This document shows, piece by piece, positions 1-64,000 of a DNA stretch of 64,000 nt; positions within the stretch are counted from its first letter, which is position 1; the number at the start of each line of letters is the position of its first letter. The stretch is from Sphingosinicella sp. CPCC 101087. GTDB lineage: Bacteria > Pseudomonadota > Alphaproteobacteria > Sphingomonadales > Sphingomonadaceae. A program made the position numbers and the translations under genes. The stretch lies in contig NZ_SBFF01000012.1 in assembly GCF_004151485.1 (NCBI RefSeq), positions 1 through 64,000 of the forward strand, given 5' to 3'. Below the pieces are notes generated by a model, which was not told where the DNA came from, did no database searches, and was given only the letters and a program-made list of their open reading frames with translations.

Positions 1-2
1 CG

Positions 3-77
3 GCCGACACCGCTCTGTCCAATTTCGGCGACAGCAACGTCCTTCGCGCCAATGCCGGCTTCCGGATGAGGTTCTGA
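3..77 (+). CDS. C-terminal end of an outer-membrane beta-barrel protein (partial)
   Basis: The window opens inside a reading frame that ends with a TGA at 75-77. The last 24 residues include SNFGDSNVLRANAGFRMRF. An alternating hydrophobic strand ending in a terminal Phe is the usual C-terminal signature of outer-membrane beta-barrels (autotransporter, porin or TonB-receptor type) recognised by the BAM machinery. Two strong hairpins follow directly, which fits a true gene end. The family cannot be decided from so short a piece. It may be unrelated to the lasso locus downstream. Confidence 0.4.
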   Translation, partial: ADTALSNFGDSNVLRANAGFRMRF

Positions 78-89
78 GGTTCCCGACCG

Positions 90-156
90 TCCCTGCGCCG
101 GCCCCCCACCCGGCGCAGGGACGTAGAAGGGGCGGGGGCGCCGGCTCGGCGCCCCC
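90..156 (+). terminator. two consecutive GC-rich hairpins after the barrel gene
   Basis: Hairpin 1 pairs 90-101 with 110-121 (12 bp, perfect, 8-nt loop). Hairpin 2 pairs 134-143 with 147-156 (10 bp, perfect, 3-nt loop) and is followed by GTATTT. Both lie within 80 nt of the upstream stop codon. They probably end transcription of the barrel gene and insulate the lasso operon. The U-tract is weak. Confidence 0.55.
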
Positions 157-163
157 GTATTTC

Positions 164-957
164 ATGGCCATCAGGAAACGTTGGCGCGCTTCCTCGCCCG
201 GGATCCGACCCTCGCCCGACTGGCGTCCGGCAGATCCGGATCAGGGCTTTCCGCTATTTTCGCGCGAGAGCGCGGCGAAACATGCCAGGTCTGCCATCCG
301 TATTCGGGCGCTTCGGCCGAGCAGTCTACGGCTGCGCTCCTCTCGCTGGCGAGGGCGAGACGCTCACCTTCCTGTAGGTTGCCACCAGCTATATGCCGTT
401 CGCCGCCTTCCGCCGGCGCAGCAACGGCAAAGACCTGAGCTGCTTGTTGCTGCGGTCGGGACTGTCGCGCGATGTCAGCGCTTTTGGGGACGCCCATGAA
501 TGCTGATCGTCCTCGCGCCCAAGCGCCCCTGGATCGGGCGGCTCTCCCGTAAGGGCCCGCCAGTCCGGGTCTTCAGGACCCAGAGATCTGCGGACGATTC
601 GTCAGGTAACGCCTCCGGTCACCCGGGAATGCCTTTTCCCATCACAAGAAGTCGTCGTAACTGTGCTCTTTCAATCAAGAATGATGATGAATATCCTTTG
701 ACGGATGCGGCCGGGTGGCCGCCGCGCATGTCCAAGCCTACCGGCCAAAGGCGGCGGCGCATCGCCAAGGATGTTCTCAACACCCGGCTTTATGGCTTTG
801 TTCTCGACGAACGAAATGACGAGGCCGCAACGTCGATAACGTACTCGAAACGTGCTATCGCTCGTCACCCATGCGACGGTAAAAGCCGAAAATCCGCTGC
901 ATCAGACATCGTGGATGAATCCACGGCGGGGAGGCCTAAATATATCGCAATTGTAAG
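164..957. other. about 800 bp with no convincing gene
   Basis: Open frames on both strands here have no recognisable domain, no good ribosome-binding sites and mutual overlap. A short stretch around 392-500 (SYMPFAAFRRRSNGKDL in one frame) looks protein-like but has no start and stops soon, so it could be a decayed gene remnant. I looked for a second lasso precursor (leader Thr at -2, Gly1, Asp/Glu at 7-9) and found none. Base composition becomes less GC-rich from about 640 to 960, as expected for a promoter region. Confidence 0.5.
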
Positions 958-987
958 TTGGTTATTTGATCGGTTCTCACCTATGCT
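958..987 (+). promoter_or_regulatory. candidate sigma-70-type promoter for the lasso operon
   Basis: TTGGTT at 958-963 and TATGCT at 982-987 are separated by 18 bp, in the most AT-rich stretch before the precursor gene. The predicted transcript start would leave a leader of about 35 nt before the precursor ATG at 1031. This is pattern recognition only. An ECF-type promoter was also considered but no clear one is visible. Confidence 0.3.
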
Positions 988-1030
988 TCCTTGGTCATGG
1001 CCATGACGTCCAACCAAGAGGAGTAATGCC

Positions 1031-1162
1031 ATGAATCGCGAATATGTTCACGAGGAGCTGATCGAGCTCGGCGTCGCCAGCGTCGATACCAAGGGCAACG
1101 GCGTGATCTCGTCCGACAATGAGGGCGGCGAGCTGCCGGCCCTCGGCCTTTCGGACGACTGA
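1031..1162 (+). CDS. lasso peptide precursor (A), sphingonodin-like
   Basis: This 43-residue ORF has a strong Shine-Dalgarno (AAGAGGAG at 1016-1023, 7 nt from ATG). The leader is residues 1-21 and ends V-D-T-K. The Thr at the penultimate leader position is the hallmark recognised by lasso B proteins. The core is residues 22-43, encoded at 1094-1159. Its ring segment reads GNGVISSD, giving Gly1 and Asp8 for an eight-residue macrolactam. The tail reads NEGGELPALGLSDD. The LSDD end and ring size resemble what I recall of the sphingonodin group, but the rest is different. The tail has no Trp, Tyr, Phe or Arg, so steric plugs would have to be Leu14, Leu17 or Leu19. Genes for B, C, isopeptidase and receptor sit alongside. 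Processing site and ring are inferred. Confidence 0.88.
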   Translation: MNREYVHEELIELGVASVDTKGNGVISSDNEGGELPALGLSDD

Positions 1163-1172
1163 TCTCTGGGGC

Positions 1173-1198
1173 AGGCGCGCGTCCGCGGGCGCGCGCCT
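1173..1198 (+). terminator. stem-loop between precursor and maturation genes
   Basis: A perfect 9-bp stem pairs 1173-1181 with 1190-1198 around an 8-nt loop, followed by CCTTTTCT. It lies between the precursor stop (1160-1162) and the B start (1212). Such a stem-loop after gene A is common in proteobacterial lasso operons. It is thought to stabilise precursor mRNA or partly terminate, so that peptide is made in excess over enzymes. Confidence 0.6.
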
Positions 1199-1211
1199 CC
1201 TTTTCTCACTC

Positions 1212-1880
1212 ATGTATGCTCGGCTGCGGCAAGGCCTTTCCTACGGGCTGTGCGGCGACAAGGTCGTTTTCCTCGATCTTGCCGCGGACCACTATTTCTG
1301 CCTGCCCGCGGGGCGCGAGAAGGCGTTCGTGGCATTGTCTCGTCTTGAGGGTGGAATAGAGTGGGACTCCTCGTTCGAGCCTCTTGCCGCCTTCGGCGTG
1401 ATCGAGCCTTCGGTCCAAGCGGAAGGTTTCGCGCCGCCGACTTCCATTGAGGTCCCGACCCATGACCTCGTCGATTGCACGGGCGAGGGGCCGTCTTGGC
1501 ACGACCTTGCGGGCGCCTGTGCCGCAGAGCTTGGAACGATGCTCTCCCTACGGACCCGACGCCTCGCCGACATCGTCGCCGAAATCGAGGCGTGCGGCCG
1601 CGGCCGCGCGGGGGACCAGCGGGATCGGGATTCCCGGCTGGGCCGGATCGCCGCTGCCTTTGCCAAGACGAGCTTCGTCTTCCCGGCCGCGGACCGGTGC
1701 CTCGTGCGTGCCGTCGCCATGATGCGGGCTTGCCACCGGCGAGACCTCTTCCCGCGCCTTGTCTTCGGCGTGAGGCTCCAGCCCTTCTCGGCGCATTGCT
1801 GGGTGCAGTCCGGCCCCAGCATGCTGATCGGCGGAGTGGAGCAGGCCCGGCTCTTCACCCCCGTTCGGGTGGTCGGGTGA
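1212..1880 (+). CDS. lasso peptide B protein (RRE + leader peptidase)
   Basis: This 222-residue protein would bind the precursor leader and cut it off. Residues 1-80 form the PqqD-like RiPP recognition element (GLCGDKVVFLDLAADHYFCLP). Residues from about 100 to the end form the transglutaminase-like Cys protease (B2) domain, with Cys163 in DRCLVRAVAM and His195 in SAHCWVQ. The usual third residue, an Asp about 12 positions after the His, is Gly207 here. The ATG at 1212 is chosen because it gives the normal length and avoids overlap with the precursor; its ribosome-binding site is weak, suggesting low or coupled translation. The stop overlaps the cyclase GTG start (GTGA at 1877-1880). Confidence 0.85.
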   Translation: MYARLRQGLSYGLCGDKVVFLDLAADHYFCLPAGREKAFVALSRLEGGIEWDSSFEPLAAFGVIEPSVQAEGFAPPTSIEVPTHDLVDCTGEGPSWHDLAGACAAELGTMLSLRTRRLADIVAEIEACGRGRAGDQRDRDSRLGRIAAAFAKTSFVFPAADRCLVRAVAMMRACHRRDLFPRLVFGVRLQPFSAHCWVQSGPSMLIGGVEQARLFTPVRVVG

Positions 1881-3649
1881 GGCCGACCTACCTTCTGGCC
1901 GTAGGGCGCCACCCTTCTGGGTGGGAGGAACTCGTGGCCGAGCTGGAGGCCCGGACCGGGCTCGCATGTGGGGTCAGGGCCTTCCCGCTGGCCGTGCTGA
2001 CCGACCCGGCATGCCCGCACTTGGCGCTCGACGGTGGCAGCGTGGTCATCGGAAGTCTTTTCGCGCGGCATGGTCCGGCCCGGAGGCTGGACCGTCTCGA
2101 CGATGCGGAGGATGCGACCGCTTGCGGCGGCGGCGGAGCAGGCCTGCTCCGCGGGTTCTGGGGCGGCTATGTTGCCGCGCTGCGGAGCGGCGACACCGTG
2201 CGCGTCCTGCGCGACCCTTCGGCGGCCTTGCCCTGCTACATGGCGTTCACCGGCCCGGCCGTGCTGTTGGCCTCCGATGTCGACCTGCTGATAATGGCGG
2301 GTGACCTTCGGCCCGCGCTCGATTGGACGGCGCTCGGAAGGCACCTGTTCGGCGCCGGCCTGCCATCCCCGGAGACGATCCTCACAGGGATCCGGGAGCT
2401 TCTGCCCGGCTTTGCCGTCGCGTTTCCCGGCGACGCCGACCGCCAGTTGATGGCCTGGTCGCCCTGGGACCATGTCGATAACGGAACGGTCAACGCCCTC
2501 GAGGAGCTGGCGGAGCGGCTTCGGCGGGTCGTGCGCCAGACTGTGCGGGCCTGGACCGGCGACCGTCGTCGGCCGCTGGTCAGCCTCTCGGGAGGGCTGG
2601 ATTCCTCGATCGTCGCCGCCTGCCTGGCCGAAGCCGGCGCCGCGGTGTGCCTCACCACTTATGCCGACGATCCACTGGCCGACGAACGCGACTATGCGCG
2701 CCAGCTGTGCCGGCACCTCGGGCTCGAGCTCGTCGAGGCGCGGCTGCGGCTCGAGGATGTGGACATCGAGGCGCCGCTCGCGGCCCATCTGCCGCGGCCG
2801 TTCGGCTTCACCCATGCTCTCGCCTACGAACGGGCGCATGGCGAGTTGGCCCGCAAGGTGGCGGCGGACGCCTTCGTGACGGGCAATGGCGGCGACCAGG
2901 TCTTCGCCTACTCGCAGTCGGCCGCGGCGATCGCCGATCGAATGCTGGCCGAAGGCTTGGGTCGCGGCGTGCTCCACACGCTTGGTGACGTATGCCGGCA
3001 AACTGGCTGCAGCGTCTCGCAAGCCGCCACGGCCGCCCTACGGCTGGCCTGGTCGCGGCCCGGCTACCGGTGGCGCTACAAACCGGCCTTCCTCGCGCCC
3101 GACCTGCTGGCGCGGATTCCCGCGAGCGCGTTTGGGCATCCGTGGCTCGAGGCTCCCCCGACATGCCTCCCCGGCAAGGCCGCGCATGTCGCGACCCTGC
3201 TGAGGGTCCAGCGCAACCTCGAGCCGCCAAGGAGCCGTCTGGCGCCCGTGCTCAACCCGCTGCTGTCTCAGCCGGTGATGGAGACGTGCCTCGCCATTCC
3301 GTCCTGGATGTGGCGGGCGGGGGGTGTCGACCGCGCGGTGGCGCGGCAAGCCTTCGCGCGGGATCTGCCGGAGGTGGTCGTACGTCGCCGCACCAAGGGC
3401 AGTCCGGACAGCTTTGCTGCCCAACTCCTCGACCATTATCGCGGGAGGATCCGCGAGCGCCTGCTCGACGGTCGGCTGATCGGCCAGGCCATGCTCGACC
3501 GCGCAGCGCTCGAAGAGGCGCTCCGCGGCGGCGTCGCGCAGGGCGGCGAGGCGCGAATGCGTATCCTCGAGCTGCTCGCGGTGGAAGCGTGGCTCGACAG
3601 CTGGACGTCCCGGCTCAGTCCGTCGGCGGCAAGCCGGCGCCGGCCCTGA
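1877..3649 (+). CDS. lasso peptide cyclase (C), asparagine-synthetase homologue
   Basis: This 590-residue enzyme would adenylate the core Asp8 side chain and join it to Gly1 N. The N-terminal half resembles the class II glutaminase fold but lacks the N-terminal catalytic Cys, as usual for cyclases. The ATP-pyrophosphatase signature SGGLDSS is at residues 238-244, and VTGNGGDQVF follows at about residue 335. A GTG start at 1877 overlaps the TGA of the B gene in a GTGA junction, so the two proteins are probably translationally coupled. The last 35 bp overlap the 3' end of the opposing isopeptidase gene. Length and motifs agree with sphingomonad and Caulobacter cyclases. Confidence 0.88.
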   Translation: MRPTYLLAVGRHPSGWEELVAELEARTGLACGVRAFPLAVLTDPACPHLALDGGSVVIGSLFARHGPARRLDRLDDAEDATACGGGGAGLLRGFWGGYVAALRSGDTVRVLRDPSAALPCYMAFTGPAVLLASDVDLLIMAGDLRPALDWTALGRHLFGAGLPSPETILTGIRELLPGFAVAFPGDADRQLMAWSPWDHVDNGTVNALEELAERLRRVVRQTVRAWTGDRRRPLVSLSGGLDSSIVAACLAEAGAAVCLTTYADDPLADERDYARQLCRHLGLELVEARLRLEDVDIEAPLAAHLPRPFGFTHALAYERAHGELARKVAADAFVTGNGGDQVFAYSQSAAAIADRMLAEGLGRGVLHTLGDVCRQTGCSVSQAATAALRLAWSRPGYRWRYKPAFLAPDLLARIPASAFGHPWLEAPPTCLPGKAAHVATLLRVQRNLEPPRSRLAPVLNPLLSQPVMETCLAIPSWMWRAGGVDRAVARQAFARDLPEVVVRRRTKGSPDSFAAQLLDHYRGRIRERLLDGRLIGQAMLDRAALEEALRGGVAQGGEARMRILELLAVEAWLDSWTSRLSPSAASRRRP

Positions 3650-5723
3650 GCACTTCCCAATGCCGGAGCTCTGCCTGCCGTTCTGCGCTCTCAGGGCGGA
3701 TGCCGCGCAGCCAATAGTCGAACCAGTCCAGCGCCCGCCGGTAGACGGCGAGCCGATGCGCCGGCTGCCACTTGATATGGGTCTCGTCCGGGAAGACGTA
3801 CATGTCGGCGGGGGAGCGTGCCTCCCGCAGCGCCGTGAAGCTTTGCAGGGCGCTCATCAGCTCAGTGTCGGCGACCTGGAGCAGGATCGGCGTGCGGATC
3901 CGGCGCGCGTTGCGGGACACCGAGATGGGTCGCCAGAAGTCTTCCGCCGGCTCGATTGTCGGCGGATAGCCGGAGGCTCGGAAATAGCTCGCGGCGGCGG
4001 GCCCAACCCTGGTGGGCAGCATCGTGTCGATACAGCAATGGCTCAGTGCGGCCACCTTGAAGGGCGTGCCGTTGATGAGCGCGAAAGTGGCGGTGGTCGC
4101 GCCGTCGCTGACTCCGGTGACCCCCAGCCGATCATAATCGGCGATGCCGCGTTCGATCAGATGCTGCAGACCCAGTTCGAGCGCGGAATGAACGCTGCGC
4201 CGGTCTGCGAACCCCGCCAGGTTGGCGCGCTCGACCTCGACCTTGTCGGTAAGCCCACGTGCCAGGCCCACGAGCCGGGGTCGGGCAAGGCTGAGCACGG
4301 CATAGCCGCGGTTGGCGAAGGCCTGGATCGGATATTCGTCCCCAGTGCCGCCGCGCAGAAAGCCGTGCGTCTCATATTGGACGACGACAAGCGGGTAGCG
4401 CCGCCCGGGGCGGTAGCCGACCGGGTAGACGAGGTCGCCCACCGTCTCCGATCCGGCGGCGTTGCGCCAGCGCAGGCGCTCGACCCGCCCGAGCGTCAGC
4501 CGTGCAAATTCGGGATTTGGGTCGAACAGGAGTTCGCGTCGTCCGGTGTCGGCGTCGAGCCGCTCCAGCCGCCGCGGCTCGACCGCGCCCTCGCGCAGGC
4601 AGATCAGGGCGGTGCCGGAAGGCACGCATTCGACCAGCCAGTCGCCGGTCAGGTGGAGGCGGCGCACCGTGCCGCTCGCGGGGGTCCATTGGTAGATTGC
4701 TGTCAGGCTCGCCGCCCAGCCCTCGCGCCGGAAGTAGCGCACATGTTGCCCGTCGGGCGTCCACCAGGGCCGGCTGGCGCCGGCGCAGGCCGGAGCGCGG
4801 CACTCGACCGGAGCGGCGTTGCCGGTCTGGACGAAGAGCCGCGCGGTTTGCGGCGCGAACGGATTGGGCTGCTCGGTCCAGGCGCGCCGGTCCTGGCTAG
4901 GCGCGGCCGAGGTCCATAGAACGTCCTGTGGCGCCCGGGCTTCGAGGAGTGTGGACTCGCTGGCGCTTGCGGCTCGCACCGCCCCGGTCGCGAGGTCGAG
5001 GACATGCGTGGCCGTCGGGACGGGCGCCGCGGGGAACGGCCGGTTGCTCGCCACGGGCGCGTAGCGTTCATCATAATGGAAGCCGGAACGCCCTTCCTGC
5101 TCGATGCGTGCTCGGGCGGCGCGCAGGGCCGGCCGCGTCGTGAAGATGATTGTCCGGCCGTGCGGCCCGATCCGGAGGTCCTCCACGTCATCCATTCCGG
5201 CGAACAGTGGCTCGCTGCCGCGCCCATCGGCCCGTGCGCGCCAGATCTGGGTGTTGCCGCCGACTCGCTTCAGGAAGGCGATCCATTGCCCGTCCGGCGA
5301 CCAGTGGGGCGTGATCGCGCGAGGGATCCCGGTCTGGAATCCGGCCTTGCCGCGGAATGCGCGAGCGATCCGGATGAGCTCCCCGCCTCGATCGACGATG
5401 ACCGGGCGTGCGCCCGGGCGAACCTCCATGACGAGCATCGCCAGGCAATAACTGTTGCGGTGCGGGTCGGCTCGACGCAACTGAAAGGCGAGACGCCGTC
5501 CGTCCGGCGACAAGGTCATCAGCCGCGCGTCGGGCGTCGTGGGACCTGCCGGGCCAATGTCGCGCAGCCGCACCAGGTCTTCCGGCGTGAGCGACCTCGT
5601 CGCGGCCGCGGCTGCATCCGGCGATGGCAAGAGATCGGCGCAATTGGCGGCCTCCGGGCCGGCCGCGAGAGTGGCCGAAGGCGCGAGGCCGGCCAGTGCG
5701 AGGCCGAGGGCGATACGGCGCAT
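3615..5723 (-). CDS. lasso peptide isopeptidase, Atxe2-like (S9 prolyl-oligopeptidase fold)
   Basis: This 702-residue protein has a signal peptide (MRRIALGLALAGLAPSATLA), a beta-propeller N-terminal two thirds with repeated SPDG-type blades, and a C-terminal alpha/beta hydrolase domain. The predicted triad is Ser539 in GVSDG, Asp619 in VADTEL and His649 in DETHIKW. Spacing is very close to that published for Atxe2. Homologues cut the isopeptide bond of folded lasso peptides, giving linear peptide. The ATG at 5723 is preferred over the GTG at 5726 because GAGGAG lies 6 nt upstream of it. It overlaps the receptor stop (TGATG), so the gene is the last of the sigma-fecR-receptor operon. Substrate is inferred from the adjacent precursor. 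Confidence 0.85.
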   Translation of the reverse strand: MRRIALGLALAGLAPSATLAAGPEAANCADLLPSPDAAAAATRSLTPEDLVRLRDIGPAGPTTPDARLMTLSPDGRRLAFQLRRADPHRNSYCLAMLVMEVRPGARPVIVDRGGELIRIARAFRGKAGFQTGIPRAITPHWSPDGQWIAFLKRVGGNTQIWRARADGRGSEPLFAGMDDVEDLRIGPHGRTIIFTTRPALRAARARIEQEGRSGFHYDERYAPVASNRPFPAAPVPTATHVLDLATGAVRAASASESTLLEARAPQDVLWTSAAPSQDRRAWTEQPNPFAPQTARLFVQTGNAAPVECRAPACAGASRPWWTPDGQHVRYFRREGWAASLTAIYQWTPASGTVRRLHLTGDWLVECVPSGTALICLREGAVEPRRLERLDADTGRRELLFDPNPEFARLTLGRVERLRWRNAAGSETVGDLVYPVGYRPGRRYPLVVVQYETHGFLRGGTGDEYPIQAFANRGYAVLSLARPRLVGLARGLTDKVEVERANLAGFADRRSVHSALELGLQHLIERGIADYDRLGVTGVSDGATTATFALINGTPFKVAALSHCCIDTMLPTRVGPAAASYFRASGYPPTIEPAEDFWRPISVSRNARRIRTPILLQVADTELMSALQSFTALREARSPADMYVFPDETHIKWQPAHRLAVYRRALDWFDYWLRGIRPESAERQAELRHWEVLRAGAGLPPTD

Positions 5724-8332
5724 CACCAGCTCCTCGTCAGCGAAAGTCCGATGAAGCGCCCCACCGGCGACTGATTGGTGGAATCGTAGGGCACCGACCC
5801 CGGATTGGGGTTTCGGATGAGGTCCGGCCTCTCGTCGAGCAGGTTGAGGACGTTGAGGCGCAGTTCGAAACCGCTGAGAGGACCGCTGTCCGCAAAGCCG
5901 CGCAGGCTCGCGCTCATGTCGACGGTGACGAACGGAGCGATCCGCTGCAGCGGTGCCCGGCGATCGTCCAGCACTGGACCGGTATAGTTCAGGAACGCGG
6001 TGAAGCTGGCGCGCTCGCTCCGCCAGGTGCCGCCGAAGCGGGCGCGCCAGTGGGGCGGGTTGAAGATCCGGCCCGCCCGTTCGGCGAAGGGCTGGCCCTC
6101 GATGAGCTGGCGAGCGCTCTCGAGATAGCTTGCCGAGCCGCTGAGCAGCAGGCGCTGGCCTGCCGAAAGGTCCAGGTCGTAGTCCATCGCAACGTCGACG
6201 CCGCGGGCCCGCTCGCGCGCGGCGTTGCGGATCGAGCTGTCGAAGATCGCGCCGACCAGGACGGGGTCGAAAGGTTGGCCTGTGATGTTGTCAAGGCCGA
6301 GTGGCAGCCCGGCGACGATCGACTCCACGAGTTCCGGCGCCGGATCGAAGGTAATGAGGTCTCGGTAGATCGGATTGCCGAGGCCGGCGAGAAAGCCAAT
6401 GACCGGACTTGCGATGCGGTCGCGATAGTCGATGTCGAAATAGGTCGCCTCGACGCGCAGTCCCTCGGCGAAGCGCGGACGAAGCTCGACGGTGGTCGAC
6501 CAAGTGGTGGCGCGCTCCGCCCGCAGCCCCTCGCCACCCCCGAGCAGGAGCAGCACGGTCTCGCCGGCCGGGATCGGCGGTTGGGGCTGCGGTGAGAACA
6601 GGCGTCCGGGCAGCAGCGCGCCTTCGGGAACGAGGTTGACTTGGTCGAGGGTCGGAACCTTGAAGGACTCGCCCCATGAGGCACGCAGCGTCACGTCCTG
6701 ATGCGGCTGATAGACGAGGCCCAGCTTGGGCGTCGCCACTTCGTCTATGCCCTCGTGCCGCTCGTAGCGGACGGCGGCGCTGACGGTCAGTCGGTGTATT
6801 AAGGGCAGCCCGAACTCCGGGGCGACCAGTGGCAAGGACAGCTCGCCATAGGCGAACTGGACGCCGCGCGAGTCGGTGAAGTCGCGCGTCGTCACGACCG
6901 TCCCGTCGACGCTCTGGGCCACGTTGACGTCGAGCAGCACGCTTCGATAGCCGCCGCCGACCGCAAGCCGAGCGGCGCCGCCGGGCAGGCGGAACAGCGG
7001 ACCTTCGGCATTGGCCTCGATCCCGGTCGTGCGGTTCTCGTAGATGAGGCGCTGGGGGACCTCCACGCTGGCGGTGTAGCGACGGGAATCGATGTCGGTG
7101 CGGCTGACGGCGCGCGTCGCGCTGATCGAGGCTTCCCAGCCATGCGGCAGCGCGAGGCGAAGCGTCGGCGTGACTGCCCAGGAGCGAACGAGGGGCCGGT
7201 TGACGAGGCCGTCGGTGAGCACGTCGCGGTCGGCGAAGAAGGGGGTCTGCTTGAGGGAGCGACGCCGGTTGAAGAAGGCGTCCAGCTCGAGCGTCATGCC
7301 GCCGGTGAGAGCCTGCTGCCCGGCAAGGACGAGGGCATGGCGAATGCTGCGCTGGATCAGCGTTTGCGACCCATCGAGGCTGGAAGCATATTCGCGGTCC
7401 GCCGCCAGGATCGGTGTCGTGCGGCCATGATCGTAGGCGGCCATGAAGCCGCCGGACGACCAGTCGGCGCCGCCGACCATGCTATACTGCTGCTGGACGT
7501 TGCCGCCCGCGGTGGAGCCTCCCAGCCGGGCGCCGACCTGCAGACCGTCATAGCGGCGCCTCAAGATGATGTTGGCGACGCCGCCGACGGCGTCAGAGCC
7601 GTAGAGCGCCGAGGCGCCGTCGGCGATCACCTCGATCCGCTCGACGGCCGCGAGCGGAATGGCGGAGATGTCGACGCCCTGGTTGAGGGCGTCATAGGCG
7701 ATGCGGTGCCCGTTCACGAGCGTCAGCGTCGCATCGGGGCCTAAACCCCTGAGATTCAACGTCGCCGAATTGTTGATATTGCTCTGCCCGCCCTGGTCGC
7801 CACCGCCGGCGACGCCGGGATTCTGGCCGCCGGAGAAGTTCTGGGGAAGGATGCGGGTGAAATCGGCGAGGCCGCTGGCGCCCGCTTCCTCGAGCTCGCG
7901 GCGCGTCATCACGATGACCGGGGAAGGTGATTGAGTGCCGCGGATGCGGGTGCCGGTCACCGTGATTCCGACTTCTTTCGCGCCGGAGGCGGCCGCTTTC
8001 GGTGCGCTCGTGGGCGCGCGGACCAGCATCGCGCCTTCGTGCGTCTCGACGACGAGGCCGGTCCCGGCGACCACGGTCCTCACGGCTTCAGCGAGCGTGA
8101 ACCGGCCTTGAAGGGGAGGTGACCGCCGCCCCTGGACGGCTTCGGCAACGAAGATCACCTCGCCTCCCGAGGTCCGCGCGATGGATCGCAGCGCCTCGGC
8201 AAGATCCTGCGCCGGCAGGTCATAATCGGCTCGAAGCTGGGCCTGTGCCATGAGCGCCGCCGGCGCCGAGATTCCGCTGGTCAATGCCGCCGCCACGAGG
8301 CAGCCGGCGCGAAGCGCACCTTTGGTTTTCAT
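5723..8332 (-). CDS. TonB-dependent receptor with STN signalling domain
   Basis: This 869-residue outer-membrane receptor has a signal peptide, then an STN domain (about 35-105, starting YDLPAQDLAEALRSIARTSG) that contacts FecR. The plug follows (about 125-290, with LNLRGLGPDATLTLVNGHRI and VERIEVIADGASALYGSDAVGGVANI) and then the 22-strand barrel. It probably imports a lasso peptide, its own product or a competitor's, powered by TonB. A strong Shine-Dalgarno (GGAGGAGA) precedes the ATG. It lies between FecR and the isopeptidase, with 96 bp separating it from FecR. That gap has a GC-rich dyad but no clear terminator. Ligand assignment rests on gene neighbourhood only. Confidence 0.88.
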   Translation of the reverse strand: MKTKGALRAGCLVAAALTSGISAPAALMAQAQLRADYDLPAQDLAEALRSIARTSGGEVIFVAEAVQGRRSPPLQGRFTLAEAVRTVVAGTGLVVETHEGAMLVRAPTSAPKAAASGAKEVGITVTGTRIRGTQSPSPVIVMTRRELEEAGASGLADFTRILPQNFSGGQNPGVAGGGDQGGQSNINNSATLNLRGLGPDATLTLVNGHRIAYDALNQGVDISAIPLAAVERIEVIADGASALYGSDAVGGVANIILRRRYDGLQVGARLGGSTAGGNVQQQYSMVGGADWSSGGFMAAYDHGRTTPILAADREYASSLDGSQTLIQRSIRHALVLAGQQALTGGMTLELDAFFNRRRSLKQTPFFADRDVLTDGLVNRPLVRSWAVTPTLRLALPHGWEASISATRAVSRTDIDSRRYTASVEVPQRLIYENRTTGIEANAEGPLFRLPGGAARLAVGGGYRSVLLDVNVAQSVDGTVVTTRDFTDSRGVQFAYGELSLPLVAPEFGLPLIHRLTVSAAVRYERHEGIDEVATPKLGLVYQPHQDVTLRASWGESFKVPTLDQVNLVPEGALLPGRLFSPQPQPPIPAGETVLLLLGGGEGLRAERATTWSTTVELRPRFAEGLRVEATYFDIDYRDRIASPVIGFLAGLGNPIYRDLITFDPAPELVESIVAGLPLGLDNITGQPFDPVLVGAIFDSSIRNAARERARGVDVAMDYDLDLSAGQRLLLSGSASYLESARQLIEGQPFAERAGRIFNPPHWRARFGGTWRSERASFTAFLNYTGPVLDDRRAPLQRIAPFVTVDMSASLRGFADSGPLSGFELRLNVLNLLDERPDLIRNPNPGSVPYDSTNQSPVGRFIGLSLTRSW

Positions 8333-8428
8333 CCTGTCTCTCCTCCCCCGCCGGCTCGGGTTCTGGCCGGCTTCGGGAGGTTTGACGCAGCGGGGCGGGG
8401 GACTACGGGGTCCGCCGGAAAATAAATC

Positions 8429-9460
8429 TCATCGAGCGGTGAGGACGATCCGCTCCGGGTCGCTTCGGTCGACCTTCAGGCCGAGCAGGATGGCGAGCCT
8501 GTCGGCGAGGCGCTCGGTGTTGCCGAGCCTGAACCGTCCGGAAACGCGGCGATCGCCGAGAGCTGCATTCGAGAGATGGATGGGCCTCGCCGTGCCCCGG
8601 TTGGCCTCGGCGATGAGGTCGGCGAGCCGGACGGGTCCGAACTCGCGGATGTCGCCATCCACTGGCCGCGCGCCGGGTGAAACGGGCAGTTCGGCGCCCG
8701 TTCCGGCCGTGCCGGTCTGCGCGCCGAACGAGACACGCTCGCCGGCAGCCAGCCGGCGGACGTCCGGTGCGTTTCCGCTAGACGCCTGGGCGGCCGGGAG
8801 CGTCACGTCGACCACACCCTCGACGAGATGCACCGTCACGCGCTGGGCGGCGTCGACGGCGATATCGAATATCGTCCCTCGGGCCGTGATTCGTCCGCCC
8901 CCGGCCTCGACGTTGAACGGACGGTGGTCGGCGGCAACCTCGAAGCGGGCGAGGCCGCTCACCAGGCGCAGGTCGCGTGCAGCGGAGTTCAGTCGGACCT
9001 GGAGGCGGGTCCCGGCGCCGAGCAGGAGGGTCGATCCGTCGGCGAGGCGCACGCGGCGCTCTTGATCCGGGCCGGTTACGAGGATCTGGTCTGCACCGCC
9101 GGCGCGGCTTGCAATTGCCGGCTGCTGCCCGGGAGAGGAGGCGGCGCGGGTCGCCAGCCAGCCCGCCGCCGCAGCCAGCAGCAGCAGGCCCACCAGGCCC
9201 GCGACGAGCTGCGAGCGCCGAGATCTGGCGGTTGGCGCGGGGTCCCCTGCGGGTCGCTGCTCGTCGGCCAGCAGCTTGCCCATCGCGAATATTTCGGCGG
9301 CGCGGTTGTAGGCGCTACGGTGTAGGGCGCCCCGAGCGATCCACGCTTGGAACGCCTCGCGATGGGATTCGGCGTCCGGGCCTCGCATGCGCGCGAACCA
9401 GGTAGCTGCCTCGCGCATCAGCGGGTCGCGTTCCACCTCCCGATCGACAGGCGCACTCAT
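8429..9460 (-). CDS. fecR: FecR-family anti-sigma regulator
   Basis: This 343-residue inner-membrane signal transducer has an N-terminal cytoplasmic DUF4880-type helix region (REAATWFARMRGPDAESHREAF). One membrane segment follows (QLVAGLVGLLLLAAAAGWLA, about residues 83-102), then a periplasmic FecR domain (GTIFDIAVDAAQRVTVHLVEGVVDV) and a C-terminal STN-like segment. It relays occupancy of the TonB receptor to the ECF sigma factor. The ATG at 9460 overlaps the sigma stop in an ATGA junction, so the pair is co-translated. A longer open frame upstream is not used because it lies inside the sigma gene. Confidence 0.87.
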   Translation of the reverse strand: MSAPVDREVERDPLMREAATWFARMRGPDAESHREAFQAWIARGALHRSAYNRAAEIFAMGKLLADEQRPAGDPAPTARSRRSQLVAGLVGLLLLAAAAGWLATRAASSPGQQPAIASRAGGADQILVTGPDQERRVRLADGSTLLLGAGTRLQVRLNSAARDLRLVSGLARFEVAADHRPFNVEAGGGRITARGTIFDIAVDAAQRVTVHLVEGVVDVTLPAAQASSGNAPDVRRLAAGERVSFGAQTGTAGTGAELPVSPGARPVDGDIREFGPVRLADLIAEANRGTARPIHLSNAALGDRRVSGRFRLGNTERLADRLAILLGLKVDRSDPERIVLTAR

Positions 9461-10032
9461 CGCTTGTCCAGTTCGCTCCCGATCCGCACGATCGCCTCGG
9501 CCATGTGCCACTCGACCGTGCGGACGCTGATACCAAGCCGTTCGGCAATCGTCTTGTAGCCGAGACCTTCGATCCGGTGGAGGACGAATACCTGCCGCAT
9601 GCGTGGCGGGAGAGTCGCGACAGCCGCACGGTAGCGCGAACGCATGTCCTCGAGCTCCATGTCTTCATATTGTCCAGGCGGTGCGCTGAGCTCGGGTGCG
9701 TCCTCGAGCGGCACCTGCACGGCCCGCGTGCGAAGGCGGCGGGACCGGTCGATCAGGAGGTTGCGAACGATCCTGCCCAGGAACGCCTCGGGCCGGCGCA
9801 GCCCCTGTCCGGCTCCGGCGCGCAGGAGCCGGGCGAAGGCGTCTTGGACGAGATCGCGTGCCTCCTCGCTGCAACGGAGGCGGGAACCGACCTGGCGGCG
9901 GAGCCGTGCCGCCTGCTCCCGGTAGAGCAGCTCGACGCGCCGCCGTTCCGCCCCGGACGTCTCCGATGGGTGGTTGCGGCAGGGATCATTGTTCTCGTCG
10001 TCCACCGATTCAGGCGGCGGCGCGGACGACAT
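9457..10032 (-). CDS. FecI-like ECF sigma factor
   Basis: This 191-residue sigma factor has region 2 at about 35-100 (LYREQAARLRRQV through EARDLVQDAFARLL and FLGRIVRNLLIDRSRR). Region 4 is at about 130-185 (VATLPPRMRQVFVLHRIEGLGYKTIAERLGIS). It is first in a minus-strand operon with fecR, the TonB receptor and the isopeptidase. It should activate that operon when the receptor is occupied. The 279 bp upstream to the MucR gene would hold its promoter; I could not define one. ECF/FecR control of a lasso uptake operon is a known arrangement in sphingomonads. Confidence 0.88.
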   Translation of the reverse strand: MSSAPPPESVDDENNDPCRNHPSETSGAERRRVELLYREQAARLRRQVGSRLRCSEEARDLVQDAFARLLRAGAGQGLRRPEAFLGRIVRNLLIDRSRRLRTRAVQVPLEDAPELSAPPGQYEDMELEDMRSRYRAAVATLPPRMRQVFVLHRIEGLGYKTIAERLGISVRTVEWHMAEAIVRIGSELDKR

Positions 10033-10311
10033 GATAGGGTCGCACGAGATCGTGTCCCGCGCCGGGCGATTGCCTGGAAGAATGTCGCCTGACCTTCAGG
10101 GTCAGGCGCGCTTGATGCCTGGCGGTGAAAGACCGGCAGCCCGGTGCCGGCATGGTCGGGCTGCGTGGGGACTGTGCTTCAGATTCCTGGCCGGTTCAAC
10201 CGTGCGCAGACTGGCCTGGGAGGCGGCAATGGAATCTCACCGCGGAGCCATGCCGAACTCGAGGCGAAGTTCGCCGCCTGAACGAAGTTTGCGCCGCGCG
10301 ACTCTCGACTA

Positions 10312-10827
10312 TCAGGACTTGGCAGCGCGCCGGCGCGGTGCGCGAGCGGGCTTTGCTGGAGCCGAGGCGCTCGCTTCCGCCTTGGTGCGGCGACCCTTCT
10401 GGCCGAGACCGATTTTCTTCGCCATGTTGCGCCGGGCTTCCGAATAATTCGCCGCGACCATCGGATAATCGGACTTGAGATTATAGCGCTCGCGATATTG
10501 CTCGGGCGTCAGACCATGGGTGGAAAGATGACGGCGCAGCGTCTTGTATGGCTTGCCGTCGATCATCGAGATGATGTGGTCCTTCGAGGCAAGCGATTTG
10601 CGAACCGACACGGCCGGAGTGAACGTCTGTGCCGGCTTGCTGCTCTCGGAATCGTCTCGGGAAGATCCGTTTGCCAGCGCCGTCACGGTGGCGTGCATGG
10701 TTTTCAGAAACTCCGGTACCTCGTCGGCCTGCACCCGGTTGTTCTGGTTGCCGAGCCAGGCGATGGTCAGCTCGGTTGCGAGCTCCACCGCGTTCAATTC
10801 TGGTTGTACTTGTTGCTGTTCGGCCAT
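10312..10827 (-). CDS. MucR/Ros-family transcriptional regulator
   Basis: This protein of about 171 residues has an acidic N-terminus (NAVELATELTIAWLGNQNN), a central Ros/MucR DNA-binding domain (YKTLRRHLSTHGLTPEQYRERY, then SDYPMVAANYSEARRNMAKKIGLG), and a basic Ala/Lys/Arg-rich tail. The two Cys that hold zinc in Ros are absent (DHIISMIDGK replaces the Cys-containing stretch), while the two His remain. Several MucR relatives share this, so it may bind DNA without classical zinc. The ATG at 10827 gives the family length. MucR proteins usually silence AT-rich or acquired genes; no target is evident here. Confidence 0.82.
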   Translation of the reverse strand: MAEQQQVQPELNAVELATELTIAWLGNQNNRVQADEVPEFLKTMHATVTALANGSSRDDSESSKPAQTFTPAVSVRKSLASKDHIISMIDGKPYKTLRRHLSTHGLTPEQYRERYNLKSDYPMVAANYSEARRNMAKKIGLGQKGRRTKAEASASAPAKPARAPRRRAAKS

Positions 10828-11310
10828 GGGGGATTTCCAATTGCAAGGGGGAGAGTTACTGCGCCAGAGCGCCATAGCGGAGAACTTCAAACTGTCTAAC
10901 CTGCGGTGTTCCGCATGTTCGGTTGCAGAGCATCCGTTCGACCGGATCCGCTATTGATACGCGCCAGGAACAATCTGCGTTCCCGAGCACTTATTTCACC
11001 TGAGCGTGGCCGCTGGCGTCGGCAGGTGGCCAAGTGCCACGCTTTGCCTTGTTCGCTCGTTTGCTGACGAAGCATCCTGGCCCTGACTTCGGTTGGCTGC
11101 GCAAATCGTCGCGGCACGAAAAACTTGGGCGAAGCGACATCAGGGCTTGTCGGCGGAGACCATAAGGCAGTCGGCTAACAGCGCGGCTTGGGGTCTCCAG
11201 GCGCGGGTCGTCTCTTTGTCTTCGGTCCTCGGGCGTATCCGGTAGGCCCGCCGTGTCACCGCTGCCTATTGCAGCTCGCATCCAAAACAAAAATGCGACA
11301 AGCTGAATAA
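10828..11310. other. intergenic, no gene seen
   Basis: About 480 bp between the mucR-like gene and the transporter remnant. Short frames on both strands carry no recognisable domain. It presumably contains the mucR promoter near 10,830-10,960, where GC content falls. No hairpin or repeat stood out. Confidence 0.5.
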
Positions 11311-11823
11311 TTGGGCATTGTTTCTGAACTGATTCCTGTGGCCGACCACGCCAATTCCGGCTTGCTTGCCTTTGCGACGCTGCTCGCTGTTCACCGTATC
11401 TCGGTCGACGTGGGTCAGCTGCGCCACGAGCTGGGTCATTCCCGCGCAGTCGGGCCGGACGACATGCTAAGGCTTGCACGGCGACAGCCGGAGGTGCGGA
11501 CGAAAGTGGTTCTCACCGAGCGGTCCGGCCAGGCGCGGCTGCCGCTTCCCGCCCTGGCCAACGGCACCTGCGGCTGGTTCCTTGCCGGTGGCGTTGGAGA
11601 GAACGAGGTGCTGGCCGCCCAGCGGGAAGCGCATACCGACCGGCGCAGCCGCTACGTCTATTCACCGGCAGTAGGGGGCGAGCGCTATGGCCGTGTCATT
11701 CCGATTGGACATGAGGCCGCAGCTCCAGGCTCGCCGGAAGCGCGGGAACGACTCCTCAGACTATGTGCAACGCGACCATCTCGCGTTGAGCGGGAGACGG
11801 AAAATCGTGCGGCTGTGCCGTGA
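11311..11823 (+). pseudogene. remnant of an HlyB-type ABC transporter N-terminal C39-like domain
   Basis: The 170-residue frame contains SGLLAFATLLAVHRISVDVG, then QLRHELGHSRAVGPDDMLRL and LPLPALANGTCGWFLAGGV. This is the pattern of the degenerate C39-peptidase domain that opens type I secretion ABC transporters of the HlyB class (SGL in place of the Cys box). The membrane and ATPase domains that should follow for about 550 residues are missing, and the rest of the frame is unrelated. The start is a TTG, or a GTG at 11338, without a good ribosome-binding site. A 5' fragment left after deletion is most likely; a free regulator domain is possible. Confidence 0.5.
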
Positions 11824-11850
11824 CGCGCGCAATGATGACGGGGGAATACC

Positions 11851-12294
11851 ATGGATCGAAAGACAGTAACTGCATTCGTTTCGGGGCTGGCCATCTCGGC
11901 TATCGCACTCTCGATCTGGCAAGCAATCGACCAGTCCTACGAGCTGTATCGAATGTGTGAGGCGAGCGCCGGCACAGCGATTATAGACTATTCTAGCAAC
12001 AGGGTTGAGCAGAGGCAGGAAGTTCGGTGCGACGGTCGCGAGCCTGATCGCCACTGCAGAGAGCTCTCCTATCCCGACGACCATCTCCTTACTGATACTC
12101 AAACGATAATTGGATTTGACGGGGTTCAACACCTAGGATCTGTTAGAATAGTCCCGACAATATACTTTATCACACTTGCTGGCGGTCGATATAAGAGAAT
12201 CGTGAACTTCAAAGGTACCCCGCCAGGGCTTTCTGGCGTGGTCAACCGCGCAATATTTGCCAGTAAGGCTATCAGCGACTGCCACACAATTTGA
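11851..12294 (+). CDS. hypothetical protein with N-terminal membrane anchor
   Basis: This 147-residue protein follows a good Shine-Dalgarno (GGGGGAA) before ATG 11851. Residues 6-27 form a hydrophobic segment (VTAFVSGLAISAIALSIWQA). The remainder is polar with Cys residues (MCEAS, VRCDGRE, DRHCRE, SDCHTI), so an exported, disulphide-containing domain is plausible. GC content is lower than that of its neighbours, suggesting acquisition. I do not recognise the family. It starts 27 bp after the transporter remnant. Confidence 0.5.
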   Translation: MDRKTVTAFVSGLAISAIALSIWQAIDQSYELYRMCEASAGTAIIDYSSNRVEQRQEVRCDGREPDRHCRELSYPDDHLLTDTQTIIGFDGVQHLGSVRIVPTIYFITLAGGRYKRIVNFKGTPPGLSGVVNRAIFASKAISDCHTI

Positions 12295-12573
12295 TTTCTG
12301 CGAGCATTTGAGAAATGACTTATCGTTACATCGCTGGGAGATCGCTGGACAACGCGTTCGGAGCCTAGGGGGTCGGCCTGCTGAGCCCGGCTCTTCCAGG
12401 CAGGCACTGATCCAGAGAAGCGGTCGGGACGCTCGGGGCGGCATAGCGCGGTGCGGCATGCCGTGGGGTCCGCCGAGCTCGGGAGAGCTTTGAGGGGCGC
12501 ACTGGCCTGCCTTCAGCGCAGGGCGAAGGTGGTGCCGCATGGATCTTGCCGGGCCGATCCTGCCACCGTGAAG

Positions 12574-13191
12574 TCAGGACCGCATCGCCTCCAGGATCCG
12601 GGGTACGGCCTTGCATCGGCGCCGGCAGTAGCGTGCCACGCCGCGCCGCGCGGCGGGCAGGTCGCTACGGCGAAGCTGCCGCGTCAGCGCCCCGAGCTCG
12701 TCCGCCACGTCGTCAAGGACGTCCGGCTCGGCCTTGCGCGCCGCAAAGAGGCGTTCATTGGCGTTGATAGTCGCAACCTCGAGCTCGGGACTTCCGGCAA
12801 GCTGCGCCAACCCGGCGAACAGGTTCGAGGCAGCGCGTGGAAGCTGATCGGGCGCGGGGCCGCATGGGTCTGCGATGAGGGGCAGGTCGGCGGGAGGGCG
12901 CGAGCGGCGAAGGGATCGCAGCGCGACGAGGGCCAGGTCGGCGCTCCAGCGATAGAGGTGACGAAGCGCCGATTCCGTCAGCAGCGGCGCCCGGAAGCCG
13001 TTGTGGCCGGGGGCCTCGGCGAGCCTCTCGCCGACCAGGCGGTGGAGCGCGTCCCGCACCGGCGTGATGCTCGAAAGAAGCTCGTCGCCGAGCGCGGCCG
13101 GCTCGAGATGCTGCCCCGGTGCGAAGCGGCCGCTCACCAGCTGCTCCTTTACCGCCAGATAGACGCGCTCGAACGTGGGCCCCGGGTTCAT
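12574..13191 (-). CDS. GntR-family transcriptional regulator
   Basis: This 205-residue protein has an N-terminal winged helix (VYLAVKEQLVSGRFAPGQHLEPAALGDEL, then TPVRDALHRLVGERL), which is the GntR signature. A helical, Arg/Ala-rich C-terminal domain of roughly FCD type follows. It lies 28 bp downstream of the phyH-like gene and is probably co-transcribed with luxI-phyH, so quorum sensing may control its level. The effector ligand is unknown. The ATG at 13191 is chosen to match the usual short N-terminus before the wHTH. Confidence 0.75.
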   Translation of the reverse strand: MNPGPTFERVYLAVKEQLVSGRFAPGQHLEPAALGDELLSSITPVRDALHRLVGERLAEAPGHNGFRAPLLTESALRHLYRWSADLALVALRSLRRSRPPADLPLIADPCGPAPDQLPRAASNLFAGLAQLAGSPELEVATINANERLFAARKAEPDVLDDVADELGALTRQLRRSDLPAARRGVARYCRRRCKAVPRILEAMRS

Positions 13192-13219
13192 CGCGCCGCC
13201 CCGCGCCTGGCTTGCGTGC

Positions 13220-14107
13220 TCATGCGGACTGCGGCGCAAGCTGCAGCTGCGCATGTTCGTCGACCGCCAGCACCTGGTCGGGCCGCAGCGCGTCGACCGC
13301 GCCTGGATGCTGCGGCGTCGCGTCCTGCAGGAGGATGGACGGGCAGCAGCCCTCGAAATTCCCGAGGTTCGGCCGGTGCTGCCGATAGCCGATCAGCGCC
13401 GCAAGCTCGGGAGAGAAGGTGCGGGCGATCGCCGGCGGATAGGCGAGGAACTGGTTCTCGTAGCTCTTGAGCCAGCCGAGGCTGTAGCCGACGATCATGC
13501 CGCGCCGCACCTCGCCGCTCGCATTGGCGCCGGCCGCGTGCAGGGTGGAGCCCAGGAAGAGCAGGGCCGAACCCGGCTCGACCTCGGGAACCTGTTCCGA
13601 TGCCTCGGCGACCGGATAGTGCGCCCTGAACCCGTGACTTTCCGGCCAGAGCCGGGTGGCCCCATTTTCGCGCGTGTAGCGAGTGAACGGCCACATCACG
13701 TTGACGAGATATTCCTTCTCGCCAGTCTCGCCCCGCCACATGTCCTGGTCGCGGTGGGGCATCTGGGCGAGCGCTCCGGGATGGACCGCGATCGCCTGGG
13801 TGAGGTTGAGCTGGATCGCGTCGCACCACGGCGAGAGCAGCCGTTCGGCGACGCCCAGGACGAGTTCGTTCTGGACCAGCGCCGCGGCATGGCGGGACCG
13901 CGCGAGCAGGCGGCCGAACCGCTTGGTGCGCTCGCCATAGAAGCGGCCCCGGCAGAAAGGCGTCGCGGCGAAGTCGGGCGCGAGATCGTCGTCCAGTGCC
14001 CTGATCGTCTCCGGCGGCACCAGATCGGGAATGACGCAATAGCCGTCGCCATGGAGGCGCTCGGCCCAGCTGCGGATGGAAAGCTGGAGATCATCGATGG
14101 CAGGCAT
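13220..14107 (-). CDS. phytanoyl-CoA dioxygenase (PhyH)-family protein
   Basis: This 295-residue Fe(II)/2-oxoglutarate oxygenase has the facial triad His118 and Asp120 (MPHRDQDMW) and His190 (LGSTLHAAGAN), with a following Arg-rich strand (EVRRGMIVGYSLGW) for the 2-oxoglutarate. It starts 11 bp after luxI, with AAGGAG overlapping the luxI stop, so the two are one operon. PhyH-like genes next to luxI recur in sphingomonads, but the substrate is not known to me. Candidates are a fatty-acyl chain, the AHL itself, or an unrelated secondary metabolite. Confidence 0.82.
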   Translation of the reverse strand: MPAIDDLQLSIRSWAERLHGDGYCVIPDLVPPETIRALDDDLAPDFAATPFCRGRFYGERTKRFGRLLARSRHAAALVQNELVLGVAERLLSPWCDAIQLNLTQAIAVHPGALAQMPHRDQDMWRGETGEKEYLVNVMWPFTRYTRENGATRLWPESHGFRAHYPVAEASEQVPEVEPGSALLFLGSTLHAAGANASGEVRRGMIVGYSLGWLKSYENQFLAYPPAIARTFSPELAALIGYRQHRPNLGNFEGCCPSILLQDATPQHPGAVDALRPDQVLAVDEHAQLQLAPQSA

Positions 14108-14118
14108 GGCGTGGCTCC

Positions 14119-14739
14119 TTAGACGAGCTCGGGCGTGCGTGCCGCCTGGAGCGGCTCGGGTCGGTAGAGGCCGCTCGCCTCGAGCAGCGCCGGCGTGTCC
14201 GCGGCGATGTCGATGGCGAACGCGCCGAGGAGCTTGCCGTCCACCCGACGAGGCAGGCCGAGCGGGCGGCATCGCCAGCCGAAGGCGAGGATCTGCTGGA
14301 GCCAGCCGAGCTCGGCCACGCCGCAATAGGTCCGGATCGAGCTTGCCAGCGCATGGTCGACCAGAGCCGAGACGAGCCGGTTGCGTATCTCCAGCCGTTC
14401 GGACGCCGCAAGGCGGCGGTCGAGGCAGAAGCGCGTGATCTCCAGCGCATCCGGCCGCGCCGGCGGGGATATGTCGCAAAGCTCGGGGAACAGAGTGTCG
14501 AGGATGTGCGGCCGGATCGTCTGAAGCAGGCGCGCCGAGCCGAGATGCTCGCCCTCGTCGTCCGTCAGGATGATGTAGTGCGCATGCTCGTCGTCATATT
14601 GATCGACCTCGTAGCGACCGTCGATGACCGGCACGTCCCATCTGAGGAGGTCGACGAAGACCTGCTTTCGGGCGGCGAACATCGCGCGAAGCGCGCGCGA
14701 CTCGAATGGGTGACGAACCCGCTCGGCAATGGTGACCAT
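14119..14739 (-). CDS. luxI: acyl-homoserine-lactone synthase (LuxI family)
   Basis: This 206-residue autoinducer synthase would make an N-acyl-homoserine lactone from SAM and an acyl donor. Invariant LuxI residues are visible: Arg, Phe and Trp in ARKQVFVDLLRW, the Asp pair in VDQYDDEHAHY, Arg in GSARLLQT, and Glu/Arg in LEITRFCLDRR. A good Shine-Dalgarno (GGAGAAGGA) precedes the ATG at 14739. It lies 101 bp downstream of luxR in the same direction, with a candidate lux box between them, and is followed by the phyH-like and gntR genes. Acyl chain length cannot be read from sequence. Confidence 0.9.
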   Translation of the reverse strand: MVTIAERVRHPFESRALRAMFAARKQVFVDLLRWDVPVIDGRYEVDQYDDEHAHYIILTDDEGEHLGSARLLQTIRPHILDTLFPELCDISPPARPDALEITRFCLDRRLAASERLEIRNRLVSALVDHALASSIRTYCGVAELGWLQQILAFGWRCRPLGLPRRVDGKLLGAFAIDIAADTPALLEASGLYRPEPLQAARTPELV

Positions 14740-14795
14740 GTCCTTCTCCTCATGGATGACATGGGTCAGCTTCGCTTCGGCAGCGGGCGTCCGAT

Positions 14796-14813
14796 ATTCC
14801 CAGAAATGGGTAT
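14796..14813 (-). promoter_or_regulatory. candidate lux box upstream of luxI
   Basis: An 18-bp imperfect dyad reads ATTCCCAGAAATGGGTAT, pairing CCCA with TGGG and the outer AT with AT. It sits 57 bp upstream of the luxI start, in the only AT-rich part of the luxR-luxI gap. Size and position fit an AHL-LuxR operator overlapping the promoter. It does not match the Vibrio consensus closely. Confidence 0.4.
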
Positions 14814-14840
14814 TGCCAGCGAGTCGCGGGCGACGGGGGA

Positions 14841-15590
14841 TCAGCGCCGGAAGATGTCGAAGAAGCTGATCGAGCCGTCGAACAGTGCGTGCACCGCCAA
14901 CATCGTCCGCTTGGTGACTCCGTAGCGCTCGCGCGCCTGCTTGAGGTGCCGGATCACCGTCTCATGGCTGATGCCGAGGATGCGGCTGATCTCCCAGTCG
15001 GTCTTGCCGCGTGCGACCCAGATGATGCACTCGCGCTGCCGGTCGGTCAGCGGCTCGCCGGTCAGCTCCCCGGGCGAACGCAGCCGCCACAGCCGCCGTG
15101 CCGCCTCGAACGCGAACGAGCCGACCAGCTGCGCGAGCGGGAGGTCGTCTGATTGTATCGGCCAATTGACGGGATTGGCGAAGGAGCAGGATCCGTTGGA
15201 CTCGCCCGGCACGTGCGCCGGCACGGTGAAGCCGTCGCCGATCCCCTGGTCCACGCCGCGGGCCAATATGTCGTGGTCGCGCCGGGTGAGCGCGATCAGC
15301 TGCGGGATCTGGGACCAGGTGAAGCCGACACTGGTGACGTGGCTTGCCCGGTGGACGGGATCGGAAAGGCCGAGGCGGTTCTCGTCATAATATTGCGCCC
15401 AGTCCGCCGGGTAATTGTGGAGACGTATCGCCGTCCGGGCCGATCGCCGGACGTCGACGTGGTGGGTGAGCGCGAAATGATGAAATCCCATCTCGCGCGA
15501 GATCTCCGCCAGCGCGTCGGAAAGCTGGCCTTCGCTGGAGAGCCCGGCGAGGTCGCGCAGGAACAGCTCCGCACGCTCGAACTTGACCAT
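14841..15590 (-). CDS. luxR: LuxR-family AHL-responsive regulator
   Basis: This 249-residue protein has an N-terminal autoinducer-binding domain that keeps the expected Trp and Tyr (YPADWAQYY), Asp-Pro (LSDPVHRA), Trp (GFTWSQI) and Gly (GIGDGFTVP). The C-terminal LuxR helix-turn-helix is LTDRQRECIIWVARGKTDWEISRILGISHETV. It is encoded directly upstream of luxI, so it is the cognate receptor candidate. The start at 15590 gives a full-length family member. It is divergent from a second luxR gene. Confidence 0.88.
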   Translation of the reverse strand: MVKFERAELFLRDLAGLSSEGQLSDALAEISREMGFHHFALTHHVDVRRSARTAIRLHNYPADWAQYYDENRLGLSDPVHRASHVTSVGFTWSQIPQLIALTRRDHDILARGVDQGIGDGFTVPAHVPGESNGSCSFANPVNWPIQSDDLPLAQLVGSFAFEAARRLWRLRSPGELTGEPLTDRQRECIIWVARGKTDWEISRILGISHETVIRHLKQARERYGVTKRTMLAVHALFDGSISFFDIFRR

Positions 15591-15928
15591 GGCCGTGCAC
15601 TGGCGCGGAGAGGCGTTCCAAGTCGCCTCGCGCCTCCGCGCCTGTCCTCTTCGCGGAAACGGCCGTTTCTCAGGCGGCAGGTCCCGCAGTCACCATCAGC
15701 CTGTCGAGCCTAGCTGTATAACGTCGCCAGGCCAACAGTGTCGGAGTGTCTGCGACAATATATGCTGATTATTAGTTCACGCGGGGCCCCGGCTTGCGAA
15801 TCAATCCTGTAGACTCTCTGTCAACTTCTTCTGGTGCACATCTGGTGACGAAAAGTGCGCTTGCCACGGGCTGCGGCGAACTTCGTGAGCCTGGCGGGCG
15901 CTGTCTTGCGACGACGGGAACGGCGCCG
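15591..15928. promoter_or_regulatory. divergent luxR/luxR intergenic region
   Basis: This stretch of 338 bp separates the two divergent luxR genes. It contains an inverted repeat GAGGCG (15610-15615) / CGCCTC (15624-15629) and an AT-rich core near 15,715-15,780 where promoters would lie. I could not assign -35/-10 boxes or a lux box with confidence. Confidence 0.4.
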
Positions 15929-16678
15929 ATGCCATACTCGCGACTTGTCGACCAATCTGTGTGCATGCTCTCGCAATGCGGCTCGGACGCCGAGCTTGCC
16001 GCTTTGCTCGACGACGTCGCCCGCGAGCTTGGCTTCAGCTATTTCGCGCTTCTCCACCATTCGAGCCTGTCGCGTCGCCGCACCGGTCTTATCCGGATCG
16101 ATACCTATCCGGACGGCTGGGAGGAGGAGCTTTCGGCGCGTCGCCTGATCGGTGCCGACCCGGTGCATCTGGCGAGCCAGCGCACCAATACGGGCTTCGT
16201 CTGGTCCGAGCTGGGAGAGCTGGTGCCGCTCGGGCCAGCGCAGCGCGACGTGCTGGAGCGAAGCGTCCGGTTCGGCATCGGCGCAGGGTTCACGGTGCCG
16301 GTGAACGTGCCGGGCGAGCCGGGTGGTTCCTGCTCCTTCGCGGTGCGCCCCGGGGCCGACCTGCCATGGGCGAGGCTGCGCTGCGCCGAGACGATCGGCG
16401 CGCACGGTTTCCGGGCCGCGCGGCGGATCCACGGCTATCCGGCTTGCAGCCGTCCCCCGCGCCTGAGCCGGCGCCAGCTCGAATGCCTGAGGCTCGTCGC
16501 CGCCGGCAAGACCGACTGGGAAATTTCCCGCATTCTCGGGCTCGGCGTCGAGACGGCTCGCCAATATGTAAAGAGCGCGCGACGCGCATATGACGCGGCG
16601 ACCCGCACCCAGCTCGCCGTGCACGGCCTTCGCGACGCGCTCATTTCGTTCGACGAGGCAATCCCCCCATCCGGGTGA
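15929..16678 (+). CDS. second LuxR-family regulator
   Basis: This 249-residue paralogue of the luxR at 14841-15590 has the same architecture. The N-terminal domain is YPDGWEEELSARRLIGADPVHLA then GFVWSELGEL; the HTH is LSRRQLECLRLVAAGKTDWEISRILGLGVETA. The ligand-contacting Tyr of the Trp-x3-Tyr motif is Leu here, so it may bind another AHL or act without ligand. ATG 15929 is chosen because it aligns with the first luxR; an upstream ATG at 15794 would add 45 unmatched residues. It is divergent from the first luxR, an arrangement seen in sphingomonad R/I clusters. Confidence 0.83.
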   Translation: MPYSRLVDQSVCMLSQCGSDAELAALLDDVARELGFSYFALLHHSSLSRRRTGLIRIDTYPDGWEEELSARRLIGADPVHLASQRTNTGFVWSELGELVPLGPAQRDVLERSVRFGIGAGFTVPVNVPGEPGGSCSFAVRPGADLPWARLRCAETIGAHGFRAARRIHGYPACSRPPRLSRRQLECLRLVAAGKTDWEISRILGLGVETARQYVKSARRAYDAATRTQLAVHGLRDALISFDEAIPPSG

Positions 16679-16797
16679 ATGGTGCGAGTGCCGCTCCGCC
16701 TGCTCTGCTGATCGCAGGCAGGAGACCAGGCATCGTGCAGGTACCGATCAGCCCCGACTGTTCCTGCCGCCGCGGCTGAGGCCGCGCGCGGCGCGCA

Positions 16798-17583
16798 ATG
16801 GGCCGTCCTCCGGAGGGCCTGCCCGACTGGCGGGACGCGGCGGCTTATGCACGGCTGCTGAGGGCGAGCCGTACCGGCTTCGCGTGGGAATGGCTGCGGA
16901 GGAACCCGGCCTATCGCCGGGCGGCAAAAGCGGCGGCGCCGGTGCGCACGGATCGGCCGGCAACGATCGTCGCAGCCGACCCTCGGGCCGCGCCATTCGG
17001 ACTTCATGCCTTCGAGGCCCCGGACGCACCCGTGCCCTTCGCCCGGCCCGTCTGGACCAGGGGAGTGCTGCCCCGAATCCTCGAGGCCAGGATCGATCCG
17101 GGCGGGGCGGACGATGACCGGTTCGACCTGGCGCGCCTCGATCGTCTCGCGACGATCGTCCAGGCGCAGGGACCCGAGCACCTGTTGCTGTCCGACGGCT
17201 ATCGGGCCGTGCGGATGGACGTCATCGCCGGCACGCTCCTGCGCGGTCCGGCGCTTCTTCGTTACGAGCTGCACGGCTTCAGCGACGTCGACGGGCCCCT
17301 GCTGGCGTTGCGGCGGCTGCTTGCGCTGTGGCGGAGCGGTCGCTTTTCGCAGCTGCTCCACCCTCTCGAGGCGCGCGCGCACCGCTGGATCCAGATGCTT
17401 CGCGCCCACGACGCGCTCGTCTGCGGCGCAAGCCAGCGCGAGATCGCCGGGGAGCTGCTCAGCACCGAGGCCGCAGGCGTGCGCTGGCGCGTCAATGCGC
17501 CCAGCATCAGGTCACGTGTCCAGCGGCTGGTGCGCGGGGCGCGGCGAATGGCGAGCGGCGGCCAATGTTCGCTGCTGCGATGA
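16798..17583 (+). CDS. DUF2285-domain protein of integrative elements
   Basis: This 261-residue protein begins DWRDAAAYARLLRASRTGFAWEWLRRNPAYR, the small 'transcriptional regulator-like' N-terminal domain that accompanies DUF2285. It ends with the DUF2285 region (AHDALVCGASQREIAGELLS, then SIRSRVQRLVRGARRMASGG). Such proteins are found beside conjugation genes in alphaproteobacterial integrative elements and may be DNA-binding regulators. The ATG at 16798 lacks a strong ribosome-binding site. It is the first element-type gene in the window. The next ones do not appear until about 20,600. Confidence 0.72.
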   Translation: MGRPPEGLPDWRDAAAYARLLRASRTGFAWEWLRRNPAYRRAAKAAAPVRTDRPATIVAADPRAAPFGLHAFEAPDAPVPFARPVWTRGVLPRILEARIDPGGADDDRFDLARLDRLATIVQAQGPEHLLLSDGYRAVRMDVIAGTLLRGPALLRYELHGFSDVDGPLLALRRLLALWRSGRFSQLLHPLEARAHRWIQMLRAHDALVCGASQREIAGELLSTEAAGVRWRVNAPSIRSRVQRLVRGARRMASGGQCSLLR

Positions 17584-18156
17584 CCGATTTCTGCTATGAG
17601 GAGGCTTCGCAGCCGTATCGTGAGCGAATGATCGACATGTTCACATCTCTTGTCCGGCCGCCCAGATGTCACGGCCGGCATGAAGGTGTCGGACTCAGTC
17701 CGGGCCATAAGAAATGCGTCGCCGTGCTGGGGGAGCACATGGAACCGCAATTGCGACCCTTATGGGGGTCGGCTCATCGCCTGAAACGCTGGTCCAAGCC
17801 CCGCTTCGGTCACCATTGTCAAGCCATAGGGTTGGTGAAACTGAGAGCTCGTGGCCGGCCCCCTGAACTCAGCGGCCCACACCGTATGCGCCCTAGCCAC
17901 CGTTCCGAGCCCGTGCATCTTCGCCTACCAGCGGAACGTCGTCGATAGGAAGGCGGTCGCGGGTCTGCGCGGGAAATCGCCTCTGCAACAGCTCCTCCTG
18001 CACATGTTGAACGATAAGAGGTTCGTTCGCACTTGAGGAGCTAGTTCTTGAACCCATGCTCCAGCGCTCGCAGAGACGGCATGGCCCGCTCGTCATTATG
18101 CGTCAGAAGGGCGACGAGAACCTCCTGATCCGGTTGTCGCCCTGCACAATGGGCAC
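17584..18156. other. intergenic, no gene seen
   Basis: About 570 bp in which all open frames are short, overlapping and without recognisable motifs. GC content is lower than in flanking genes. It may be an old junction between element DNA and other sequence. Confidence 0.45.
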
Positions 18157-19560
18157 TCAATCGTCGGCCGGCACTTCCTGGAGGTCCAGATTCGGACCGC
18201 TCCAGCCCGGACCCGCGTGGTCGCGGTTCACTGTGGCAAAGATGACCGAATAGGCCAGACTGCGCCAGCCGGGCCCCGGGAAGGAGGACGCCAGCCGCTC
18301 GGCCGTCCTGACTTCTCCGACCTTGGCCAACAGGTGAATAAGGCGGACTCGTACTCTGGCCGCGGCAACCCGCTCGAACGGTTTGACTGCGTCCAAGGAT
18401 GCCGGCGCGGCGGCCGCCGCCTGCAGAATGGAGCGGGCGCCCAGCACATCTCCAGATCGCAGGCGGCGTTCGACTGCTTCAACACGCGTGCTGGCCAACA
18501 CGAGCGGCTTACCAGTGGCGGCAGCCGCTTCCAGCGCCTTGGCAACGTCGCCTGCCTTGAGCCAGACCATTGCTGCGAGCTCATCATCCAACCCTCTGGG
18601 GCAGAGGCGGTCCAAAAGGCCGGATTCCTGAAGATGAGCCATGTAGGCGGCGATGACTGACTCATCCTGTAGGGGAACGACCCAGAAGAAGACGCCGGTT
18701 AGTCCCCCATCGACCGCGGAGCAGTCATCGGAGGCGGGAAGCAAAGCCGTCACCTCCACGGCTCGGTCCATGTCTCCGGCGCGCAGCAAGTCGGCGATCA
18801 ATCCCTGCGCTTGCGTTGACGGTTGCTCGGCCACACTGGCAGCGGGTGACGGTCGTTGAGCCAAGGCTTGCCTGACGCGATCGATCGCTGCGTCCGGTTT
18901 TTCCTCGATCAGGTCGATTGAGGTCGTCTCGAGCCAGTTCGCCGCTTCCGCCTGCGTGTCGGCCTCCAGGAGCGGTATCAGGGCCCTCAGCCGGCGCACA
19001 GCTACGAGGGCGCCTCCAGCGGGCCGGTCGGGCACGGATCCCCATGTTGCCATGTACAAGAGCTCCGCCTTGGTCGGGCCGGGCTGAAGCGCATCCGCAG
19101 CCGCAAGAAGATGAGGGAAACGCGGAAGAGGCGGTGGGTCAATGCCCGGGGGCGCGTCCATGAAGAAGCATTCGCGGATACGTAGTTCGTCCGCGGCACT
19201 TGCGCTCCCTGGCCTCAATAATTCTATGAAGCCAGTACATGCGGCCGCGGCATCCTGGCGCTCTCTGTGATACGCCACTATCTGGCGTGTCAGCCTGTCC
19301 GGGCCACGATCGAAGGTACGCAGCTCGTAGTCTTCTGACATGGCTGCTGCGGCTTCGATGGCGCGCTCACGATCCGCATGTCGAAGATTGCGTGAAACCG
19401 TGAGTAGCACATTGTCGCGAGCTCGGCCCGCAGGCATGGAACTCGCTTCGCTGAGCGCCCGCGCGGCAAGGCTGGCATCCTCTGCGGCATTGGCGCTGCC
19501 GGCTTGAAGCGAAATCAGGGCAAGACCTACCCCGAACAGACGGAGATGACGTAGCAACAT
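18157..19560 (-). CDS. exported hypothetical protein, helical-repeat type
   Basis: This 467-residue protein has a clear signal peptide (LFGVGLALISLQAGSANA with an AxA-like cleavage site). The mature part is made of Ala/Leu/Arg-rich amphipathic helices with repeats such as AARALSEASSMPAGRARDN, LARALSEAS-like and GDVAKALEAAAATGKP, suggesting a TPR/HEAT-like solenoid in the periplasm. Cys residues are spaced for disulphides. Function is not recognised. It is isolated: more than 400 bp separate it from genes on either side. Confidence 0.62.
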   Translation of the reverse strand: MLLRHLRLFGVGLALISLQAGSANAAEDASLAARALSEASSMPAGRARDNVLLTVSRNLRHADRERAIEAAAAMSEDYELRTFDRGPDRLTRQIVAYHRERQDAAAACTGFIELLRPGSASAADELRIRECFFMDAPPGIDPPPLPRFPHLLAAADALQPGPTKAELLYMATWGSVPDRPAGGALVAVRRLRALIPLLEADTQAEAANWLETTSIDLIEEKPDAAIDRVRQALAQRPSPAASVAEQPSTQAQGLIADLLRAGDMDRAVEVTALLPASDDCSAVDGGLTGVFFWVVPLQDESVIAAYMAHLQESGLLDRLCPRGLDDELAAMVWLKAGDVAKALEAAAATGKPLVLASTRVEAVERRLRSGDVLGARSILQAAAAAPASLDAVKPFERVAAARVRVRLIHLLAKVGEVRTAERLASSFPGPGWRSLAYSVIFATVNRDHAGPGWSGPNLDLQEVPADD

Positions 19561-19965
19561 CGGCCCAAGCTACGCCAGTTTCTCAATGGCACAATAGGCG
19601 TACAGGCAGCCGGCTAAGCCGGATTCCAGGCGCTCGTCTGTCGGGCGCAGGGAGGCTCATGCCCACAGCAGCGAACGTCGGACTGGTTGGTATTCGGCCG
19701 GAGAGTTGCCAGTCCGATTGCAACCCTGAGCAGACATTCCGGCTACTGGCACTCCGCTGATAGGGCAGATAGTTGCATATGAGGGCAAACTGGAACCCGC
19801 CTGAAATGGAGACTGTCGGGGCCATCGTTCTGGCCGGGAGGCGGTCACTTCCCACTTGCCGGTACGCCGCCGATTCCCGCCGCCTGTCCCAGGCGCGCCC
19901 CGGACGGTCCTGAGCGCAACGCCCAAATGTTGACGAGTCTTTCCCTCGCCCGTCAGGTGGATTCC
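19561..19965. other. intergenic, no gene seen
   Basis: About 400 bp upstream of both the exported protein (minus) and the small membrane protein (plus). It would contain divergent promoters. No protein-like frame or strong repeat is seen. Confidence 0.4.
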
Positions 19966-20151
19966 ATGGAAGGCAAGTTCGGACTTTCTGGCACCGCCAT
20001 CGCAATTGGTGTGGTGCTCGGCACCGTGATCGGCATCGTCATCAAAAGCATCATCGCCGGCATCGGCATCGGCATCTTCATGATCATGGCCATATCGAGC
20101 TCAAAGGCACGAGGCCGAATTCGCTGCGAGGAACAGCGTCAGGGCGATTAG
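19966..20151 (+). CDS. small glycine/isoleucine-rich membrane protein
   Basis: This 61-residue ORF is almost entirely one or two hydrophobic helices (GTAIAIGVVLGTVIGIVIKS, then IIAGIGIGIFMIMAIS) with a basic tail (KARGRIRCEEQRQGD). G-x-x-x-G spacing favours helix packing. The ATG at 19966 has AGGTGG 6 nt upstream; a further ATG at 19927 would add 13 residues. It might be a stress or holin-like peptide, but function is unknown and the call rests on composition only. Confidence 0.42.
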   Translation: MEGKFGLSGTAIAIGVVLGTVIGIVIKSIIAGIGIGIFMIMAISSSKARGRIRCEEQRQGD

Positions 20152-20592
20152 TCGGCAAATCAGGCTCTGAAGCCATTCTGCCGCTTACGTTCGGCTTCGG
20201 CTCGCCCGAACAGCGCCCTTCCGGTTGCACGCGGGTGGGACCGGGCGATTGCCTTCACCGACATCTTTATAATAACGGCTTTCGGCTCCAGCGCCAAAGG
20301 CAGCCTCGGGCCGAAACAACAGATAGGCTCTCTGGGCGGCGACCTGCGAGAGCACGTCTGTAGTCCGTGTCTTGTGCTACTGCGCCGGCCCAGGGCTTCG
20401 CAGGAAGCGGCTACCAGCTTTCTCGTCAGCCAAACCTGCCGCCAGTTGCCTGTCCCGGCACCATTCATTGGCCACCACCCAATGAACCGATCGGAGCCGG
20501 GCCGGCGCCCAATTCGCCATCAAGTTCACACCCGGCGGCAACGGCTTCTCATGTCGTTGGCCTGCATCAAGATCTTTCGGCGGATCCGCCGG
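20152..20592. other. intergenic, no gene seen
   Basis: About 440 bp between the small membrane protein and the zinc-ribbon gene. Frames are short on both strands and show no conserved motif. Confidence 0.4.
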
Positions 20593-20802
20593 CTAGACGC
20601 GCCGGATCACCAGCTTGTCCTTGCCGCACAGGCCGCATTCGCCTAGCCTGCGCTCGAAGCCGCCAATGCCCGCAAGTTCGCGGCTCTTGTGGTTGGCGTG
20701 CTGCCGGACCGACAGGTTCAATCGCTCGGCGATGCAGTCATCGCACACGGCAACAGGCGATAGCCGCGCGATCAGCGCCCGCACTTCCTCCATGACGGTC
20801 AT
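20593..20802 (-). CDS. small zinc-ribbon protein of integrative elements
   Basis: This 69-residue protein has two Cys pairs, VCDDCIAERLNL and ECGLCGKDK, that should bind one zinc. A helical stretch rich in His/Arg/Lys (VRQHANHKSRELAGIGG) lies between them, suggesting nucleic-acid binding. Two in-frame ATGs exist (20802 and 20793); a GGGGGA element lies about 10 nt upstream of the first. It lies about 200 bp from the HTH protein on the opposite strand, so they share a promoter region. The family is often seen in mobile regions but I know no function. Confidence 0.6.
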   Translation of the reverse strand: MTVMEEVRALIARLSPVAVCDDCIAERLNLSVRQHANHKSRELAGIGGFERRLGECGLCGKDKLVIRRV

Positions 20803-21000
20803 GAAAGCAGTCCCCCTGTCCCGACAATGATTCGTTGCCTCCAGAATAGCGCCATCGAATGAGAACATCCAGCGAACGGGCGGGCGCCGGGGCTCGTTTC
20901 CGGCGTCGTCCTTTTTCGAGCCTCTGCCGCAAGCGCGAACGACGCCATGGCTTGCGGCACGGGCGGCGGGCTTGGCGCCGTCAAGGCCAAGGAGGGTTTC

Positions 21001-21228
21001 ATGGACGACGAGATCGCCCGCGCGGCGCGCGCCAAGAAGGGAAGCCCGTTCCTGTCGACGGAGCAGGCGGCCTTCTATCTGGGCCTGTCCCCCCGCAAGC
21101 TTCAGGCGATGCGCGCCTGCGGGAAGGGACCGCGGTTCCGGCGCCACAGCCGCTATGTCCGCTACCATATCGACGATCTGGACGACTGGTCGAAGGGCGT
21201 CACCGATGCCGGCGGCGGCCATGCCTGA
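21001..21228 (+). CDS. small helix-turn-helix (AlpA/excisionase-like) protein
   Basis: This 75-residue protein has a MerR-like fold of the AlpA/Xis type: LSTEQAAFYLGLSPRKLQAMR followed by a wing RHSRYVRYHIDDLDDWSKG. A perfect Shine-Dalgarno (AAGGAGG) supports ATG 21001. It directly precedes traF, whose start lies inside its last codons, so they are one operon. In integrative elements this gene type usually regulates transfer genes or acts in excision. Confidence 0.75.
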   Translation: MDDEIARAARAKKGSPFLSTEQAAFYLGLSPRKLQAMRACGKGPRFRRHSRYVRYHIDDLDDWSKGVTDAGGGHA

Positions 21229-21802
21229 GCATCGCGCGCTGCCGCTCTTTCGCTGGGGCGAGGAGCTGCGCCGCCATCGCCGCGTCCGCCGCATGACCCG
21301 TCTGCGCATGCTCGCCGCGGCGGCGGGCGCCGCAGCGGCCACCGCGTCGCTCGGGACGATCGTGTGGCCGCCCGGGACGCTCCTCCTGTGGAATGCGAGC
21401 GCGAGCAGCCCGCTCGGGCTGTACGTCATCGGGCCCACGGCCGGCGTCGCGGCGGGAGACATGGTGGCCGCCTGGCCTCCCGACGCCGCTCGCAGGCTCG
21501 GTGCCGAGCGCCACTACCTCCCGGCCAACGTGCCGTTGGTGAAGCGCGTCGCGGCGACAGCCGGCGATCGGGTCTGCGCGGCCGGCGAGGCCGTGTTCGT
21601 CAACGGGCGGCTGGAGACGATGCGGCCCGCGCACGACCGGTCCGGACGGCCGATGCCTTGGTGGACCGGCTGCGCGACGATCCCCGAAGGGGGACTCTTC
21701 CTGCTGGCACCGAGCGTGGCCGAAGCGTTCGACGGCCGCTATTTCGGGATCACGCGGCGCGAGCATGTCTTGGGCCGCGCGACGCTGATATGGCCGGATT
21801 GA
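21221..21802 (+). CDS. traF: S26-family conjugation peptidase TraF
   Basis: This 193-residue membrane-anchored signal-peptidase-like enzyme, TraF in conjugation systems, cyclises or matures the pilin TrbC/VirB2. One N-terminal membrane segment (about 29-50) precedes the catalytic Ser62 (SSPLGLYVIGP) and Lys108 (LVKRVAATAGD). The C-terminal barrel holds GCATIPEGGLFLLAPS. ATG 21221 overlaps the HTH stop; ATG 21206 is an alternative. Its 3' end overlaps the transglycosylase by 13 bp. No trb pilin gene is in the window, so its partner is missing or elsewhere. Confidence 0.82.
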   Translation: MPEHRALPLFRWGEELRRHRRVRRMTRLRMLAAAAGAAAATASLGTIVWPPGTLLLWNASASSPLGLYVIGPTAGVAAGDMVAAWPPDAARRLGAERHYLPANVPLVKRVAATAGDRVCAAGEAVFVNGRLETMRPAHDRSGRPMPWWTGCATIPEGGLFLLAPSVAEAFDGRYFGITRREHVLGRATLIWPD

Positions 21803-22416
21803 GGGCCGGGCTCCTCGCGGGGGCCCTGCTTTGGGCCGCACCGGTTGAAGCCGCTTCGCTCGCCCGGTGGTCGCCATTCATTGCGGAAGCGTCGGCCCGG
21901 TTCGGCATTCCCGAAGAATGGATCCGGCGCGTCATCCGCGCCGAGAGCGGGGGGCGGACGATGCTGCGGGGGCGCCCGATCGTCAGCCGCGCGGGCGCGA
22001 TGGGGCTGATGCAGCTCATGCCGGGCACCTGGCGAGAGATGCGGGGGTTGCTCGGCCTGGGTGCCGATCCGCACCACCCGCGCGACAACATTGTCGCCGG
22101 GACGGCCTATCTGCGCATGATGTACGACCGGTTCGGCTATCCCGGGCTGTTCGCGGCCTATAATGCGGGGCCGGCTCGCTATGCGCAGTATCTCGCCACG
22201 GGCCGGCGGCTGCCGCGCGAGACGATCGCCTATCTGGACGCCCTTGCCGGCACCGGCTCAGCCATGCCGGTGACGAAGCGCAAGCCTGCGCCCGCGGGGG
22301 CGTTGTTCGCGGTGCGGGCGAGTTCGCACGCCGGCGGAGCCGGCCTCGAGCCACTGGCACCGGCCGATCCTTCCGCGGCCTTGTTCGTCGTCCTGCGCCG
22401 CTCGGACGACGACTGA
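21790..22416 (+). CDS. conjugation lytic transglycosylase (SLT domain)
   Basis: This 208-residue exported protein has a signal peptide (LLAGALLWAAPVEA) and an SLT domain. The catalytic Glu52 lies in VIRAESGGR, followed by GAMGLMQLMPGTWREM and a final AAYNAGPARYAQY. It would open the peptidoglycan for the transfer apparatus (VirB1/TrbN role). The C-terminal tail of about 60 residues is low complexity. It overlaps traF by 13 bp, consistent with a single operon. Confidence 0.82.
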   Translation: MAGLRAGLLAGALLWAAPVEAASLARWSPFIAEASARFGIPEEWIRRVIRAESGGRTMLRGRPIVSRAGAMGLMQLMPGTWREMRGLLGLGADPHHPRDNIVAGTAYLRMMYDRFGYPGLFAAYNAGPARYAQYLATGRRLPRETIAYLDALAGTGSAMPVTKRKPAPAGALFAVRASSHAGGAGLEPLAPADPSAALFVVLRRSDDD

Positions 22417-22469
22417 GCGATCCGTCGGGGAGGAGAGGCGGCGGGGCGCGGGTGGACTCGAGGAGAGGG

Positions 22470-23375
22470 ATGATGACGGACCGCCGCGCACCTGCCAGCC
22501 TGGAAGAGGAGGGTCGCTCGCTGGTCGAGCGCCTCGGTGGACGATGGACCGGGCGCGGCGGCATGTGCCGCTGCCCCGCGCATGACGATCGCCGGCCGTC
22601 GCTCAGCGTGCGGGTTGGGCGCACGAGCCTTCTCGTCCACTGTTTCGCGGGCTGCCGGTCGACGGACATTTTGAGGGCGCTCAGGACGGCCGGTCATCCT
22701 CTCCCCGAGACGCGCGGGCGGCCGGCCGGGCCGGAGCCACCTGCGCACCAACGGGCTGGCGGCGCCGCATCGCGAAACGCCGCCATTCGATTGTGGAGCC
22801 GCGCACATCCCATCGCCGGTACGCCTGCCGAGCGCTATCTCGCGAGCCGGGGAATCGCGGCCGAGTCGCCGGAGCTGCGCTACCACCCGCGGACGCCCCA
22901 TGGGCCTCGCCCGCTCACCGTGTTCCGCCCGGCGCTCGTCGCGGCGGTGCGCGCCGACGACGGCCTGGTGGCGGTGCACAGGACGTTTCTGGACATCGCA
23001 AGCGACCGCCTTGCGTCGATCGGGGAGCCTCGTTGCGGACTCGGCCGGTTCGGCTCCGGCGCCGTCCGCCTGGGCGGCGTGGCGTCCCGGCTGGGGCTTG
23101 CCGAGGGAATTGAAACCGCTCTGTCGGCTTCCGCTCTGTTCGGGCTGCCCTGCTGGGCGACGCTCGGCACCGAGCGGTTCAGGCTGGTGGCGCTGCCGCC
23201 TGCCGTCACCGAGCTCGTCCTCTTTCTCGACCATGATGCCGGCGGCCGCCGCGCAGAGGCGCTTGCCCGCAAGGTCTTCGGGCATCTTGTGGTGGAGGTC
23301 CGCTATCCGCGCCGTCCGGGCGCCGACTGGAACGACGTCCTGCGCGCTGCCGCAAGCGGGTGCCCCACGCGCTAG
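22470..23375 (+). CDS. toprim-domain protein, plasmid primase-like
   Basis: This protein of about 301 residues has an N-terminal CHC2-like zinc finger (MCRCPAHDD, then VHCFAGC). A DUF7146-like middle (AERYLASRGIAAESPELRYHP) follows, then a C-terminal toprim domain with the Glu (LAEGIETAL) and Asp-x-Asp (LFLDHDAGG) metal motifs. It belongs to the toprim proteins found in alphaproteobacterial mobile elements and is thought to help replicate transferred DNA. GAGGAGAGGG lies next to tandem ATGs at 22470 and 22473. It follows the transglycosylase by 53 bp. Confidence 0.78.
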   Translation: MMTDRRAPASLEEEGRSLVERLGGRWTGRGGMCRCPAHDDRRPSLSVRVGRTSLLVHCFAGCRSTDILRALRTAGHPLPETRGRPAGPEPPAHQRAGGAASRNAAIRLWSRAHPIAGTPAERYLASRGIAAESPELRYHPRTPHGPRPLTVFRPALVAAVRADDGLVAVHRTFLDIASDRLASIGEPRCGLGRFGSGAVRLGGVASRLGLAEGIETALSASALFGLPCWATLGTERFRLVALPPAVTELVLFLDHDAGGRRAEALARKVFGHLVVEVRYPRRPGADWNDVLRAAASGCPTR

Positions 23376-24148
23376 CGGAGATGCAGCGGGGGGCGTTCGG
23401 AGCGGCAATCCCGCAGCTTCGCCCCGCCGGCCCGTCATCAGCCATTCTCCCGGGCGAGATCCCGCCCGGCCGCCGCGCGCGCCTCTTGCGATGGCGATTG
23501 TGGCGAAGCCCCGGGAGAGAAGAGGGAGCGCCAATGGAGTGGAGGGCGAGAAGCCGTTCAAAGGCCTCGAGAAGTGGGCCCGCGAACGGCGCCGACTTCC
23601 GCATCGGCCGGCCCGCTTGCCGGTCGTCCCGCTCAGCACCGGCCGGGGGCGGCCCCGGACTTCGTGAAAAGTGGCCACAGGGATTGCCCAACGGGAAATG
23701 CAGGCACTCCCCACGATCCGCCGCGATCGACCCCGACCTGCGCGCCTAGCCGAGGTGCCTCACTGAGGGATCGCCAGCTTCCCGCTTCGGACGGATGGCG
23801 AAAGCTCACAGGAGATTGGCGAACATGGCGTGGCTGTCGGAACGGATCGCCGCCCGGTTTCCTGCCGTCCCCGACCCGTGCTGAGCCAGGGCAGGCGTCC
23901 GCGTCTGCTGGTTCACCAGGATCAGGTGACCCGTCCAGGCCGTGCCGGAGCAGATCGGGTGGACCGCTCCACAGGGAATGGCTGAGGGACGGACTGGGCG
24001 AGACCGACATGGTGCCGTCCGCCGCACCGTGGCGTAGATGAACGAGAAATCGGTGTTGGGGGGCCGAACAGCGCTCGAAGAGGAGCGCTCGCCCGGACTG
24101 GTCGGCCCGCGGGCCAGGTGCCGCCGGATCGATCATCCGCCGCCAGGG
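23376..24148. other. no gene seen; GC-rich element DNA
   Basis: About 770 bp after the toprim gene. In related elements a helicase/methylase or relaxase gene may follow, but none is present. Frames on both strands are shadow-like. A deletion may have removed genes here. Confidence 0.4.
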
Positions 24149-24405
24149 TCACGCCCCGGCGGCGCGTCGATGGTCCTGGTCGACCCAATTGCCGGCGATC
24201 CAGAACATGGCGGCGGCGGCGACGGCCGTGAAGACGATGATCAGCATCGAATAGCGGATCGCCAATTCGCCGAAGCGCGGCTCAAGATCGCGGCCGACAA
24301 GATCCGCCCTTGATGGATGAGCGTGAAGAAGCTGCTGAGCGCGAAACCCAGCAACCACCGCCTCGATTGCGACAGGGGCGGGTTTTTCGACCCGTCCCGT
24401 CCCAT
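24149..24405 (-). pseudogene. possible frameshifted two-helix membrane protein
   Basis: Two overlapping minus-strand frames read sensibly only when joined. From ATG 24405 comes SRRWLLGFALSSFFTLIHQ. After a shift near 24,300-24,315 the neighbouring frame gives VGRDLEPRFGELAIRYS, then MLIIVFTAVAAAAMFWIAG to a stop at 24149. Joined, this is about 84 residues with two membrane segments. Each frame alone has an unnatural end. A sequencing or real frameshift could explain it. No function is known. Confidence 0.33.
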
Positions 24406-24628
24406 GGGCTCAGCGCCGCGGCAGGCGCCAGAGGGCGCCCTGACCCGCCGCCGCTCCGGCGCAACCCGCCGGCCTTCGACCCGTGTGTCTCCGCTGCGCG
24501 GAGCGGCCCGCGCCAGTCTCGGCCGGGGGTGGCCCCGCGCGTGCCGCGCGATGCGCCGGGAGCGACCTGGCGGGTCTTTGGGCTGCCGGCGCCGGACCCG
24601 CCGGCGCTCATCCCGAAGGAGACGCCCG
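24406..24628 (+). promoter_or_regulatory. GC-rich leader upstream of the DUF2493 gene
   Basis: This untranslated stretch before ATG 24629 shares segments with the leader before ssb. Positions 24506-24528 match 50321-50343 at 21 of 23 bases. CCCGTGTG occurs shortly before it in both leaders. It may be a conserved promoter or structured leader of this element type. Confidence 0.4.
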
Positions 24629-25585
24629 ATGCGCACCACATTTGCCGCCCAGCTCGCCCGGCTCGAGCTCGGCCATCTTTCCATCCAGGCCGGGGCCGGC
24701 GAAGGCACCACCGACCTCCCCGATCCGGAGGCCGTTTCGCAGACCCTTGCCGCGGTCTGGTCCGACCTCTTCCTCCTGTTTCCCGGCACCGTCATCGAGG
24801 CTGACGCCGAGGAAATTGGCTGGGCTTTCGTCAATCTTTTCCACCGGGCGGCGGCCAAGCGCGCGGCGCAGGTCGACCGCGCCACCGACGAGATACGCTG
24901 CCTTCTCGCCTGCGCCGACGGCTCGGAAGTCCATTCCTCGGCTCTGGAGGCGCAGGTCGCGAAGGCGCGCGCCGCAGAGGCGGCGATGCTGGCGTTGGAA
25001 GGGCTGCGCGAGGTCGCCGCGGGACTCTATCTCGAGGAGACCGGATCGTCCTGGCGCCCCGCCGGCGGCTCCCGGCTCAACCATTGTGCGAGCCTGACCT
25101 CGGCGGTGGTCGACGGGCGCGCCTTCCTGCAGGCGCGCTCGGAAGGGCGGCGCCGGGCCGCGCTGCCCGAGGGAACGCCCGTCCTGTTCGCCGGCGGCCG
25201 GCTCAGCTTTCCGGGCGCCGATGAGGCCAGGACCTTTGCCGACAATGTCTGGGCGACGCTCGACAGGGTGCGCGAGCATGTCGGCGACCTGGTCCTAGTT
25301 CATGGCGGCGACGGCAAGGGCGCCGACCGGCTGGCCGCCGCCTGGGCCGAGCGGCGCAAGGTCCCGCAGGTTACCTTCGGGCTCGACCGGCGCCTGGGCC
25401 GGCGCGCCGGCTTCCGGCGCAACGCGCAGATGCTCTCGCTCCATCCCCGCTATGTCGTCGTCTTCGCCGGCAGCGGCGTCGTCGAGCGCCTCGTCATCGA
25501 GGCGAAGGCGCAGGGCATCGCCGTCGTCGACCGGCGCGGGCCGCTGGGCACGCATCCGAAGCAGTCCGCCCGCGCCGCAGCCTAG
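24629..25585 (+). CDS. DUF2493 (SLOG-superfamily) protein of mobile elements
   Basis: This 318-residue protein has a helical N-terminal half and a C-terminal DUF2493 domain (about 190-305: VLFAGGRLSFPGADEARTFA, LVLVHGGDGKGADRLAAAWA, YVVVFAGSGVVERLVIEAKA). This is a Rossmann-like SLOG fold thought to bind a nucleotide-derived ligand. AAGGAG 8 nt before ATG 24629 fixes the start. It is typical of alphaproteobacterial conjugative elements, where its role is unknown. A strong terminator-like hairpin lies just downstream. Confidence 0.75.
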   Translation: MRTTFAAQLARLELGHLSIQAGAGEGTTDLPDPEAVSQTLAAVWSDLFLLFPGTVIEADAEEIGWAFVNLFHRAAAKRAAQVDRATDEIRCLLACADGSEVHSSALEAQVAKARAAEAAMLALEGLREVAAGLYLEETGSSWRPAGGSRLNHCASLTSAVVDGRAFLQARSEGRRRAALPEGTPVLFAGGRLSFPGADEARTFADNVWATLDRVREHVGDLVLVHGGDGKGADRLAAAWAERRKVPQVTFGLDRRLGRRAGFRRNAQMLSLHPRYVVVFAGSGVVERLVIEAKAQGIAVVDRRGPLGTHPKQSARAAA

Positions 25586-25594
25586 CGGCCATCC

Positions 25595-25621
25595 GGCTGG
25601 ACCGGCGCCGCCGGTCCAGCC
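25595..25621 (+). terminator. rho-independent-type hairpin after the DUF2493 gene
   Basis: A perfect 11-bp GC-rich stem pairs 25595-25605 with 25611-25621 around a 5-nt loop, then TTTC. It is placed 9 bp after the TAG stop at 25583-25585. Confidence 0.65.
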
Positions 25622-25892
25622 TTTCGGCACGCGGAGCCTCTTTCCATAGCATCGGAGCTTGCCGCGCGAGTGCGACGGGATCTCGGCCGCGTCCCGGAGA
25701 GGCGGGGCGGGCGCCGCTTCCCGATAGGCCGGCGGGGGCGGCCCGCAACCCCGGCTGTGCCGGGGTCCTCCGCTTCGCTTCGGCCCTTCGGGTGCCGACC
25801 GCCTCACGTCCGCCGGCCTCTTCGGTCCGCTCCCGCCGCCCGCCCCGCCATTGCGGGATGCGAGCCGGCGCAGGAGAGAAAGGAGCAGGGTC
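25622..25892 (+). promoter_or_regulatory. GC-rich leader upstream of ardC
   Basis: About 270 bp without a gene, rich in CG-hairpins. Positions 25737-25751 (GGCGGCCCGCAACCC) are identical to 50274-50288 in the leader of ssb. Shared leaders before different element genes suggest a common regulatory sequence or structured 5' UTR. Confidence 0.4.
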
Positions 25893-26795
25893 ATGAAGCA
25901 TGCGCGCGTCGAGCGGCAGAGCCTCTATTCGGAAGTCACCGGCCGGATCATCGCCGAGCTTGAGGAGGGCAGGGTGCCTTGGGTTCAGCCCTGGGACAGC
26001 GCCCGGTGCGGCTGCACGATGCCGCGCAACGCGGTGACGGGGAGGGGCTATTCGGGGATCAACGTGCTGATCCTGTGGGCGGCCGGAGTCGGGGGAGGAT
26101 ATCGCTCCCAGCGCTGGTTGACCTATCGGCAGGCGCAGCGGACGGGCGGCCATGTGGCCAAAGGCGAGAAGGGGACGATCGTCTGCTACGCCGATCGGTT
26201 CACGCCGAGCGCCGAGGAGGAGCGTGCCTTCGAGGAGGACCGGGAGGCGCGGCAGGTTGCCTTTCTGAAGCGCTTCGTCCTGTTCAACGTCGACCAGTGC
26301 GAGGGCCTGCCGGAGGAGCTTGTCGAGCTTCCGACTCCACGCGGGGAGTGCGAGGCCATTCCTGATGCAGACGCGCTGATCGCCGCGACGGGAGCGGATA
26401 TCCGGATCGGCGGCGACATGGCCTTCTATGCGCCGGCGGTGGATTATATCCAGGTGCCGCCACAAGAAGCTTATTTCGAGCCGATCAACTGGTACCGCAC
26501 AGCGCTTCACGAGCTTGGTCACTGGACCGGCCATCCGAGCCGCCTCGACCGAGACCAGTCGGCCGGCTTCGGCACGCCGGCCTACGCCCGCGAGGAGCTT
26601 GTGGCTGAGATGGCGAGCGCGTTCGTCTGCGCCTCGCTTTCCATTCGGCCGACGGTGCGCCACGCCGATTATGTCGGGGCTTGGCTCGACGTGCTGCGCG
26701 AGGACGAGCGGGCGATCTTTCGCGCCGCCAGCCTTGCTGGCCGGGCGGCCGATTATCTCCTGGCCTTTGCCGGCGACGAGGGAGTGCGGCCATGA
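25893..26795 (+). CDS. ardC: ArdC-family antirestriction protein
   Basis: This 300-residue protein would protect incoming single-stranded element DNA from restriction. The N-terminal ArdC ssDNA-binding domain (SLYSEVTGRIIAELEEGRVPW, then PRNAVTGRGYSGINVLILW) is followed by a zincin-like metallopeptidase domain with His206-Glu207-x2-His210 (LHELGHWTGH) and a downstream Glu in YAREELVAEMAS. GAAAGGAG upstream of ATG 25893 sets the start. The stop overlaps the start of the sigma-region-4 protein (ATGA). Confidence 0.87.
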   Translation: MKHARVERQSLYSEVTGRIIAELEEGRVPWVQPWDSARCGCTMPRNAVTGRGYSGINVLILWAAGVGGGYRSQRWLTYRQAQRTGGHVAKGEKGTIVCYADRFTPSAEEERAFEEDREARQVAFLKRFVLFNVDQCEGLPEELVELPTPRGECEAIPDADALIAATGADIRIGGDMAFYAPAVDYIQVPPQEAYFEPINWYRTALHELGHWTGHPSRLDRDQSAGFGTPAYAREELVAEMASAFVCASLSIRPTVRHADYVGAWLDVLREDERAIFRAASLAGRAADYLLAFAGDEGVRP

Positions 26796-27025
26796 CGGGC
26801 AGGCGGGTTCGATCGCGGCGGCTCGAACAGGCTCTGGCCGGGCTGGACGAGCGCACGCGCGAGGTGTTCCTGATGAGCTCGCGCGATCGCCTCAGTTACG
26901 CCGAAATCGCGGCTCGGCTGAACATTTCCGCCGAAGCGGTGGAGCGGCATATGGCCGATGCGCTGCATGAGCTGGACAAGAGACTCACCCAAACGGAGCG
27001 ACCGTCGTGGCGGTTCTGGCGCTGA
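26792..27025 (+). CDS. small sigma-70 region 4-like protein
   Basis: This 77-residue protein consists of a single sigma region 4: LEQALAGLDERTREVFLMSSRDRLSYAEIAARLNIS, then AEAVERHMADALHELDKRL. Region 2 is absent, so it cannot be a full sigma factor. It may act as a DNA-binding regulator or partner protein. ATGA overlap with ardC indicates translational coupling. Similar small proteins sit beside ardC in related elements. Confidence 0.75.
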   Translation: MTGRRVRSRRLEQALAGLDERTREVFLMSSRDRLSYAEIAARLNISAEAVERHMADALHELDKRLTQTERPSWRFWR

Positions 27026-27090
27026 GCCAATCGGCCTCGGGTCCGGCGAGGCTGTGCTTGGACGCTTGTCATGGCTAGGAATGAACGGAC

Positions 27091-28020
27091 ATGCGCACAG
27101 ACCTTGATCATCTCCCGCCGGCCAAGCAGCGCGAACTCGAGCGCGTGGTGCAGATCCTGTTCGAGGAGTTCGGAGAGGCGACGGCGCTCGCCACCCAGGA
27201 GTGGAAGAAGAAGGGCCGCATCCTCAAGATCATCCTCTACGGCTCCTATGCGCGCGGCTCCTGGGTCGACGAGCCGCACACCGCCAAGGGCTATCAGTCC
27301 GACTATGACCTGCTCATCATCGTCAACGACAAGCGCCTGACCGACCGCGTCGAATATTGGGCGAAGGCCGAGGAGCGGCTGATCCGCGAGCTTTCGATCA
27401 CGAAGACATTGCGCACGCCGGTCAACTTCATCGTCCACACCCTCCAGGAGGTGAATGACGGCCTCGCCCATGGGCGCTACTTCTTCATGGACGTCGCGAA
27501 GGAGGGGATCGCCCTCTACCAGAGCGACGACAGCGAACTGCACGAGCCCAAGCCGAAGACGCCCGCCCAGGCGCTGGCGATGGCGCGGGAATATTTCGAG
27601 GAGTGGATGCCAAGTGGTGCAGGCCGGCTCGAAACTGCACGGTATGTTCAGAGCCAAGGCCGGCTAAAGGAAACTGCGTTCGATCTGCATCAAGCCACCG
27701 AATTCCTCTACCACTGCGTCTTGCTCGTCTGCACGTTCTACACGCCTCATGTGCACAACCTTGGCTTTTTGCGCACTCAGGCCGAGCGGCTCGACCGCCG
27801 TCTCGCCTACGTCTGGCCGTCGGACACTCGGCGCGAGCGCGCGATGTTCGAGAAGCTGAAGGACGCTTATGTGAAGGCGCGCTATTCGAGGCACTACCGC
27901 ATCTCCGAGGAAGAGCTCGACTGGCTCGCCAGGCAGGTGGAGGAGCTCGGGCGCGCCGTCCACGCCGTCTGCTCGGAGCGAATTGCAGAGCTGGAGGCGC
28001 AGGCCGCCACTGGCAAATAG
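27091..28020 (+). CDS. nucleotidyltransferase-HEPN fusion protein
   Basis: This 309-residue protein has an N-terminal MNT/KNTase-type nucleotidyltransferase with GSYARGSW (about 50-57) and the Asp-x-Asp pair in SDYDLLII. The C-terminal HEPN domain (about 165-300) has helices such as ETAFDLHQATEFLYHCVLLV and DAYVKARYSRHYRISEEELDW. As separate genes these domains form MNT-HEPN toxin-antitoxin pairs; as a fusion they are widespread cargo in proteobacterial elements. The HEPN part shows RYSRHY rather than a clear R-x4-6-H RNase motif. Role, whether defence, tRNA modification or antibiotic inactivation, is open. Confidence 0.75.
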   Translation: MRTDLDHLPPAKQRELERVVQILFEEFGEATALATQEWKKKGRILKIILYGSYARGSWVDEPHTAKGYQSDYDLLIIVNDKRLTDRVEYWAKAEERLIRELSITKTLRTPVNFIVHTLQEVNDGLAHGRYFFMDVAKEGIALYQSDDSELHEPKPKTPAQALAMAREYFEEWMPSGAGRLETARYVQSQGRLKETAFDLHQATEFLYHCVLLVCTFYTPHVHNLGFLRTQAERLDRRLAYVWPSDTRRERAMFEKLKDAYVKARYSRHYRISEEELDWLARQVEELGRAVHAVCSERIAELEAQAATGK

Positions 28021-28258
28021 AGCGATTTGCGAGGAGCAACTTTGCCGACTAAGGCCGTCGCAATGCGGGAGCTCTTGCGCCAGTTGCTCTCGATACGAAA
28101 TGGACTGAAGGGGCGTTAAGGCCGGCTTGCGCATTGGGTCGCAGGTGGTAATTCGCGTTGTATGAGTTCACGACCTAGTCGCCACGCGTGACGGAAATTG
28201 CCGGTGCATGGCAACATGCCCGCTCGCGCGATGCGACAATGTTCTGTATGTGTTCCGC

Positions 28259-28525
28259 ATGAGCGAGTCGCGGATCACCGTCACGAAAGAGGCACTTTCC
28301 CGTCGCATTGTCGCCTGGTTGACAGCAATGGGGGAACGCCGGCCGTCTGCCCTCCGCGACCTCTACACGCGTCCAGGCGAGCGCGCCGACAGCAACAGGC
28401 GGAGCGGCGCCCACCACGAACTGGCGCGATTCCTTGCCGAGGAGATCATTGGGTCTGGTGAGGTGACGAGACGAGCCACGGAGAGCGATCAGACCTGGGC
28501 AGCTGCAAACGAGGGCGAAGGATAG
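28259..28525 (+). CDS. small hypothetical protein, element-associated
   Basis: This 88-residue protein starts at MSESRITVTKEALSRRIVAWL. Its C-terminal part (ELARFLAEEIIGSGEVTRRA) closely matches a broken copy at about 48,889-48,990. It is directly upstream of a zinc-ribbon protein, and the two are probably co-expressed. The sequence looks cytoplasmic and helical. No function is recognised. The start is chosen from the protein-like beginning; the ATG at 28208 would add 17 Cys-containing residues. Confidence 0.5.
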   Translation: MSESRITVTKEALSRRIVAWLTAMGERRPSALRDLYTRPGERADSNRRSGAHHELARFLAEEIIGSGEVTRRATESDQTWAAANEGEG

Positions 28526-28527
28526 AT

Positions 28528-28869
28528 GTGGAAGATCTTCCGTCAGCCTATCCGCTGCGCGACCTGTTCGACGCTGCCGCCCGCCATCGCACCGTCAAGC
28601 TGACCTGTTCGCAATGCAGCCACGTCGCCGTGTTCGAATCGGCAGCCCTGTGGTGGTACTTCCGGCGCCGGGGCTGGCGCGATTGCTTCGAAGACGTCCG
28701 CCGGAAATGCATCTGCATGCCCTGCTGGCGCGATCGCGGGCAAACCGTTCGGGAGCCGAAGCTCGAGCTTGGGGCCATACCTCTTCGAGTCTCATGCTCC
28801 TGCCCTGGTTCAGCGGCTAGGGCGGTGCGGGCGCATGCGAGCAAGAAGAAGTTTGAAGGCGACCATTAG
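28528..28869 (+). CDS. zinc-ribbon hypothetical protein
   Basis: This 113-residue protein has a GTG start. YPLRDLFDAAARHRTVKLTC leads into CSQCSHVAVFESAALWWYF and ends CICMPCW, giving two Cys pairs for zinc about 40 residues apart. The C-terminal third after EPKLEL looks unrelated and low-quality. It also overlaps the 3' end of the opposing MFS gene by 60 bp, so the natural C-terminus may have been replaced when the cargo block joined here. Confidence 0.5.
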   Translation: MEDLPSAYPLRDLFDAAARHRTVKLTCSQCSHVAVFESAALWWYFRRRGWRDCFEDVRRKCICMPCWRDRGQTVREPKLELGAIPLRVSCSCPGSAARAVRAHASKKKFEGDH

Positions 28870-30396
28870 TGGCACCGCGACTACGAAGACGAGCGCCGTG
28901 GCGGCGAAGGCGGTGTCAAAGGCGATCACCGTCGACTGCCTGACAAGGATCCTCTCCAGCATCTGCGTTGCCGCACGGGCTGCAGCTTCGGGGTCCATCC
29001 CGCGACCTGTGAACAGGGACGCAGTGGCGTTCAACCGTTCCGCCAAGGCAGGCGATCCCGGATTGAGGGTGGCACCAAGCACTGCCTTGTTGATTGCGGT
29101 GCGACCATCGATCAGCGTCTGGAGACCGGCTACGCCGATTAGTCCGCCGAGCTGACGACCAATATTGAAGAGGGCGATGCCGAATGCGAGATGCTGTGCC
29201 GGAAGCCTGTTGAACGCGACCAACGTGATCGAAAGGAACAGGAATCCCAGTCCCAGGCCGCGCAGCAGGATGGCGGGCGTCAGGTTATCCATGCCGCTTT
29301 CCCCATTCGCGCCGGAGAGCATCCACATGGCGATCATGATCAGCAGAATCCCGAACGGAACTGTGGCGATCGGCGGGAGACGGCCCGCTCGCATCGCGAA
29401 GGCGGCCATCAGGAGCGCGACGACGAACAGCGCGCCGCTGGGCAGGAGCAGCAGGCCGGCATCTGTCGGCGTGAAACCGAGAACCGACACGGCAAAGGCT
29501 GGGATGAGGAAGGCGCTGCCGAACAGCACCGCCCCGGCCACGAAGCTCACGACGAAGGCGAAGGCGAAATCGTCGACCTTGAATGGCGAGAGATCCAGCA
29601 GAGCGCGCTCGGCCACGCGCTTTTGCCACAAGGCAAGCAGGATCAGGGTCGCGCCAGCGACGAGGCTCAGCCAGATGATGCGGCTTTCCTCGAACCAGTC
29701 CCAGCGGCTGCCCTGGCTCAGCACGTAGGTGAGGCTGGACAGCGCGACCGCTATCAGCGTGAGTCCTTTCCAATCAAAGGGGCGAAAAGCTGGTGACGGC
29801 CCCATCGTTGCCTCCCCCATCAGCATCAGTCCCACCGCTGCAAGCGAGACAGGCAGGACCCCGAACAAGATCCAGGTCCATGACTGGTTGTCGATCAGCC
29901 AGCCCTGTAACGCCGGAGCGATAGTGGCCGGCGCGACGACAGCCGTCGTGGCGAAGATCGCCTGGAGGACGGGCTGGCTGCTTTTCGACCAGCCCAAGAA
30001 AAGGATGGCCTGACCACTGACGAGTAGGATAGCGCCTGCAAGGCCTTGGATCATGCGCAGGATGATCAGAAGGTCGAGCCGTGCCGTGGCCGCAGCGCAC
30101 GCACAAGCCATGCCCATGACCGACGTCGCTGCGAGCAGGGCTGCCCGCGGCTCGATACGGGTGAGCAACCAGGGTGCGACAGCGAAGCCGACCAGCTTGA
30201 GTGCCACATAGCCCATGTCGAGCCAGGCGAACTCGTCGGGCGTGGCGTGGATGTCGCCCAGGATATCGCCCCGTGCGAGCGAAAGCGCGGTACTCGCGAT
30301 CGCCTCCGTGAGCGCCGCCAGTGCGATGCCTGCTATCATCAGCCAGTGCAGGACAGACCTCTCGCCGCGCGCGGAGCCGGCGACCGCCATCGTCAC
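28810..30396 (-). CDS. EmrB-like MFS drug exporter (DHA2, 14 TM)
   Basis: This 528-residue major-facilitator transporter has about 14 hydrophobic helices, as in the DHA2/EmrB family. One helix bears the pattern RMIQGLAGAILLVSGQAI (motif C-like) and another WIDxxYV-like WLDMGYVALKL. With the EmrA-like adaptor it would pump toxic compounds across both membranes by proton antiport. The start overlaps the adaptor stop by 4 bp (ATGA). It is last in a seven-gene run. Confidence 0.83.
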   Translation of the reverse strand: MTMAVAGSARGERSVLHWLMIAGIALAALTEAIASTALSLARGDILGDIHATPDEFAWLDMGYVALKLVGFAVAPWLLTRIEPRAALLAATSVMGMACACAAATARLDLLIILRMIQGLAGAILLVSGQAILFLGWSKSSQPVLQAIFATTAVVAPATIAPALQGWLIDNQSWTWILFGVLPVSLAAVGLMLMGEATMGPSPAFRPFDWKGLTLIAVALSSLTYVLSQGSRWDWFEESRIIWLSLVAGATLILLALWQKRVAERALLDLSPFKVDDFAFAFVVSFVAGAVLFGSAFLIPAFAVSVLGFTPTDAGLLLLPSGALFVVALLMAAFAMRAGRLPPIATVPFGILLIMIAMWMLSGANGESGMDNLTPAILLRGLGLGFLFLSITLVAFNRLPAQHLAFGIALFNIGRQLGGLIGVAGLQTLIDGRTAINKAVLGATLNPGSPALAERLNATASLFTGRGMDPEAAARAATQMLERILVRQSTVIAFDTAFAATALVFVVAVPLMVAFKLLLARMRPHRPSR

Positions 30397-31424
30397 GATG
30401 CTCGGCTCCGCTCGATCTCGACCTGAGCAGACATCCCGGGAACCAGCCTGCCGAGGAGCGGATTGCGCCGGAGCCTTATCTTGACTGGAACGCGCTGGAC
30501 CACCCGCACGAAATTGCCGGTCGCATTATCGGTCGGGATGAGGCTGAAAGCCGAGCCGCTGCCGGGGGCGAAGCTGTCAATGACGCCTTCAAAGGTCACG
30601 TCCGGATAGCTGTCGATGCGGACGCGAGCCGTCTGGCCGCGTCGGATATGCTGTAGCTGCGTCTCCTTGAAATTCGCTACCACGAACAAGTCCGCGATCG
30701 GCACGATGTCGAGCAGCGACGCGCCGGGGGCGACCAGCCGCCCGACCCGAACCTGGCGGTTGCCGACGACGCCGGCGATGGGCGCGCGTACCACCGTGTT
30801 CTCGAGGTCGATCTGGGCGAGCTCGCGCGCCGCCTCGGCCTGTGCCACGGCGGCAGCGGCGGCCTCGCGCTGTGCGGAGAGCACGTCGATCCTCTGCCTC
30901 TGGGCGCGCACCGTCGCGGACGAGGCCGCCGCGGCGGCTTCCGCCCTCAGCCTGCCCGCATCGCTTTCGTCCACCTGCGCGCGCGTGACGAAGCCGGCGT
31001 CGATCAGCGCCCGTCGCCGAGCGTTCGTCACGCGCGCGAGGTCCATGTCGGCTAGGGCGGCGCTGCGCTGAGCTTCTGCCTGTTGTATCAAACTGATCTG
31101 TAGTCGAATCTCCTGCTCGGTGTTCGCCAGCCGCGCGCTCGCGGCCGCTACATTCGCCTCAGCCTGCGCGAGCCTTGCCTGATAGTCACGTCGGTCGATG
31201 CGGAAGAGGACCTCGCCGACGCGCACCGGCTGGTTGTCCTGGACCTCCACGGAGGTGACATAGCCGCCGACCTTCGGCGCGAGCGAGGTTATGTCGCCGC
31301 GTACATAGGCGTTGTCCGTGGTTGCAGCATCCGATCGCGCCCAGCTCCAGGCGAAAAGGGAGACGACCACGGCAGCCAGGCAAAGCAGCGCACCGAGGTG
31401 CCTCAGGCCTCTGATCCTTGCCAT
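30393..31424 (-). CDS. EmrA-like membrane-fusion protein (HlyD family)
   Basis: This 343-residue periplasmic adaptor has an N-terminal membrane anchor (LGALLCLAAVVVSLFAWSWA), a first lipoyl half (APKVGGYVTSVEVQDNQPVRVG), a long Ala/Glu/Arg coiled coil (about 85-200), then the second lipoyl half (IDLENTVVRAPIAGVVGNRQ) and a beta-barrel region. It would link the MFS pump to an outer-membrane channel; no TolC-type gene is adjacent. It lies 20 bp after the GST gene. Confidence 0.83.
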   Translation of the reverse strand: MARIRGLRHLGALLCLAAVVVSLFAWSWARSDAATTDNAYVRGDITSLAPKVGGYVTSVEVQDNQPVRVGEVLFRIDRRDYQARLAQAEANVAAASARLANTEQEIRLQISLIQQAEAQRSAALADMDLARVTNARRRALIDAGFVTRAQVDESDAGRLRAEAAAAASSATVRAQRQRIDVLSAQREAAAAAVAQAEAARELAQIDLENTVVRAPIAGVVGNRQVRVGRLVAPGASLLDIVPIADLFVVANFKETQLQHIRRGQTARVRIDSYPDVTFEGVIDSFAPGSGSAFSLIPTDNATGNFVRVVQRVPVKIRLRRNPLLGRLVPGMSAQVEIERSRAS

Positions 31425-31444
31425 GATGGGCTTGCGCTCCTCGA

Positions 31445-32086
31445 CTAGGCTGCGGCGGTTGCGGTCCGCTCGATTTCCGAGTGCGGCAGCGGCCGAGCAA
31501 CGGCCAGTCCTTCCTCAGCGAGCGCGCGGCGCACGGCGGGGCGAGCTTCGACCCGCTCGAAATAGCCAAGCAGGGACAATGGGACGCGAATACCGAATGC
31601 CATTGCCCATCGCAGCGTGACGAACAGGTATGTGTCGGCGACTGTGAACCGCGCACCGAACAGATAGAGCGCTCCGATACGATCACACAGGTAGGTGAGC
31701 CGGTCGGCGATTGCCTCCGCCGCGCGTTCGCGCTCCGCGCTGCTCGCTTCGCGATGGAAGAAGGGCTTGAAACTCTTGTGCAGCTCCGTCGAGATGAAGG
31801 CGAGCATCTCGAGCAGCCGCGTCCGTCCGAGCTGCCCACCTGGTCCGAGCGCAGGATGCTGGTCTGCGATCAGCGACAGGACGGCAAGATTTTCCGTGAC
31901 GGTCTCCCCGTCGTCGAGCTCCAAGGCCGGAACATAGCCCTTTGGATTGATGCTGTTATAGTCATAGCCCTGCTGGGTCATCCTGGTGCGCAGATCGACC
32001 CGCTCGAACTTTGCCGGTACGCCGGCTTCATGGAGCGAAATGCGGCTGGCGAGGCTGCAGGCGCCCGGTGCATAATAGAGTTTCAT
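31445..32086 (-). CDS. glutathione S-transferase
   Basis: This 213-residue GST has an N-terminal thioredoxin-like domain starting MKLYYAPGACSLASRISLHEAG, with Ser/Cys-type active-site start ACSLA as in bacterial beta-class GSTs. The cis-Pro lies in KGYVPALEL and the glutathione-binding Glu in VTENLAVL. The C-terminal all-helical domain has FTVADTYLFV. It would conjugate or reduce electrophiles. It follows the kinase gene by 5 bp. Confidence 0.85.
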   Translation of the reverse strand: MKLYYAPGACSLASRISLHEAGVPAKFERVDLRTRMTQQGYDYNSINPKGYVPALELDDGETVTENLAVLSLIADQHPALGPGGQLGRTRLLEMLAFISTELHKSFKPFFHREASSAERERAAEAIADRLTYLCDRIGALYLFGARFTVADTYLFVTLRWAMAFGIRVPLSLLGYFERVEARPAVRRALAEEGLAVARPLPHSEIERTATAAA

Positions 32087-32091
32087 CGGCT

Positions 32092-32883
32092 TCACTCCAT
32101 TGGGATTGAGGTGGGCGGGCAGGGCACGGGTGCGGCGGCGACAGGCAGTCGCAGAGTCACGGTCGTCCCAAATCCCGGTTCGCTTTCGATGACGATCTCG
32201 CCGCCCCACTCCCTCGCGAACCGCTCGACCATCGGGAGGCCGATGCCGCCCAGGCCGTCGCACTTCGTCGTGAAGAACGGATCGAAGGCGCGTGCGACGG
32301 TTTCCGGCGTCATCCCGATGCCGGTGTCGATGACCTCCAGCTCGAGCAGGGGCACCGCCTCGCGGGCGTCACGTCGCCCTCGCAACCGGATCACGCCGTG
32401 GCCCGCCATGGCATCGCGCGCGTTGAAGACGAGGTTGAGCAGCGCGCACTGCAGGCCCAGCGGGTCACAGGAGAGACGCGGGAGGTCCGGCTCGAGCCGG
32501 ACATCGAAACTCAGGTCGGACGGCCCGACACCGCATATCACCGCCTGGACCTCCGCCACGCAGTCGGCCAGACTCGCGGTCGGCGAAGCTTCGGATCGTT
32601 GCCAAGCGTGGCCGAGCGCCTGCCTGACCAGGGCGCCGGCCCTGTCCAATGACATCTTTGCGCTGGCGACCAGCGACGCCAGATTCCCGCCGCGCAGGTC
32701 GGGGCTGCGGCTCAGTATGGCGACTGCGGAGGAGGCGAGCTGGATAAAGTTGCCAAGGTCGTGGACGGTCCCGGCCTTGGACTGCGAACCATGGTCCGTG
32801 GGTTGGTGTCCGGCAACTTCATCGTCGCGCCCGGGCGGGCGATGGGCCATCGCCGGACCGGCGGGAGCCTGATCGAACGTCAT
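32092..32883 (-). CDS. cytoplasmic sensor histidine kinase lacking a sensor domain
   Basis: This 263-residue protein has an H-box at His41 (TVHDLGNFIQLASSA), the N-box (LLNLVFNARDAM) and G-boxes (DTGIGMTPETV, GGIGLPMVERF) of the HATPase domain. There is no membrane segment and only about 35 residues before the H-box, so input must come from another protein. GGAGG before ATG 32883 fixes the start. It lies between the AhpD-like and GST genes in one run and has no cognate regulator beside it; the receiver genes are about 5 kb away on the same strand. Confidence 0.78.
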   Translation of the reverse strand: MTFDQAPAGPAMAHRPPGRDDEVAGHQPTDHGSQSKAGTVHDLGNFIQLASSAVAILSRSPDLRGGNLASLVASAKMSLDRAGALVRQALGHAWQRSEASPTASLADCVAEVQAVICGVGPSDLSFDVRLEPDLPRLSCDPLGLQCALLNLVFNARDAMAGHGVIRLRGRRDAREAVPLLELEVIDTGIGMTPETVARAFDPFFTTKCDGLGGIGLPMVERFAREWGGEIVIESEPGFGTTVTLRLPVAAAPVPCPPTSIPME

Positions 32884-32954
32884 ATCGTCCTCCTCGCGAA
32901 CGGATGCGGGGCGCGCCTCAAGGGTGGGGTCGCAAGCCCCGCATCCGCCGGCGG

Positions 32955-33419
32955 TCAGGCGGCTGCGGCCGCCGGCTCCCCGATCGGATGGACGGCGCGG
33001 AGGCCGATCTGCACCCGGTTCCAAAGGTTGATCGCCCCAATCAGCAACGTGAGATAGGCAATCTCCTTGCCGCTGAACTGGCTCTGCAACTCGGCATAGG
33101 CCTCGTCCGGCGCATGGGTCTTGGCGACCCGCGTCACGACTTCCGTCCAGCCGAGGGCGGCGCGTTCGCGAACGGTGAACAGCGGGGAGTCGCGCCAGCC
33201 GGCCAGCAGGTGAATGCGCATGTCATTTTCGCCATGCTTCAACGCGTCATTGACGTGCATGTGGATGCAAAAGGCGCAGCCGTTGATCTGCGAGGCGCGC
33301 AGGCGCACCAGCTCGAGCAGGCCGTGCTCGATGCCGCTCTGCTCGATGCTTGCCTCGACGGCCATCATTGCCTTTGCGCCTTCCGGAGCGGCCTGAAAGA
33401 AGTTCATGCGGGGGGTCAT
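32955..33419 (-). CDS. AhpD-like carboxymuconolactone-decarboxylase-family protein
   Basis: This 154-residue protein has the core CMD motif Cys48-x2-Cys51-x3-His55 (NGCAFCIHMHVNDAL), which gives alkylhydroperoxidase activity in AhpD-like members. The C-terminal helix LTLLIGAINLWNRVQIGLR is typical. It probably detoxifies peroxides as a trimer or hexamer. It is part of the seven-gene minus-strand run, 11 bp after the small membrane protein. Confidence 0.83.
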   Translation of the reverse strand: MTPRMNFFQAAPEGAKAMMAVEASIEQSGIEHGLLELVRLRASQINGCAFCIHMHVNDALKHGENDMRIHLLAGWRDSPLFTVRERAALGWTEVVTRVAKTHAPDEAYAELQSQFSGKEIAYLTLLIGAINLWNRVQIGLRAVHPIGEPAAAAA

Positions 33420-33430
33420 CAATGGTCTCC

Positions 33431-33877
33431 TCAGCGTGTACGATTGTAGGCAAAGGCGATTTGCGCGGCGCGGACGCGGCTGGAACGTGTGTCGACGGCG
33501 GCCCAGAGCGTCAGCAGCGCGCCGAGGACCGCGGGCAGCGTGACCGCGGGAAAATCGCGGATGAGCGCCGTCGGGCCGCAAATGCCGACCGCGACCTCCC
33601 AGAAATGGAAGAGGGCGTGGCAGGTGAGCCAGAGCGTCGCCCCGCCCCAGAGCATGACGCGAAAGGTCGGCCGCGCGGCGCCCGCCAGGAACGCAGCGCC
33701 GAGGAACAGGAAGATAATGCCGATATCGCGGATGAAGTGCTGGTTGAACGGGCCGGTGGTCGTGACGCCCGGTACAGAGACATACCAGGCGGCGGGCGAC
33801 ACCAGCATGAAGGTGCCGTTCGCCAAGGCGCCGAGCCCCAGAATTGCAGCCGTGACAAGGCAGGTCCGCTTCAGCAT
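33431..33877 (-). CDS. four-helix membrane protein
   Basis: This 148-residue protein has four hydrophobic segments (about 4-26, 50-70, 78-98, 115-135) and a conserved-looking FIRDIGIIFLFLGAAF. It is DoxX/DUF4345-like in size and layout but I cannot name the family. AAAGGAG precedes ATG 33877. It lies between the NmrA-like and AhpD-like genes. Confidence 0.6.
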   Translation of the reverse strand: MLKRTCLVTAAILGLGALANGTFMLVSPAAWYVSVPGVTTTGPFNQHFIRDIGIIFLFLGAAFLAGAARPTFRVMLWGGATLWLTCHALFHFWEVAVGICGPTALIRDFPAVTLPAVLGALLTLWAAVDTRSSRVRAAQIAFAYNRTR

Positions 33878-33912
33878 CTTCGACTCCTTTGCTGCGGTGA
33901 CGGGCGGTGGAC

Positions 33913-34677
33913 TCACCTCCATGAAGGCGGCGGCGGGACGTTGACGAGCCACCAGCCGAAGTCGGTCGTGCCGAGGCGGGCGGAAGGGCCCGGCATCAGC
34001 GAATTCTCGTCCAGCCTGACCCCGAAGTAGGGCGCTTGCCGATCGGCGATCACCCGGCGCGGATCCATGTCGAATTCCAGCACGCGGGCGACGAGTTCGT
34101 CGATGCGGAAGACGGCGGGCCCGGCCACCTCGATCGTGCCGTTCACGGGTGATGCCAGTGCGGCATCGGCAACGGCGGCCGCGACGTCCTGCGCCGCCAT
34201 CGGCTGGAAATGCGCGTGCGGCAGGCGGACGGTGTCGCCTTCGGTTCCCGACTGGGCGATGCCGCGCAGGAATTCGAAGAATTGGGTGGCGTGGATGATC
34301 GTGTAAGGGATGGGCGAAGCCTGGATCAGCCGCTCCTGCGAAAGCTTGGCGCGGAAATAGCCGCTGTCCTGAAGCCGCTCCGTGCCCACGACGGAGAGCG
34401 CCAGATGATGCTTGACGCCGGCTTCCTGCTCCGCGGCAGTGAGGTTGAGGCCGGCGGTCCGAAAGAAGTCCATCGCCGCCTGCGCCTCGAATGACGGTGA
34501 ATTGGCGACATCGATCACCACCTCGGCGCCTCGAAGCGCCGCAGCAAGGCCTTCGCCCGTGATCGTGTTGACGCCGGTATTGGGGGCGGCGGCGAGCGCC
34601 TCATGGCCGCTCCGGCTCAGGAGCTCGACTACCTTGGATCCGATCAGACCGGTTCCGCCGATCACCACGATCTTCAT
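33913..34677 (-). CDS. NmrA-like NAD(P)-binding protein
   Basis: This 254-residue atypical short-chain dehydrogenase has an N-terminal dinucleotide motif MKIVVIGGTGLIGSKVVELL. It lacks a clear Tyr-x3-Lys catalytic pair, as in NmrA-type redox sensors. It resembles the protein at 45882-46643 (both contain GEGL-x-AL, VVxDVxN, EREAGI/KHH, SGYFxAK and the PFTI-ExTPFFEF region). GAGGTG lies before ATG 34677. It is the first gene of the seven-gene run. Confidence 0.8.
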   Translation of the reverse strand: MKIVVIGGTGLIGSKVVELLSRSGHEALAAAPNTGVNTITGEGLAAALRGAEVVIDVANSPSFEAQAAMDFFRTAGLNLTAAEQEAGVKHHLALSVVGTERLQDSGYFRAKLSQERLIQASPIPYTIIHATQFFEFLRGIAQSGTEGDTVRLPHAHFQPMAAQDVAAAVADAALASPVNGTIEVAGPAVFRIDELVARVLEFDMDPRRVIADRQAPYFGVRLDENSLMPGPSARLGTTDFGWWLVNVPPPPSWR

Positions 34678-35043
34678 GAATTCACCTCGTCGTTGGACGG
34701 TGCGCCGCGGCGCCCGCTGGTTCAGCAATGAGAGGGAGGATTGCTCGAACGCATACCGGCCGCCATCGTGCGCTAGGGCAGCGGATGTGCGCCCGGGACG
34801 CAGCCACCCTCGTCCTCGGTACAGGTCGGCATGGTCCGTTGGCCTTGGCGACCCCGGTCGGTCGAAGCCGACAACCTTGCCGAGCGAGTTGGGCGATCAA
34901 CCCCGCGGCCGGCGCGCCCTGGCCCCCCGCCTGCCCCAAAATAGCCCAGCGGCCGATCGCACCTGGAGCAGCTCGCCCATAGCTAAGGAGGCCGCCAGGC
35001 GGCGCTGAGCCCCGGCGCTCCCCTCCAGCTCAGGAGCCAGACA
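34678..35043. promoter_or_regulatory. divergent intergenic region
   Basis: About 365 bp between the start of the seven-gene run (minus) and the hydrolase (plus). Both promoters should lie here. I see no confident boxes or repeats and no gene. Confidence 0.4.
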
Positions 35044-35865
35044 ATGCCGACGATTAGCACTAGCGACGGACACGAACTCTACTACAAGGACTGGGGCGAA
35101 GGCCCGGTAGTTACCCTTTCGCACGGTTGGCCTCTGAACTCGGACGCCTGGGGCAACCAGATGCAGTTCCTGGCGCAGAACGGCTTCCGCGTCGTGGCGC
35201 ACGACCGGCGCGGTCACGGCCGGTCCGCACAGACCGCGGCGCGGAACGACATGGACGGCTATGCCGACGATCTCGCCGCCTTGTTCGAAGCGCTGGACCT
35301 CAAGGATGCGACGATGGTCGGCCATTCGACCGGAGGCGGCGAGGTCGCTCGCTTCATTGGTCGGCACGGCACCGGCCGCGTCGCCAAGGCGGTGCTGCTT
35401 GGTGCGGTACCACCGATCATGCTCAGGACCGCGACCAATCCCGAGGGGCTGCCGATCGAGGTCTTCGACGGCCTCCGCCGCGACATCGCCGCCAACCGCT
35501 CGCAATTCTACCGGGATTTCGCGGTTCCCTTTTACGGCGCGAACCGGCCCGGCGCGCAGGTCCCGCAGAGCCTGCTCGACGAGTTCTGGCTGATGAGCAT
35601 GCAAGCGGGCCTCAAGAATGCCTATGACTGCATCAAGGCCTTCTCCGCGACCGACTTCACCCAGGACCTCGAGAAGTTCGACGTGCCGACGCTCGTCGTC
35701 CATGGCGACGACGACCAGATCGTGCCGATCAGGGATACCGCGTACAGGTCGGCCAAGCTCATCAAAGGCGCGCGGACAATCTATTATGCGGGCGCGCCGC
35801 ACGGCCTTACCGCAACGCATGCCGACCAGTTCAACGCCGATCTCCTTGCCTTCCTGCAGAGTTGA
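35044..35865 (+). CDS. non-heme chloroperoxidase-type alpha/beta hydrolase
   Basis: This 273-residue cofactor-free hydrolase/perhydrolase begins [20 protein letters not shown], as in bacterial chloroperoxidases. The triad is Ser in VGHSTGGGE (about 97), Asp in [10 protein letters not shown] (about 226) and His in APHGLT (about 255). Oxyanion residues are in SHGWPLNSD. It may act as an esterase or form peracids from H2O2. It stands alone between two minus-strand operons and is followed by a strong hairpin. Confidence 0.85.
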
Positions 35866-35874
35866 CGGGATGAA

Positions 35875-35904
35875 CGTCCGGCGGCTCGAGCGGGCCGCCG
35901 GACG
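35875..35904. terminator. bidirectional terminator hairpin
   Basis: A perfect 11-bp stem pairs 35875-35885 with 35894-35904 around an 8-nt loop. It lies between the convergent hydrolase and histidine kinase genes, so it can serve both strands. Confidence 0.6.
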
Positions 35905-35911
35905 CGCCGGG

Positions 35912-37603
35912 TCACTTCCCCGCAGCGGGAGGCAAACTGAATTGGAAGAGCGCGCCCCCGTTCGGGTGATTGGACGCGGTGATCGTTCCGCCATGCGCCG
36001 CAATGATCGATTGGCAGATGGCAAGTCCGATCCCAACGCCCTCATCCTTCGTGGTGAAGAATCCGGTGAACACGCGATCAAGGTTCTCCGGCGCGATCCC
36101 GGGTCCGCCGTCATGGATCACGAACCGCACTGCGCCGTCGGCACCGACCATGGTGGCGATCGCAACCCCAGCGTTCGGGGCGCTGTTCTGGCTCATCGCC
36201 TGGATGCTGTTGACGAGGAGGTTCACGATCACCTGCTGAAGCTGGACTCGATCCCCCAAGATGCCCGGAAGACAAGCGCCGAGGTCGAGCGACAAACCGA
36301 TCGCGCGTGCATCGAATTCGTGGCGGACGAACAGCAGCGCCTCCTCCACGACCTGGTTCAGGTCGAGCGGGGCGCATTCCGGCGCGCGGGGCGCGGCCAT
36401 CCCGCGGATGCGCTGCACGATCTCGCTGGCGTGCCGGGCGCTCTCTGCGATTCGTCCGATGAGCTGACCCACCTTGGCCAGGTTCGGATCAGCGCGCGAG
36501 AGCCACCTTAGGCTGGTTTCGGCGTTGGTGACGATCGCGGAGAGCGGCTGATTGACCTCATGCGCGATCGACGTGGCGAGCTCGCCGAGCGTCGAGATCC
36601 GGGCCGCGCGGATATAATCGGTCTGGAGCTGGCGCAATTGCGCTTCGGTGCGCAGGCGGTCTGTAACGTCGTCGAGGCTGAGCAGCGTCACGTCGAGCCG
36701 CTGGGGCGCGGTTGGATAGGTCACCGACAGCTCGATGTCGCGGAGCCGCCCGTCGTGGGTCAGCACCTTCATCAGCTCGGTATAAGTGCGCCGGCCCTCG
36801 AAATGGGCCGTGATCACCCGATTGGCCGTCCCCGGCGAGGCTCGGAACAGAAAATCGACCGGGCCGATCAGCTCGTCGGCGCTGCTGACGCCGAAGAGGT
36901 GCACGGCATTCCGGTTTGCGTCGGTTACCTTGACGATTTTCCTCGAATGGATGGGCAGGTCGGGCGCCTCGTCGAGATAGGCCGCGATGTCCGTGATGCC
37001 CTTGCACCGGAGTTCCTCGAAGATCGCGGTCATCGCGGTAGAGTCCACCTGCAGAAGCGCAATGGGCAGATAGTGGATGAGGCTGCGATAGCGTTCGTCA
37101 CTCGCACAAAGCGTCCACAGTGAGCGCTCGTCGGTCGGGGCGCCGGTAACCGACAGGAAGACGACGTCGGAGCGGCTGCCGTCCACGGGTGTCCACGCGC
37201 TCAGCACCGGATCTGAAAAGATCAGCGAAGTGATCTCCCGCCGTGTCGGCGAGCCGGCGGGATGATTGGCCACGGCCGCCATGATCAGTTCCGCCAACGC
37301 CTCACGCGCCTCGGCCGGCCAGAATGCGGCCACCGGCCGGCCGATCATGCAGTCCCGTCCGTCATAGGGTCCTACCAGGTGAACCGTGCGCTGGTTGACG
37401 TCCGCGATCAGGGTCCCCGTCAGGAGTCGCCGTACCCAGTCGCACGGGCCAGCCCCCGAAGCGATCGCGGCGATCAGAGCCCGGACGCCCGAAATGTCGA
37501 GCGCCCAGCATGCGCCGTCACATGTTTCGAGCTCGGTTTTGCTCGACACGGGCTCCCGTCCGGGGAGCGGGTGCGGCGGAGAAGAGGGCAGCATGATCCC
37601 CAT
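35912..37603 (-). CDS. PAS-domain sensor histidine kinase, FixL-like
   Basis: This 563-residue soluble kinase has PAS-like regions at about 55-110 and 185-330 (KVTDANRNAVHLFGVSSADEL). The DHp H-box is LGELATSIAHEVNQPLSAIV, and the HATPase domain (VNLLVNSIQAM, DGGPGIAPENLDRVF, GVGIGLAICQSII) ends the protein. No membrane segments are seen. It starts 1 bp after the upstream receiver gene stop, so it is the third gene of a RR-RR-HK operon. The FixL/FixJ-like pairing suggests sensing of redox state or a small molecule. Confidence 0.84.
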   Translation of the reverse strand: MGIMLPSSPPHPLPGREPVSSKTELETCDGACWALDISGVRALIAAIASGAGPCDWVRRLLTGTLIADVNQRTVHLVGPYDGRDCMIGRPVAAFWPAEAREALAELIMAAVANHPAGSPTRREITSLIFSDPVLSAWTPVDGSRSDVVFLSVTGAPTDERSLWTLCASDERYRSLIHYLPIALLQVDSTAMTAIFEELRCKGITDIAAYLDEAPDLPIHSRKIVKVTDANRNAVHLFGVSSADELIGPVDFLFRASPGTANRVITAHFEGRRTYTELMKVLTHDGRLRDIELSVTYPTAPQRLDVTLLSLDDVTDRLRTEAQLRQLQTDYIRAARISTLGELATSIAHEVNQPLSAIVTNAETSLRWLSRADPNLAKVGQLIGRIAESARHASEIVQRIRGMAAPRAPECAPLDLNQVVEEALLFVRHEFDARAIGLSLDLGACLPGILGDRVQLQQVIVNLLVNSIQAMSQNSAPNAGVAIATMVGADGAVRFVIHDGGPGIAPENLDRVFTGFFTTKDEGVGIGLAICQSIIAAHGGTITASNHPNGGALFQFSLPPAAGK

Positions 37604-37604
37604 G

Positions 37605-38027
37605 TCAGGCCTCCGGCAAGTTCCTCCCTTGAGGGTCCAGCACGCATTTCACGGCGTTGAGCAGCGCATCGTCGGCTGCAGGCTTGGAGAACCAGGCGCT
37701 GGCGCCCTCCAGCATCGCCCTGGTGCGCGTCGCCTCGTTCGTCGACGAGGTGAGGAAAATCACCGGCATGGCGGAGCCGGAGGCGCGCAAATGCTGCTGA
37801 AGGGCCATGCCGTCCATCCCCGGCATCCGCACATCCGTGATGAGGCAGTCGAATTCGCGGCTGCGCCATGCGGTAATGAAGGCGGCGGCGCTGTCGAAGG
37901 TTCGCGCCGTCAGGCCTTCGACCTGCAAGAGGTCGTAAAGCGCTTCGCGAACGGCTTGGTCGTCATCCACGATCGCGATCAGTGGCGGATTGGACAAGCA
38001 ACGAGCCCTCGACGAAGCAGCCAGCAT
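37605..38027 (-). CDS. stand-alone receiver-domain response regulator
   Basis: This protein of about 140 residues is a single CheY-like receiver: LIAIVDDDQAVREALYDLL, phospho-acceptor Asp in CLITDVRMPGMDG, Thr/Ser in VIFLTSSTN and Lys in WFSKPAADD. It has no output domain. It lies between a FixJ-like regulator and the PAS kinase and may act as a phosphate sink or inhibitor. The true N-terminus is uncertain; ATG 38027 leaves 15 residues before the fold. Confidence 0.78.
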   Translation of the reverse strand: MLAASSRARCLSNPPLIAIVDDDQAVREALYDLLQVEGLTARTFDSAAAFITAWRSREFDCLITDVRMPGMDGMALQQHLRASGSAMPVIFLTSSTNEATRTRAMLEGASAWFSKPAADDALLNAVKCVLDPQGRNLPEA

Positions 38028-38079
38028 GGCCGGACTCGAACGTCGCTGAATCAAGGGGGGAATGTAACCATACCATGGT

Positions 38080-38805
38080 CTAGGTCGCTCCACTCTCCCG
38101 TATCTGCGGCGGAAGCAGCTCCCATGCGCGAATGAGGTCCCCGATCGTCTTCGCCCGCATCTTGCGCATGACACTGCTCCGGTGGAGCTTCACCGTCACC
38201 ACGCTGATCCCGAGATCATAGGCGATCTGCTTGTTGAGACGGCCCAGCGCGACCGATCGCATCACTTGACGCTCCCGTGATGTCAGCGTCGAATGGTCCT
38301 CGATGAGGCGGTGAATCACGCGGCTCTCGCGCCGCTGCGCGGTGTCGCGTTCGATCCCCATCATCACCGCGTCGAGGAGGGTCTGATCGCGCACGGGCTT
38401 GGTGAGGAAGTCAATGGCGCCGCCCTTCATGGCCTGAACCGACATGGGAATGTCGCCGTGGCCGGTGAGGAAGACGACGGGCTTCGCGAAGCCTTGAAGG
38501 GCCAGCTGTTGCTGCAGGTCCAGGCCGCTCCCGCCCGGCATGCGCACGTCGAGCACGAGGCAGCCGGGACGGTCCGGAAGATTGACCTCCATCAACTCGC
38601 GTGCCGACGCAAAGCCCGCCGCTTCCAGTCCCACCGACTCCATGAGTTCGATGAGGGCCCGGCGCACCGCAACATCGTCATCGACGACCAGTACGATCGG
38701 GTGCTCGTGCTCGTCCGCTGCTGCGGACTGCGCAATGCCGACATGGCCCGCCGAGGCGAACCAGGGCTGTTCCCCACGGCTCATCGATTGCGATCCATGA
38801 TACAT
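38080..38805 (-). CDS. FixJ-type response regulator
   Basis: This 241-residue regulator has a receiver domain (VLVVDDDVAVRRALIELM, Asp in LDVRMPGGSGLD, Thr in VFLTGHGDIPMS, Lys in FLTKPVRDQ) and a C-terminal LuxR-type HTH (LTSRERQVMRSVALGRLNKQIAYDLGIS). A strong AGGAGG lies 7 nt before ATG 38805. It heads the operon with the stand-alone receiver and the PAS kinase. GHGDIPMSVxAMKxGAxDFLxKP is the classic FixJ/TodT pattern. Confidence 0.86.
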   Translation of the reverse strand: MYHGSQSMSRGEQPWFASAGHVGIAQSAAADEHEHPIVLVVDDDVAVRRALIELMESVGLEAAGFASARELMEVNLPDRPGCLVLDVRMPGGSGLDLQQQLALQGFAKPVVFLTGHGDIPMSVQAMKGGAIDFLTKPVRDQTLLDAVMMGIERDTAQRRESRVIHRLIEDHSTLTSRERQVMRSVALGRLNKQIAYDLGISVVTVKLHRSSVMRKMRAKTIGDLIRAWELLPPQIRESGAT

Positions 38806-38880
38806 GATGCGACCTCCTGCGAGTGGAAGCGGGATGGTGAGGATCTCATGAGGGGCACCGCCGCGCTATCCCGAAGTCGG

Positions 38881-39267
38881 TTAGCCATGGCCTCCCCGAT
38901 CAGGTGAGCGCGCGTCCAGGCGAATTACCCGCCGACCGAAGCGATGGGCGTCGATCGAGTAGGCGCCGGGTCCAGCGAGGACGAGCGCTGCGGTTGCGCC
39001 GCTGCACGCGGCAATGAAGGTGAGTATCTCGCCCCTGGTGACAAACAGATTGGCGAGCAGCATCACCAGCAGGAGCAGCGCCGCCGCCCGAGTGGCGAAC
39101 CCGGTCGCCAGCGCGAGAGCGAGAGCGGCCGACGGAATGGCCGCCGGCCACCAGCTTGCCGGCGCCGGCCAGATGCGGACAATGGCAGCATAGACGATCA
39201 ACGCGAGCGAGAATCGCAGCAGCAGCAGGGCGGCGCCGGCGGCGCCATCCGGATAACGTGAAATCAT
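38881..39267 (-). CDS. DoxX-like membrane protein
   Basis: This 128-residue protein has four hydrophobic helices (ALLLLRFSLALIVYAAIVRI, IPSAALALALATGFATRAAA, LLLLVMLLANLF, FIAACSGATAALVLAGPGAYSID). The late GPGAYSIDA motif is typical of DoxX proteins. Role is unknown, though DoxX proteins are linked to thiol and oxidative stress. ATG 39267 gives the normal length. It is divergent from the propeller kinase. Confidence 0.7.
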   Translation of the reverse strand: MISRYPDGAAGAALLLLRFSLALIVYAAIVRIWPAPASWWPAAIPSAALALALATGFATRAAALLLLVMLLANLFVTRGEILTFIAACSGATAALVLAGPGAYSIDAHRFGRRVIRLDARSPDRGGHG

Positions 39268-39424
39268 CTCGGAGGCGATAGCGGCCCGGCTGCCCGCGGC
39301 CAGCCTCCGGTCTGGGGATGTTCCGATCACCCATTCGGGGGTAGCATTCGCGCCCGCCCGCGGCGAAGGGGCGACCCGGGCTTGTGGGTGGTCGGAGGCT
39401 TCAAGGGGGATCGCGGGACCGGCG

Positions 39425-42400
39425 ATGCGGCTGATCAGGGCGCTTCTCGTTGCGGCAATAGTGCTGCAACCGATCATCGCACCGGCTGCCGATCGGGGGC
39501 GTCGCCTGGGCCACTACACGCATCAACGCTGGAGCGAGGAAAGCGACGCGCCGCGGCCGGTCACGGCCCTCGCTCAGGACCGTCGCGGCTATCTTTGGAT
39601 CGCGACCGCGGCCGGAATCTTCCGCTTCGATGGCTTGCGCTTCGAGGCGATCAGCACCGCGATCGATCTTGTTGCCCATGGTGCGCCGTCGGCGCTTCTC
39701 GTCAGGCGCAACGGCGAAGTCTGGACCAACTTCGAACGCTCCAGGCGGTTTGCGGTATACCGCGGCGGGCAGCTTCGGTTCCTGCGAGCGCCGCCGGCGC
39801 CGCACCGTATCAGCGCGATGCATGAATCCCGCGACGGGACCGTCTGGGTGCTGACCGAGGGAATAGGACTGCCGCTCATGCGGTTTCGCAATGGCGAATG
39901 GACGTCGTTCGGAACGGAAGCGGGCGCGCCGCTCGACAATCCCTTCAGCATGGTCGTCACGCGCGAGGGGGTGGTCTGGCTATCATTTACCGGCTCTGTC
40001 GCGCGGCTCGCGCCGGGTGCCCGTCGGTTCGAGTTCGTTCGTCGCGAGCTTGGCACCCTAGGTCGGCTCTCTTTGGATCCGGAGGAGCGGATCTGGCTGA
40101 CGGAGCGGCGCGGCACCTATCCCATTACGGGCCCGGGCGGGCGCGGGAACCCTCCGAAGCTGCGCCATCCCTACCGCACCGATACGGGCCAGATCCGCGG
40201 CTGGCCGGTATTCGATCGCGAGGGAAACCTGTGGATCGCCACGTATTACGACGGACTGGAGCGCGTGGCGCAGCCTGATCCGCGGGGCGCCGCCTCCCCG
40301 GCCGAAGCCATGTCCCGGGTCGAGCGCCTCACTTCCCGGGAAGGCCTCTCATCGAACATCGTGGCGCAGATATTCCAGGATGCCGAAGGCAATGTCTGGG
40401 CGGCCACCGCCAACGGCCTCGACCGATTCTGGCCAGCCACCTTGCGCTTCGAGCCGCAGCTTACGGACACGGCAGCCTTTGGCGATCTGCTCCTGCAGGC
40501 GTCGGATGGCACGGTCTATATCGGACAGGCATCGAGCGTCTATCGGGTTAGGCCCGGCGGCGATCCCGAGCCAATCTTCAGGACTCCCGTCGAGCCACGC
40601 ACCCTTTGCGAAGCTCCCGACGGAGCAATCTGGATTGGAACGGACGACAAGGAGGTCGTGGTTTGGCGGGACGGCAGGCTGCGCCGCCTCCCGCAACGGG
40701 CGCCCGTCGACGTCACGATCTACGATTGCGCGTTCGATGCTGAGGGGCACTATTGGGTCACGGCCTCACTGGGCGGGATGGCCCGCTACAGGGGCGGCCG
40801 CTGGCAACGGATGTTCGGATCGGCGGGCGGCGCGTTCGTACCCAAGTCGATGGCGACCGATGGCCATGGGCGCATCCTCGTCCAATGGAACGACCGCATC
40901 TTGAGCCGGCTCGATGGCCGGCGGCGCAGCTCGGTCCCGATTCCTTTCGGCAGCTACGAGCCCAATGCCACAACGCTCTACCCCGTAGCAGGTGACACGC
41001 TGTTTATCGCCGGCCGATTCGGCCTGGCCAGATTGCGGGGCGGAAGATTGCAAACCATCTCGGCCCGCACCGTGCCGTTGTTCAGCGGCGTGAACGGCAT
41101 GGTCCAGACGCCCGCCGGCGAGAGTTGGCTCGCAAGTCCCGCAGGAATCCTGCGCGTTTCGACGGCGGAGCTGGAACGTGCCTTTGCCAGGCGGGGATAT
41201 GTTCCGCCGATGCAGCTGTTCGGCCCAGCCCACGGGCTGAGGAGCCGACCGCACACGCACAGCCGGCGCGCGATCGTCCGCGGCGGCGACGGGAGGCTCT
41301 GGATCGCCACCCAGACCGGAACATTGTGGCTGAATCCGGCCGAGGTGACGCGAAGTCGGGCACCCCCTTCGGTCTCGGTCAGCGCCCTCACGGCCGACAG
41401 GGTGTACCGCGACCCGACGAGCGTGACGCTGCCGGCGGGCACATCGAACATCCAGATCGATTTTGCCGTCCTGAGCTTTTCGAACCCGCGCGCGGCACGC
41501 GCGCGCTACCGGATCGAGGGTCAGGATGCGGACTGGATCGAGGCGGGCACGCGCCGCCAGGCATTCTACACCAACCTGGCTCCGGGCACGTATCGCTTCC
41601 GCCTGATCGGCGCCAACGAGAACGGCGTCTGGAATGAAGAAAGTGCCACCGTCGAGTTCGTGATCCCGCCAACCTTCCTGCAATCGCGGTGGTTCGTTGC
41701 GCTGTGCGTTCTTGCCGCGCTGTTTCTGCTCTGGTTCGCCTATCGACTGCGCGTGGCCCGAGTCACAGCCGCGATCCGCAGCCGGCTCGAGGAGCGCCTT
41801 GGCGAGCGCGAGCGCATCGCTCGCGAGCTGCACGATACATTGCTTCAGAGCGTCCAAGGGTTGGTGCTGAGGTTCCAGTCGGTGGCCAATCGAATGCCTG
41901 TCGGCGCAGATTCCAGAGCTCATCTCGAGGCCGCGCTGAAGCGCGCCGATGAGGTGATCGCGGAGGGACGAGATCGTGTGCAGGACCTCAGGGTCGCCGA
42001 GGGCTCGAGCGACCTGCCGAAGTTGCTTGGTCAACGCGCTGCGGAGGTCGGCTTTGATCCTGAGGTACCGGTGCGCATCGTCGTCGAAGGCAGGCCGCGG
42101 CCGGTTCATCCGCTCGTTTCGGTGGAACTGGGCCGGATTGCCGACGAGGCATTGTTCAACGTTGTCCGTCATGCCGCCGCAAAGTCCGTGGAGATCACGA
42201 TCCGGTTCGGCGTCCGCGAGCTCGGTGTCGAAGTGCGCGATGATGGAATCGGCATCGCCGAGGATGTGCTGGCGCAGGGGCACAGGCCCGGCCATTTCGG
42301 CCTGACTGGTATGCGCGAGAGAGCGGAGCGTATCGGCGGCACCCTTTCGCTCGACACCGCGCCCGGCCTGGGCTCCGCTGTAACGGTCACCCTGCCGGGC

Positions 42401-42484
42401 CGCCTGGCCTTCGCCGATTATGCTCCGGCCAAGCGCCTGTTTCCATCGCTGTTTCGTTGGTTGAAGGAACCGAGCCATGCCTGA
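39425..42484 (+). CDS. two-component-regulator-propeller sensor kinase
   Basis: This 1019-residue membrane sensor has a signal sequence (LIRALLVAAIVLQPIIAPAA). About 14 Reg_prop beta-propeller repeats follow (LAQDRRGYLWIATAAGIFRF, FQDAEGNVWAATANGLDRF and so on; about 40-640), then a Y_Y_Y domain (RYRIEGQDADWIE, APGTYRFRLIGANENGVWNE). One membrane helix (FVALCVLAALFLLWFAYRL) leads to a HisKA_3 H-box (RERIARELHDTLLQSVQGL) and HATPase domain. It is the usual architecture of periplasmic oligosaccharide or polymer sensors. The regulator gene overlaps its last 8 bp. The ligand is unknown. Confidence 0.87.
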   Translation: MRLIRALLVAAIVLQPIIAPAADRGRRLGHYTHQRWSEESDAPRPVTALAQDRRGYLWIATAAGIFRFDGLRFEAISTAIDLVAHGAPSALLVRRNGEVWTNFERSRRFAVYRGGQLRFLRAPPAPHRISAMHESRDGTVWVLTEGIGLPLMRFRNGEWTSFGTEAGAPLDNPFSMVVTREGVVWLSFTGSVARLAPGARRFEFVRRELGTLGRLSLDPEERIWLTERRGTYPITGPGGRGNPPKLRHPYRTDTGQIRGWPVFDREGNLWIATYYDGLERVAQPDPRGAASPAEAMSRVERLTSREGLSSNIVAQIFQDAEGNVWAATANGLDRFWPATLRFEPQLTDTAAFGDLLLQASDGTVYIGQASSVYRVRPGGDPEPIFRTPVEPRTLCEAPDGAIWIGTDDKEVVVWRDGRLRRLPQRAPVDVTIYDCAFDAEGHYWVTASLGGMARYRGGRWQRMFGSAGGAFVPKSMATDGHGRILVQWNDRILSRLDGRRRSSVPIPFGSYEPNATTLYPVAGDTLFIAGRFGLARLRGGRLQTISARTVPLFSGVNGMVQTPAGESWLASPAGILRVSTAELERAFARRGYVPPMQLFGPAHGLRSRPHTHSRRAIVRGGDGRLWIATQTGTLWLNPAEVTRSRAPPSVSVSALTADRVYRDPTSVTLPAGTSNIQIDFAVLSFSNPRAARARYRIEGQDADWIEAGTRRQAFYTNLAPGTYRFRLIGANENGVWNEESATVEFVIPPTFLQSRWFVALCVLAALFLLWFAYRLRVARVTAAIRSRLEERLGERERIARELHDTLLQSVQGLVLRFQSVANRMPVGADSRAHLEAALKRADEVIAEGRDRVQDLRVAEGSSDLPKLLGQRAAEVGFDPEVPVRIVVEGRPRPVHPLVSVELGRIADEALFNVVRHAAAKSVEITIRFGVRELGVEVRDDGIGIAEDVLAQGHRPGHFGLTGMRERAERIGGTLSLDTAPGLGSAVTVTLPGRLAFADYAPAKRLFPSLFRWLKEPSHA

Positions 42485-43112
42485 CAAGGGCTCAACGCCG
42501 ATCCGGATCCTCATCGTCGACGATCACCCGGTGCTGCGCGAGGGCGTCGCCTCGGTCCTGGAGGATCGCCCGGACATGATCGTGGTCGGCGAGGCGCGTG
42601 ACGGCGCCGAGGCGGTTGATCGCTTCCGCGAGCTCCGCCCGGACGTGACGCTGATGGATCTCCAGATGCCGGTCATGAACGGCGTCGAGGCGATCACGGC
42701 TATCCGGACCGAGTTTCCGGATGCCCGCATCCTTGTTCTAACGACCTATGCCGGGGACGTGCAGGCGGTGCGCGCGTTGAAGGCAGGGGCGACCGGCTAT
42801 CTGCTAAAGAGCGGCCTGCGGACCGAGATGCTCGATGCCATCCACAATGTCCATCGCGGTCGGCGCCATGTCCAGGGCGACGTGGCGGCGGAGATCGCGA
42901 TTCATGTCGTCGATGAGGCCCTGAGCGACCGCGAGACCGCGGTGTTGCGATTGGTCGCGATCGGCAAGGCCAACAAGGAAATCGCCCGCGCCCTCTCCCT
43001 TTCGGAGGAAACGATCAAGGCGCACCTCAAGAACATCTTCGCCAAGCTCGACGTCGCCGATCGTACCCACGCAGTGACGGTGGCGGCGCGGCGTGGGATC
43101 ATCGAACTCTAG
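42477..43112 (+). CDS. NarL-type response regulator
   Basis: This 211-residue regulator has a receiver domain with RILIVDDHPVLREGVASVL, phospho-Asp in VTLMDLQMPVMNG, Thr in VLTTYAGD and Lys in YLLKSGLRT. The C-terminal LuxR HTH is LSDRETAVLRLVAIGKANKEIARALSLS. Its ATG lies inside the last codons of the propeller kinase gene (8-bp overlap), so the two form a coupled pair. Targets are unknown. Confidence 0.88.
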   Translation: MPDKGSTPIRILIVDDHPVLREGVASVLEDRPDMIVVGEARDGAEAVDRFRELRPDVTLMDLQMPVMNGVEAITAIRTEFPDARILVLTTYAGDVQAVRALKAGATGYLLKSGLRTEMLDAIHNVHRGRRHVQGDVAAEIAIHVVDEALSDRETAVLRLVAIGKANKEIARALSLSEETIKAHLKNIFAKLDVADRTHAVTVAARRGIIEL

Positions 43113-43116
43113 GAGC

Positions 43117-43140
43117 GGTCCTCACCTGTGGCCGAGGACC
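43117..43140. terminator. possible bidirectional terminator
   Basis: GGTCCTC (43117-43123) pairs with GAGGACC (43134-43140) around a 10-nt loop, between the convergent response-regulator and cytochrome b genes. It overlaps the cytochrome b stop codon. A 7-bp stem without a U-run is weak support. Confidence 0.35.
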
Positions 43141-44375
43141 GAGGCCGTGATCGAGTTTGGCAGGTCAAGCGGCTTTTCGAACTTGGCGATGAGGGGAAGG
43201 ATGATCAGAAAATGCGCGAAGTAATAGATCGTCGCGGCCTGAGAGATCATTACCCATGGTTCTTCCGCCGGGGCGCCGCCGCAATAGCCCAGCACGAGTA
43301 CGCATGGCACGAGGCCGAACCAGTAGAACTTCCTGAACAGCGGGCGGTAGTTGCCCGACCGCACGCGTGACGTGTCGAGCCAGGGCAGGAAGAAGAGCAG
43401 CAGGATAGAGCTGAACATCGCCAGCACGCCCCACAGCTTGGCCGGGAGGATGAAGTCGACGGTGAAGGCGCGCAGGATCGCATAGAACGGCCAGAAATAC
43501 CATTCGGGCACGATATGCGCCGGCGTCGAGAGCGGGTTGGCCGGGACGTAATTGTCCGGATGCCCCAGCGCGTTGGGATAAAAGAAGAGCAGGACCGAGA
43601 AGAGCGTCAGCGCGACGCCCACGCTGAAGCCGTCCTTGGCGGTGTAGTAGGGATGGAAGGGCACCGTGTCCTGCGGGCTCCTTACATCGATCCCAAGCGG
43701 ATTGTTGGAACCCGGGATATGGATTGCCCAGACGTGGAGGATGGCGACGCCCGCGATCACGAAGGGCAGCAGATAGTGGAGCGCGAAGAAGCGGTTGAGG
43801 GTCGCCTGGTCGGGCGCGTAGCCGCCGAGCAGCCAAGTCTGGATGGGTTCGCCCACCAGCGGAATGGCGCCGAACAGGCCGGTGATCACCTTGGCGCCCC
43901 AGAAGCTCATCTGCCCCCACGGCAGCACATAGCCCAGAAATGCCGTCGCCATCAGCAGGAGAAGGATGACCAGCCCCAGCATCCAGACCATCTCGCGCGG
44001 CGCCTTGTAGGAGCCGTAATAGAGGCCGCGGAACATGTGGATGTAGATCGAAACGAAGAAGAGCGACGCGCCGTTCATATGCGCGTAGCGGATGAACCAT
44101 CCGAAATTGACGTCGCGCATGATGTGCTCGACGCTGGCGAATGCGGTCGCCGTGGTCGCGGTATAGTGCATGGCGAGCACGATCCCGGTCACGATCTGGA
44201 GAGCCAGCGCCGCGCCGTTGAGCACCCCGAAGTTCCAGAAATAGTTGAGATTGCGCGGCACGGGGTAGCCCGCTCCGGTCGCGCCGAACACGAAGCGCGG
44301 GATCGGCAGCCTCTCGTCCAGCCAGCGCATCAGCGGATGCTTTGGCTGATAGCGCTTCGCCCAGGGAAAGGTCAT
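43122..44375 (-). CDS. petB: cytochrome b (bc1-type) without its complex partners
   Basis: This 417-residue cytochrome b is of the full-length type. Haem ligands lie in LAMHYTATT / RYAHMNGAS / IYIHMFRG and ALHYLLPF / VWAIHIPGS, and the Qo motif PEWY is in [10 protein letters not shown]. Eight or so membrane helices are visible. The C-terminus is complete. The Rieske (petA) and cytochrome c1 (petC) genes that normally flank it are absent. Instead it lies 39 bp after an exported alpha/beta-hydrolase gene. It may be a second copy used with a different electron route. Start at ATG 44375; GGAGGAACCGCG lies before it. Confidence 0.88.
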
Positions 44376-44414
44376 CGCGGTTCCTCCCGATTTGCATGCC
44401 GTCAAGCGCGGCGC

Positions 44415-45197
44415 TCATCGCGCCTGTGCCGCCTCCTCGATCAGCCTGGCGACCTCCTCCGCGTGGGACAGCATCAAGGCGTGGGACGCCCCCTCGATCA
44501 CGACGGTCCGCCGCGAGCCGGCGCGCTCCGCCATGAACCTCATGACGGCGGGGGGAATGTTGCGGTCCGCCGAGCCGTAGATCATGTAGGTGGGCAAGGA
44601 CCGCCATGTCGCGTGGCGCGACGGCTCGACGAGTGCAGCCTGGGTCACGGGCCGCTGGGTCGCCGCCATCAAGGCCGCGCGCGCCGGCGCAACATCGGCG
44701 GCGAACTGCGCGTGGAACTGTTCGGGACGGATATAGAGATCCTGGCCTCCGCCGGGCAGCGCGACCGACATCAGCGCCGCGCCCAGGGTGCTGCCGGGGA
44801 GTTGCGTGGACAAACCGAGGCTCGACTCTCCGGGCTCCGGGAGGAAGGCCGCGACATAGACGAGCGCCCTCACATTGGCGGCGCCCTCGGCCGCCTCGGT
44901 GATGACGACCCCGCCATAGGAATGGCCGACGAGGATGACCGGCCCTTCGATCGCCCGCACGATCGAAGCGATCTCCGCCGAGTCTCCGCTGACGCTACGG
45001 AGCGGATTTGCCGCCGCGATAACGCGATGGCCCTTGCCCTTCAGCGAGGTGATCACATCGTTCCAACTGGACGATTCGGCGAAGGCGCCGTGCACCAGGA
45101 CGATGGTGGGCTGGTCCGACGAAGCCGAGGCCTGGGCGTTCGCGGTCGTCGCAAGGGAAAGGACGGCCGCCACGAGGAGCTGGATGAGCGCGCGCAT
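44415..45197 (-). CDS. exported alpha/beta hydrolase
   Basis: This 260-residue protein has a signal peptide (MRALIQLLVAAVLSLATTANA). The triad is Ser in LVGHSYGGVV, Asp in IYGSADRNIP and His in EGASHALMLSH; IVLVHGAFAESSSW holds the oxyanion loop. It belongs to the salicylate-esterase/HNL-like group of small hydrolases. GGAGGA precedes ATG 45197. It is probably co-transcribed with the downstream cytochrome b. Substrate is unknown. Confidence 0.82.
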   Translation of the reverse strand: MRALIQLLVAAVLSLATTANAQASASSDQPTIVLVHGAFAESSSWNDVITSLKGKGHRVIAAANPLRSVSGDSAEIASIVRAIEGPVILVGHSYGGVVITEAAEGAANVRALVYVAAFLPEPGESSLGLSTQLPGSTLGAALMSVALPGGGQDLYIRPEQFHAQFAADVAPARAALMAATQRPVTQAALVEPSRHATWRSLPTYMIYGSADRNIPPAVMRFMAERAGSRRTVVIEGASHALMLSHAEEVARLIEEAAQAR

Positions 45198-45455
45198 ATT
45201 CTGTTCCTCCGTTCGCGTTTTCGTACCAGGCAGGATGGGAAAGGCGGACGCTGATGCCTATTCAGCCAAGGCCTCTGTCAGCCTGGCCACAGGTATAGGT
45301 GAGCGTCGCCTCGTGCCGTGCATGGCCCACGGTCCGAACCGGGAGCCTCCCCCTTCGGGATGGGCGCGATCTCCCCGCGTACAGATGCGTCCCGCTCCCC
45401 GATGCAGAAGATGGTCTCGTGCCCGACACGGGCAAACTTTGTTTCGGAGCCTGGG

Positions 45456-45875
45456 ATGACCGACGAATATGATCTGCAGCGTTTCCTGGACGCGCAGGAG
45501 GATGTCTATGAGGACGCGCTTGCCATGCTTCGGCGGGGTGCGATGTGCACGCCCTATATGGACTTCATATTCCCGCGCATGACAGGCGAAGACCTTGCAA
45601 GCCGGTTTGCCATTGTCAGCCTCGACGAGGCGCGCGCCTTGCTCGCCTTCCCCTTGCTCGGCAATCGCTATCGCGAATGCGTCGAGTCCCTGCCGCGGCT
45701 GGTGGACACCAGTCCTGACGGAATGTTCGGGAGGGTCGACGCCAGGAAGCTGCAAGCATCGCTGACCCTGTTTGCGGAAGCGACCAACGAACCGATGATG
45801 CGCACGGTGCTCGCGATCTGGTTCGACAATTTGGCCGACGAGGAAACTCTGGTCAGGATCGGCGAGACAGCCTGA
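45456..45875 (+). CDS. DUF1810-family protein
   Basis: This 139-residue protein has DLQRFLDAQEDVYEDALAML, YMDFIFPRMTGEDLASRFAI and SLDEARALLAFPLLGNRYRE, the DUF1810 pattern. The usual WFIFPQ is altered to DFIFPR, so it is a divergent member. It belongs to the macrodomain-like ADP-ribose-fold group, but no confirmed activity is known to me. ATG 45456 follows GGAGCCTGGG. It ends 6 bp before the convergent NmrA-like gene. Confidence 0.68.
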   Translation: MTDEYDLQRFLDAQEDVYEDALAMLRRGAMCTPYMDFIFPRMTGEDLASRFAIVSLDEARALLAFPLLGNRYRECVESLPRLVDTSPDGMFGRVDARKLQASLTLFAEATNEPMMRTVLAIWFDNLADEETLVRIGETA

Positions 45876-45881
45876 CGCCTG

Positions 45882-46643
45882 CTAGACTGCGAGGGACTGC
45901 CGCAGCCAGTCCTCGAAATGCGTCGGCGCGGACGGCGGACGGGCGCAGCAGATCAGCGATCCCCCGCCGATCCGCGCCCCGAAGAACGGCGCGTTCACAT
46001 CCGTCACGACGCGCCGGGGATCCTCGTTCGCGGTCAGGACCAGCGCTGCCAGCGTCGGCAGAGTGGCGATATCGGGGCCGCCGATCTCGACAACTCCGTT
46101 TGCCGGTTCCGACAGCGCGATGCGTGCGAGCATGTCGGCGATGTCGCTGGCAGCCACCGGCTGGACCGCGGCCGGCGGCAGGCGGATGTCATCGCCATTC
46201 CCATTGGCGTCTACGATCGCATAGATGAATTCGAAGAAGGGCGTCGAGCGCAGGATGGTGAAGGGGAGCGCGGAGGCGCGCACCATCTTCTCCTGCGCCT
46301 TCTTGGCAAGGAAATAGCCGCTGTGGAACCGCGCGGCCCCGACCGCGGACAGCGCGACATGATGAGCAATTCCGGCTTCGCGTTCCCGCCGAAGGAGATT
46401 GGCACTAGAGCCCTCGAAGAAGCGCCGCATCTCGTCGGCATTGGTATAGCCGGGATTGGAGACGTCGACGACCACGTCGGCGCCCATCAACGCCCGCTGG
46501 AGCCCTTCCCCGGATACGAGATCGACACCCGTCGACCTCGCCGCGACGACGACCTCATGTCCCAGTTGATCCAGTCTTTCCGCGAGCATCCTGCCGACGA
46601 GCCCGGTGCCGCCGAGGACGGCGATCGTCAGGGCGCGCGTCAC
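45882..46643 (-). CDS. NmrA-like NAD(P)-binding protein, second copy
   Basis: This 253-residue protein starts with GTG and begins LTIAVLGGTGLVGRMLAERL. It is a paralogue of the protein at 33913-34677, with shared blocks SAVGAARFHSGYFLAKKAQE, LPFTILRSTPFFEFIYAI and PRRVVTDVNAPFFGAR. The start overlaps the upstream SDR stop (GTGA), so it is translationally coupled to that reductase. The function may be sensing of NADP redox state or reduction of an unknown carbonyl. Confidence 0.8.
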   Translation of the reverse strand: MTRALTIAVLGGTGLVGRMLAERLDQLGHEVVVAARSTGVDLVSGEGLQRALMGADVVVDVSNPGYTNADEMRRFFEGSSANLLRREREAGIAHHVALSAVGAARFHSGYFLAKKAQEKMVRASALPFTILRSTPFFEFIYAIVDANGNGDDIRLPPAAVQPVAASDIADMLARIALSEPANGVVEIGGPDIATLPTLAALVLTANEDPRRVVTDVNAPFFGARIGGGSLICCARPPSAPTHFEDWLRQSLAV

Positions 46644-47389
46644 CGCAATGCCATGCCGCCGTCGACCGGCAGGTTGATGCCCGTGACGAAGCTGGCCGCA
46701 TCGGACGCGAGGAAGAGGGCCGCAGTGGCGAGCTCCTCCGGCCTTCCCATCCGGCCAAGCGGAATCGCCGCCGCCATGGCCGCTTCGAAGGCGGGACGCT
46801 GCTCGGGGGTTACGCCAAGTTTCTCGAGGATCTCGGTTTCGGTCGGTCCCGGACTCAGCATGTTGACCCTGATGCCGCGCGGTGCGAACTCGATCGCCCA
46901 GCTGCGCACGAAGGCCCCGAGCGCCGCCTTCGTGCCGGCATAGACGGTATGGCCGTCGAGCACCTTGGCGCTTGCCAGCGATCCGGTGACGACGATCGCG
47001 CCGCCGTCGCGCAAGATCGACCCCATCTTCTGCACGCCGAAGAACGTACCGCGTGTGTTGACCGCGAACTGCACGTCATATTCGCTTTCCGGAACGTTCG
47101 CCGACGGCCGGATCGTGTTGACCCCGGCATTGGCGATATAGATGTCGAGCCCGCCGAAACGTTGGTCGATCTCGAGCGCCACTGCCTCATGATGGGCCGG
47201 GTCGGCGACATCCCCCTGCAGGCCGATCGCGCCGTGCCCGATCCGTGCGACCGCAGCGTCAATCGCGCTCTGGCGCCGTCCCGTGACGATGACCTGCGCG
47301 CCTTCGCCGGCAAATGTCTCGGCGATGGCGAGCCCGATTCCGCTCGTGCCTCCGGTGACCAAGGCGATCTTGTTTGTCAGAATTCCCAT
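46640..47389 (-). CDS. short-chain dehydrogenase/reductase
   Basis: This 249-residue classical SDR has the cofactor motif IALVTGGTSGIGLAIAETF, the NAG motif (YIANAGVN), Ser in VVTGSLAS and Tyr-x3-Lys in TVYAGTKAALGAFVRSW. The C-terminal DGGMALR is typical. The Arg after the Gly motif (VTGRRQSA) suggests NADP(H). It is coupled to the downstream NmrA-like gene. Confidence 0.87.
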   Translation of the reverse strand: MGILTNKIALVTGGTSGIGLAIAETFAGEGAQVIVTGRRQSAIDAAVARIGHGAIGLQGDVADPAHHEAVALEIDQRFGGLDIYIANAGVNTIRPSANVPESEYDVQFAVNTRGTFFGVQKMGSILRDGGAIVVTGSLASAKVLDGHTVYAGTKAALGAFVRSWAIEFAPRGIRVNMLSPGPTETEILEKLGVTPEQRPAFEAAMAAAIPLGRMGRPEELATAALFLASDAASFVTGINLPVDGGMALR

Positions 47390-47987
47390 TGTGCGGCTTG
47401 CTCCCGTCTTTGCGAACAGCTGCAGGATCGTTGCTGAAGGAGCCTATGGCGATTGTCCGAAGAGCCGGATGCGCACGCCAATGGCTGGCCGGCCATGGAC
47501 CTGGGGATAAGTCGGCACTGGCAGTGGTCGGCCTCGAGGCCGCCGGCCTCACTGGCGCCCAAGCCAACCTGAGCTCTGCGGAGGCGTGTAGAATCAGAGG
47601 CGGTCGAATAGTTTGTCCGGACGATCGGCCGAAATCACTCTGTCCCTATGTTGCGGCTTCAGGAAGCCTGAGACACCTGCCCGACCGAGAAAGGTCAGCA
47701 GGCCATCATAATAGTGGCGATATTGTAGAGCGCGCGAGCCCCGCGACGGGCGCCCCTGGGCTGAGGAAGAGGTGGGGTCTGCCCTTGGCCGAGAACTGGC
47801 ATCCCAAGGTGTGATTTATTGCGGAGGAAGGCGGGATCATATTCGGGTCGCAAGCCGTGTTAATCGGACGCGACAGAGATGGTGAACGTGAGGGTTTTTC
47901 CGGTTTCCCCTTACGGCCAACAAAGTGGCAGGCGAGCACCCAACCTGTCCGGCTTGCTCGAACACCAGGCCGCACAAGGATGAAGAG
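47390..47987. other. intergenic, no gene seen
   Basis: About 600 bp between the SDR (minus) and ThuA-like (plus) genes, holding the two divergent promoters. Sequence near 47,680-47,900 is lower in GC. Long minus-strand frames here are antisense to the ThuA-like gene and have no motifs. Confidence 0.4.
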
Positions 47988-48866
47988 ATGCACCGTGCCC
48001 GGATCAGGATCCTGCTGCAGACCACGATCGTTCCGACGGAAGATGACTGGTCGGTCGCACGGTTCGGCAGGCTTGCCGAACTTCTCGCGGATGTTCGCGG
48101 AGCGGATGGCTGCAAGCTGTACGATGTGACTGCACGGGACCGCAGCCCGCCTGACGCGCCTGACCCGGTGCTGTCCACGTTGGACGACAGCGACTTCGAC
48201 CAGCTCTGGTTGTTTGCCGTCGACACCGGCGACGGGCTTACGCCGCAGGATTGTGAGGCGATCTCGCGCTTCCGGCAGTCGGGCGGTGGCCTCATGGTGA
48301 CACGCGACCACATGGATCTGGGATCGTCCATCTGTACCCTTGGCGGTGTTGGCGCCGCGCATTTCTTCCATTCCCGCAACGAGCCGGATCTGGCGCAACG
48401 CATGCGCGATGACCCCTATACCCGCGAGATCTCCTGGCCGAACTTCCATTCGGGCGCCAATGGCGACTATCAGGAGATCGAAGCCGTGAGCCCCGTCCAC
48501 CCGGTGCTGCTCTTCCCGGCCTCGCCCGATCGAATGATCCGTTTCCTGCCGGCCCATCCGCACGAGGGCGGCGTGCGCGCGCCAGAGAGCTCGGATGCCC
48601 GTGTCATCGCAACCGGACGCAGCAAGGCGACTGGCCATCCCTTCAACATCGCGGTCGCGTTCGAGGCTGGGCCTGGCGGAGGCCGTGCGATCGCCCAGAG
48701 TACGTTCCACCATTTCGCCGACTACAATTGGGACGTTCGTGCGGGATGCCCGAGCTTTGTCTCGGAGCCTCCAGGCGATGGGCTCGTCAGGGACCCGGTC
48801 GCGATCATCCACACCCGGCAATATGTGCTCAACCTGGCCAGCTGGCTGGGCGCAAGAGTTCCATGA
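47988..48866 (+). CDS. ThuA/glutamine-amidotransferase-fold hypothetical protein
   Basis: This 292-residue protein follows the ThuA-like flavodoxin/amidotransferase fold: ARIRILLQTTIVPTEDDW, DFDQLWLFAVDTGDGLTPQD, then ISRFRQSGGGLMVTRDHMDL and a C-terminal AQSTFHHFADYNWD. There is no obvious catalytic Cys in the nucleophile elbow. It may bind a sugar or nucleotide. AAGGA precedes ATG 47988. It is isolated at the end of the cargo block. Confidence 0.6.
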   Translation: MHRARIRILLQTTIVPTEDDWSVARFGRLAELLADVRGADGCKLYDVTARDRSPPDAPDPVLSTLDDSDFDQLWLFAVDTGDGLTPQDCEAISRFRQSGGGLMVTRDHMDLGSSICTLGGVGAAHFFHSRNEPDLAQRMRDDPYTREISWPNFHSGANGDYQEIEAVSPVHPVLLFPASPDRMIRFLPAHPHEGGVRAPESSDARVIATGRSKATGHPFNIAVAFEAGPGGGRAIAQSTFHHFADYNWDVRAGCPSFVSEPPGDGLVRDPVAIIHTRQYVLNLASWLGARVP

Positions 48867-48882
48867 TCGGATAAGCCCGTGA

Positions 48883-49257
48883 GGGCGGCGGAAGCGCGCC
48901 CGCCAGGAGCTCGCGCGATTCGTGGCTGAGCAGATCATCGGACTTGGAGAGGTGAGACGACGCGCGACGGAAAACGATCAACGTGGACGGCTGCGACCTA
49001 AGGACGACGCAGAGCCAGACCGCGGGACGCTAGATTTTTCTCGGCGAGGATCCGGTCTTCTTTGCCGATCTGTGGCAATCAGCGCACTTCCACGACCATC
49101 ATGCCCTCGCCCGAAGCGGGATGCGCCGGCGCTGCCGGTCACATGGGCCGAGCTCGACCGGTACGAGGCTGCCCGCGCGTACAGGATCCAGGAAGCCAAC
49201 AAGCTACGGACGCGTAGGCGGTGGGGCATACGGGCGCAGGCGCTTCCTTCACCCTGA
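48883..49257 (+). pseudogene. fragment related to the gene at 28259-28525
   Basis: After a stop at 48880-48882 the frame reads RQELARFVAEQIIGLGEVRRRATENDQ. This matches ELARFLAEEIIGSGEVTRRATESDQ of the protein at 28259-28525, but the N-terminal half is missing. Downstream the frame continues with WAELDRYEAARAYRIQEANK, origin unknown. The two copies bracket the cargo block. DNA identity looks to be roughly 70%, so they are homologues rather than a fresh duplication. Confidence 0.5.
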
Positions 49258-49342
49258 CGAGCCGGCTCCGAGAGAGCCAAACCGGCGCTGCGTCTCGACA
49301 CGGGGCGGGAATTGCGTCAGCCTGCTCCGCAGGGGAAGGCAT

Positions 49343-49723
49343 ATGAAAGCACAGCTTCTGCTTGTCGCGCTGGCGATTCCGATCGCGGGATGCGCGAAAC
49401 ACTGGATCCAGACTGCGAAGAACGAGTGCACGCAGTTCGGCTTCGTCGAGGGGACGACGGAGCACGCCGAATGCGTGCAGAGGCAATTTCAGGCCCAGGA
49501 TGTGGCACGGATCCAGCGCAGGCTGGCCGACGCGGTCGAAGAGAACCAGTCCAGGATGCCTCCGCGGGAGCCGGCGCCGATGCTTGGAATAGGAAACCCA
49601 CCGGCGGCGCGATTCCTCCAGCGCGACCATATCGACGGCATGAACCGGATCTGCGTCTACGACACCCTCCAGGGACAGGAGGCCGTGACAATTTCGGCTA
49701 CCCGGCTGTGTCCGATAACATAG
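49343..49723 (+). CDS. small lipoprotein
   Basis: This 126-residue protein has a lipoprotein signal (LLLVALAIPIAGC, lipid-bearing Cys at residue 17). The mature part has four more Cys (NECTQFG, AECVQRQ, RICVYDT, RLCPIT), probably two disulphides, and a helical FQAQDVARIQRRLADAVEEN. Similar small proteins are seen next to nuclease genes in integrative elements. GCAGGGGAAGG precedes ATG 49343. It lies 4 bp before the nuclease-like gene. Confidence 0.68.
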   Translation: MKAQLLLVALAIPIAGCAKHWIQTAKNECTQFGFVEGTTEHAECVQRQFQAQDVARIQRRLADAVEENQSRMPPREPAPMLGIGNPPAARFLQRDHIDGMNRICVYDTLQGQEAVTISATRLCPIT

Positions 49724-49727
49724 TCGG

Positions 49728-50150
49728 ATGACCCTGCTGCTTGCACTCCAGATCGTCGCCGCCGGATCGACCTTCACGTGCACGCCGGTCCGCGTGTGGG
49801 ACGGCGACGGTCCGATCTGGTGCGCAGAAGGCCCCAGGATACGGCTCGCCGGCATTGCGGCGCGGGAAATGGACGGAAGTTGCAGAGACGGCCATCCGTG
49901 CCCTCGAGCCCCGGCTCAGGCGGCGCGCGATCACCTCGCCAGCCTGTTGGGACAGCCGGTCGGCAGGAGCCGTGAGGGCCATGTTCTCGTCCGCGGCGCA
50001 CCACTGACATGCCGCTCGGACGGCAACGGGCGGGGAAGCCGGACGGCGGCCTGGTGCGCCACCGCCGAAGGTGTCGACCTGTCTTGCGCCATGGTCGACA
50101 GCGGCATGGCGGCGCGGTGGGATCGCTACTGGCGGGGCCACCGGTGCTGA
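49728..50150 (+). CDS. thermonuclease (SNase)-like exported protein
   Basis: This 140-residue protein has a short signal (LLLALQIVAAGS) and an SNase-like core TCTPVRVWDGDGPIWCAEGP then RIRLAGIAAREMDGSC. The Asp of the classical RLxGIDxPE motif is Ala here while the Glu is kept, so nuclease activity is doubtful. Cys residues are numerous, fitting periplasmic folding. It is a typical passenger of alphaproteobacterial elements near ssb. It follows the lipoprotein closely. Confidence 0.7.
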   Translation: MTLLLALQIVAAGSTFTCTPVRVWDGDGPIWCAEGPRIRLAGIAAREMDGSCRDGHPCPRAPAQAARDHLASLLGQPVGRSREGHVLVRGAPLTCRSDGNGRGSRTAAWCATAEGVDLSCAMVDSGMAARWDRYWRGHRC

Positions 50151-50433
50151 CGACATGAGCGCCGCGGCCTTGCTCGCTCGGCGGCGACGCGCAGAGAGAA
50201 AAAGCCGAACCGGTCCGTTCGGCCCAGCTGGTGTTGCAGCCCGGCATGCGTGGGCCCCTTCTGGCTCCGCCGCGGCGGCCCGCAACCCGCGGCCGCAAGG
50301 CCCGTGTGGCCCTTCGGGCTGCCCGCGCCAGCCTGGGCCGGGGTTCCCCTGCGGTGCGTCCCGCCGCTTCCGCCTCGCCGACTGCGGGCTGTCGTCGGGA
50401 TGGTCCCGGCGGCGCAAATGCAGGAGACAGTCC
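50151..50433 (+). promoter_or_regulatory. GC-rich leader upstream of ssb
   Basis: This gene-free stretch shares GGCGGCCCGCAACCC (50274-50288) exactly with the ardC leader. Positions 50321-50343 match the DUF2493 leader at 24506-24528 in 21 of 23 bases. It is probably part of a leader family common to this element. Confidence 0.42.
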
Positions 50434-50661
50434 ATGACCAACATCGTCCTTCTCGTCGGCAATCTCGGCGCCGACCCCGTTCTCCGCTCGACCGAAAGCG
50501 GAACGGACATCGCCAGCTTCAGCCTTGGCACCAGCCGCCCGAAGCGCGATTCCGAAGGCAAGACCTACAAGGATGCGAGCGGCTTCACGGCCAAGGACAC
50601 CGAATGGCACCGGGTTACGTGTTCTGATTTTCCCGCAGCGCCGACCGACGCCACAATCTGA
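50434..50661 (+). pseudogene. ssb: single-stranded DNA-binding protein, 3'-truncated
   Basis: The first 62 residues are a normal SSB OB-fold start (MTNIVLLVGNLGADPVLRST, then TEWHRVTC). After TEWHRVTC, where family members continue with the rest of the OB fold and an acidic tail, the frame runs into unrelated sequence (SDFPAAPTDATI) and stops at 50661. The product is 75 residues against the usual 110-180. The break near 50,620-50,640 coincides with a sharp fall in GC content, so it marks a rearrangement junction at the edge of the element DNA. Confidence 0.75.
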
Positions 50662-51030
50662 AATAATATATAATTCTTCTGAATAATCTTTCAGACTATC
50701 AATATATCTGGGTCGTATGAGACGGATTGGGAGGCTTTCGCATTCAATCATGGCCGTCCTGATCGTCTTCGCCAGCGTGACGAGTCTCCAAGATGGCATT
50801 TCTGCTTGAGAAGGGCTGGTCGGCTTGGTGAACGTGCACAGCAGTGCTGCGCACCCAAAAAACGACCAGTCCCTCCATCACGGTCAGGACCGCGGCTCGG
50901 ACTTGATCTTTTTATTTGAACGGCAAGGCTGCCTTTAGCATACCGCACCCGTTCTCGCTCGAAAGCTTAGGACAACGCTCGAAGCCACCGTATTGCCCGC
51001 CCGTCCACTGCGGCCCAAAAGGAAGATTCG
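50662..51030. other. AT-rich junction, no gene seen
   Basis: About 370 bp, unusually AT-rich at 50,660-50,715. It contains no recognisable gene. It separates element DNA from the catabolic cluster and supplies the nitrilase promoter. I searched for IS ends or direct repeats and found none I trust. Confidence 0.45.
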
Positions 51031-51960
51031 ATGACTGGTTACAAAGCCGCCGTTGTTCAGGCGGCGTCAGTTCCGTTCGACGCTATGGCGTCGGCCGTGA
51101 AAGCGGCTGCACTCATACGCGAGGCCGCGGAGGCCGGCGCACAGCTTGCCGTCTTCCCGGAGGTGTTTATCGGCGGATATCCTAAAGGTGCATCTTTTGG
51201 TGCGCCGGTAGGGCTGCGCCGCCCGGAGGGCCGGGACGCTTTTCGAGATTATTTTCAAGGCGCGGTTGATCTGGACGGACCCGAGCTTGCCTTGATCGCC
51301 GAGGCGGCATCCGACACGGGCATGTTCATCGTCCTTGGATGCCTCGAACGTGCTGGCGGCACGCTCTACTGCACCGCATTGTTCTTTGATGGAGCGACGG
51401 GATGCATAGGCAAGCATCGCAAATTGATGCCCACCGCTGCGGAGCGCCTGATATGGGGCTTCGGGGACGGCTCAACGATGCCGGTTTTTGAAAGCTCGCT
51501 GGGGCGGATAGGCGCCGTGATCTGCTGGGAAAACTATATGCCGGCAATGCGTTTGGCGATGTACGACAAGGGAGTCAGCATTTATTGCGCACCGACCGCC
51601 GACGATCGCGATACTTGGGCATCAAGCATGCAGCACATCGCTCTGGAGGGGCGCTGCTATGTATTGAGCGCTTGCCAGCATATCACGCGCGGAGCCTTCC
51701 CAGACGACTACGAATGTGCATTGGGTGACGATCCTACAATCGTGCTCATGCGCGGCGGAAGCGTGATCGTGAATCCGCATGGACTGATCATCGCAGGACC
51801 AGACTTTTCTGGCGAAACCATTCTCTATGCCGACATCGATCTTGGTGAAGTGGCGCGCGGCAAATACGATTTCGACGTTGCCGGGCACTACGCACGCCCG
51901 GACATCTTCCAATTAACGGTGGATGAAGCTCCAAAGGCGCCGGTCCTTAGACGGGGCTGA
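51031..51960 (+). CDS. nitrilase-family carbon-nitrogen hydrolase
   Basis: This 309-residue enzyme has the Glu44-Lys131-Cys165 triad (VFPEVFIGGYPKG, KHRKLMPTAAER, AVICWENYMP). The CWENYMP form is typical of true nitrilases and cyanide hydratases rather than amidases. It would turn a nitrile into a carboxylic acid and ammonia. AGGAAG precedes ATG 51031. It lies upstream of the LysR and lysine-type genes on the other side of the regulator, so its link to that pathway is uncertain. Confidence 0.85.
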   Translation: MTGYKAAVVQAASVPFDAMASAVKAAALIREAAEAGAQLAVFPEVFIGGYPKGASFGAPVGLRRPEGRDAFRDYFQGAVDLDGPELALIAEAASDTGMFIVLGCLERAGGTLYCTALFFDGATGCIGKHRKLMPTAAERLIWGFGDGSTMPVFESSLGRIGAVICWENYMPAMRLAMYDKGVSIYCAPTADDRDTWASSMQHIALEGRCYVLSACQHITRGAFPDDYECALGDDPTIVLMRGGSVIVNPHGLIIAGPDFSGETILYADIDLGEVARGKYDFDVAGHYARPDIFQLTVDEAPKAPVLRRG

Positions 51961-52077
51961 CCAGTCAGAAAATTGGCACTTTTTTCGCTACGTGCGGTCG
52001 ATAGCGCGGCCTCACCGCCCGGCGAACGGGCTTTGCCGGCAATCGCACATGTGCTGCTCACAGGAAGCTCGCGTGCA

Positions 52078-53001
52078 CTAGTTCGAGGTTAACGGCGGCC
52101 GCGGATCGGTCGAACGTCGCGCCTCGGCGATAATCCAACTGCGAAAAAACTCGAGCGGACGATGCGCCTGATGCGTATGCGGCCATACGAAATGGTAGGC
52201 GTCGGCGCCGGTCGCCGGCGCATCCACCACCTCGACCAGTTCGCCCGATGCCAGTTCCGGCGCGATCAGGAAGCCCGGCAGCAGAGCAACGCCAAGTCCG
52301 GCGCGCGCGACTTCGAGGACAAGGGTGAACTGATCCAGCAGCATGCCGCGCACCTGGCCGGCATCGATCGCCATCGCGCCGAACCAGCGTTCCCAGGCGT
52401 CCGGCCGCGAGGTCAGGTGCAACAGCGGCGCGGCGGCGAGATCGGCCGGCGTCGCGAGGCCGAGCCTAGCCTTGAGCAGAGGCGTGCAGACCGGCAGGAC
52501 TGTTTCGGTCATCAGCCGGGCGGCGTCCGCGCCTGGCCAGTCGGATTGGCCGAAGTGGATCGCCGCGTCGACCGTGTCGGCGCGGAAGTCGAACGGTGTC
52601 AGGCGTGTCGTCAGATTGACGGTGATGTCGGGGTGGGCGGCCGCGAACGCCGGCAGCCGGGGCGCCAGCCAGCGCGCGGCGAAGAGCGGCAGCACGGCAA
52701 GATGAAGCGATCCGCTGGTCGGGTTCGCGCGGAAGCCCAGCGTCGCGCTGGAGATGCGGGTCAGCGCTTCGCGGATCTCGCGCGCATAGGCTGCGCCCGC
52801 CAGGGTTAGTCGCACCTTCTGCTTCTCACGATGGAACAGCGCGGCGCCGAGCATGTCCTCCAGCGCCCCGATCTGGCGGCTGACCGCGCTTTGCGTCAGG
52901 TTGAGTTCGCGTGCCGCGAGCGTGAAGCTCTGGCTGCGCGCCGCGGCCTCGAAGGCGCGGAGCAGCGATGTCGGCGGATAGAATCGGCGCGGTGTGCTCA
53001 T
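52078..53001 (-). CDS. LysR-family regulator (GcvA-like)
   Basis: This 307-residue regulator has an N-terminal HTH (LLRAFEAAARSQSFTLAARELNLTQSAVSRQIGALE) and a periplasmic-binding-like effector domain (LHLAVLPLFAARWLAPRLPAF, then LLDQFTLVLEVARAGLGVAL). It is divergent from the AmaA-like gene across 108 bp containing a 17-bp dyad. It most likely controls that catabolic operon in response to a lysine-pathway intermediate. ATG 53001 matches the usual N-terminus. Confidence 0.86.
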   Translation of the reverse strand: MSTPRRFYPPTSLLRAFEAAARSQSFTLAARELNLTQSAVSRQIGALEDMLGAALFHREKQKVRLTLAGAAYAREIREALTRISSATLGFRANPTSGSLHLAVLPLFAARWLAPRLPAFAAAHPDITVNLTTRLTPFDFRADTVDAAIHFGQSDWPGADAARLMTETVLPVCTPLLKARLGLATPADLAAAPLLHLTSRPDAWERWFGAMAIDAGQVRGMLLDQFTLVLEVARAGLGVALLPGFLIAPELASGELVEVVDAPATGADAYHFVWPHTHQAHRPLEFFRSWIIAEARRSTDPRPPLTSN

Positions 53002-53076
53002 GTCATTCCAGATTGGAACCAACTCTCTCGAAAGCATCATTTGCCAACCTACGGCTGGATCGACAATATTCCTATT

Positions 53077-53093
53077 CCGCATGATGCATGCGG
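53077..53093 (+). promoter_or_regulatory. perfect dyad, candidate LysR operator
   Basis: CCGCAT (53077-53082) and ATGCGG (53088-53093) form a perfect inverted repeat with a 5-bp centre. It lies 16 bp before the AmaA-like ATG, in the divergent promoter region. It may be the LysR binding site or a repressor-type operator; it lacks the simple T-N11-A spacing. Confidence 0.4.
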
Positions 53094-53109
53094 TAAAGGC
53101 GGGGCAGGA

Positions 53110-54393
53110 ATGATCGGGGATCAGAGCAGTCATGGCTTGTGGGAGGCCTCGGCCCCCGCCGGGCCGGCGACGTCCCCCCTGTCCGGCGCGATCCGCGCCG
53201 ACGTCGTTATCGTCGGTGCGGGCTATACCGGCTGTTCGGCGGCGCTGCACCTGGCGCTTGCCGGCGCCAGGCCCGTAATTCTGGATGCTGCGGAGATCGG
53301 CTTCGGCGGAGCCGGCCGCAACGTCGGCCTGGTGAACGCCGGCCTGTGGGTGATGCCCGACACCGTGCTGGAGGCGATGGGCGAGGATCGCGGCGAGCGT
53401 TTGGTGCGGCAATTGGGCGAGGGTCCCGGGCTGGTATTCGACCTGATCGCCCGCCACGACATCGCGTGCGAGGCAGTTCGCGCGGGTACGCTGCACTGCG
53501 CCGCGGGCCGGCATGGTGCCGCCGATCTGGCCGAACGCGCGCGCCAGTGGCGTCGCCGCGGCGCCCCCGTCGAGTTGCTCAAAGGGCGCGAGGCCGCGCG
53601 GTTGACCGGCAGCGACGCATTTCCGGCGGTGCTCCTCGATCACCGCGCCGGCACGATCCAGCCACTGGCCTATGCGCGTGGACTGGCGGCAGCGGCGATC
53701 CGCCACGGCGCCGAAATTCATACGCGATCGCCGGCGCTCGCCTTCGAAGACCTCGACGACAGGTGGCGGATCACGACGCCCGGCGGCAGCGTCACCGCGC
53801 CGCGGGTGATCGTCGCGACCGATGCCTATTCCACGGGGCCCTGGCGCACACTGGCCCGCGAGCAGGTGCCGCTGCCCTATTTCAACCTTGCGACGGCGCC
53901 GCTGCCGCTGGATCTTCGCGCCGTGATCCTGCCCGAGCGTCAGGGGGCATGGGACACGAAGTCTATCCTCTCGTCGTTCCGCCTGGACGCCGCCGGCCGC
54001 CTAGTGTTCGGCAGCGTCGGCGCGCTGCGCTCCGGCGGGACGCGCGTGCACGCGCGGTGGGCGCGGCGAGAGCTGGCACGCTTGTTTCCCGCGCTTGGCC
54101 GCATCGAATTCGACTTCGCCTGGTACGGCACGATCGGCATGACCGACGACGCCTTGCCGCGCCTGCATGCACTCCACCGGAACATCGTGTCGATCAGCGG
54201 CTACAACGGGCGCGGCATCGCGCCGGGCACCAGCTTCGGACGCGATCTCGCGAGGATCGCGCTGGGCGAAGTGGGCCTGGACGAGCTCGCATTGCCGCAA
54301 ACCGCGGTACGGGCAGCTCCGTTCCGCGCCCTGAAGGGCGCCTTCTATGAGGCGGGGGCGCAGATTGCCCATGCGATCGCCACACGCTTCTAA
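53110..54393 (+). CDS. amaA: AmaA-like L-pipecolate oxidase (FAD/DAO family)
   Basis: This 427-residue flavoprotein has the FAD motif ADVVIVGAGYTGCSAALHLA. It closely follows the Pseudomonas AmaA pattern as I recall it: GRNVGLVNAGLW, GEGPGLVFDLIARHDI, ARQWRRRGAPVELL, LLDHRAGTIQPLAYARGLA, SISGYNGRGIAPGT. AmaA oxidises L-pipecolate to piperideine-6-carboxylate, which opens to 2-aminoadipate semialdehyde. The next gene encodes the matching dehydrogenase, 40 bp downstream. The alternative is another amine oxidase of the glycine/gamma-glutamylputrescine oxidase group. Confidence 0.78.
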   Translation: MIGDQSSHGLWEASAPAGPATSPLSGAIRADVVIVGAGYTGCSAALHLALAGARPVILDAAEIGFGGAGRNVGLVNAGLWVMPDTVLEAMGEDRGERLVRQLGEGPGLVFDLIARHDIACEAVRAGTLHCAAGRHGAADLAERARQWRRRGAPVELLKGREAARLTGSDAFPAVLLDHRAGTIQPLAYARGLAAAAIRHGAEIHTRSPALAFEDLDDRWRITTPGGSVTAPRVIVATDAYSTGPWRTLAREQVPLPYFNLATAPLPLDLRAVILPERQGAWDTKSILSSFRLDAAGRLVFGSVGALRSGGTRVHARWARRELARLFPALGRIEFDFAWYGTIGMTDDALPRLHALHRNIVSISGYNGRGIAPGTSFGRDLARIALGEVGLDELALPQTAVRAAPFRALKGAFYEAGAQIAHAIATRF

Positions 54394-54433
54394 TCTTCGG
54401 ACACCCAATGATCGACATTGCAAAGGAACGCCC

Positions 54434-55951
54434 ATGACCCAAGATCTCGCGACTGAAACTCGCGCTCTCCTCGCCAATCTCGGTGTCGATCCGTCGTGGC
54501 TGGATGGCGGGTCGCTGACGGTCCGCTCGCCGATCACGGGGGAGACGCTCGCCCATGTCCGCGAAACCACCATCGCCGAAGCGGGCCGAGAGATCGCCCG
54601 TGCCGAACAGGCGTTCCGCACCTGGCGGCAGGTGCCGGCGCCGCGTCGTGGCGAGTTCGTCCGCCTGCTTGGCGAGGAGCTGCGCCGCGCCAAGGCCGAT
54701 CTCGGCCGACTGGTGTCGATCGAGGTCGGCAAGGTCCTGTCGGAAGGGCTTGGCGAGGTCCAGGAGATGATCGACATCTGCGACTTCGCGGTCGGCCTGT
54801 CGCGCCAGCTTCAGGGGCAGTGCCTGCCGTCGGAACGCCGCGACCACCGGATCACCGAGCAATGGCATCCGGCCGGCCCGGTCGGGGTGATCTCTGCGTT
54901 CAACTTCCCAGTGGCGGTGTGGAGCTGGAACGCGGCGCTGGCCTTCGTCTGCGGCGACAGCGTGGTTTGGAAGCCGTCGGAGAAGGCGCCGCTCACCGCG
55001 CTGGCTGTCAGTGCGCTGGCCGCGCGCGCCGCGGCGGCGTTCGGCGACGAGGCGCCGGAGGGGCTGGCGACGCTGATCGTCGGCGGCCGCTACATCGGCG
55101 AGACGCTGGTCGACGATCCGCGCGTGCCGGTGATCTCGGCGACCGGATCGACCCGGATGGGACGGATCGTCGGCGAGCGTGTCGCGCGTCGCTTCGGCCG
55201 CGCGATTCTCGAGCTGGGCGGCAACAATGCCTCGATCGTGACACCGTCGGCCGACCTGGACCTGACGCTGCGTGCGGTCGCGTTCGGCGCAATGGGCACC
55301 GCGGGCCAGCGCTGCACGACGCTGCGCCGGCTGCTGGTGCACGAGAGCGTTTATGATGCGCTCGTGCCCAAGCTCGCCGCCGTCTATGCGAAGATCGCAG
55401 TCGGCGATCCGCGGGAGGAGAACACTCTGGTCGGCCCGCTGATCGACGGCGAGGCGTTCGCCGGTATGGAACGCGCGCTGGAGGCGGCGCGGGCGGCCGG
55501 CGGCCGCGTCCACGGCGGCGGCCGCGTCGATGTGAACGGCGATGCGTCCTTCTACGCCCGCCCGGCGCTCGTTGAGATGACTCACCAGGCCGATTGCGTG
55601 GGAGAGGAAACCTTCGCGCCGATCCTCTACGTGCTCCGCTACACTACACTGGAGCAGGCGATCGCGCTGCAGAACGACGTGCCGCAGGGCCTGTCGTCGT
55701 CGATCTTCGCGACCGACATCCGCGAGGTCGAGCAGTTCCTGTCCGCGACCGGATCCGACTGCGGTATCGCCAACGTCAACATGGGCACCTCGGGCGCCGA
55801 GATCGGTGGCGCATTCGGCGGCGAGAAGGAAACCGGCGGCGGCCGCGAAAGCGGATCGGACAGCTGGAAGGCGTACATGCGGCGCCAGACCAACGCGATC
55901 AACTACGGCCGCACACTACCTCTGGCGCAAGGTGTGAAGTTCGATGTCTGA
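54434..55951 (+). CDS. amaB: AmaB-like 2-aminoadipate-6-semialdehyde dehydrogenase (ALDH7)
   Basis: This 505-residue aldehyde dehydrogenase has the catalytic Glu260 (LELGGNNASIV) and Cys294 (GTAGQRCTTLRRLL). The LGGNNA, GQRCTT-RR and GAEIGGAFGGEKETGGGRESGSDSWK segments are characteristic of ALDH7/antiquitin. It would oxidise the semialdehyde from the AmaA step to L-2-aminoadipate with NAD(P). AAAGGAAC precedes ATG 54434. Its stop overlaps the start of hglS. Confidence 0.85.
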   Translation: MTQDLATETRALLANLGVDPSWLDGGSLTVRSPITGETLAHVRETTIAEAGREIARAEQAFRTWRQVPAPRRGEFVRLLGEELRRAKADLGRLVSIEVGKVLSEGLGEVQEMIDICDFAVGLSRQLQGQCLPSERRDHRITEQWHPAGPVGVISAFNFPVAVWSWNAALAFVCGDSVVWKPSEKAPLTALAVSALAARAAAAFGDEAPEGLATLIVGGRYIGETLVDDPRVPVISATGSTRMGRIVGERVARRFGRAILELGGNNASIVTPSADLDLTLRAVAFGAMGTAGQRCTTLRRLLVHESVYDALVPKLAAVYAKIAVGDPREENTLVGPLIDGEAFAGMERALEAARAAGGRVHGGGRVDVNGDASFYARPALVEMTHQADCVGEETFAPILYVLRYTTLEQAIALQNDVPQGLSSSIFATDIREVEQFLSATGSDCGIANVNMGTSGAEIGGAFGGEKETGGGRESGSDSWKAYMRRQTNAINYGRTLPLAQGVKFDV

Positions 55952-56987
55952 CGGTCATCAAACGGATATCATGTCTAATCGCACCGCCGCCACAGCGTTG
56001 ATCGCTGCTTTCGTTGGCGATCGAGCCGACGCGTTGCTGGAAACGCTCGATCTGGATCGCGCTGTCGCTGCGGGATCCGATGAACTGAATGTCTCGCGTA
56101 TCGGTTTCGCAGCCGCGCTCAATGCCGTCTTGTTCGATCGACTGCTCGAGCGCGTCCCCACCGGCGCGGCATTCGTTGCCGACCAGCGCGCCCGTGGTCA
56201 TCGTATCGCATTCGACCATGGGGCGCTTCGCACAATTCGCTTCGGAACGGGACCGACCGGAGAGCTGCCCGCAGGCCAGGAAGCGCTGACGCGCATCCTG
56301 GAGCCGCTCGGTTACAGGCTGGGGGGCGTCTATCCCTTGCCGCTGTTGAAGATGACCGGACGGGCCTGGGTCCACGACGAGCTTCCCGAGCAGCTGCCAC
56401 AATTCTTCGTGAGTGAACTTCACGTCGAACAGTTCGATGCTCCATTCGCGGCTGTCGCGCACCGGGTTTTTGGCGCCAGCACCGATCCGCTTGATTCAGC
56501 CGCACGTTTGACGCTCGACCGATACAGGCGGGGAGAAACCGTGTCGCTGGACGACGCCGTCGCAGCGCTGCCGACGATTGTTGCCGCATTCGGCCGACAG
56601 CACCCGATACCCGATGAGGCAGACTATGCGTTTCTGCTCGGCCACTCAGCCGAAGCGGCGTGGATCGCCACCGAAGGGAACGTGTTCAACCATGCGACTA
56701 GTCGTGTCGATGACGTCGCCGCCGAAGCCGATCGGCAGCGCAGCCTCGGTCTCCCCGTGAAGGACCAGGTCGAAATTTCCAAGACAGGCCGCGTTCGCCA
56801 AACCGCTTTTCGCGCTGACCCCGTGATTCGCATGTTCAAAGACGCCGATCGAGCCGTTGAGCGGCAAGTGCCGGGATCATTTTACGAGATCATCAGTCGC
56901 GATGTCGATCCGTCAACCGGCCGGCTGGACCTCAGCTTCGATAGCGGCAATGCCGCCGGGATCTTCCAAATGACGAAGGCAGCATGA
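55944..56987 (+). CDS. hglS: 2-oxoadipate dioxygenase/decarboxylase HglS (DUF1338)
   Basis: This 347-residue non-haem Fe(II) enzyme family converts 2-oxoadipate to D-2-hydroxyglutarate. Predicted metal ligands His92 (IAFDHGALRTI), His250 (NVFNHATSRV) and Glu315 (SFYEIISRD), and substrate Arg96, follow the spacing described for HglS. It is about 100 residues shorter than the Pseudomonas and E. coli (YdcJ) proteins, but belongs to a recognised short form. It overlaps amaB by 8 bp and the next gene by 4 bp (ATGA). The start could also be ATG 55971. The aminotransferase that makes 2-oxoadipate is not in the window. Confidence 0.84.
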   Translation: MSDGHQTDIMSNRTAATALIAAFVGDRADALLETLDLDRAVAAGSDELNVSRIGFAAALNAVLFDRLLERVPTGAAFVADQRARGHRIAFDHGALRTIRFGTGPTGELPAGQEALTRILEPLGYRLGGVYPLPLLKMTGRAWVHDELPEQLPQFFVSELHVEQFDAPFAAVAHRVFGASTDPLDSAARLTLDRYRRGETVSLDDAVAALPTIVAAFGRQHPIPDEADYAFLLGHSAEAAWIATEGNVFNHATSRVDDVAAEADRQRSLGLPVKDQVEISKTGRVRQTAFRADPVIRMFKDADRAVERQVPGSFYEIISRDVDPSTGRLDLSFDSGNAAGIFQMTKAA

Positions 56988-58402
56988 GCGATATCGCCCT
57001 GATTGAGGCGCTATGCGCGATCGTCGGCACTGGCCATGTCGTCACAGGGCGCGCCGATTTGGCCGGCTACGATGCCGATGGGCGTGGGCCTGTAGGTCTA
57101 GCCGCGGCTCTAGTTCGTCCCCGATCTGTCCAAGAGGTCGCGGCGGTGATCGCCCTCGCAGCGCGCGAGAAAGTCCATGTGGTGCCACAGGGCGGCCGAA
57201 CCGGGCTCGTCGCGGGCGGTGCGGCAGATGACACAGGCTCGATGTTGTTGCTGTCGCTCGAGCGATTGGTTGAACCGCTCGAGATCGACCCGATCAACCG
57301 CACCGCGCGTGTCGGCGCAGGCGTATCCCTTTCGCGCCTCAATGCCGCGGCAGCCGAACATGGCCTGTTCTTTCCGATCGATTTAGGGGCTGACCCCACC
57401 GTTGGCGGCATGGTTTCGGCGAACACAGGCGGTGCTCGCTTCTTTCGCTACGGCGACGTTCGTCGCAACACGCTGGCCGTCGAGCTGGTGGCGAGCTCCC
57501 CTGAAGCTCATGTACTGGAACTCGGCCGTGACTGCTGGAAGCAAAACGATGGAATAGACCTCAAGCAAATGGTGATCGGCGCCGGGGGCGGGTTAGGGGT
57601 GGTCACCGCCGCTACACTCGCGCTGCAGCCTCGCCCGGTTCATTCGGTGAGCGCCTTAATTGCACTGAGCGACGCTAGCGCAATTGGTGCGCTGCTGGTC
57701 GCGTTTGAGCAGAAATGGGGCATGTTGCTCACCGCATTCGAAGGGATCTCGGCCGCCGCATATGCGGCAGCCCTTGCGCATGTGCCGCGCCTCCGCAGGC
57801 CATTCACCGCGAACTATCCGTATTTCGTGCTGATTGAGCTTTCAGGCGGTGCCTTGCTTCAAAGCGATCAGCTCGAAGAGATGCTCGTAACGGCGGTCGC
57901 TCCGTTCTTGGAGGGTGTGGAGCCGCAAGTGGCAGACGTCGCGCTCGACCACGGCGGCGGACTGTGGGCGCTACGACATGCGCTCACCGAAGGACTGCGT
58001 GCATCGGGAACCGTCATCGGCTGCGACATTTCGTTGCGCCGCGGCGATGTCGCAACCTTTCGTGCCGAAATGATCGCCGAACTCGCGCGAGATCACCCAC
58101 AGATTTTGGTCTGCGACTTCGGGCACATCGGCGACGGCGGATTGCACTTCAATCTCGTTTGGCCGCACGCGGCCGGCGCGGTTCCCGACGGGCTGGCGGA
58201 CGCGCTGCGGCTTCGCGTTTCCACTAAGGTCGTGGAATGCTTTGGCGGCAGCTTCAGTGCCGAACACGGCGTTGGTCCTCGAAATATCATCGCCTATCGC
58301 ACGCTGACTGCGCTGCCGGTGCGGCGCCTCGCGGGCTGCGTGCAGTCGCTATTCTCTCCTGTGCCGATCGGCCGCGTGGATTATGGAGCGATGGCAAGAT
58401 GA
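56984..58402 (+). CDS. D-2-hydroxyglutarate dehydrogenase-like FAD oxidase
   Basis: This 472-residue flavoprotein has an FAD-binding_4 domain (VVPQGGRTGLVAGGA, FPIDLGADPTVGGMVSANTGG) and a C-terminal FAD-oxidase domain with the metal/substrate motif ICDFGHIGDGGLHFNLVW-like VCDFGHIGDGGLHFN and SAEHGVG. The family covers D-lactate, glycolate and D-2-hydroxyglutarate dehydrogenases. With HglS immediately upstream and ATGA-coupled, D-2-hydroxyglutarate to 2-oxoglutarate is the natural step. Electron acceptor is unknown. Confidence 0.82.
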   Translation: MSDIALIEALCAIVGTGHVVTGRADLAGYDADGRGPVGLAAALVRPRSVQEVAAVIALAAREKVHVVPQGGRTGLVAGGAADDTGSMLLLSLERLVEPLEIDPINRTARVGAGVSLSRLNAAAAEHGLFFPIDLGADPTVGGMVSANTGGARFFRYGDVRRNTLAVELVASSPEAHVLELGRDCWKQNDGIDLKQMVIGAGGGLGVVTAATLALQPRPVHSVSALIALSDASAIGALLVAFEQKWGMLLTAFEGISAAAYAAALAHVPRLRRPFTANYPYFVLIELSGGALLQSDQLEEMLVTAVAPFLEGVEPQVADVALDHGGGLWALRHALTEGLRASGTVIGCDISLRRGDVATFRAEMIAELARDHPQILVCDFGHIGDGGLHFNLVWPHAAGAVPDGLADALRLRVSTKVVECFGGSFSAEHGVGPRNIIAYRTLTALPVRRLAGCVQSLFSPVPIGRVDYGAMAR

Positions 58403-58797
58403 CGGCGGTAACGACCGCGCCCATGCGACTGGTGTGATCGAAGCGCTCGCGCGCAGCCGAATAGTAGCGGTCCCAGCTTCGAAATCTCGCGCAGTCTGCG
58501 CATCGCATGAACTGGATCACGCAAGCAGCGTGCCGGCCGGGACTCAGTCTGCCTCCACGCCCGCCGGGACGCTTGGCAAGCGGCAAAAGCCGATTTGCGC
58601 GGCCCACTTTCGCGCATCGCCAATTTGCTTTCGATCATGTCGGAAAAGCTCGGCTCGCCCATTGACCGGCACGACGAGACCGCCTCAATTTCACGACGAA
58701 GCCAAACCCATTGTCCCGCTTGATCGATCGCCTCGCCGGCGGGGGCGTTTTCAAGCGTCCACGCCGTCGCGCGTCCCGGATATTCGAGGGTATGAGG
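58403..58797. other. intergenic, no gene seen
   Basis: About 395 bp between the flavoprotein and the gamma-glutamyltransferase-family gene. Only short frames are present. A separate promoter for ggt could lie here. No hairpin was noted. Confidence 0.4.
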
Positions 58798-60501
58798 ATG
58801 ACCGATAAGGCCCGTTACATCGTCAATTCCGGACCCAAAGTGCCGGTCGCGGGGTTGAAGGCAGCGGTGACCACCGACAGTGCGATCGTCACCGAAACCA
58901 TGATGAAGGTACTTAACGGAGGCGGCAACGCCGCGGACGCCGTCATCGCGGGCGCGATGGTGCAAGCAGCCGTCGAGCCGTTCATGACCAACCATGCTGG
59001 TTTGGTCACCATGCTATATTATGAAGCGAAAACGGGGATTGTTCACCAACTTGACAGCATCGGCTGTCATCCATCGGGCTTACCGCCGTTCAAGCCGGTT
59101 CCCAGCGGCATGGGCCCATATGCCGCCCTGGCTCCTTCAGCGATCATTCCAGGGTTCATGCCCGGGCTTAAGGCCATCCATGCCAAGTTCGGCACGAAGC
59201 GCTGGCCAGAACTTTGCGAGGACGCGGTACGCTGGGCCGAGCGTGGTCATCCCGTATCCACCTTTGAATATGGAATGAACGTTTTCGCTGAAAAGTTCAT
59301 CACCTATTTTCCCGAGGGGCGCGACTTCTATCAACCTGGCGGGTTTTTCCCCAATGTCGGCGATATCTTCACCCCGCCCGGCATGGCCGAGACGCTGCGT
59401 GGCGTGAGGGACGACGGCCCGGATTACATGATCACGGGACCTTGGGCGGAAGCATTCGTGGCAAAGGGCAATGAGGTCGGTTGGAACGTCCGAATGGACC
59501 ATATGACCGAAACGCCGCCTCGCTGGGTCGAGCCGCTGCGCTTTCCATATCATGAATATGAATTGGTCTTCCTCGGTCCGCCACAAGCGCAGGGCTTTTA
59601 TACCGCCGTCGCGCTGGGTGTTCTGAAGCATCTCGGCATTCGTGATATGGAGCCTGGGTCGTCTGAGCATCTTTGGGCTATGGGGCATGCTCTGCGGCAG
59701 GGCGAGCGGCATTGGGAATATGCGCATGATGACCAGTTCTTCGATGTCCCCCGCGAAGCAGTCCTCGACGACGCCTATCACGCCCACCTGGCCAAGCTTG
59801 TCCGCGGATCTCGACCAAAGGTTGATCTAAGCGACCATATTCGCTTGTCGGGCGACAGTGCATCGAGTGGCGATGACTATCTATCGAAGTTCGGGGGATC
59901 CGGCGGCAAGCCGCGATTGGCCACGCAGGACCGCAAGCAACCTACTGGCAGCTGCGAAATTGCGGTTGTCGATGCAGAAGGCAATTGGTGTCAGTTCATG
60001 GACACGCTCCAGGCCTCGGGAATTCCAGGCCAGGTCGTGGGCGGCATTCCAATGGTCGGCAGTCATACGACGTTCGGCCATTTGCACAGTTCGATGGATG
60101 CCGTGTTGGTCAAGGGCGCCAAACAGCGTTCGGTGATCGGCAATACGCTGGTTTTGAAGGACGGTCGACCGGTCTTCTCGGCTGGTTCGCCGGGGAACAT
60201 TCACTGCACACTGCCGCAGGTCCTGGCTTACTTGCTCGACTTCAAGCTCGATCCTTATAGCGCGGTGGCGGCTCCGCGCATGCTTCCAATGTCCGAAACT
60301 CGGACCGTGATCATCGAGGATCGGCTGCGTGACGGTGTCGTGGCGGAGCTGCACAAGCTGGGCTTGCGCGTCGGGGTTCTCAACGCGTTTGACTGGCATA
60401 TGGGAAGCTTTGCGGTGATTGCGCGTGACCAGGCCGACGATACGTTGACGGCAGTAGCAGATCCCCGTCGATGCGGCGTTGCGGACGGTATCAGAACCTA
60501 G
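58798..60501 (+). CDS. gamma-glutamyltransferase-family Ntn hydrolase
   Basis: This 567-residue protein follows GGT layout: AVTTDSAIVTETMMKVLNGG and GGNAADAVIAG at the N-terminus, a long alpha segment, then the small-subunit start and the late SAGSPGNIHCTLPQVLAYLLD. At the self-cleavage point the family has T-T-x-x-x-VVD; here it reads P382-T-G-S385-C386-E-I-A-V-V-D. Ser385 aligns with the nucleophilic Thr. There is no signal peptide, so it is cytoplasmic. It may hydrolyse a gamma- or epsilon-linked amide rather than glutathione. The next gene, an M55 peptidase, follows after 106 bp. Confidence 0.8.
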   Translation: MTDKARYIVNSGPKVPVAGLKAAVTTDSAIVTETMMKVLNGGGNAADAVIAGAMVQAAVEPFMTNHAGLVTMLYYEAKTGIVHQLDSIGCHPSGLPPFKPVPSGMGPYAALAPSAIIPGFMPGLKAIHAKFGTKRWPELCEDAVRWAERGHPVSTFEYGMNVFAEKFITYFPEGRDFYQPGGFFPNVGDIFTPPGMAETLRGVRDDGPDYMITGPWAEAFVAKGNEVGWNVRMDHMTETPPRWVEPLRFPYHEYELVFLGPPQAQGFYTAVALGVLKHLGIRDMEPGSSEHLWAMGHALRQGERHWEYAHDDQFFDVPREAVLDDAYHAHLAKLVRGSRPKVDLSDHIRLSGDSASSGDDYLSKFGGSGGKPRLATQDRKQPTGSCEIAVVDAEGNWCQFMDTLQASGIPGQVVGGIPMVGSHTTFGHLHSSMDAVLVKGAKQRSVIGNTLVLKDGRPVFSAGSPGNIHCTLPQVLAYLLDFKLDPYSAVAAPRMLPMSETRTVIIEDRLRDGVVAELHKLGLRVGVLNAFDWHMGSFAVIARDQADDTLTAVADPRRCGVADGIRT

Positions 60502-60607
60502 ATTTTTCATTTTCTCTCCGGATTTCCCCCAATGTCCGGACGAGCGGGGGATCGACTGGAAGTGTCAATCCGTCGGTACGACGATCGAATATTGTCAGGA
60601 GGGTTAC

Positions 60608-61441
60608 ATGCGTAGACTTTTCATTTCGGTGGATATGGAGGGTGTCGCAGGCGTCGCGTCGGCCGTTTCGCTTATGCCGACCGGCTGGGAGTACGCCGCC
60701 TATCGCCGGTGGATGACTGCTGAACTCAATGCCGTGGCCGAGGCTGCGCTCGAGGCAGGATATGACGAGATCATTGCCGCGGATGGTCACGGCAACGGCA
60801 ACAACATCGATCCCGATATGCTCATCGACAATGTGCAGACAGTCCGCTCATGGCCGCGGCCGCTGATGCAGATGCAGATGGTCGACGATCCCAGCGTCGA
60901 TGCCTGCGCCTTTGTCGGTTATCACGCCCCGGCGGGCACGACCGACAGTATCCTGGCACACAGCTTTTCGGGCGCATCCATTCGATCGGTCCGTCTCAAC
61001 GGGGAGATCGCTTCTGAAGGCTATGTCAATGCCGCGCTCGCTGGCGCCATCGGAAAGCCTGTAGTCTTCGTCTCGGGCGACAGTCAGACGCTAGAGGACG
61101 CGCGGCGCTACGCCCCCGACGCCGTTCTCCATGCAACCAAGCAATCGTTTGGCTTTCGGTCAGCCGTGTCGCTTCCGCCAAAGCAGGTCTGTCAGGCGCT
61201 GAAAGAAGCCGCCTCTCAAGCATTTCGGCGGCCGCCCGGCCAGCCCTTCACTCTTCAGCCGCCGTTCAAGGTGGAGCTGGAAATGACGACCCAGGTTGCG
61301 GCAGAGGTGCTTAACTTTCTTCCTTGGCTGAAGAGGACGGACGCTTACACGATCAGCGCCGAATTCACGTCGATGGAAGAGGTGACGGGTTTCATCGGCT
61401 TCGCGATTATCTACGCGCCGAACGGGCAGCTCCCGTTCTAA
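60608..61441 (+). CDS. M55-family D-aminopeptidase (DppA-like)
   Basis: This 277-residue zinc peptidase has the M55 start FISVDMEGVAGVAS (Asp9, Glu11 as metal ligands), then ADGHGNGNNI, FVGYHAPAG and a His in ILAHSFSG. DppA-type enzymes release N-terminal D-amino acids from short peptides. AGGAGG lies 6 nt before ATG 60608. The stop codon TAA (61439-61441) is also the target duplication of the inserted IS. Together with the GGT-family gene and the D-lysine-type operon it suggests supply of D-amino acids from peptides. Confidence 0.83.
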   Translation: MRRLFISVDMEGVAGVASAVSLMPTGWEYAAYRRWMTAELNAVAEAALEAGYDEIIAADGHGNGNNIDPDMLIDNVQTVRSWPRPLMQMQMVDDPSVDACAFVGYHAPAGTTDSILAHSFSGASIRSVRLNGEIASEGYVNAALAGAIGKPVVFVSGDSQTLEDARRYAPDAVLHATKQSFGFRSAVSLPPKQVCQALKEAASQAFRRPPGQPFTLQPPFKVELEMTTQVAAEVLNFLPWLKRTDAYTISAEFTSMEEVTGFIGFAIIYAPNGQLPF

Positions 61442-61459
61442 GAGACCGTTTGAGAATGG
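61439..61459 (+). repeat. IS left end: TAA target duplication and terminal inverted repeat
   Basis: TAA at 61439-61441 is followed by the left inverted repeat GAGACCGTTTGAGAATGG (61442-61459). The mate is at 62322-62343. Confidence 0.75.
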
Positions 61460-62340
61460 GTTGATGGGGTGGTCTGGTCGTGATTCAAGCTTGGGATGTG
61501 GACCCGAGCGAGCCGTAGCCGGGTGGCTGGATTTGAAAAGCGATCGAAGCGCTACCCGACCGATCTGACGGACGAAGAGTGGCTGTTCATACAGCCGTTC
61601 CCGCCGCCGGCGGCTGAGCGCGGTCGCAAGCCAGCGACGGACTTGCGCGATGTGCTCGATGCGCTTGGCTATCTGGCACGAACAGGCGGTGGATGGCGGA
61701 TGTTGCCGAGCGACTTCCCGCCCCTGGCAGACGGTGTATTGGTGGTTCAGGCGGTTCGTTCGCCGGCTAGTGTTCCGTACGATCCACGACATCACCCTGA
61801 TGCTCGATCGTGAACGCGCAGAGGGTGAACAGAGCCCGACGGCGGCCGTCATGGAGAACCAGTCCATCAAGGCGCCAGCGGCGGAAAAGCGGGGCTTTGA
61901 TGCAGGCAAGAAGGTTGTCGGTCGTAAAATGCACATTGCCGTCGATACCGATGGCCGATTGCTGATGGTCAATCTGACCGCCGCCGACATCTCCGACAGC
62001 GCCGGCGCTCAAGCGATCATCGCGGCCGTTCGCAAGCGATGGCCCTGGCTCAAACACCCGTTCGCCGAGGGCGCCTACGACCGCACCCGCCTTATGGACG
62101 CCGCGACCTATCAAGACTTCGTCCTCGAGATCATCCGCCGCTCCGACAAGGAACTTGGCCTCAAGGTGCTGCCGGAGCGCTGGGTTGTCGAACGCACCTT
62201 CGGTTGGACGACGCGTTGGAAACGCCTCATTCGCGACTACGAGCAGCGGATCGACGTCTCGGAGGCCATGATCCATGTCGCTCTCGGCAGCCTCATGCTC
62301 CGGAATATTGTCCATCCATGACCATTCTCAAAACGGACTC
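61442..62340 (+). mobile_element. IS5-family insertion sequence (899 bp)
   Basis: Terminal inverted repeats are 61442-61459 and 62322-62340 (18/19 bp, differing by one substitution and one extra base). They are flanked by a TAA duplication, consistent with the TNA target of the IS1031-type IS5 subgroup. It encodes a DDE transposase in two overlapping frames. Insertion is at the stop codon of the M55 gene, which is restored by the duplication. Any genes downstream in the former operon are cut off by it. Confidence 0.85.
61496..62321 (+). CDS. IS5-family transposase in two frames
   Basis: Frame 1 (61496-61813) gives the N-terminal DUF4096-type region, [20 protein letters not shown] then [17 protein letters not shown]. 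The protein continues sensibly only in the +1 frame (open 61650-62321) as [15 protein letters not shown], the DDE domain ([22 protein letters not shown]) and [18 protein letters not shown]. The change of frame falls at the CCCC run 61721-61724. It may be programmed frameshifting, known in this IS group, or a 1-nt indel that has inactivated the copy. Confidence 0.75.
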
Positions 62341-62343
62341 TAA
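62322..62343 (+). repeat. IS right end: terminal inverted repeat and TAA duplication
   Basis: CCATTCTCAAAACGGACTC (62322-62340) is the complement of the left repeat with one extra base and one substitution. It is followed by TAA (62341-62343). Confidence 0.75.
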
Positions 62344-62394
62344 GGTTCGGGTGCCCGTTCGAATAGGCGATGAGTGAGCGACTGAGCATCGTGA

Positions 62395-63486
62395 TCAGTT
62401 GTCCCGACGGGCGCCGCGCCGGCGAAGTTCCGTCGGCGTCGCGCCGAAGTGACGTTGTACCGCCACCGAAAAGCTCGAGGGGCGGTTATACCCCACGGCA
62501 TAGGCAATCTGAGCAATCGAAACATCCCGCTCGCTCAGCATCGCCAGCGCCTGCTGCATGCGCAGGTCTTGGGTGTAGTCGGACACTGACCGTCCGACGA
62601 TCTTACGAAATCCTGCACACAGTCCGCTGCGACTGAGCCCGACCTCGTGCGCAAGGTCTTCAAGCGACGGCGGTGTGATGAAGTTTTCCGCCAAGAAGCG
62701 CTGAGCCTTTATGACGCCCCGCGCGGTCAGCATCGTCGTTTCAATCGACCCACTTTCAGCATGTTCAAGGGCCTCAATGGCCTGACACAAAATCTCGACT
62801 GCCTTGGATTGCAGGAAAAGACGTCGGTGATGTCCCTCCAGCGAACAGGCATGCACATCGTCCAGACAGCGCAGCAAGGCGGCTCGCAACGGAAGCGGCC
62901 GCGCAAGCGTGTGCTGAAGGTCGCCGTTCAGGAACCGGCGCAGAACGACCGGCAGCTCGAGTTCGCTGCCGGAATAGAGCGCCTTCAGCACTTCCCGATG
63001 AATCGATATGCTGACGAAGCGATGACAGCCGGCGAAGGTCGCTTCGGTGGCCGGCTCCCGGGCGGGGTGGATAAAGATCGACGAATTCGTTGCTTCGAGG
63101 CTGAAATCGTCGCCCTGGGGAAACACATATTCACTATCACCGTGGCTGGCGACGTGAACCTGCAACAAGTCCGGAAAGGACATGTGCAGCGACAGGGGGG
63201 TGTGGAAATTAACGTCGCCGAACCAGATGAAAAAGCCGTCCGACAAGCCGCAGCACTCATAGTGTCCGTCACCGTAGCGACCGATGGATTGCATGCGATA
63301 ATGATGATCGCTGAGCGGCAGGAACGCCTTGATCAACTCTTGCCGCCCGTCGAGCCTGTCGATGGAATGGTCCTGTAGCGCATAAGGCGCAATCACTGTC
63401 GCGGCGTCGCTAGGCGGGGCCGGGAAGCGTCGGACATGGCCGGAGCGCAGCAAGGCTGGCGTTCGGCGAAGATTGGACGTCGACAT
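62395..63486 (-). CDS. AraC-family transcriptional regulator
   Basis: This 363-residue regulator has an AraC-binding-like N-terminal domain (about 60-240). The C-terminal double HTH is FLAENFITPPSLEDLAHEVGLSRSGLCAGFRKIVG and MLSERDVSIAQIAYAVGYNRPSSFSVAVQRHFGATPTELR. Layout resembles PchR/siderophore-type and other 300-plus-residue AraC members. ATG 63486 is favoured; ATG 63522 would add 12 residues. It is divergent from the SRPBCC-like gene at the window edge. Confidence 0.85.
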   Translation of the reverse strand: MSTSNLRRTPALLRSGHVRRFPAPPSDAATVIAPYALQDHSIDRLDGRQELIKAFLPLSDHHYRMQSIGRYGDGHYECCGLSDGFFIWFGDVNFHTPLSLHMSFPDLLQVHVASHGDSEYVFPQGDDFSLEATNSSIFIHPAREPATEATFAGCHRFVSISIHREVLKALYSGSELELPVVLRRFLNGDLQHTLARPLPLRAALLRCLDDVHACSLEGHHRRLFLQSKAVEILCQAIEALEHAESGSIETTMLTARGVIKAQRFLAENFITPPSLEDLAHEVGLSRSGLCAGFRKIVGRSVSDYTQDLRMQQALAMLSERDVSIAQIAYAVGYNRPSSFSVAVQRHFGATPTELRRRGARRDN

Positions 63487-63896
63487 GGCAAGATGTTGCA
63501 CTTGCCGATCATACGCCGTCAAGTCGGCCCGATGCCGCTTGCGGAGAGGTTGCCGATGACTGCGGCGCTAGCACTTCTCCAGCGTCGAAATCGCTGAGCG
63601 GGACATCGCTCAAGCAAAAGTCCGCTCATTACAAAAGCTTAGCATAAGTTTTTTTTGGCAGTGCTCGAAAGCACTTTGGCGGCATTCGAAAGGCATGTGG
63701 TATAGAGTTCAGACGCAAATCCGACGCCTATCGCGACAAGCCGTTTGAGCGCTTGGATCGAATGAAACGGGGAGGCTGAATGAGGAAGCGGCGCAGCGCC
63801 TTGGCGTGTTCCCGTTAGATTGGCGTCGCTTGGGCGGAGCTTGGAAACGTCGGCGATCGCCCGTTCTAGTATCGAATAGAAGGATCGTTCGACGTA
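63487..63896. other. divergent intergenic region, no gene seen
   Basis: About 410 bp with an AT-rich core at 63,625-63,720 that should hold both promoters. A small dyad AGTGCT (63660-63665) / AGCACT (63670-63675) could be an operator for the AraC-type protein. Confidence 0.4.
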
Positions 63897-64000
63897 ATGA
63901 CCGCACAAGTCACCCTTGAGATACACGCCGAAGCTGCCGGGCACATTGCCGCGGGACGAGCGGACGTCTGGGCGGTAGTCGCGGATCTCTCGCGCAGGCC
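63897..64000 (+). CDS. SRPBCC-like protein (5' part only)
   Basis: The first 34 residues run off the window. TLEIHAEAAGHIAAGRADVW followed by AVVADLSRR resembles the first strand and helix of START/polyketide-cyclase-like proteins, where a strand is followed by xxVWxVVxDxxR. AAGGA lies 11 nt upstream of ATG 63897. Identification from so little sequence is tentative. Confidence 0.45.
   Translation, partial: MTAQVTLEIHAEAAGHIAAGRADVWAVVADLSRR

Follow-up and report, generated by a model that had tools for sequence, protein, structure and literature searches.

Organization of the gene cluster

The stretch of DNA analyzed here, referred to as the window, is 64,000 nucleotides (64 kb) long, and a set of seven genes lies close to its beginning. 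The putative precursor gene A and the genes B and C are on the forward strand, while the genes for an isopeptidase, a TonB-dependent receptor, a FecR-type anti-sigma factor and an ECF sigma factor are on the reverse strand. The features are as follows.

1019 to 1023, forward strand: Shine-Dalgarno-like AGGAG of gene A, found by eye, 7 nt before the ATG
1031 to 1162, forward strand: gene A, ORF for a putative 43-aa lasso peptide precursor, with matches to NF033522 and PF24178
1031 to 1093, forward strand: predicted leader of A, 21 aa, Thr at position -2, MNREYVHEELIELGVASVDTK, placed by the T-x-G boundary conserved across 88 precursors
1094 to 1159, forward strand: predicted core of A, 22 aa, GNGVISSDNEGGELPALGLSDD, with a predicted Gly1-Asp8 macrolactam, placed by the same boundary and by the acceptor Asp/Glu at core position 8 or 9
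1173 to 1198, forward strand: A-B intergenic hairpin, GC-rich, with a stem of 11 pairs and a 4-nt loop, from fold prediction
1212 to 1880, forward strand: gene B, 222 aa, with a C-terminal B2 leader-peptidase domain at residues 108-220 (NF033537, 73.1 bits, cut-off 33; PF13471, 68.2 bits)
1877 to 3649, forward strand: gene C, 590 aa, asparagine-synthetase-like macrolactam synthetase with the motif SGGLDSS (PF00733, 94.7 bits, cut-off 21)
3615 to 5726, reverse strand: Atxe2-family lasso peptide isopeptidase, 703 aa (NF033523, 817 bits, cut-off 400; AtxE2 5txc, E 8.5e-136)
5723 to 8332, reverse strand: TonB-dependent receptor, 869 aa, with an N-terminal STN domain (PF00593, PF07715, PF07660)
8429 to 9466, reverse strand: FecR-type anti-sigma factor (PF04773, PF16220); the start was chosen by us, and the listed ORF begins at 9511
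9457 to 10032, reverse strand: FecI-type ECF sigma factor, 191 aa (PF04542, PF08281; TIGR02937 over cut-off)

The precursor, B2 and isopeptidase models over their cut-offs, the Asn_synthase domain in C and the layout shared with other loci make it highly likely that a sphingomonad-like alphaproteobacterium has here a complete lasso peptide gene cluster of the benenodin/subterisin type. Gene C has a GTG start overlapping the stop of B. Its matches to the NCBIfam cyclase models were all far below their cut-offs, a point against this reading. The 3' end of the isopeptidase gene overlaps the 3' end of C. AtxE2, a lasso isopeptidase of solved structure, aligns over residues 38-696 of the isopeptidase, and Ser540, Glu622 and His650 stand opposite Ser527, Glu610 and His638 of AtxE2 (hand-counted on the alignment), which we take to be the catalytic triad of that enzyme. 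No ABC transporter was found among these cluster genes, the region from 10 to 64 kb being sampled by 7 long ORFs.

The surroundings of the cluster include a ROS/MUCR transcriptional regulator (PF05443) at 10312-10890 on the reverse strand, just past the sigma factor. Position 1 of the window coincides with a contig end, which leaves the sequence before it outside view, and positions 1-78 of the forward strand hold the last codons of an ORF ending in RANAGFRMRF, perhaps an outer-membrane protein, as judged by eye.

Gene A probably codes for a precursor of the benenodin/subterisin family

The first-pass annotation had claimed a small 43-residue ORF at 1031-1162, with Thr at leader position -2, Gly at core position 1, Asp at core position 8 and an LSDD end, lying just upstream of B and C. 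All of these are present in the sequence, including the genes B (1212-1880) and C (1877-3649) downstream on the forward strand. The ORF runs from the ATG at 1031 to the stop at 1160-1162 and codes for MNREYVHEELIELGVASVDTKGNGVISSDNEGGELPALGLSDD, in which the leader-core junction reads D-T-K/G. Gene A matched the NCBIfam model NF033522 (benenodin family lasso peptide) with 49.9 bits (cut-off 33, E 2.1e-13) over positions 1-43 of 43, and the Pfam model PF24178 (Subterisin) with 53.3 bits (cut-off 27, E 2.8e-14) over positions 1-42 of 42. The PF24178 search gave no match in any of 14 control genomes. Thus, the small ORF very probably encodes a lasso peptide precursor, and the proposal of a Gly1-Asp8 ring holds at the level of sequence, that is, as a class II-type precursor beside B and C with a predicted ring.

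It might be argued that the ORF next to B and C is open merely by chance and that the true precursor lies elsewhere, for which its short length is the sole point in favor. However, the E-values of 2.1e-13 and 2.8e-14 to the precursor families and the relatives with the same place, length and boundary argue against this. In addition, a generic precursor pattern (ATG with a Shine-Dalgarno-like motif, T-x-G, an acidic residue at core position 8 or 9 and a short tail) returned a raw count of one ORF on both strands of the 64 kb, namely gene A. The chance frame was rejected on the family matches and relatives, and we give it almost no credence. Two further comparisons of A were carried out. Between A and its relative in the same-genus genome G024, 6 of 42 codons differ synonymously vs. 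15 that change the amino acid, which adds nothing in favor of purifying selection on A. The search for a related solved structure gave no convincing match, the best being EF-hand proteins at E 0.14, which were taken as chance.

For comparison, 89 precursor peptides were found, and one 184-aa chance match was dropped, leaving 88 distinct precursors, A included, 4 of which are known only from separate genome-contig loci. Weak places below the Pfam cut-off (G103, G281, G343 contig 2 and G078) were left out of the set. The leader-core boundary was set by script, except in 4 precursors that were read by eye and also have T-x-G with the acceptor at core position 8. Thr at -2, Gly at core 1 and Asp/Glu at core 8 or 9 are common to all 88 precursors, A among them, with the acceptor at core 8 in 79 and at core 9 in 9.

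The PF24178 precursor family was found in 9 of the 26 same-genus genomes. Of 397 same-family genomes, a sample drawn from a larger group, 68 had the family, 65 of them with a match over the curated cut-off. Relatives of B were present in 11 of the 26 same-genus genomes, 4 were found in the separate genome-contig collection at 27-29% identity, and 22 in plasmid records, all below 60% identity. The conserved unit is the whole cluster: the seven genes were found in the same order and orientation by tblastn in the same-genus loci L056, L057 and L058. In L059 and L060 all but A were found by tblastn and the precursors by profile, giving the same seven genes, and L061 has them too, with the precursor counted by tblastn or profile. 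In L062, a contig edge inside the isopeptidase cuts the cluster. Several relatives carry two neighboring precursor genes per cluster, where the window has one; these are L061/L064 (G003), L060/L105 (G017), L065 (G326), L067 (G353), L087 (G330), L097 (G221) and L115 (G146).

Comparison with named systems

The closest cluster is that of G024 (L056/L009), in which all seven genes are present, with identities to the window of 63% for A, 51% for B, 62% for C, 63% for the isopeptidase and 69% for the TonB receptor. The G024 core is identical to the A core at 12 of 22 positions; unlike the A core, its tail has Lys13 and Arg15.

A similar arrangement has been described for sphingocin, a predicted lasso peptide of Sphingomonas BPH with the core GPGFINNDGVGGKLPFAGLSDD, whose A-B-C operon is given, like that of the window, without an ABC transporter and with a divergent isopeptidase and TonB receptor (PMC11006600). 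Both cores have 22 aa, a Gly start, Asp8 and a GLSDD end, and are identical in place at 13 of 22 positions; sphingocin has Phe4, Phe16 and Lys13, whereas the A core has Val4, Ala16 and Glu13 (PMC11006600). A B2 transposon mutant of Sphingomonas BPH lost the use of phenanthrene (PMC11006600). No link to phenanthrene use was seen for the window cluster.

The benenodin family (NF033522), typified by benenodin-1 of Asticcacaulis benevestitus, is matched by A over its full length and above the cut-off. It shares with A an 8-residue ring, predicted in A, and an E-x pair at the predicted lock, and, according to the literature, has the same layout of A-B-C with isopeptidase and TonB receptor. The benenodin-1 core gave no match among PDB sequences. 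The Subterisin model (PF24178) is matched by A over the cut-off across 42 of 42 model positions, although the subterisin core differs from that of A; the precursor in locus L038 appears to carry the subterisin core. The plasmid pCHQ1 of Sphingobium indicum UT26S (NC_014007.1) carries A, B, C, TonB receptor, FecR and sigma factor genes in the same order as the window, and the isopeptidase is not listed in its gene table, which is incomplete. Its 46-aa precursor, with a GISDD end, is annotated as a benenodin family lasso peptide, which means that short length need not hide such a precursor. The pCHQ1 core differs in having Lys in the tail and shows low identity to the A core. Presumably, this precursor is that of sphingonodin II.

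Taken together, the proposal of a lasso peptide that is new in kind is not supported, because two curated families cover A and the predicted sphingocin core resembles it. A is an additional member of the known benenodin/subterisin family, which is covered by curated models and well represented among related bacteria. The exact string GNGVISSD did not occur in the main texts of the open-licence papers searched, but the core shares 13 positions with sphingocin. The individual core sequence of A may well be unpublished, and it adds one more core, not found in those main texts, to a large known family.

A conserved hairpin follows the precursor gene

In all 87 precursors with 80 nt available downstream, the predicted fold of the 80 nt after A contains a stem with 8 or more consecutive pairs, and in 86 of the 87 the stem has 10 or more. 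The corresponding control counts were 231 and 99 of 435 in dinucleotide shuffles, 56 and 23 of 87 in upstream stretches, and 60 and 32 of 118 at random places. The A-B hairpin of the window had a z of -4.66 in 49 nt against dinucleotide shuffles, but only -1.36 in 80 nt against single-base shuffles. A role as a terminator was considered and rejected. The T-run is broken in the window and mostly missing in the aligned relatives, and we therefore read the hairpin as setting the ratio of A to B and C or protecting the mRNA. Replacement of the A-B intergenic region has been reported to give higher heterologous yield, and the entry for astexin-1 names 'removal of the hairpin' (PMC7549694), which makes this an established measure. 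A point against the main reading is that the scan of 600-1300 gave no consensus sigma-70 promoter, with 0.5 expected.

The predicted leader peptidase B has a mildly unusual active site

No model matched the N-terminal part of B, and these ~100 aa would correspond to the B1/RRE part. In the C-terminal domain, the Cys and His are kept, and Gly-Gly occupies positions +12 and +13 after the active-site His (HCWVQSGPSMLIGG). For the alignment, 58 matches were reduced to 39 distinct fragments, and fragments above 150 aa in length were kept, giving 35 rows including the window. Asp is present at His+12 in 28 of the 35 proteins and only at +13 in 4 (32 of 35 together), and the exceptions are the B proteins of the window and of G024, both with Gly-Gly, and that of L016. 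The triad of McjB is Cys-His-Asp, and no mutant of the Asp was found in the paper describing it (PMC11420955). Solved structures related to B gave no match at E 1, and only the window's B was found in the genome at a strong E-value, a match on another contig at E 0.34 being taken as chance.

These results raise the question of whether the cluster is decaying, with loss of a catalytic residue from the B peptidase and no production of the peptide, and B could indeed be weak or inactive without the usual Asp. The Gly-Gly in place of an Asp found in 32 of 35 aligned proteins is in line with such decay. However, all cluster genes are open, the Cys and His of B are kept, and G024 has the same Gly-Gly together with an intact cluster. 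Since two clusters whose B proteins share 51% identity have the same change, it would be older than their split and is probably tolerated. Moreover, papain-like triads can often do without their third residue. Decay is thus quite improbable in our view, and a complete gene cluster is the preferred reading.

The plain tail and the lock of the predicted lasso

The tail of the A core, NEGGELPALGLSDD, contains no F, W, Y, H, R or K, as had been observed in the first-pass annotation for aromatic residues and Arg. The same annotation asked how the thread would then be held, but a special problem of this kind is not supported by the family. Tails without F, W, Y or R, the residues it had named, occur in 18 of the 88 precursors, and in benenodin-1 the ring sits between Glu14 and Gln15, while Lys17 stops a second conformer (PMC13352647). 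Tails without aromatics or His were found in 36 of the 88, and those without F, W, Y, H, R or K form a regular minority of 13, with 12 distinct cores. The plain tail of A is therefore a minority type in the family, not an anomaly.

In the proposed mechanism, gene A, with an intact ORF and its family match, would give the 43-aa precursor. As expected for its family, B would bind the leader and cut after Lys21, and C would use ATP to activate the side chain of Asp8 and link it to Gly1, closing the 8-residue ring around the tail. Based on alignment with Glu14/Gln15 of benenodin-1, Glu13 and Leu14 would most likely hold the ring between them, and Leu17 may serve as a second stop. Benenodin-1 has Lys17 as the stopper of its second conformer (PMC13352647), whereas the A tail has no basic residue. 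Most steric locks of lasso peptides are bulky aromatics (PMC13352647). In the published table, sphingonodin II, syanodin I and sphingopyxin I are not heat-stable, and the sphingonodins, syanodin I and the sphingopyxins are not carboxypeptidase-Y-stable (PMC7549694). Given these observations on usual locks and on sensitive sphingomonad relatives, a loose lock in the A product is plausible.

The same observations could be taken further, to a processed precursor whose product is branched-cyclic and unthreaded, or a lasso that slips easily for want of a bulky tail stop: the composition of the tail, the frequent heat or carboxypeptidase sensitivity of relatives and the prevalence of aromatic locks all point that way. 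However, 13 of the 88 precursors have a tail of this composition, the lock of benenodin-1 lies between Glu14 and Gln15 (PMC13352647), and an isopeptidase of the AtxE2 family, an enzyme stated in a review to recognize threaded lasso peptides only, is present. An unthreaded or slipping product is thus unlikely, and a threaded lasso remains our preferred reading. We would put forward, with similarly low expectation, a more specific version of it, in which a lasso without an aromatic or basic stopper is loosely held at Glu13/Leu14, is able to slide or open, and is matured by a clade of B proteins (window and G024) working without the usual third Asp of the triad.

As suggested by the gene content and by hypotheses in the literature, the finished peptide, perhaps with bound cargo, may re-enter through the TonB receptor, uptake may be signaled via FecR and the sigma factor, and the isopeptidase may open the ring of the re-imported peptide. 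A role as a siderophore-like carrier has been hypothesized in the literature (PMC11006600). A loose lock, if true, would fit with re-import of the peptide and its opening by the cognate isopeptidase. As a test of the role of isopeptidase-linked lasso peptides, the window cluster is no better than those already studied, while the regular minority of plain tails makes the family convenient for probing the lower size limit of a plug.
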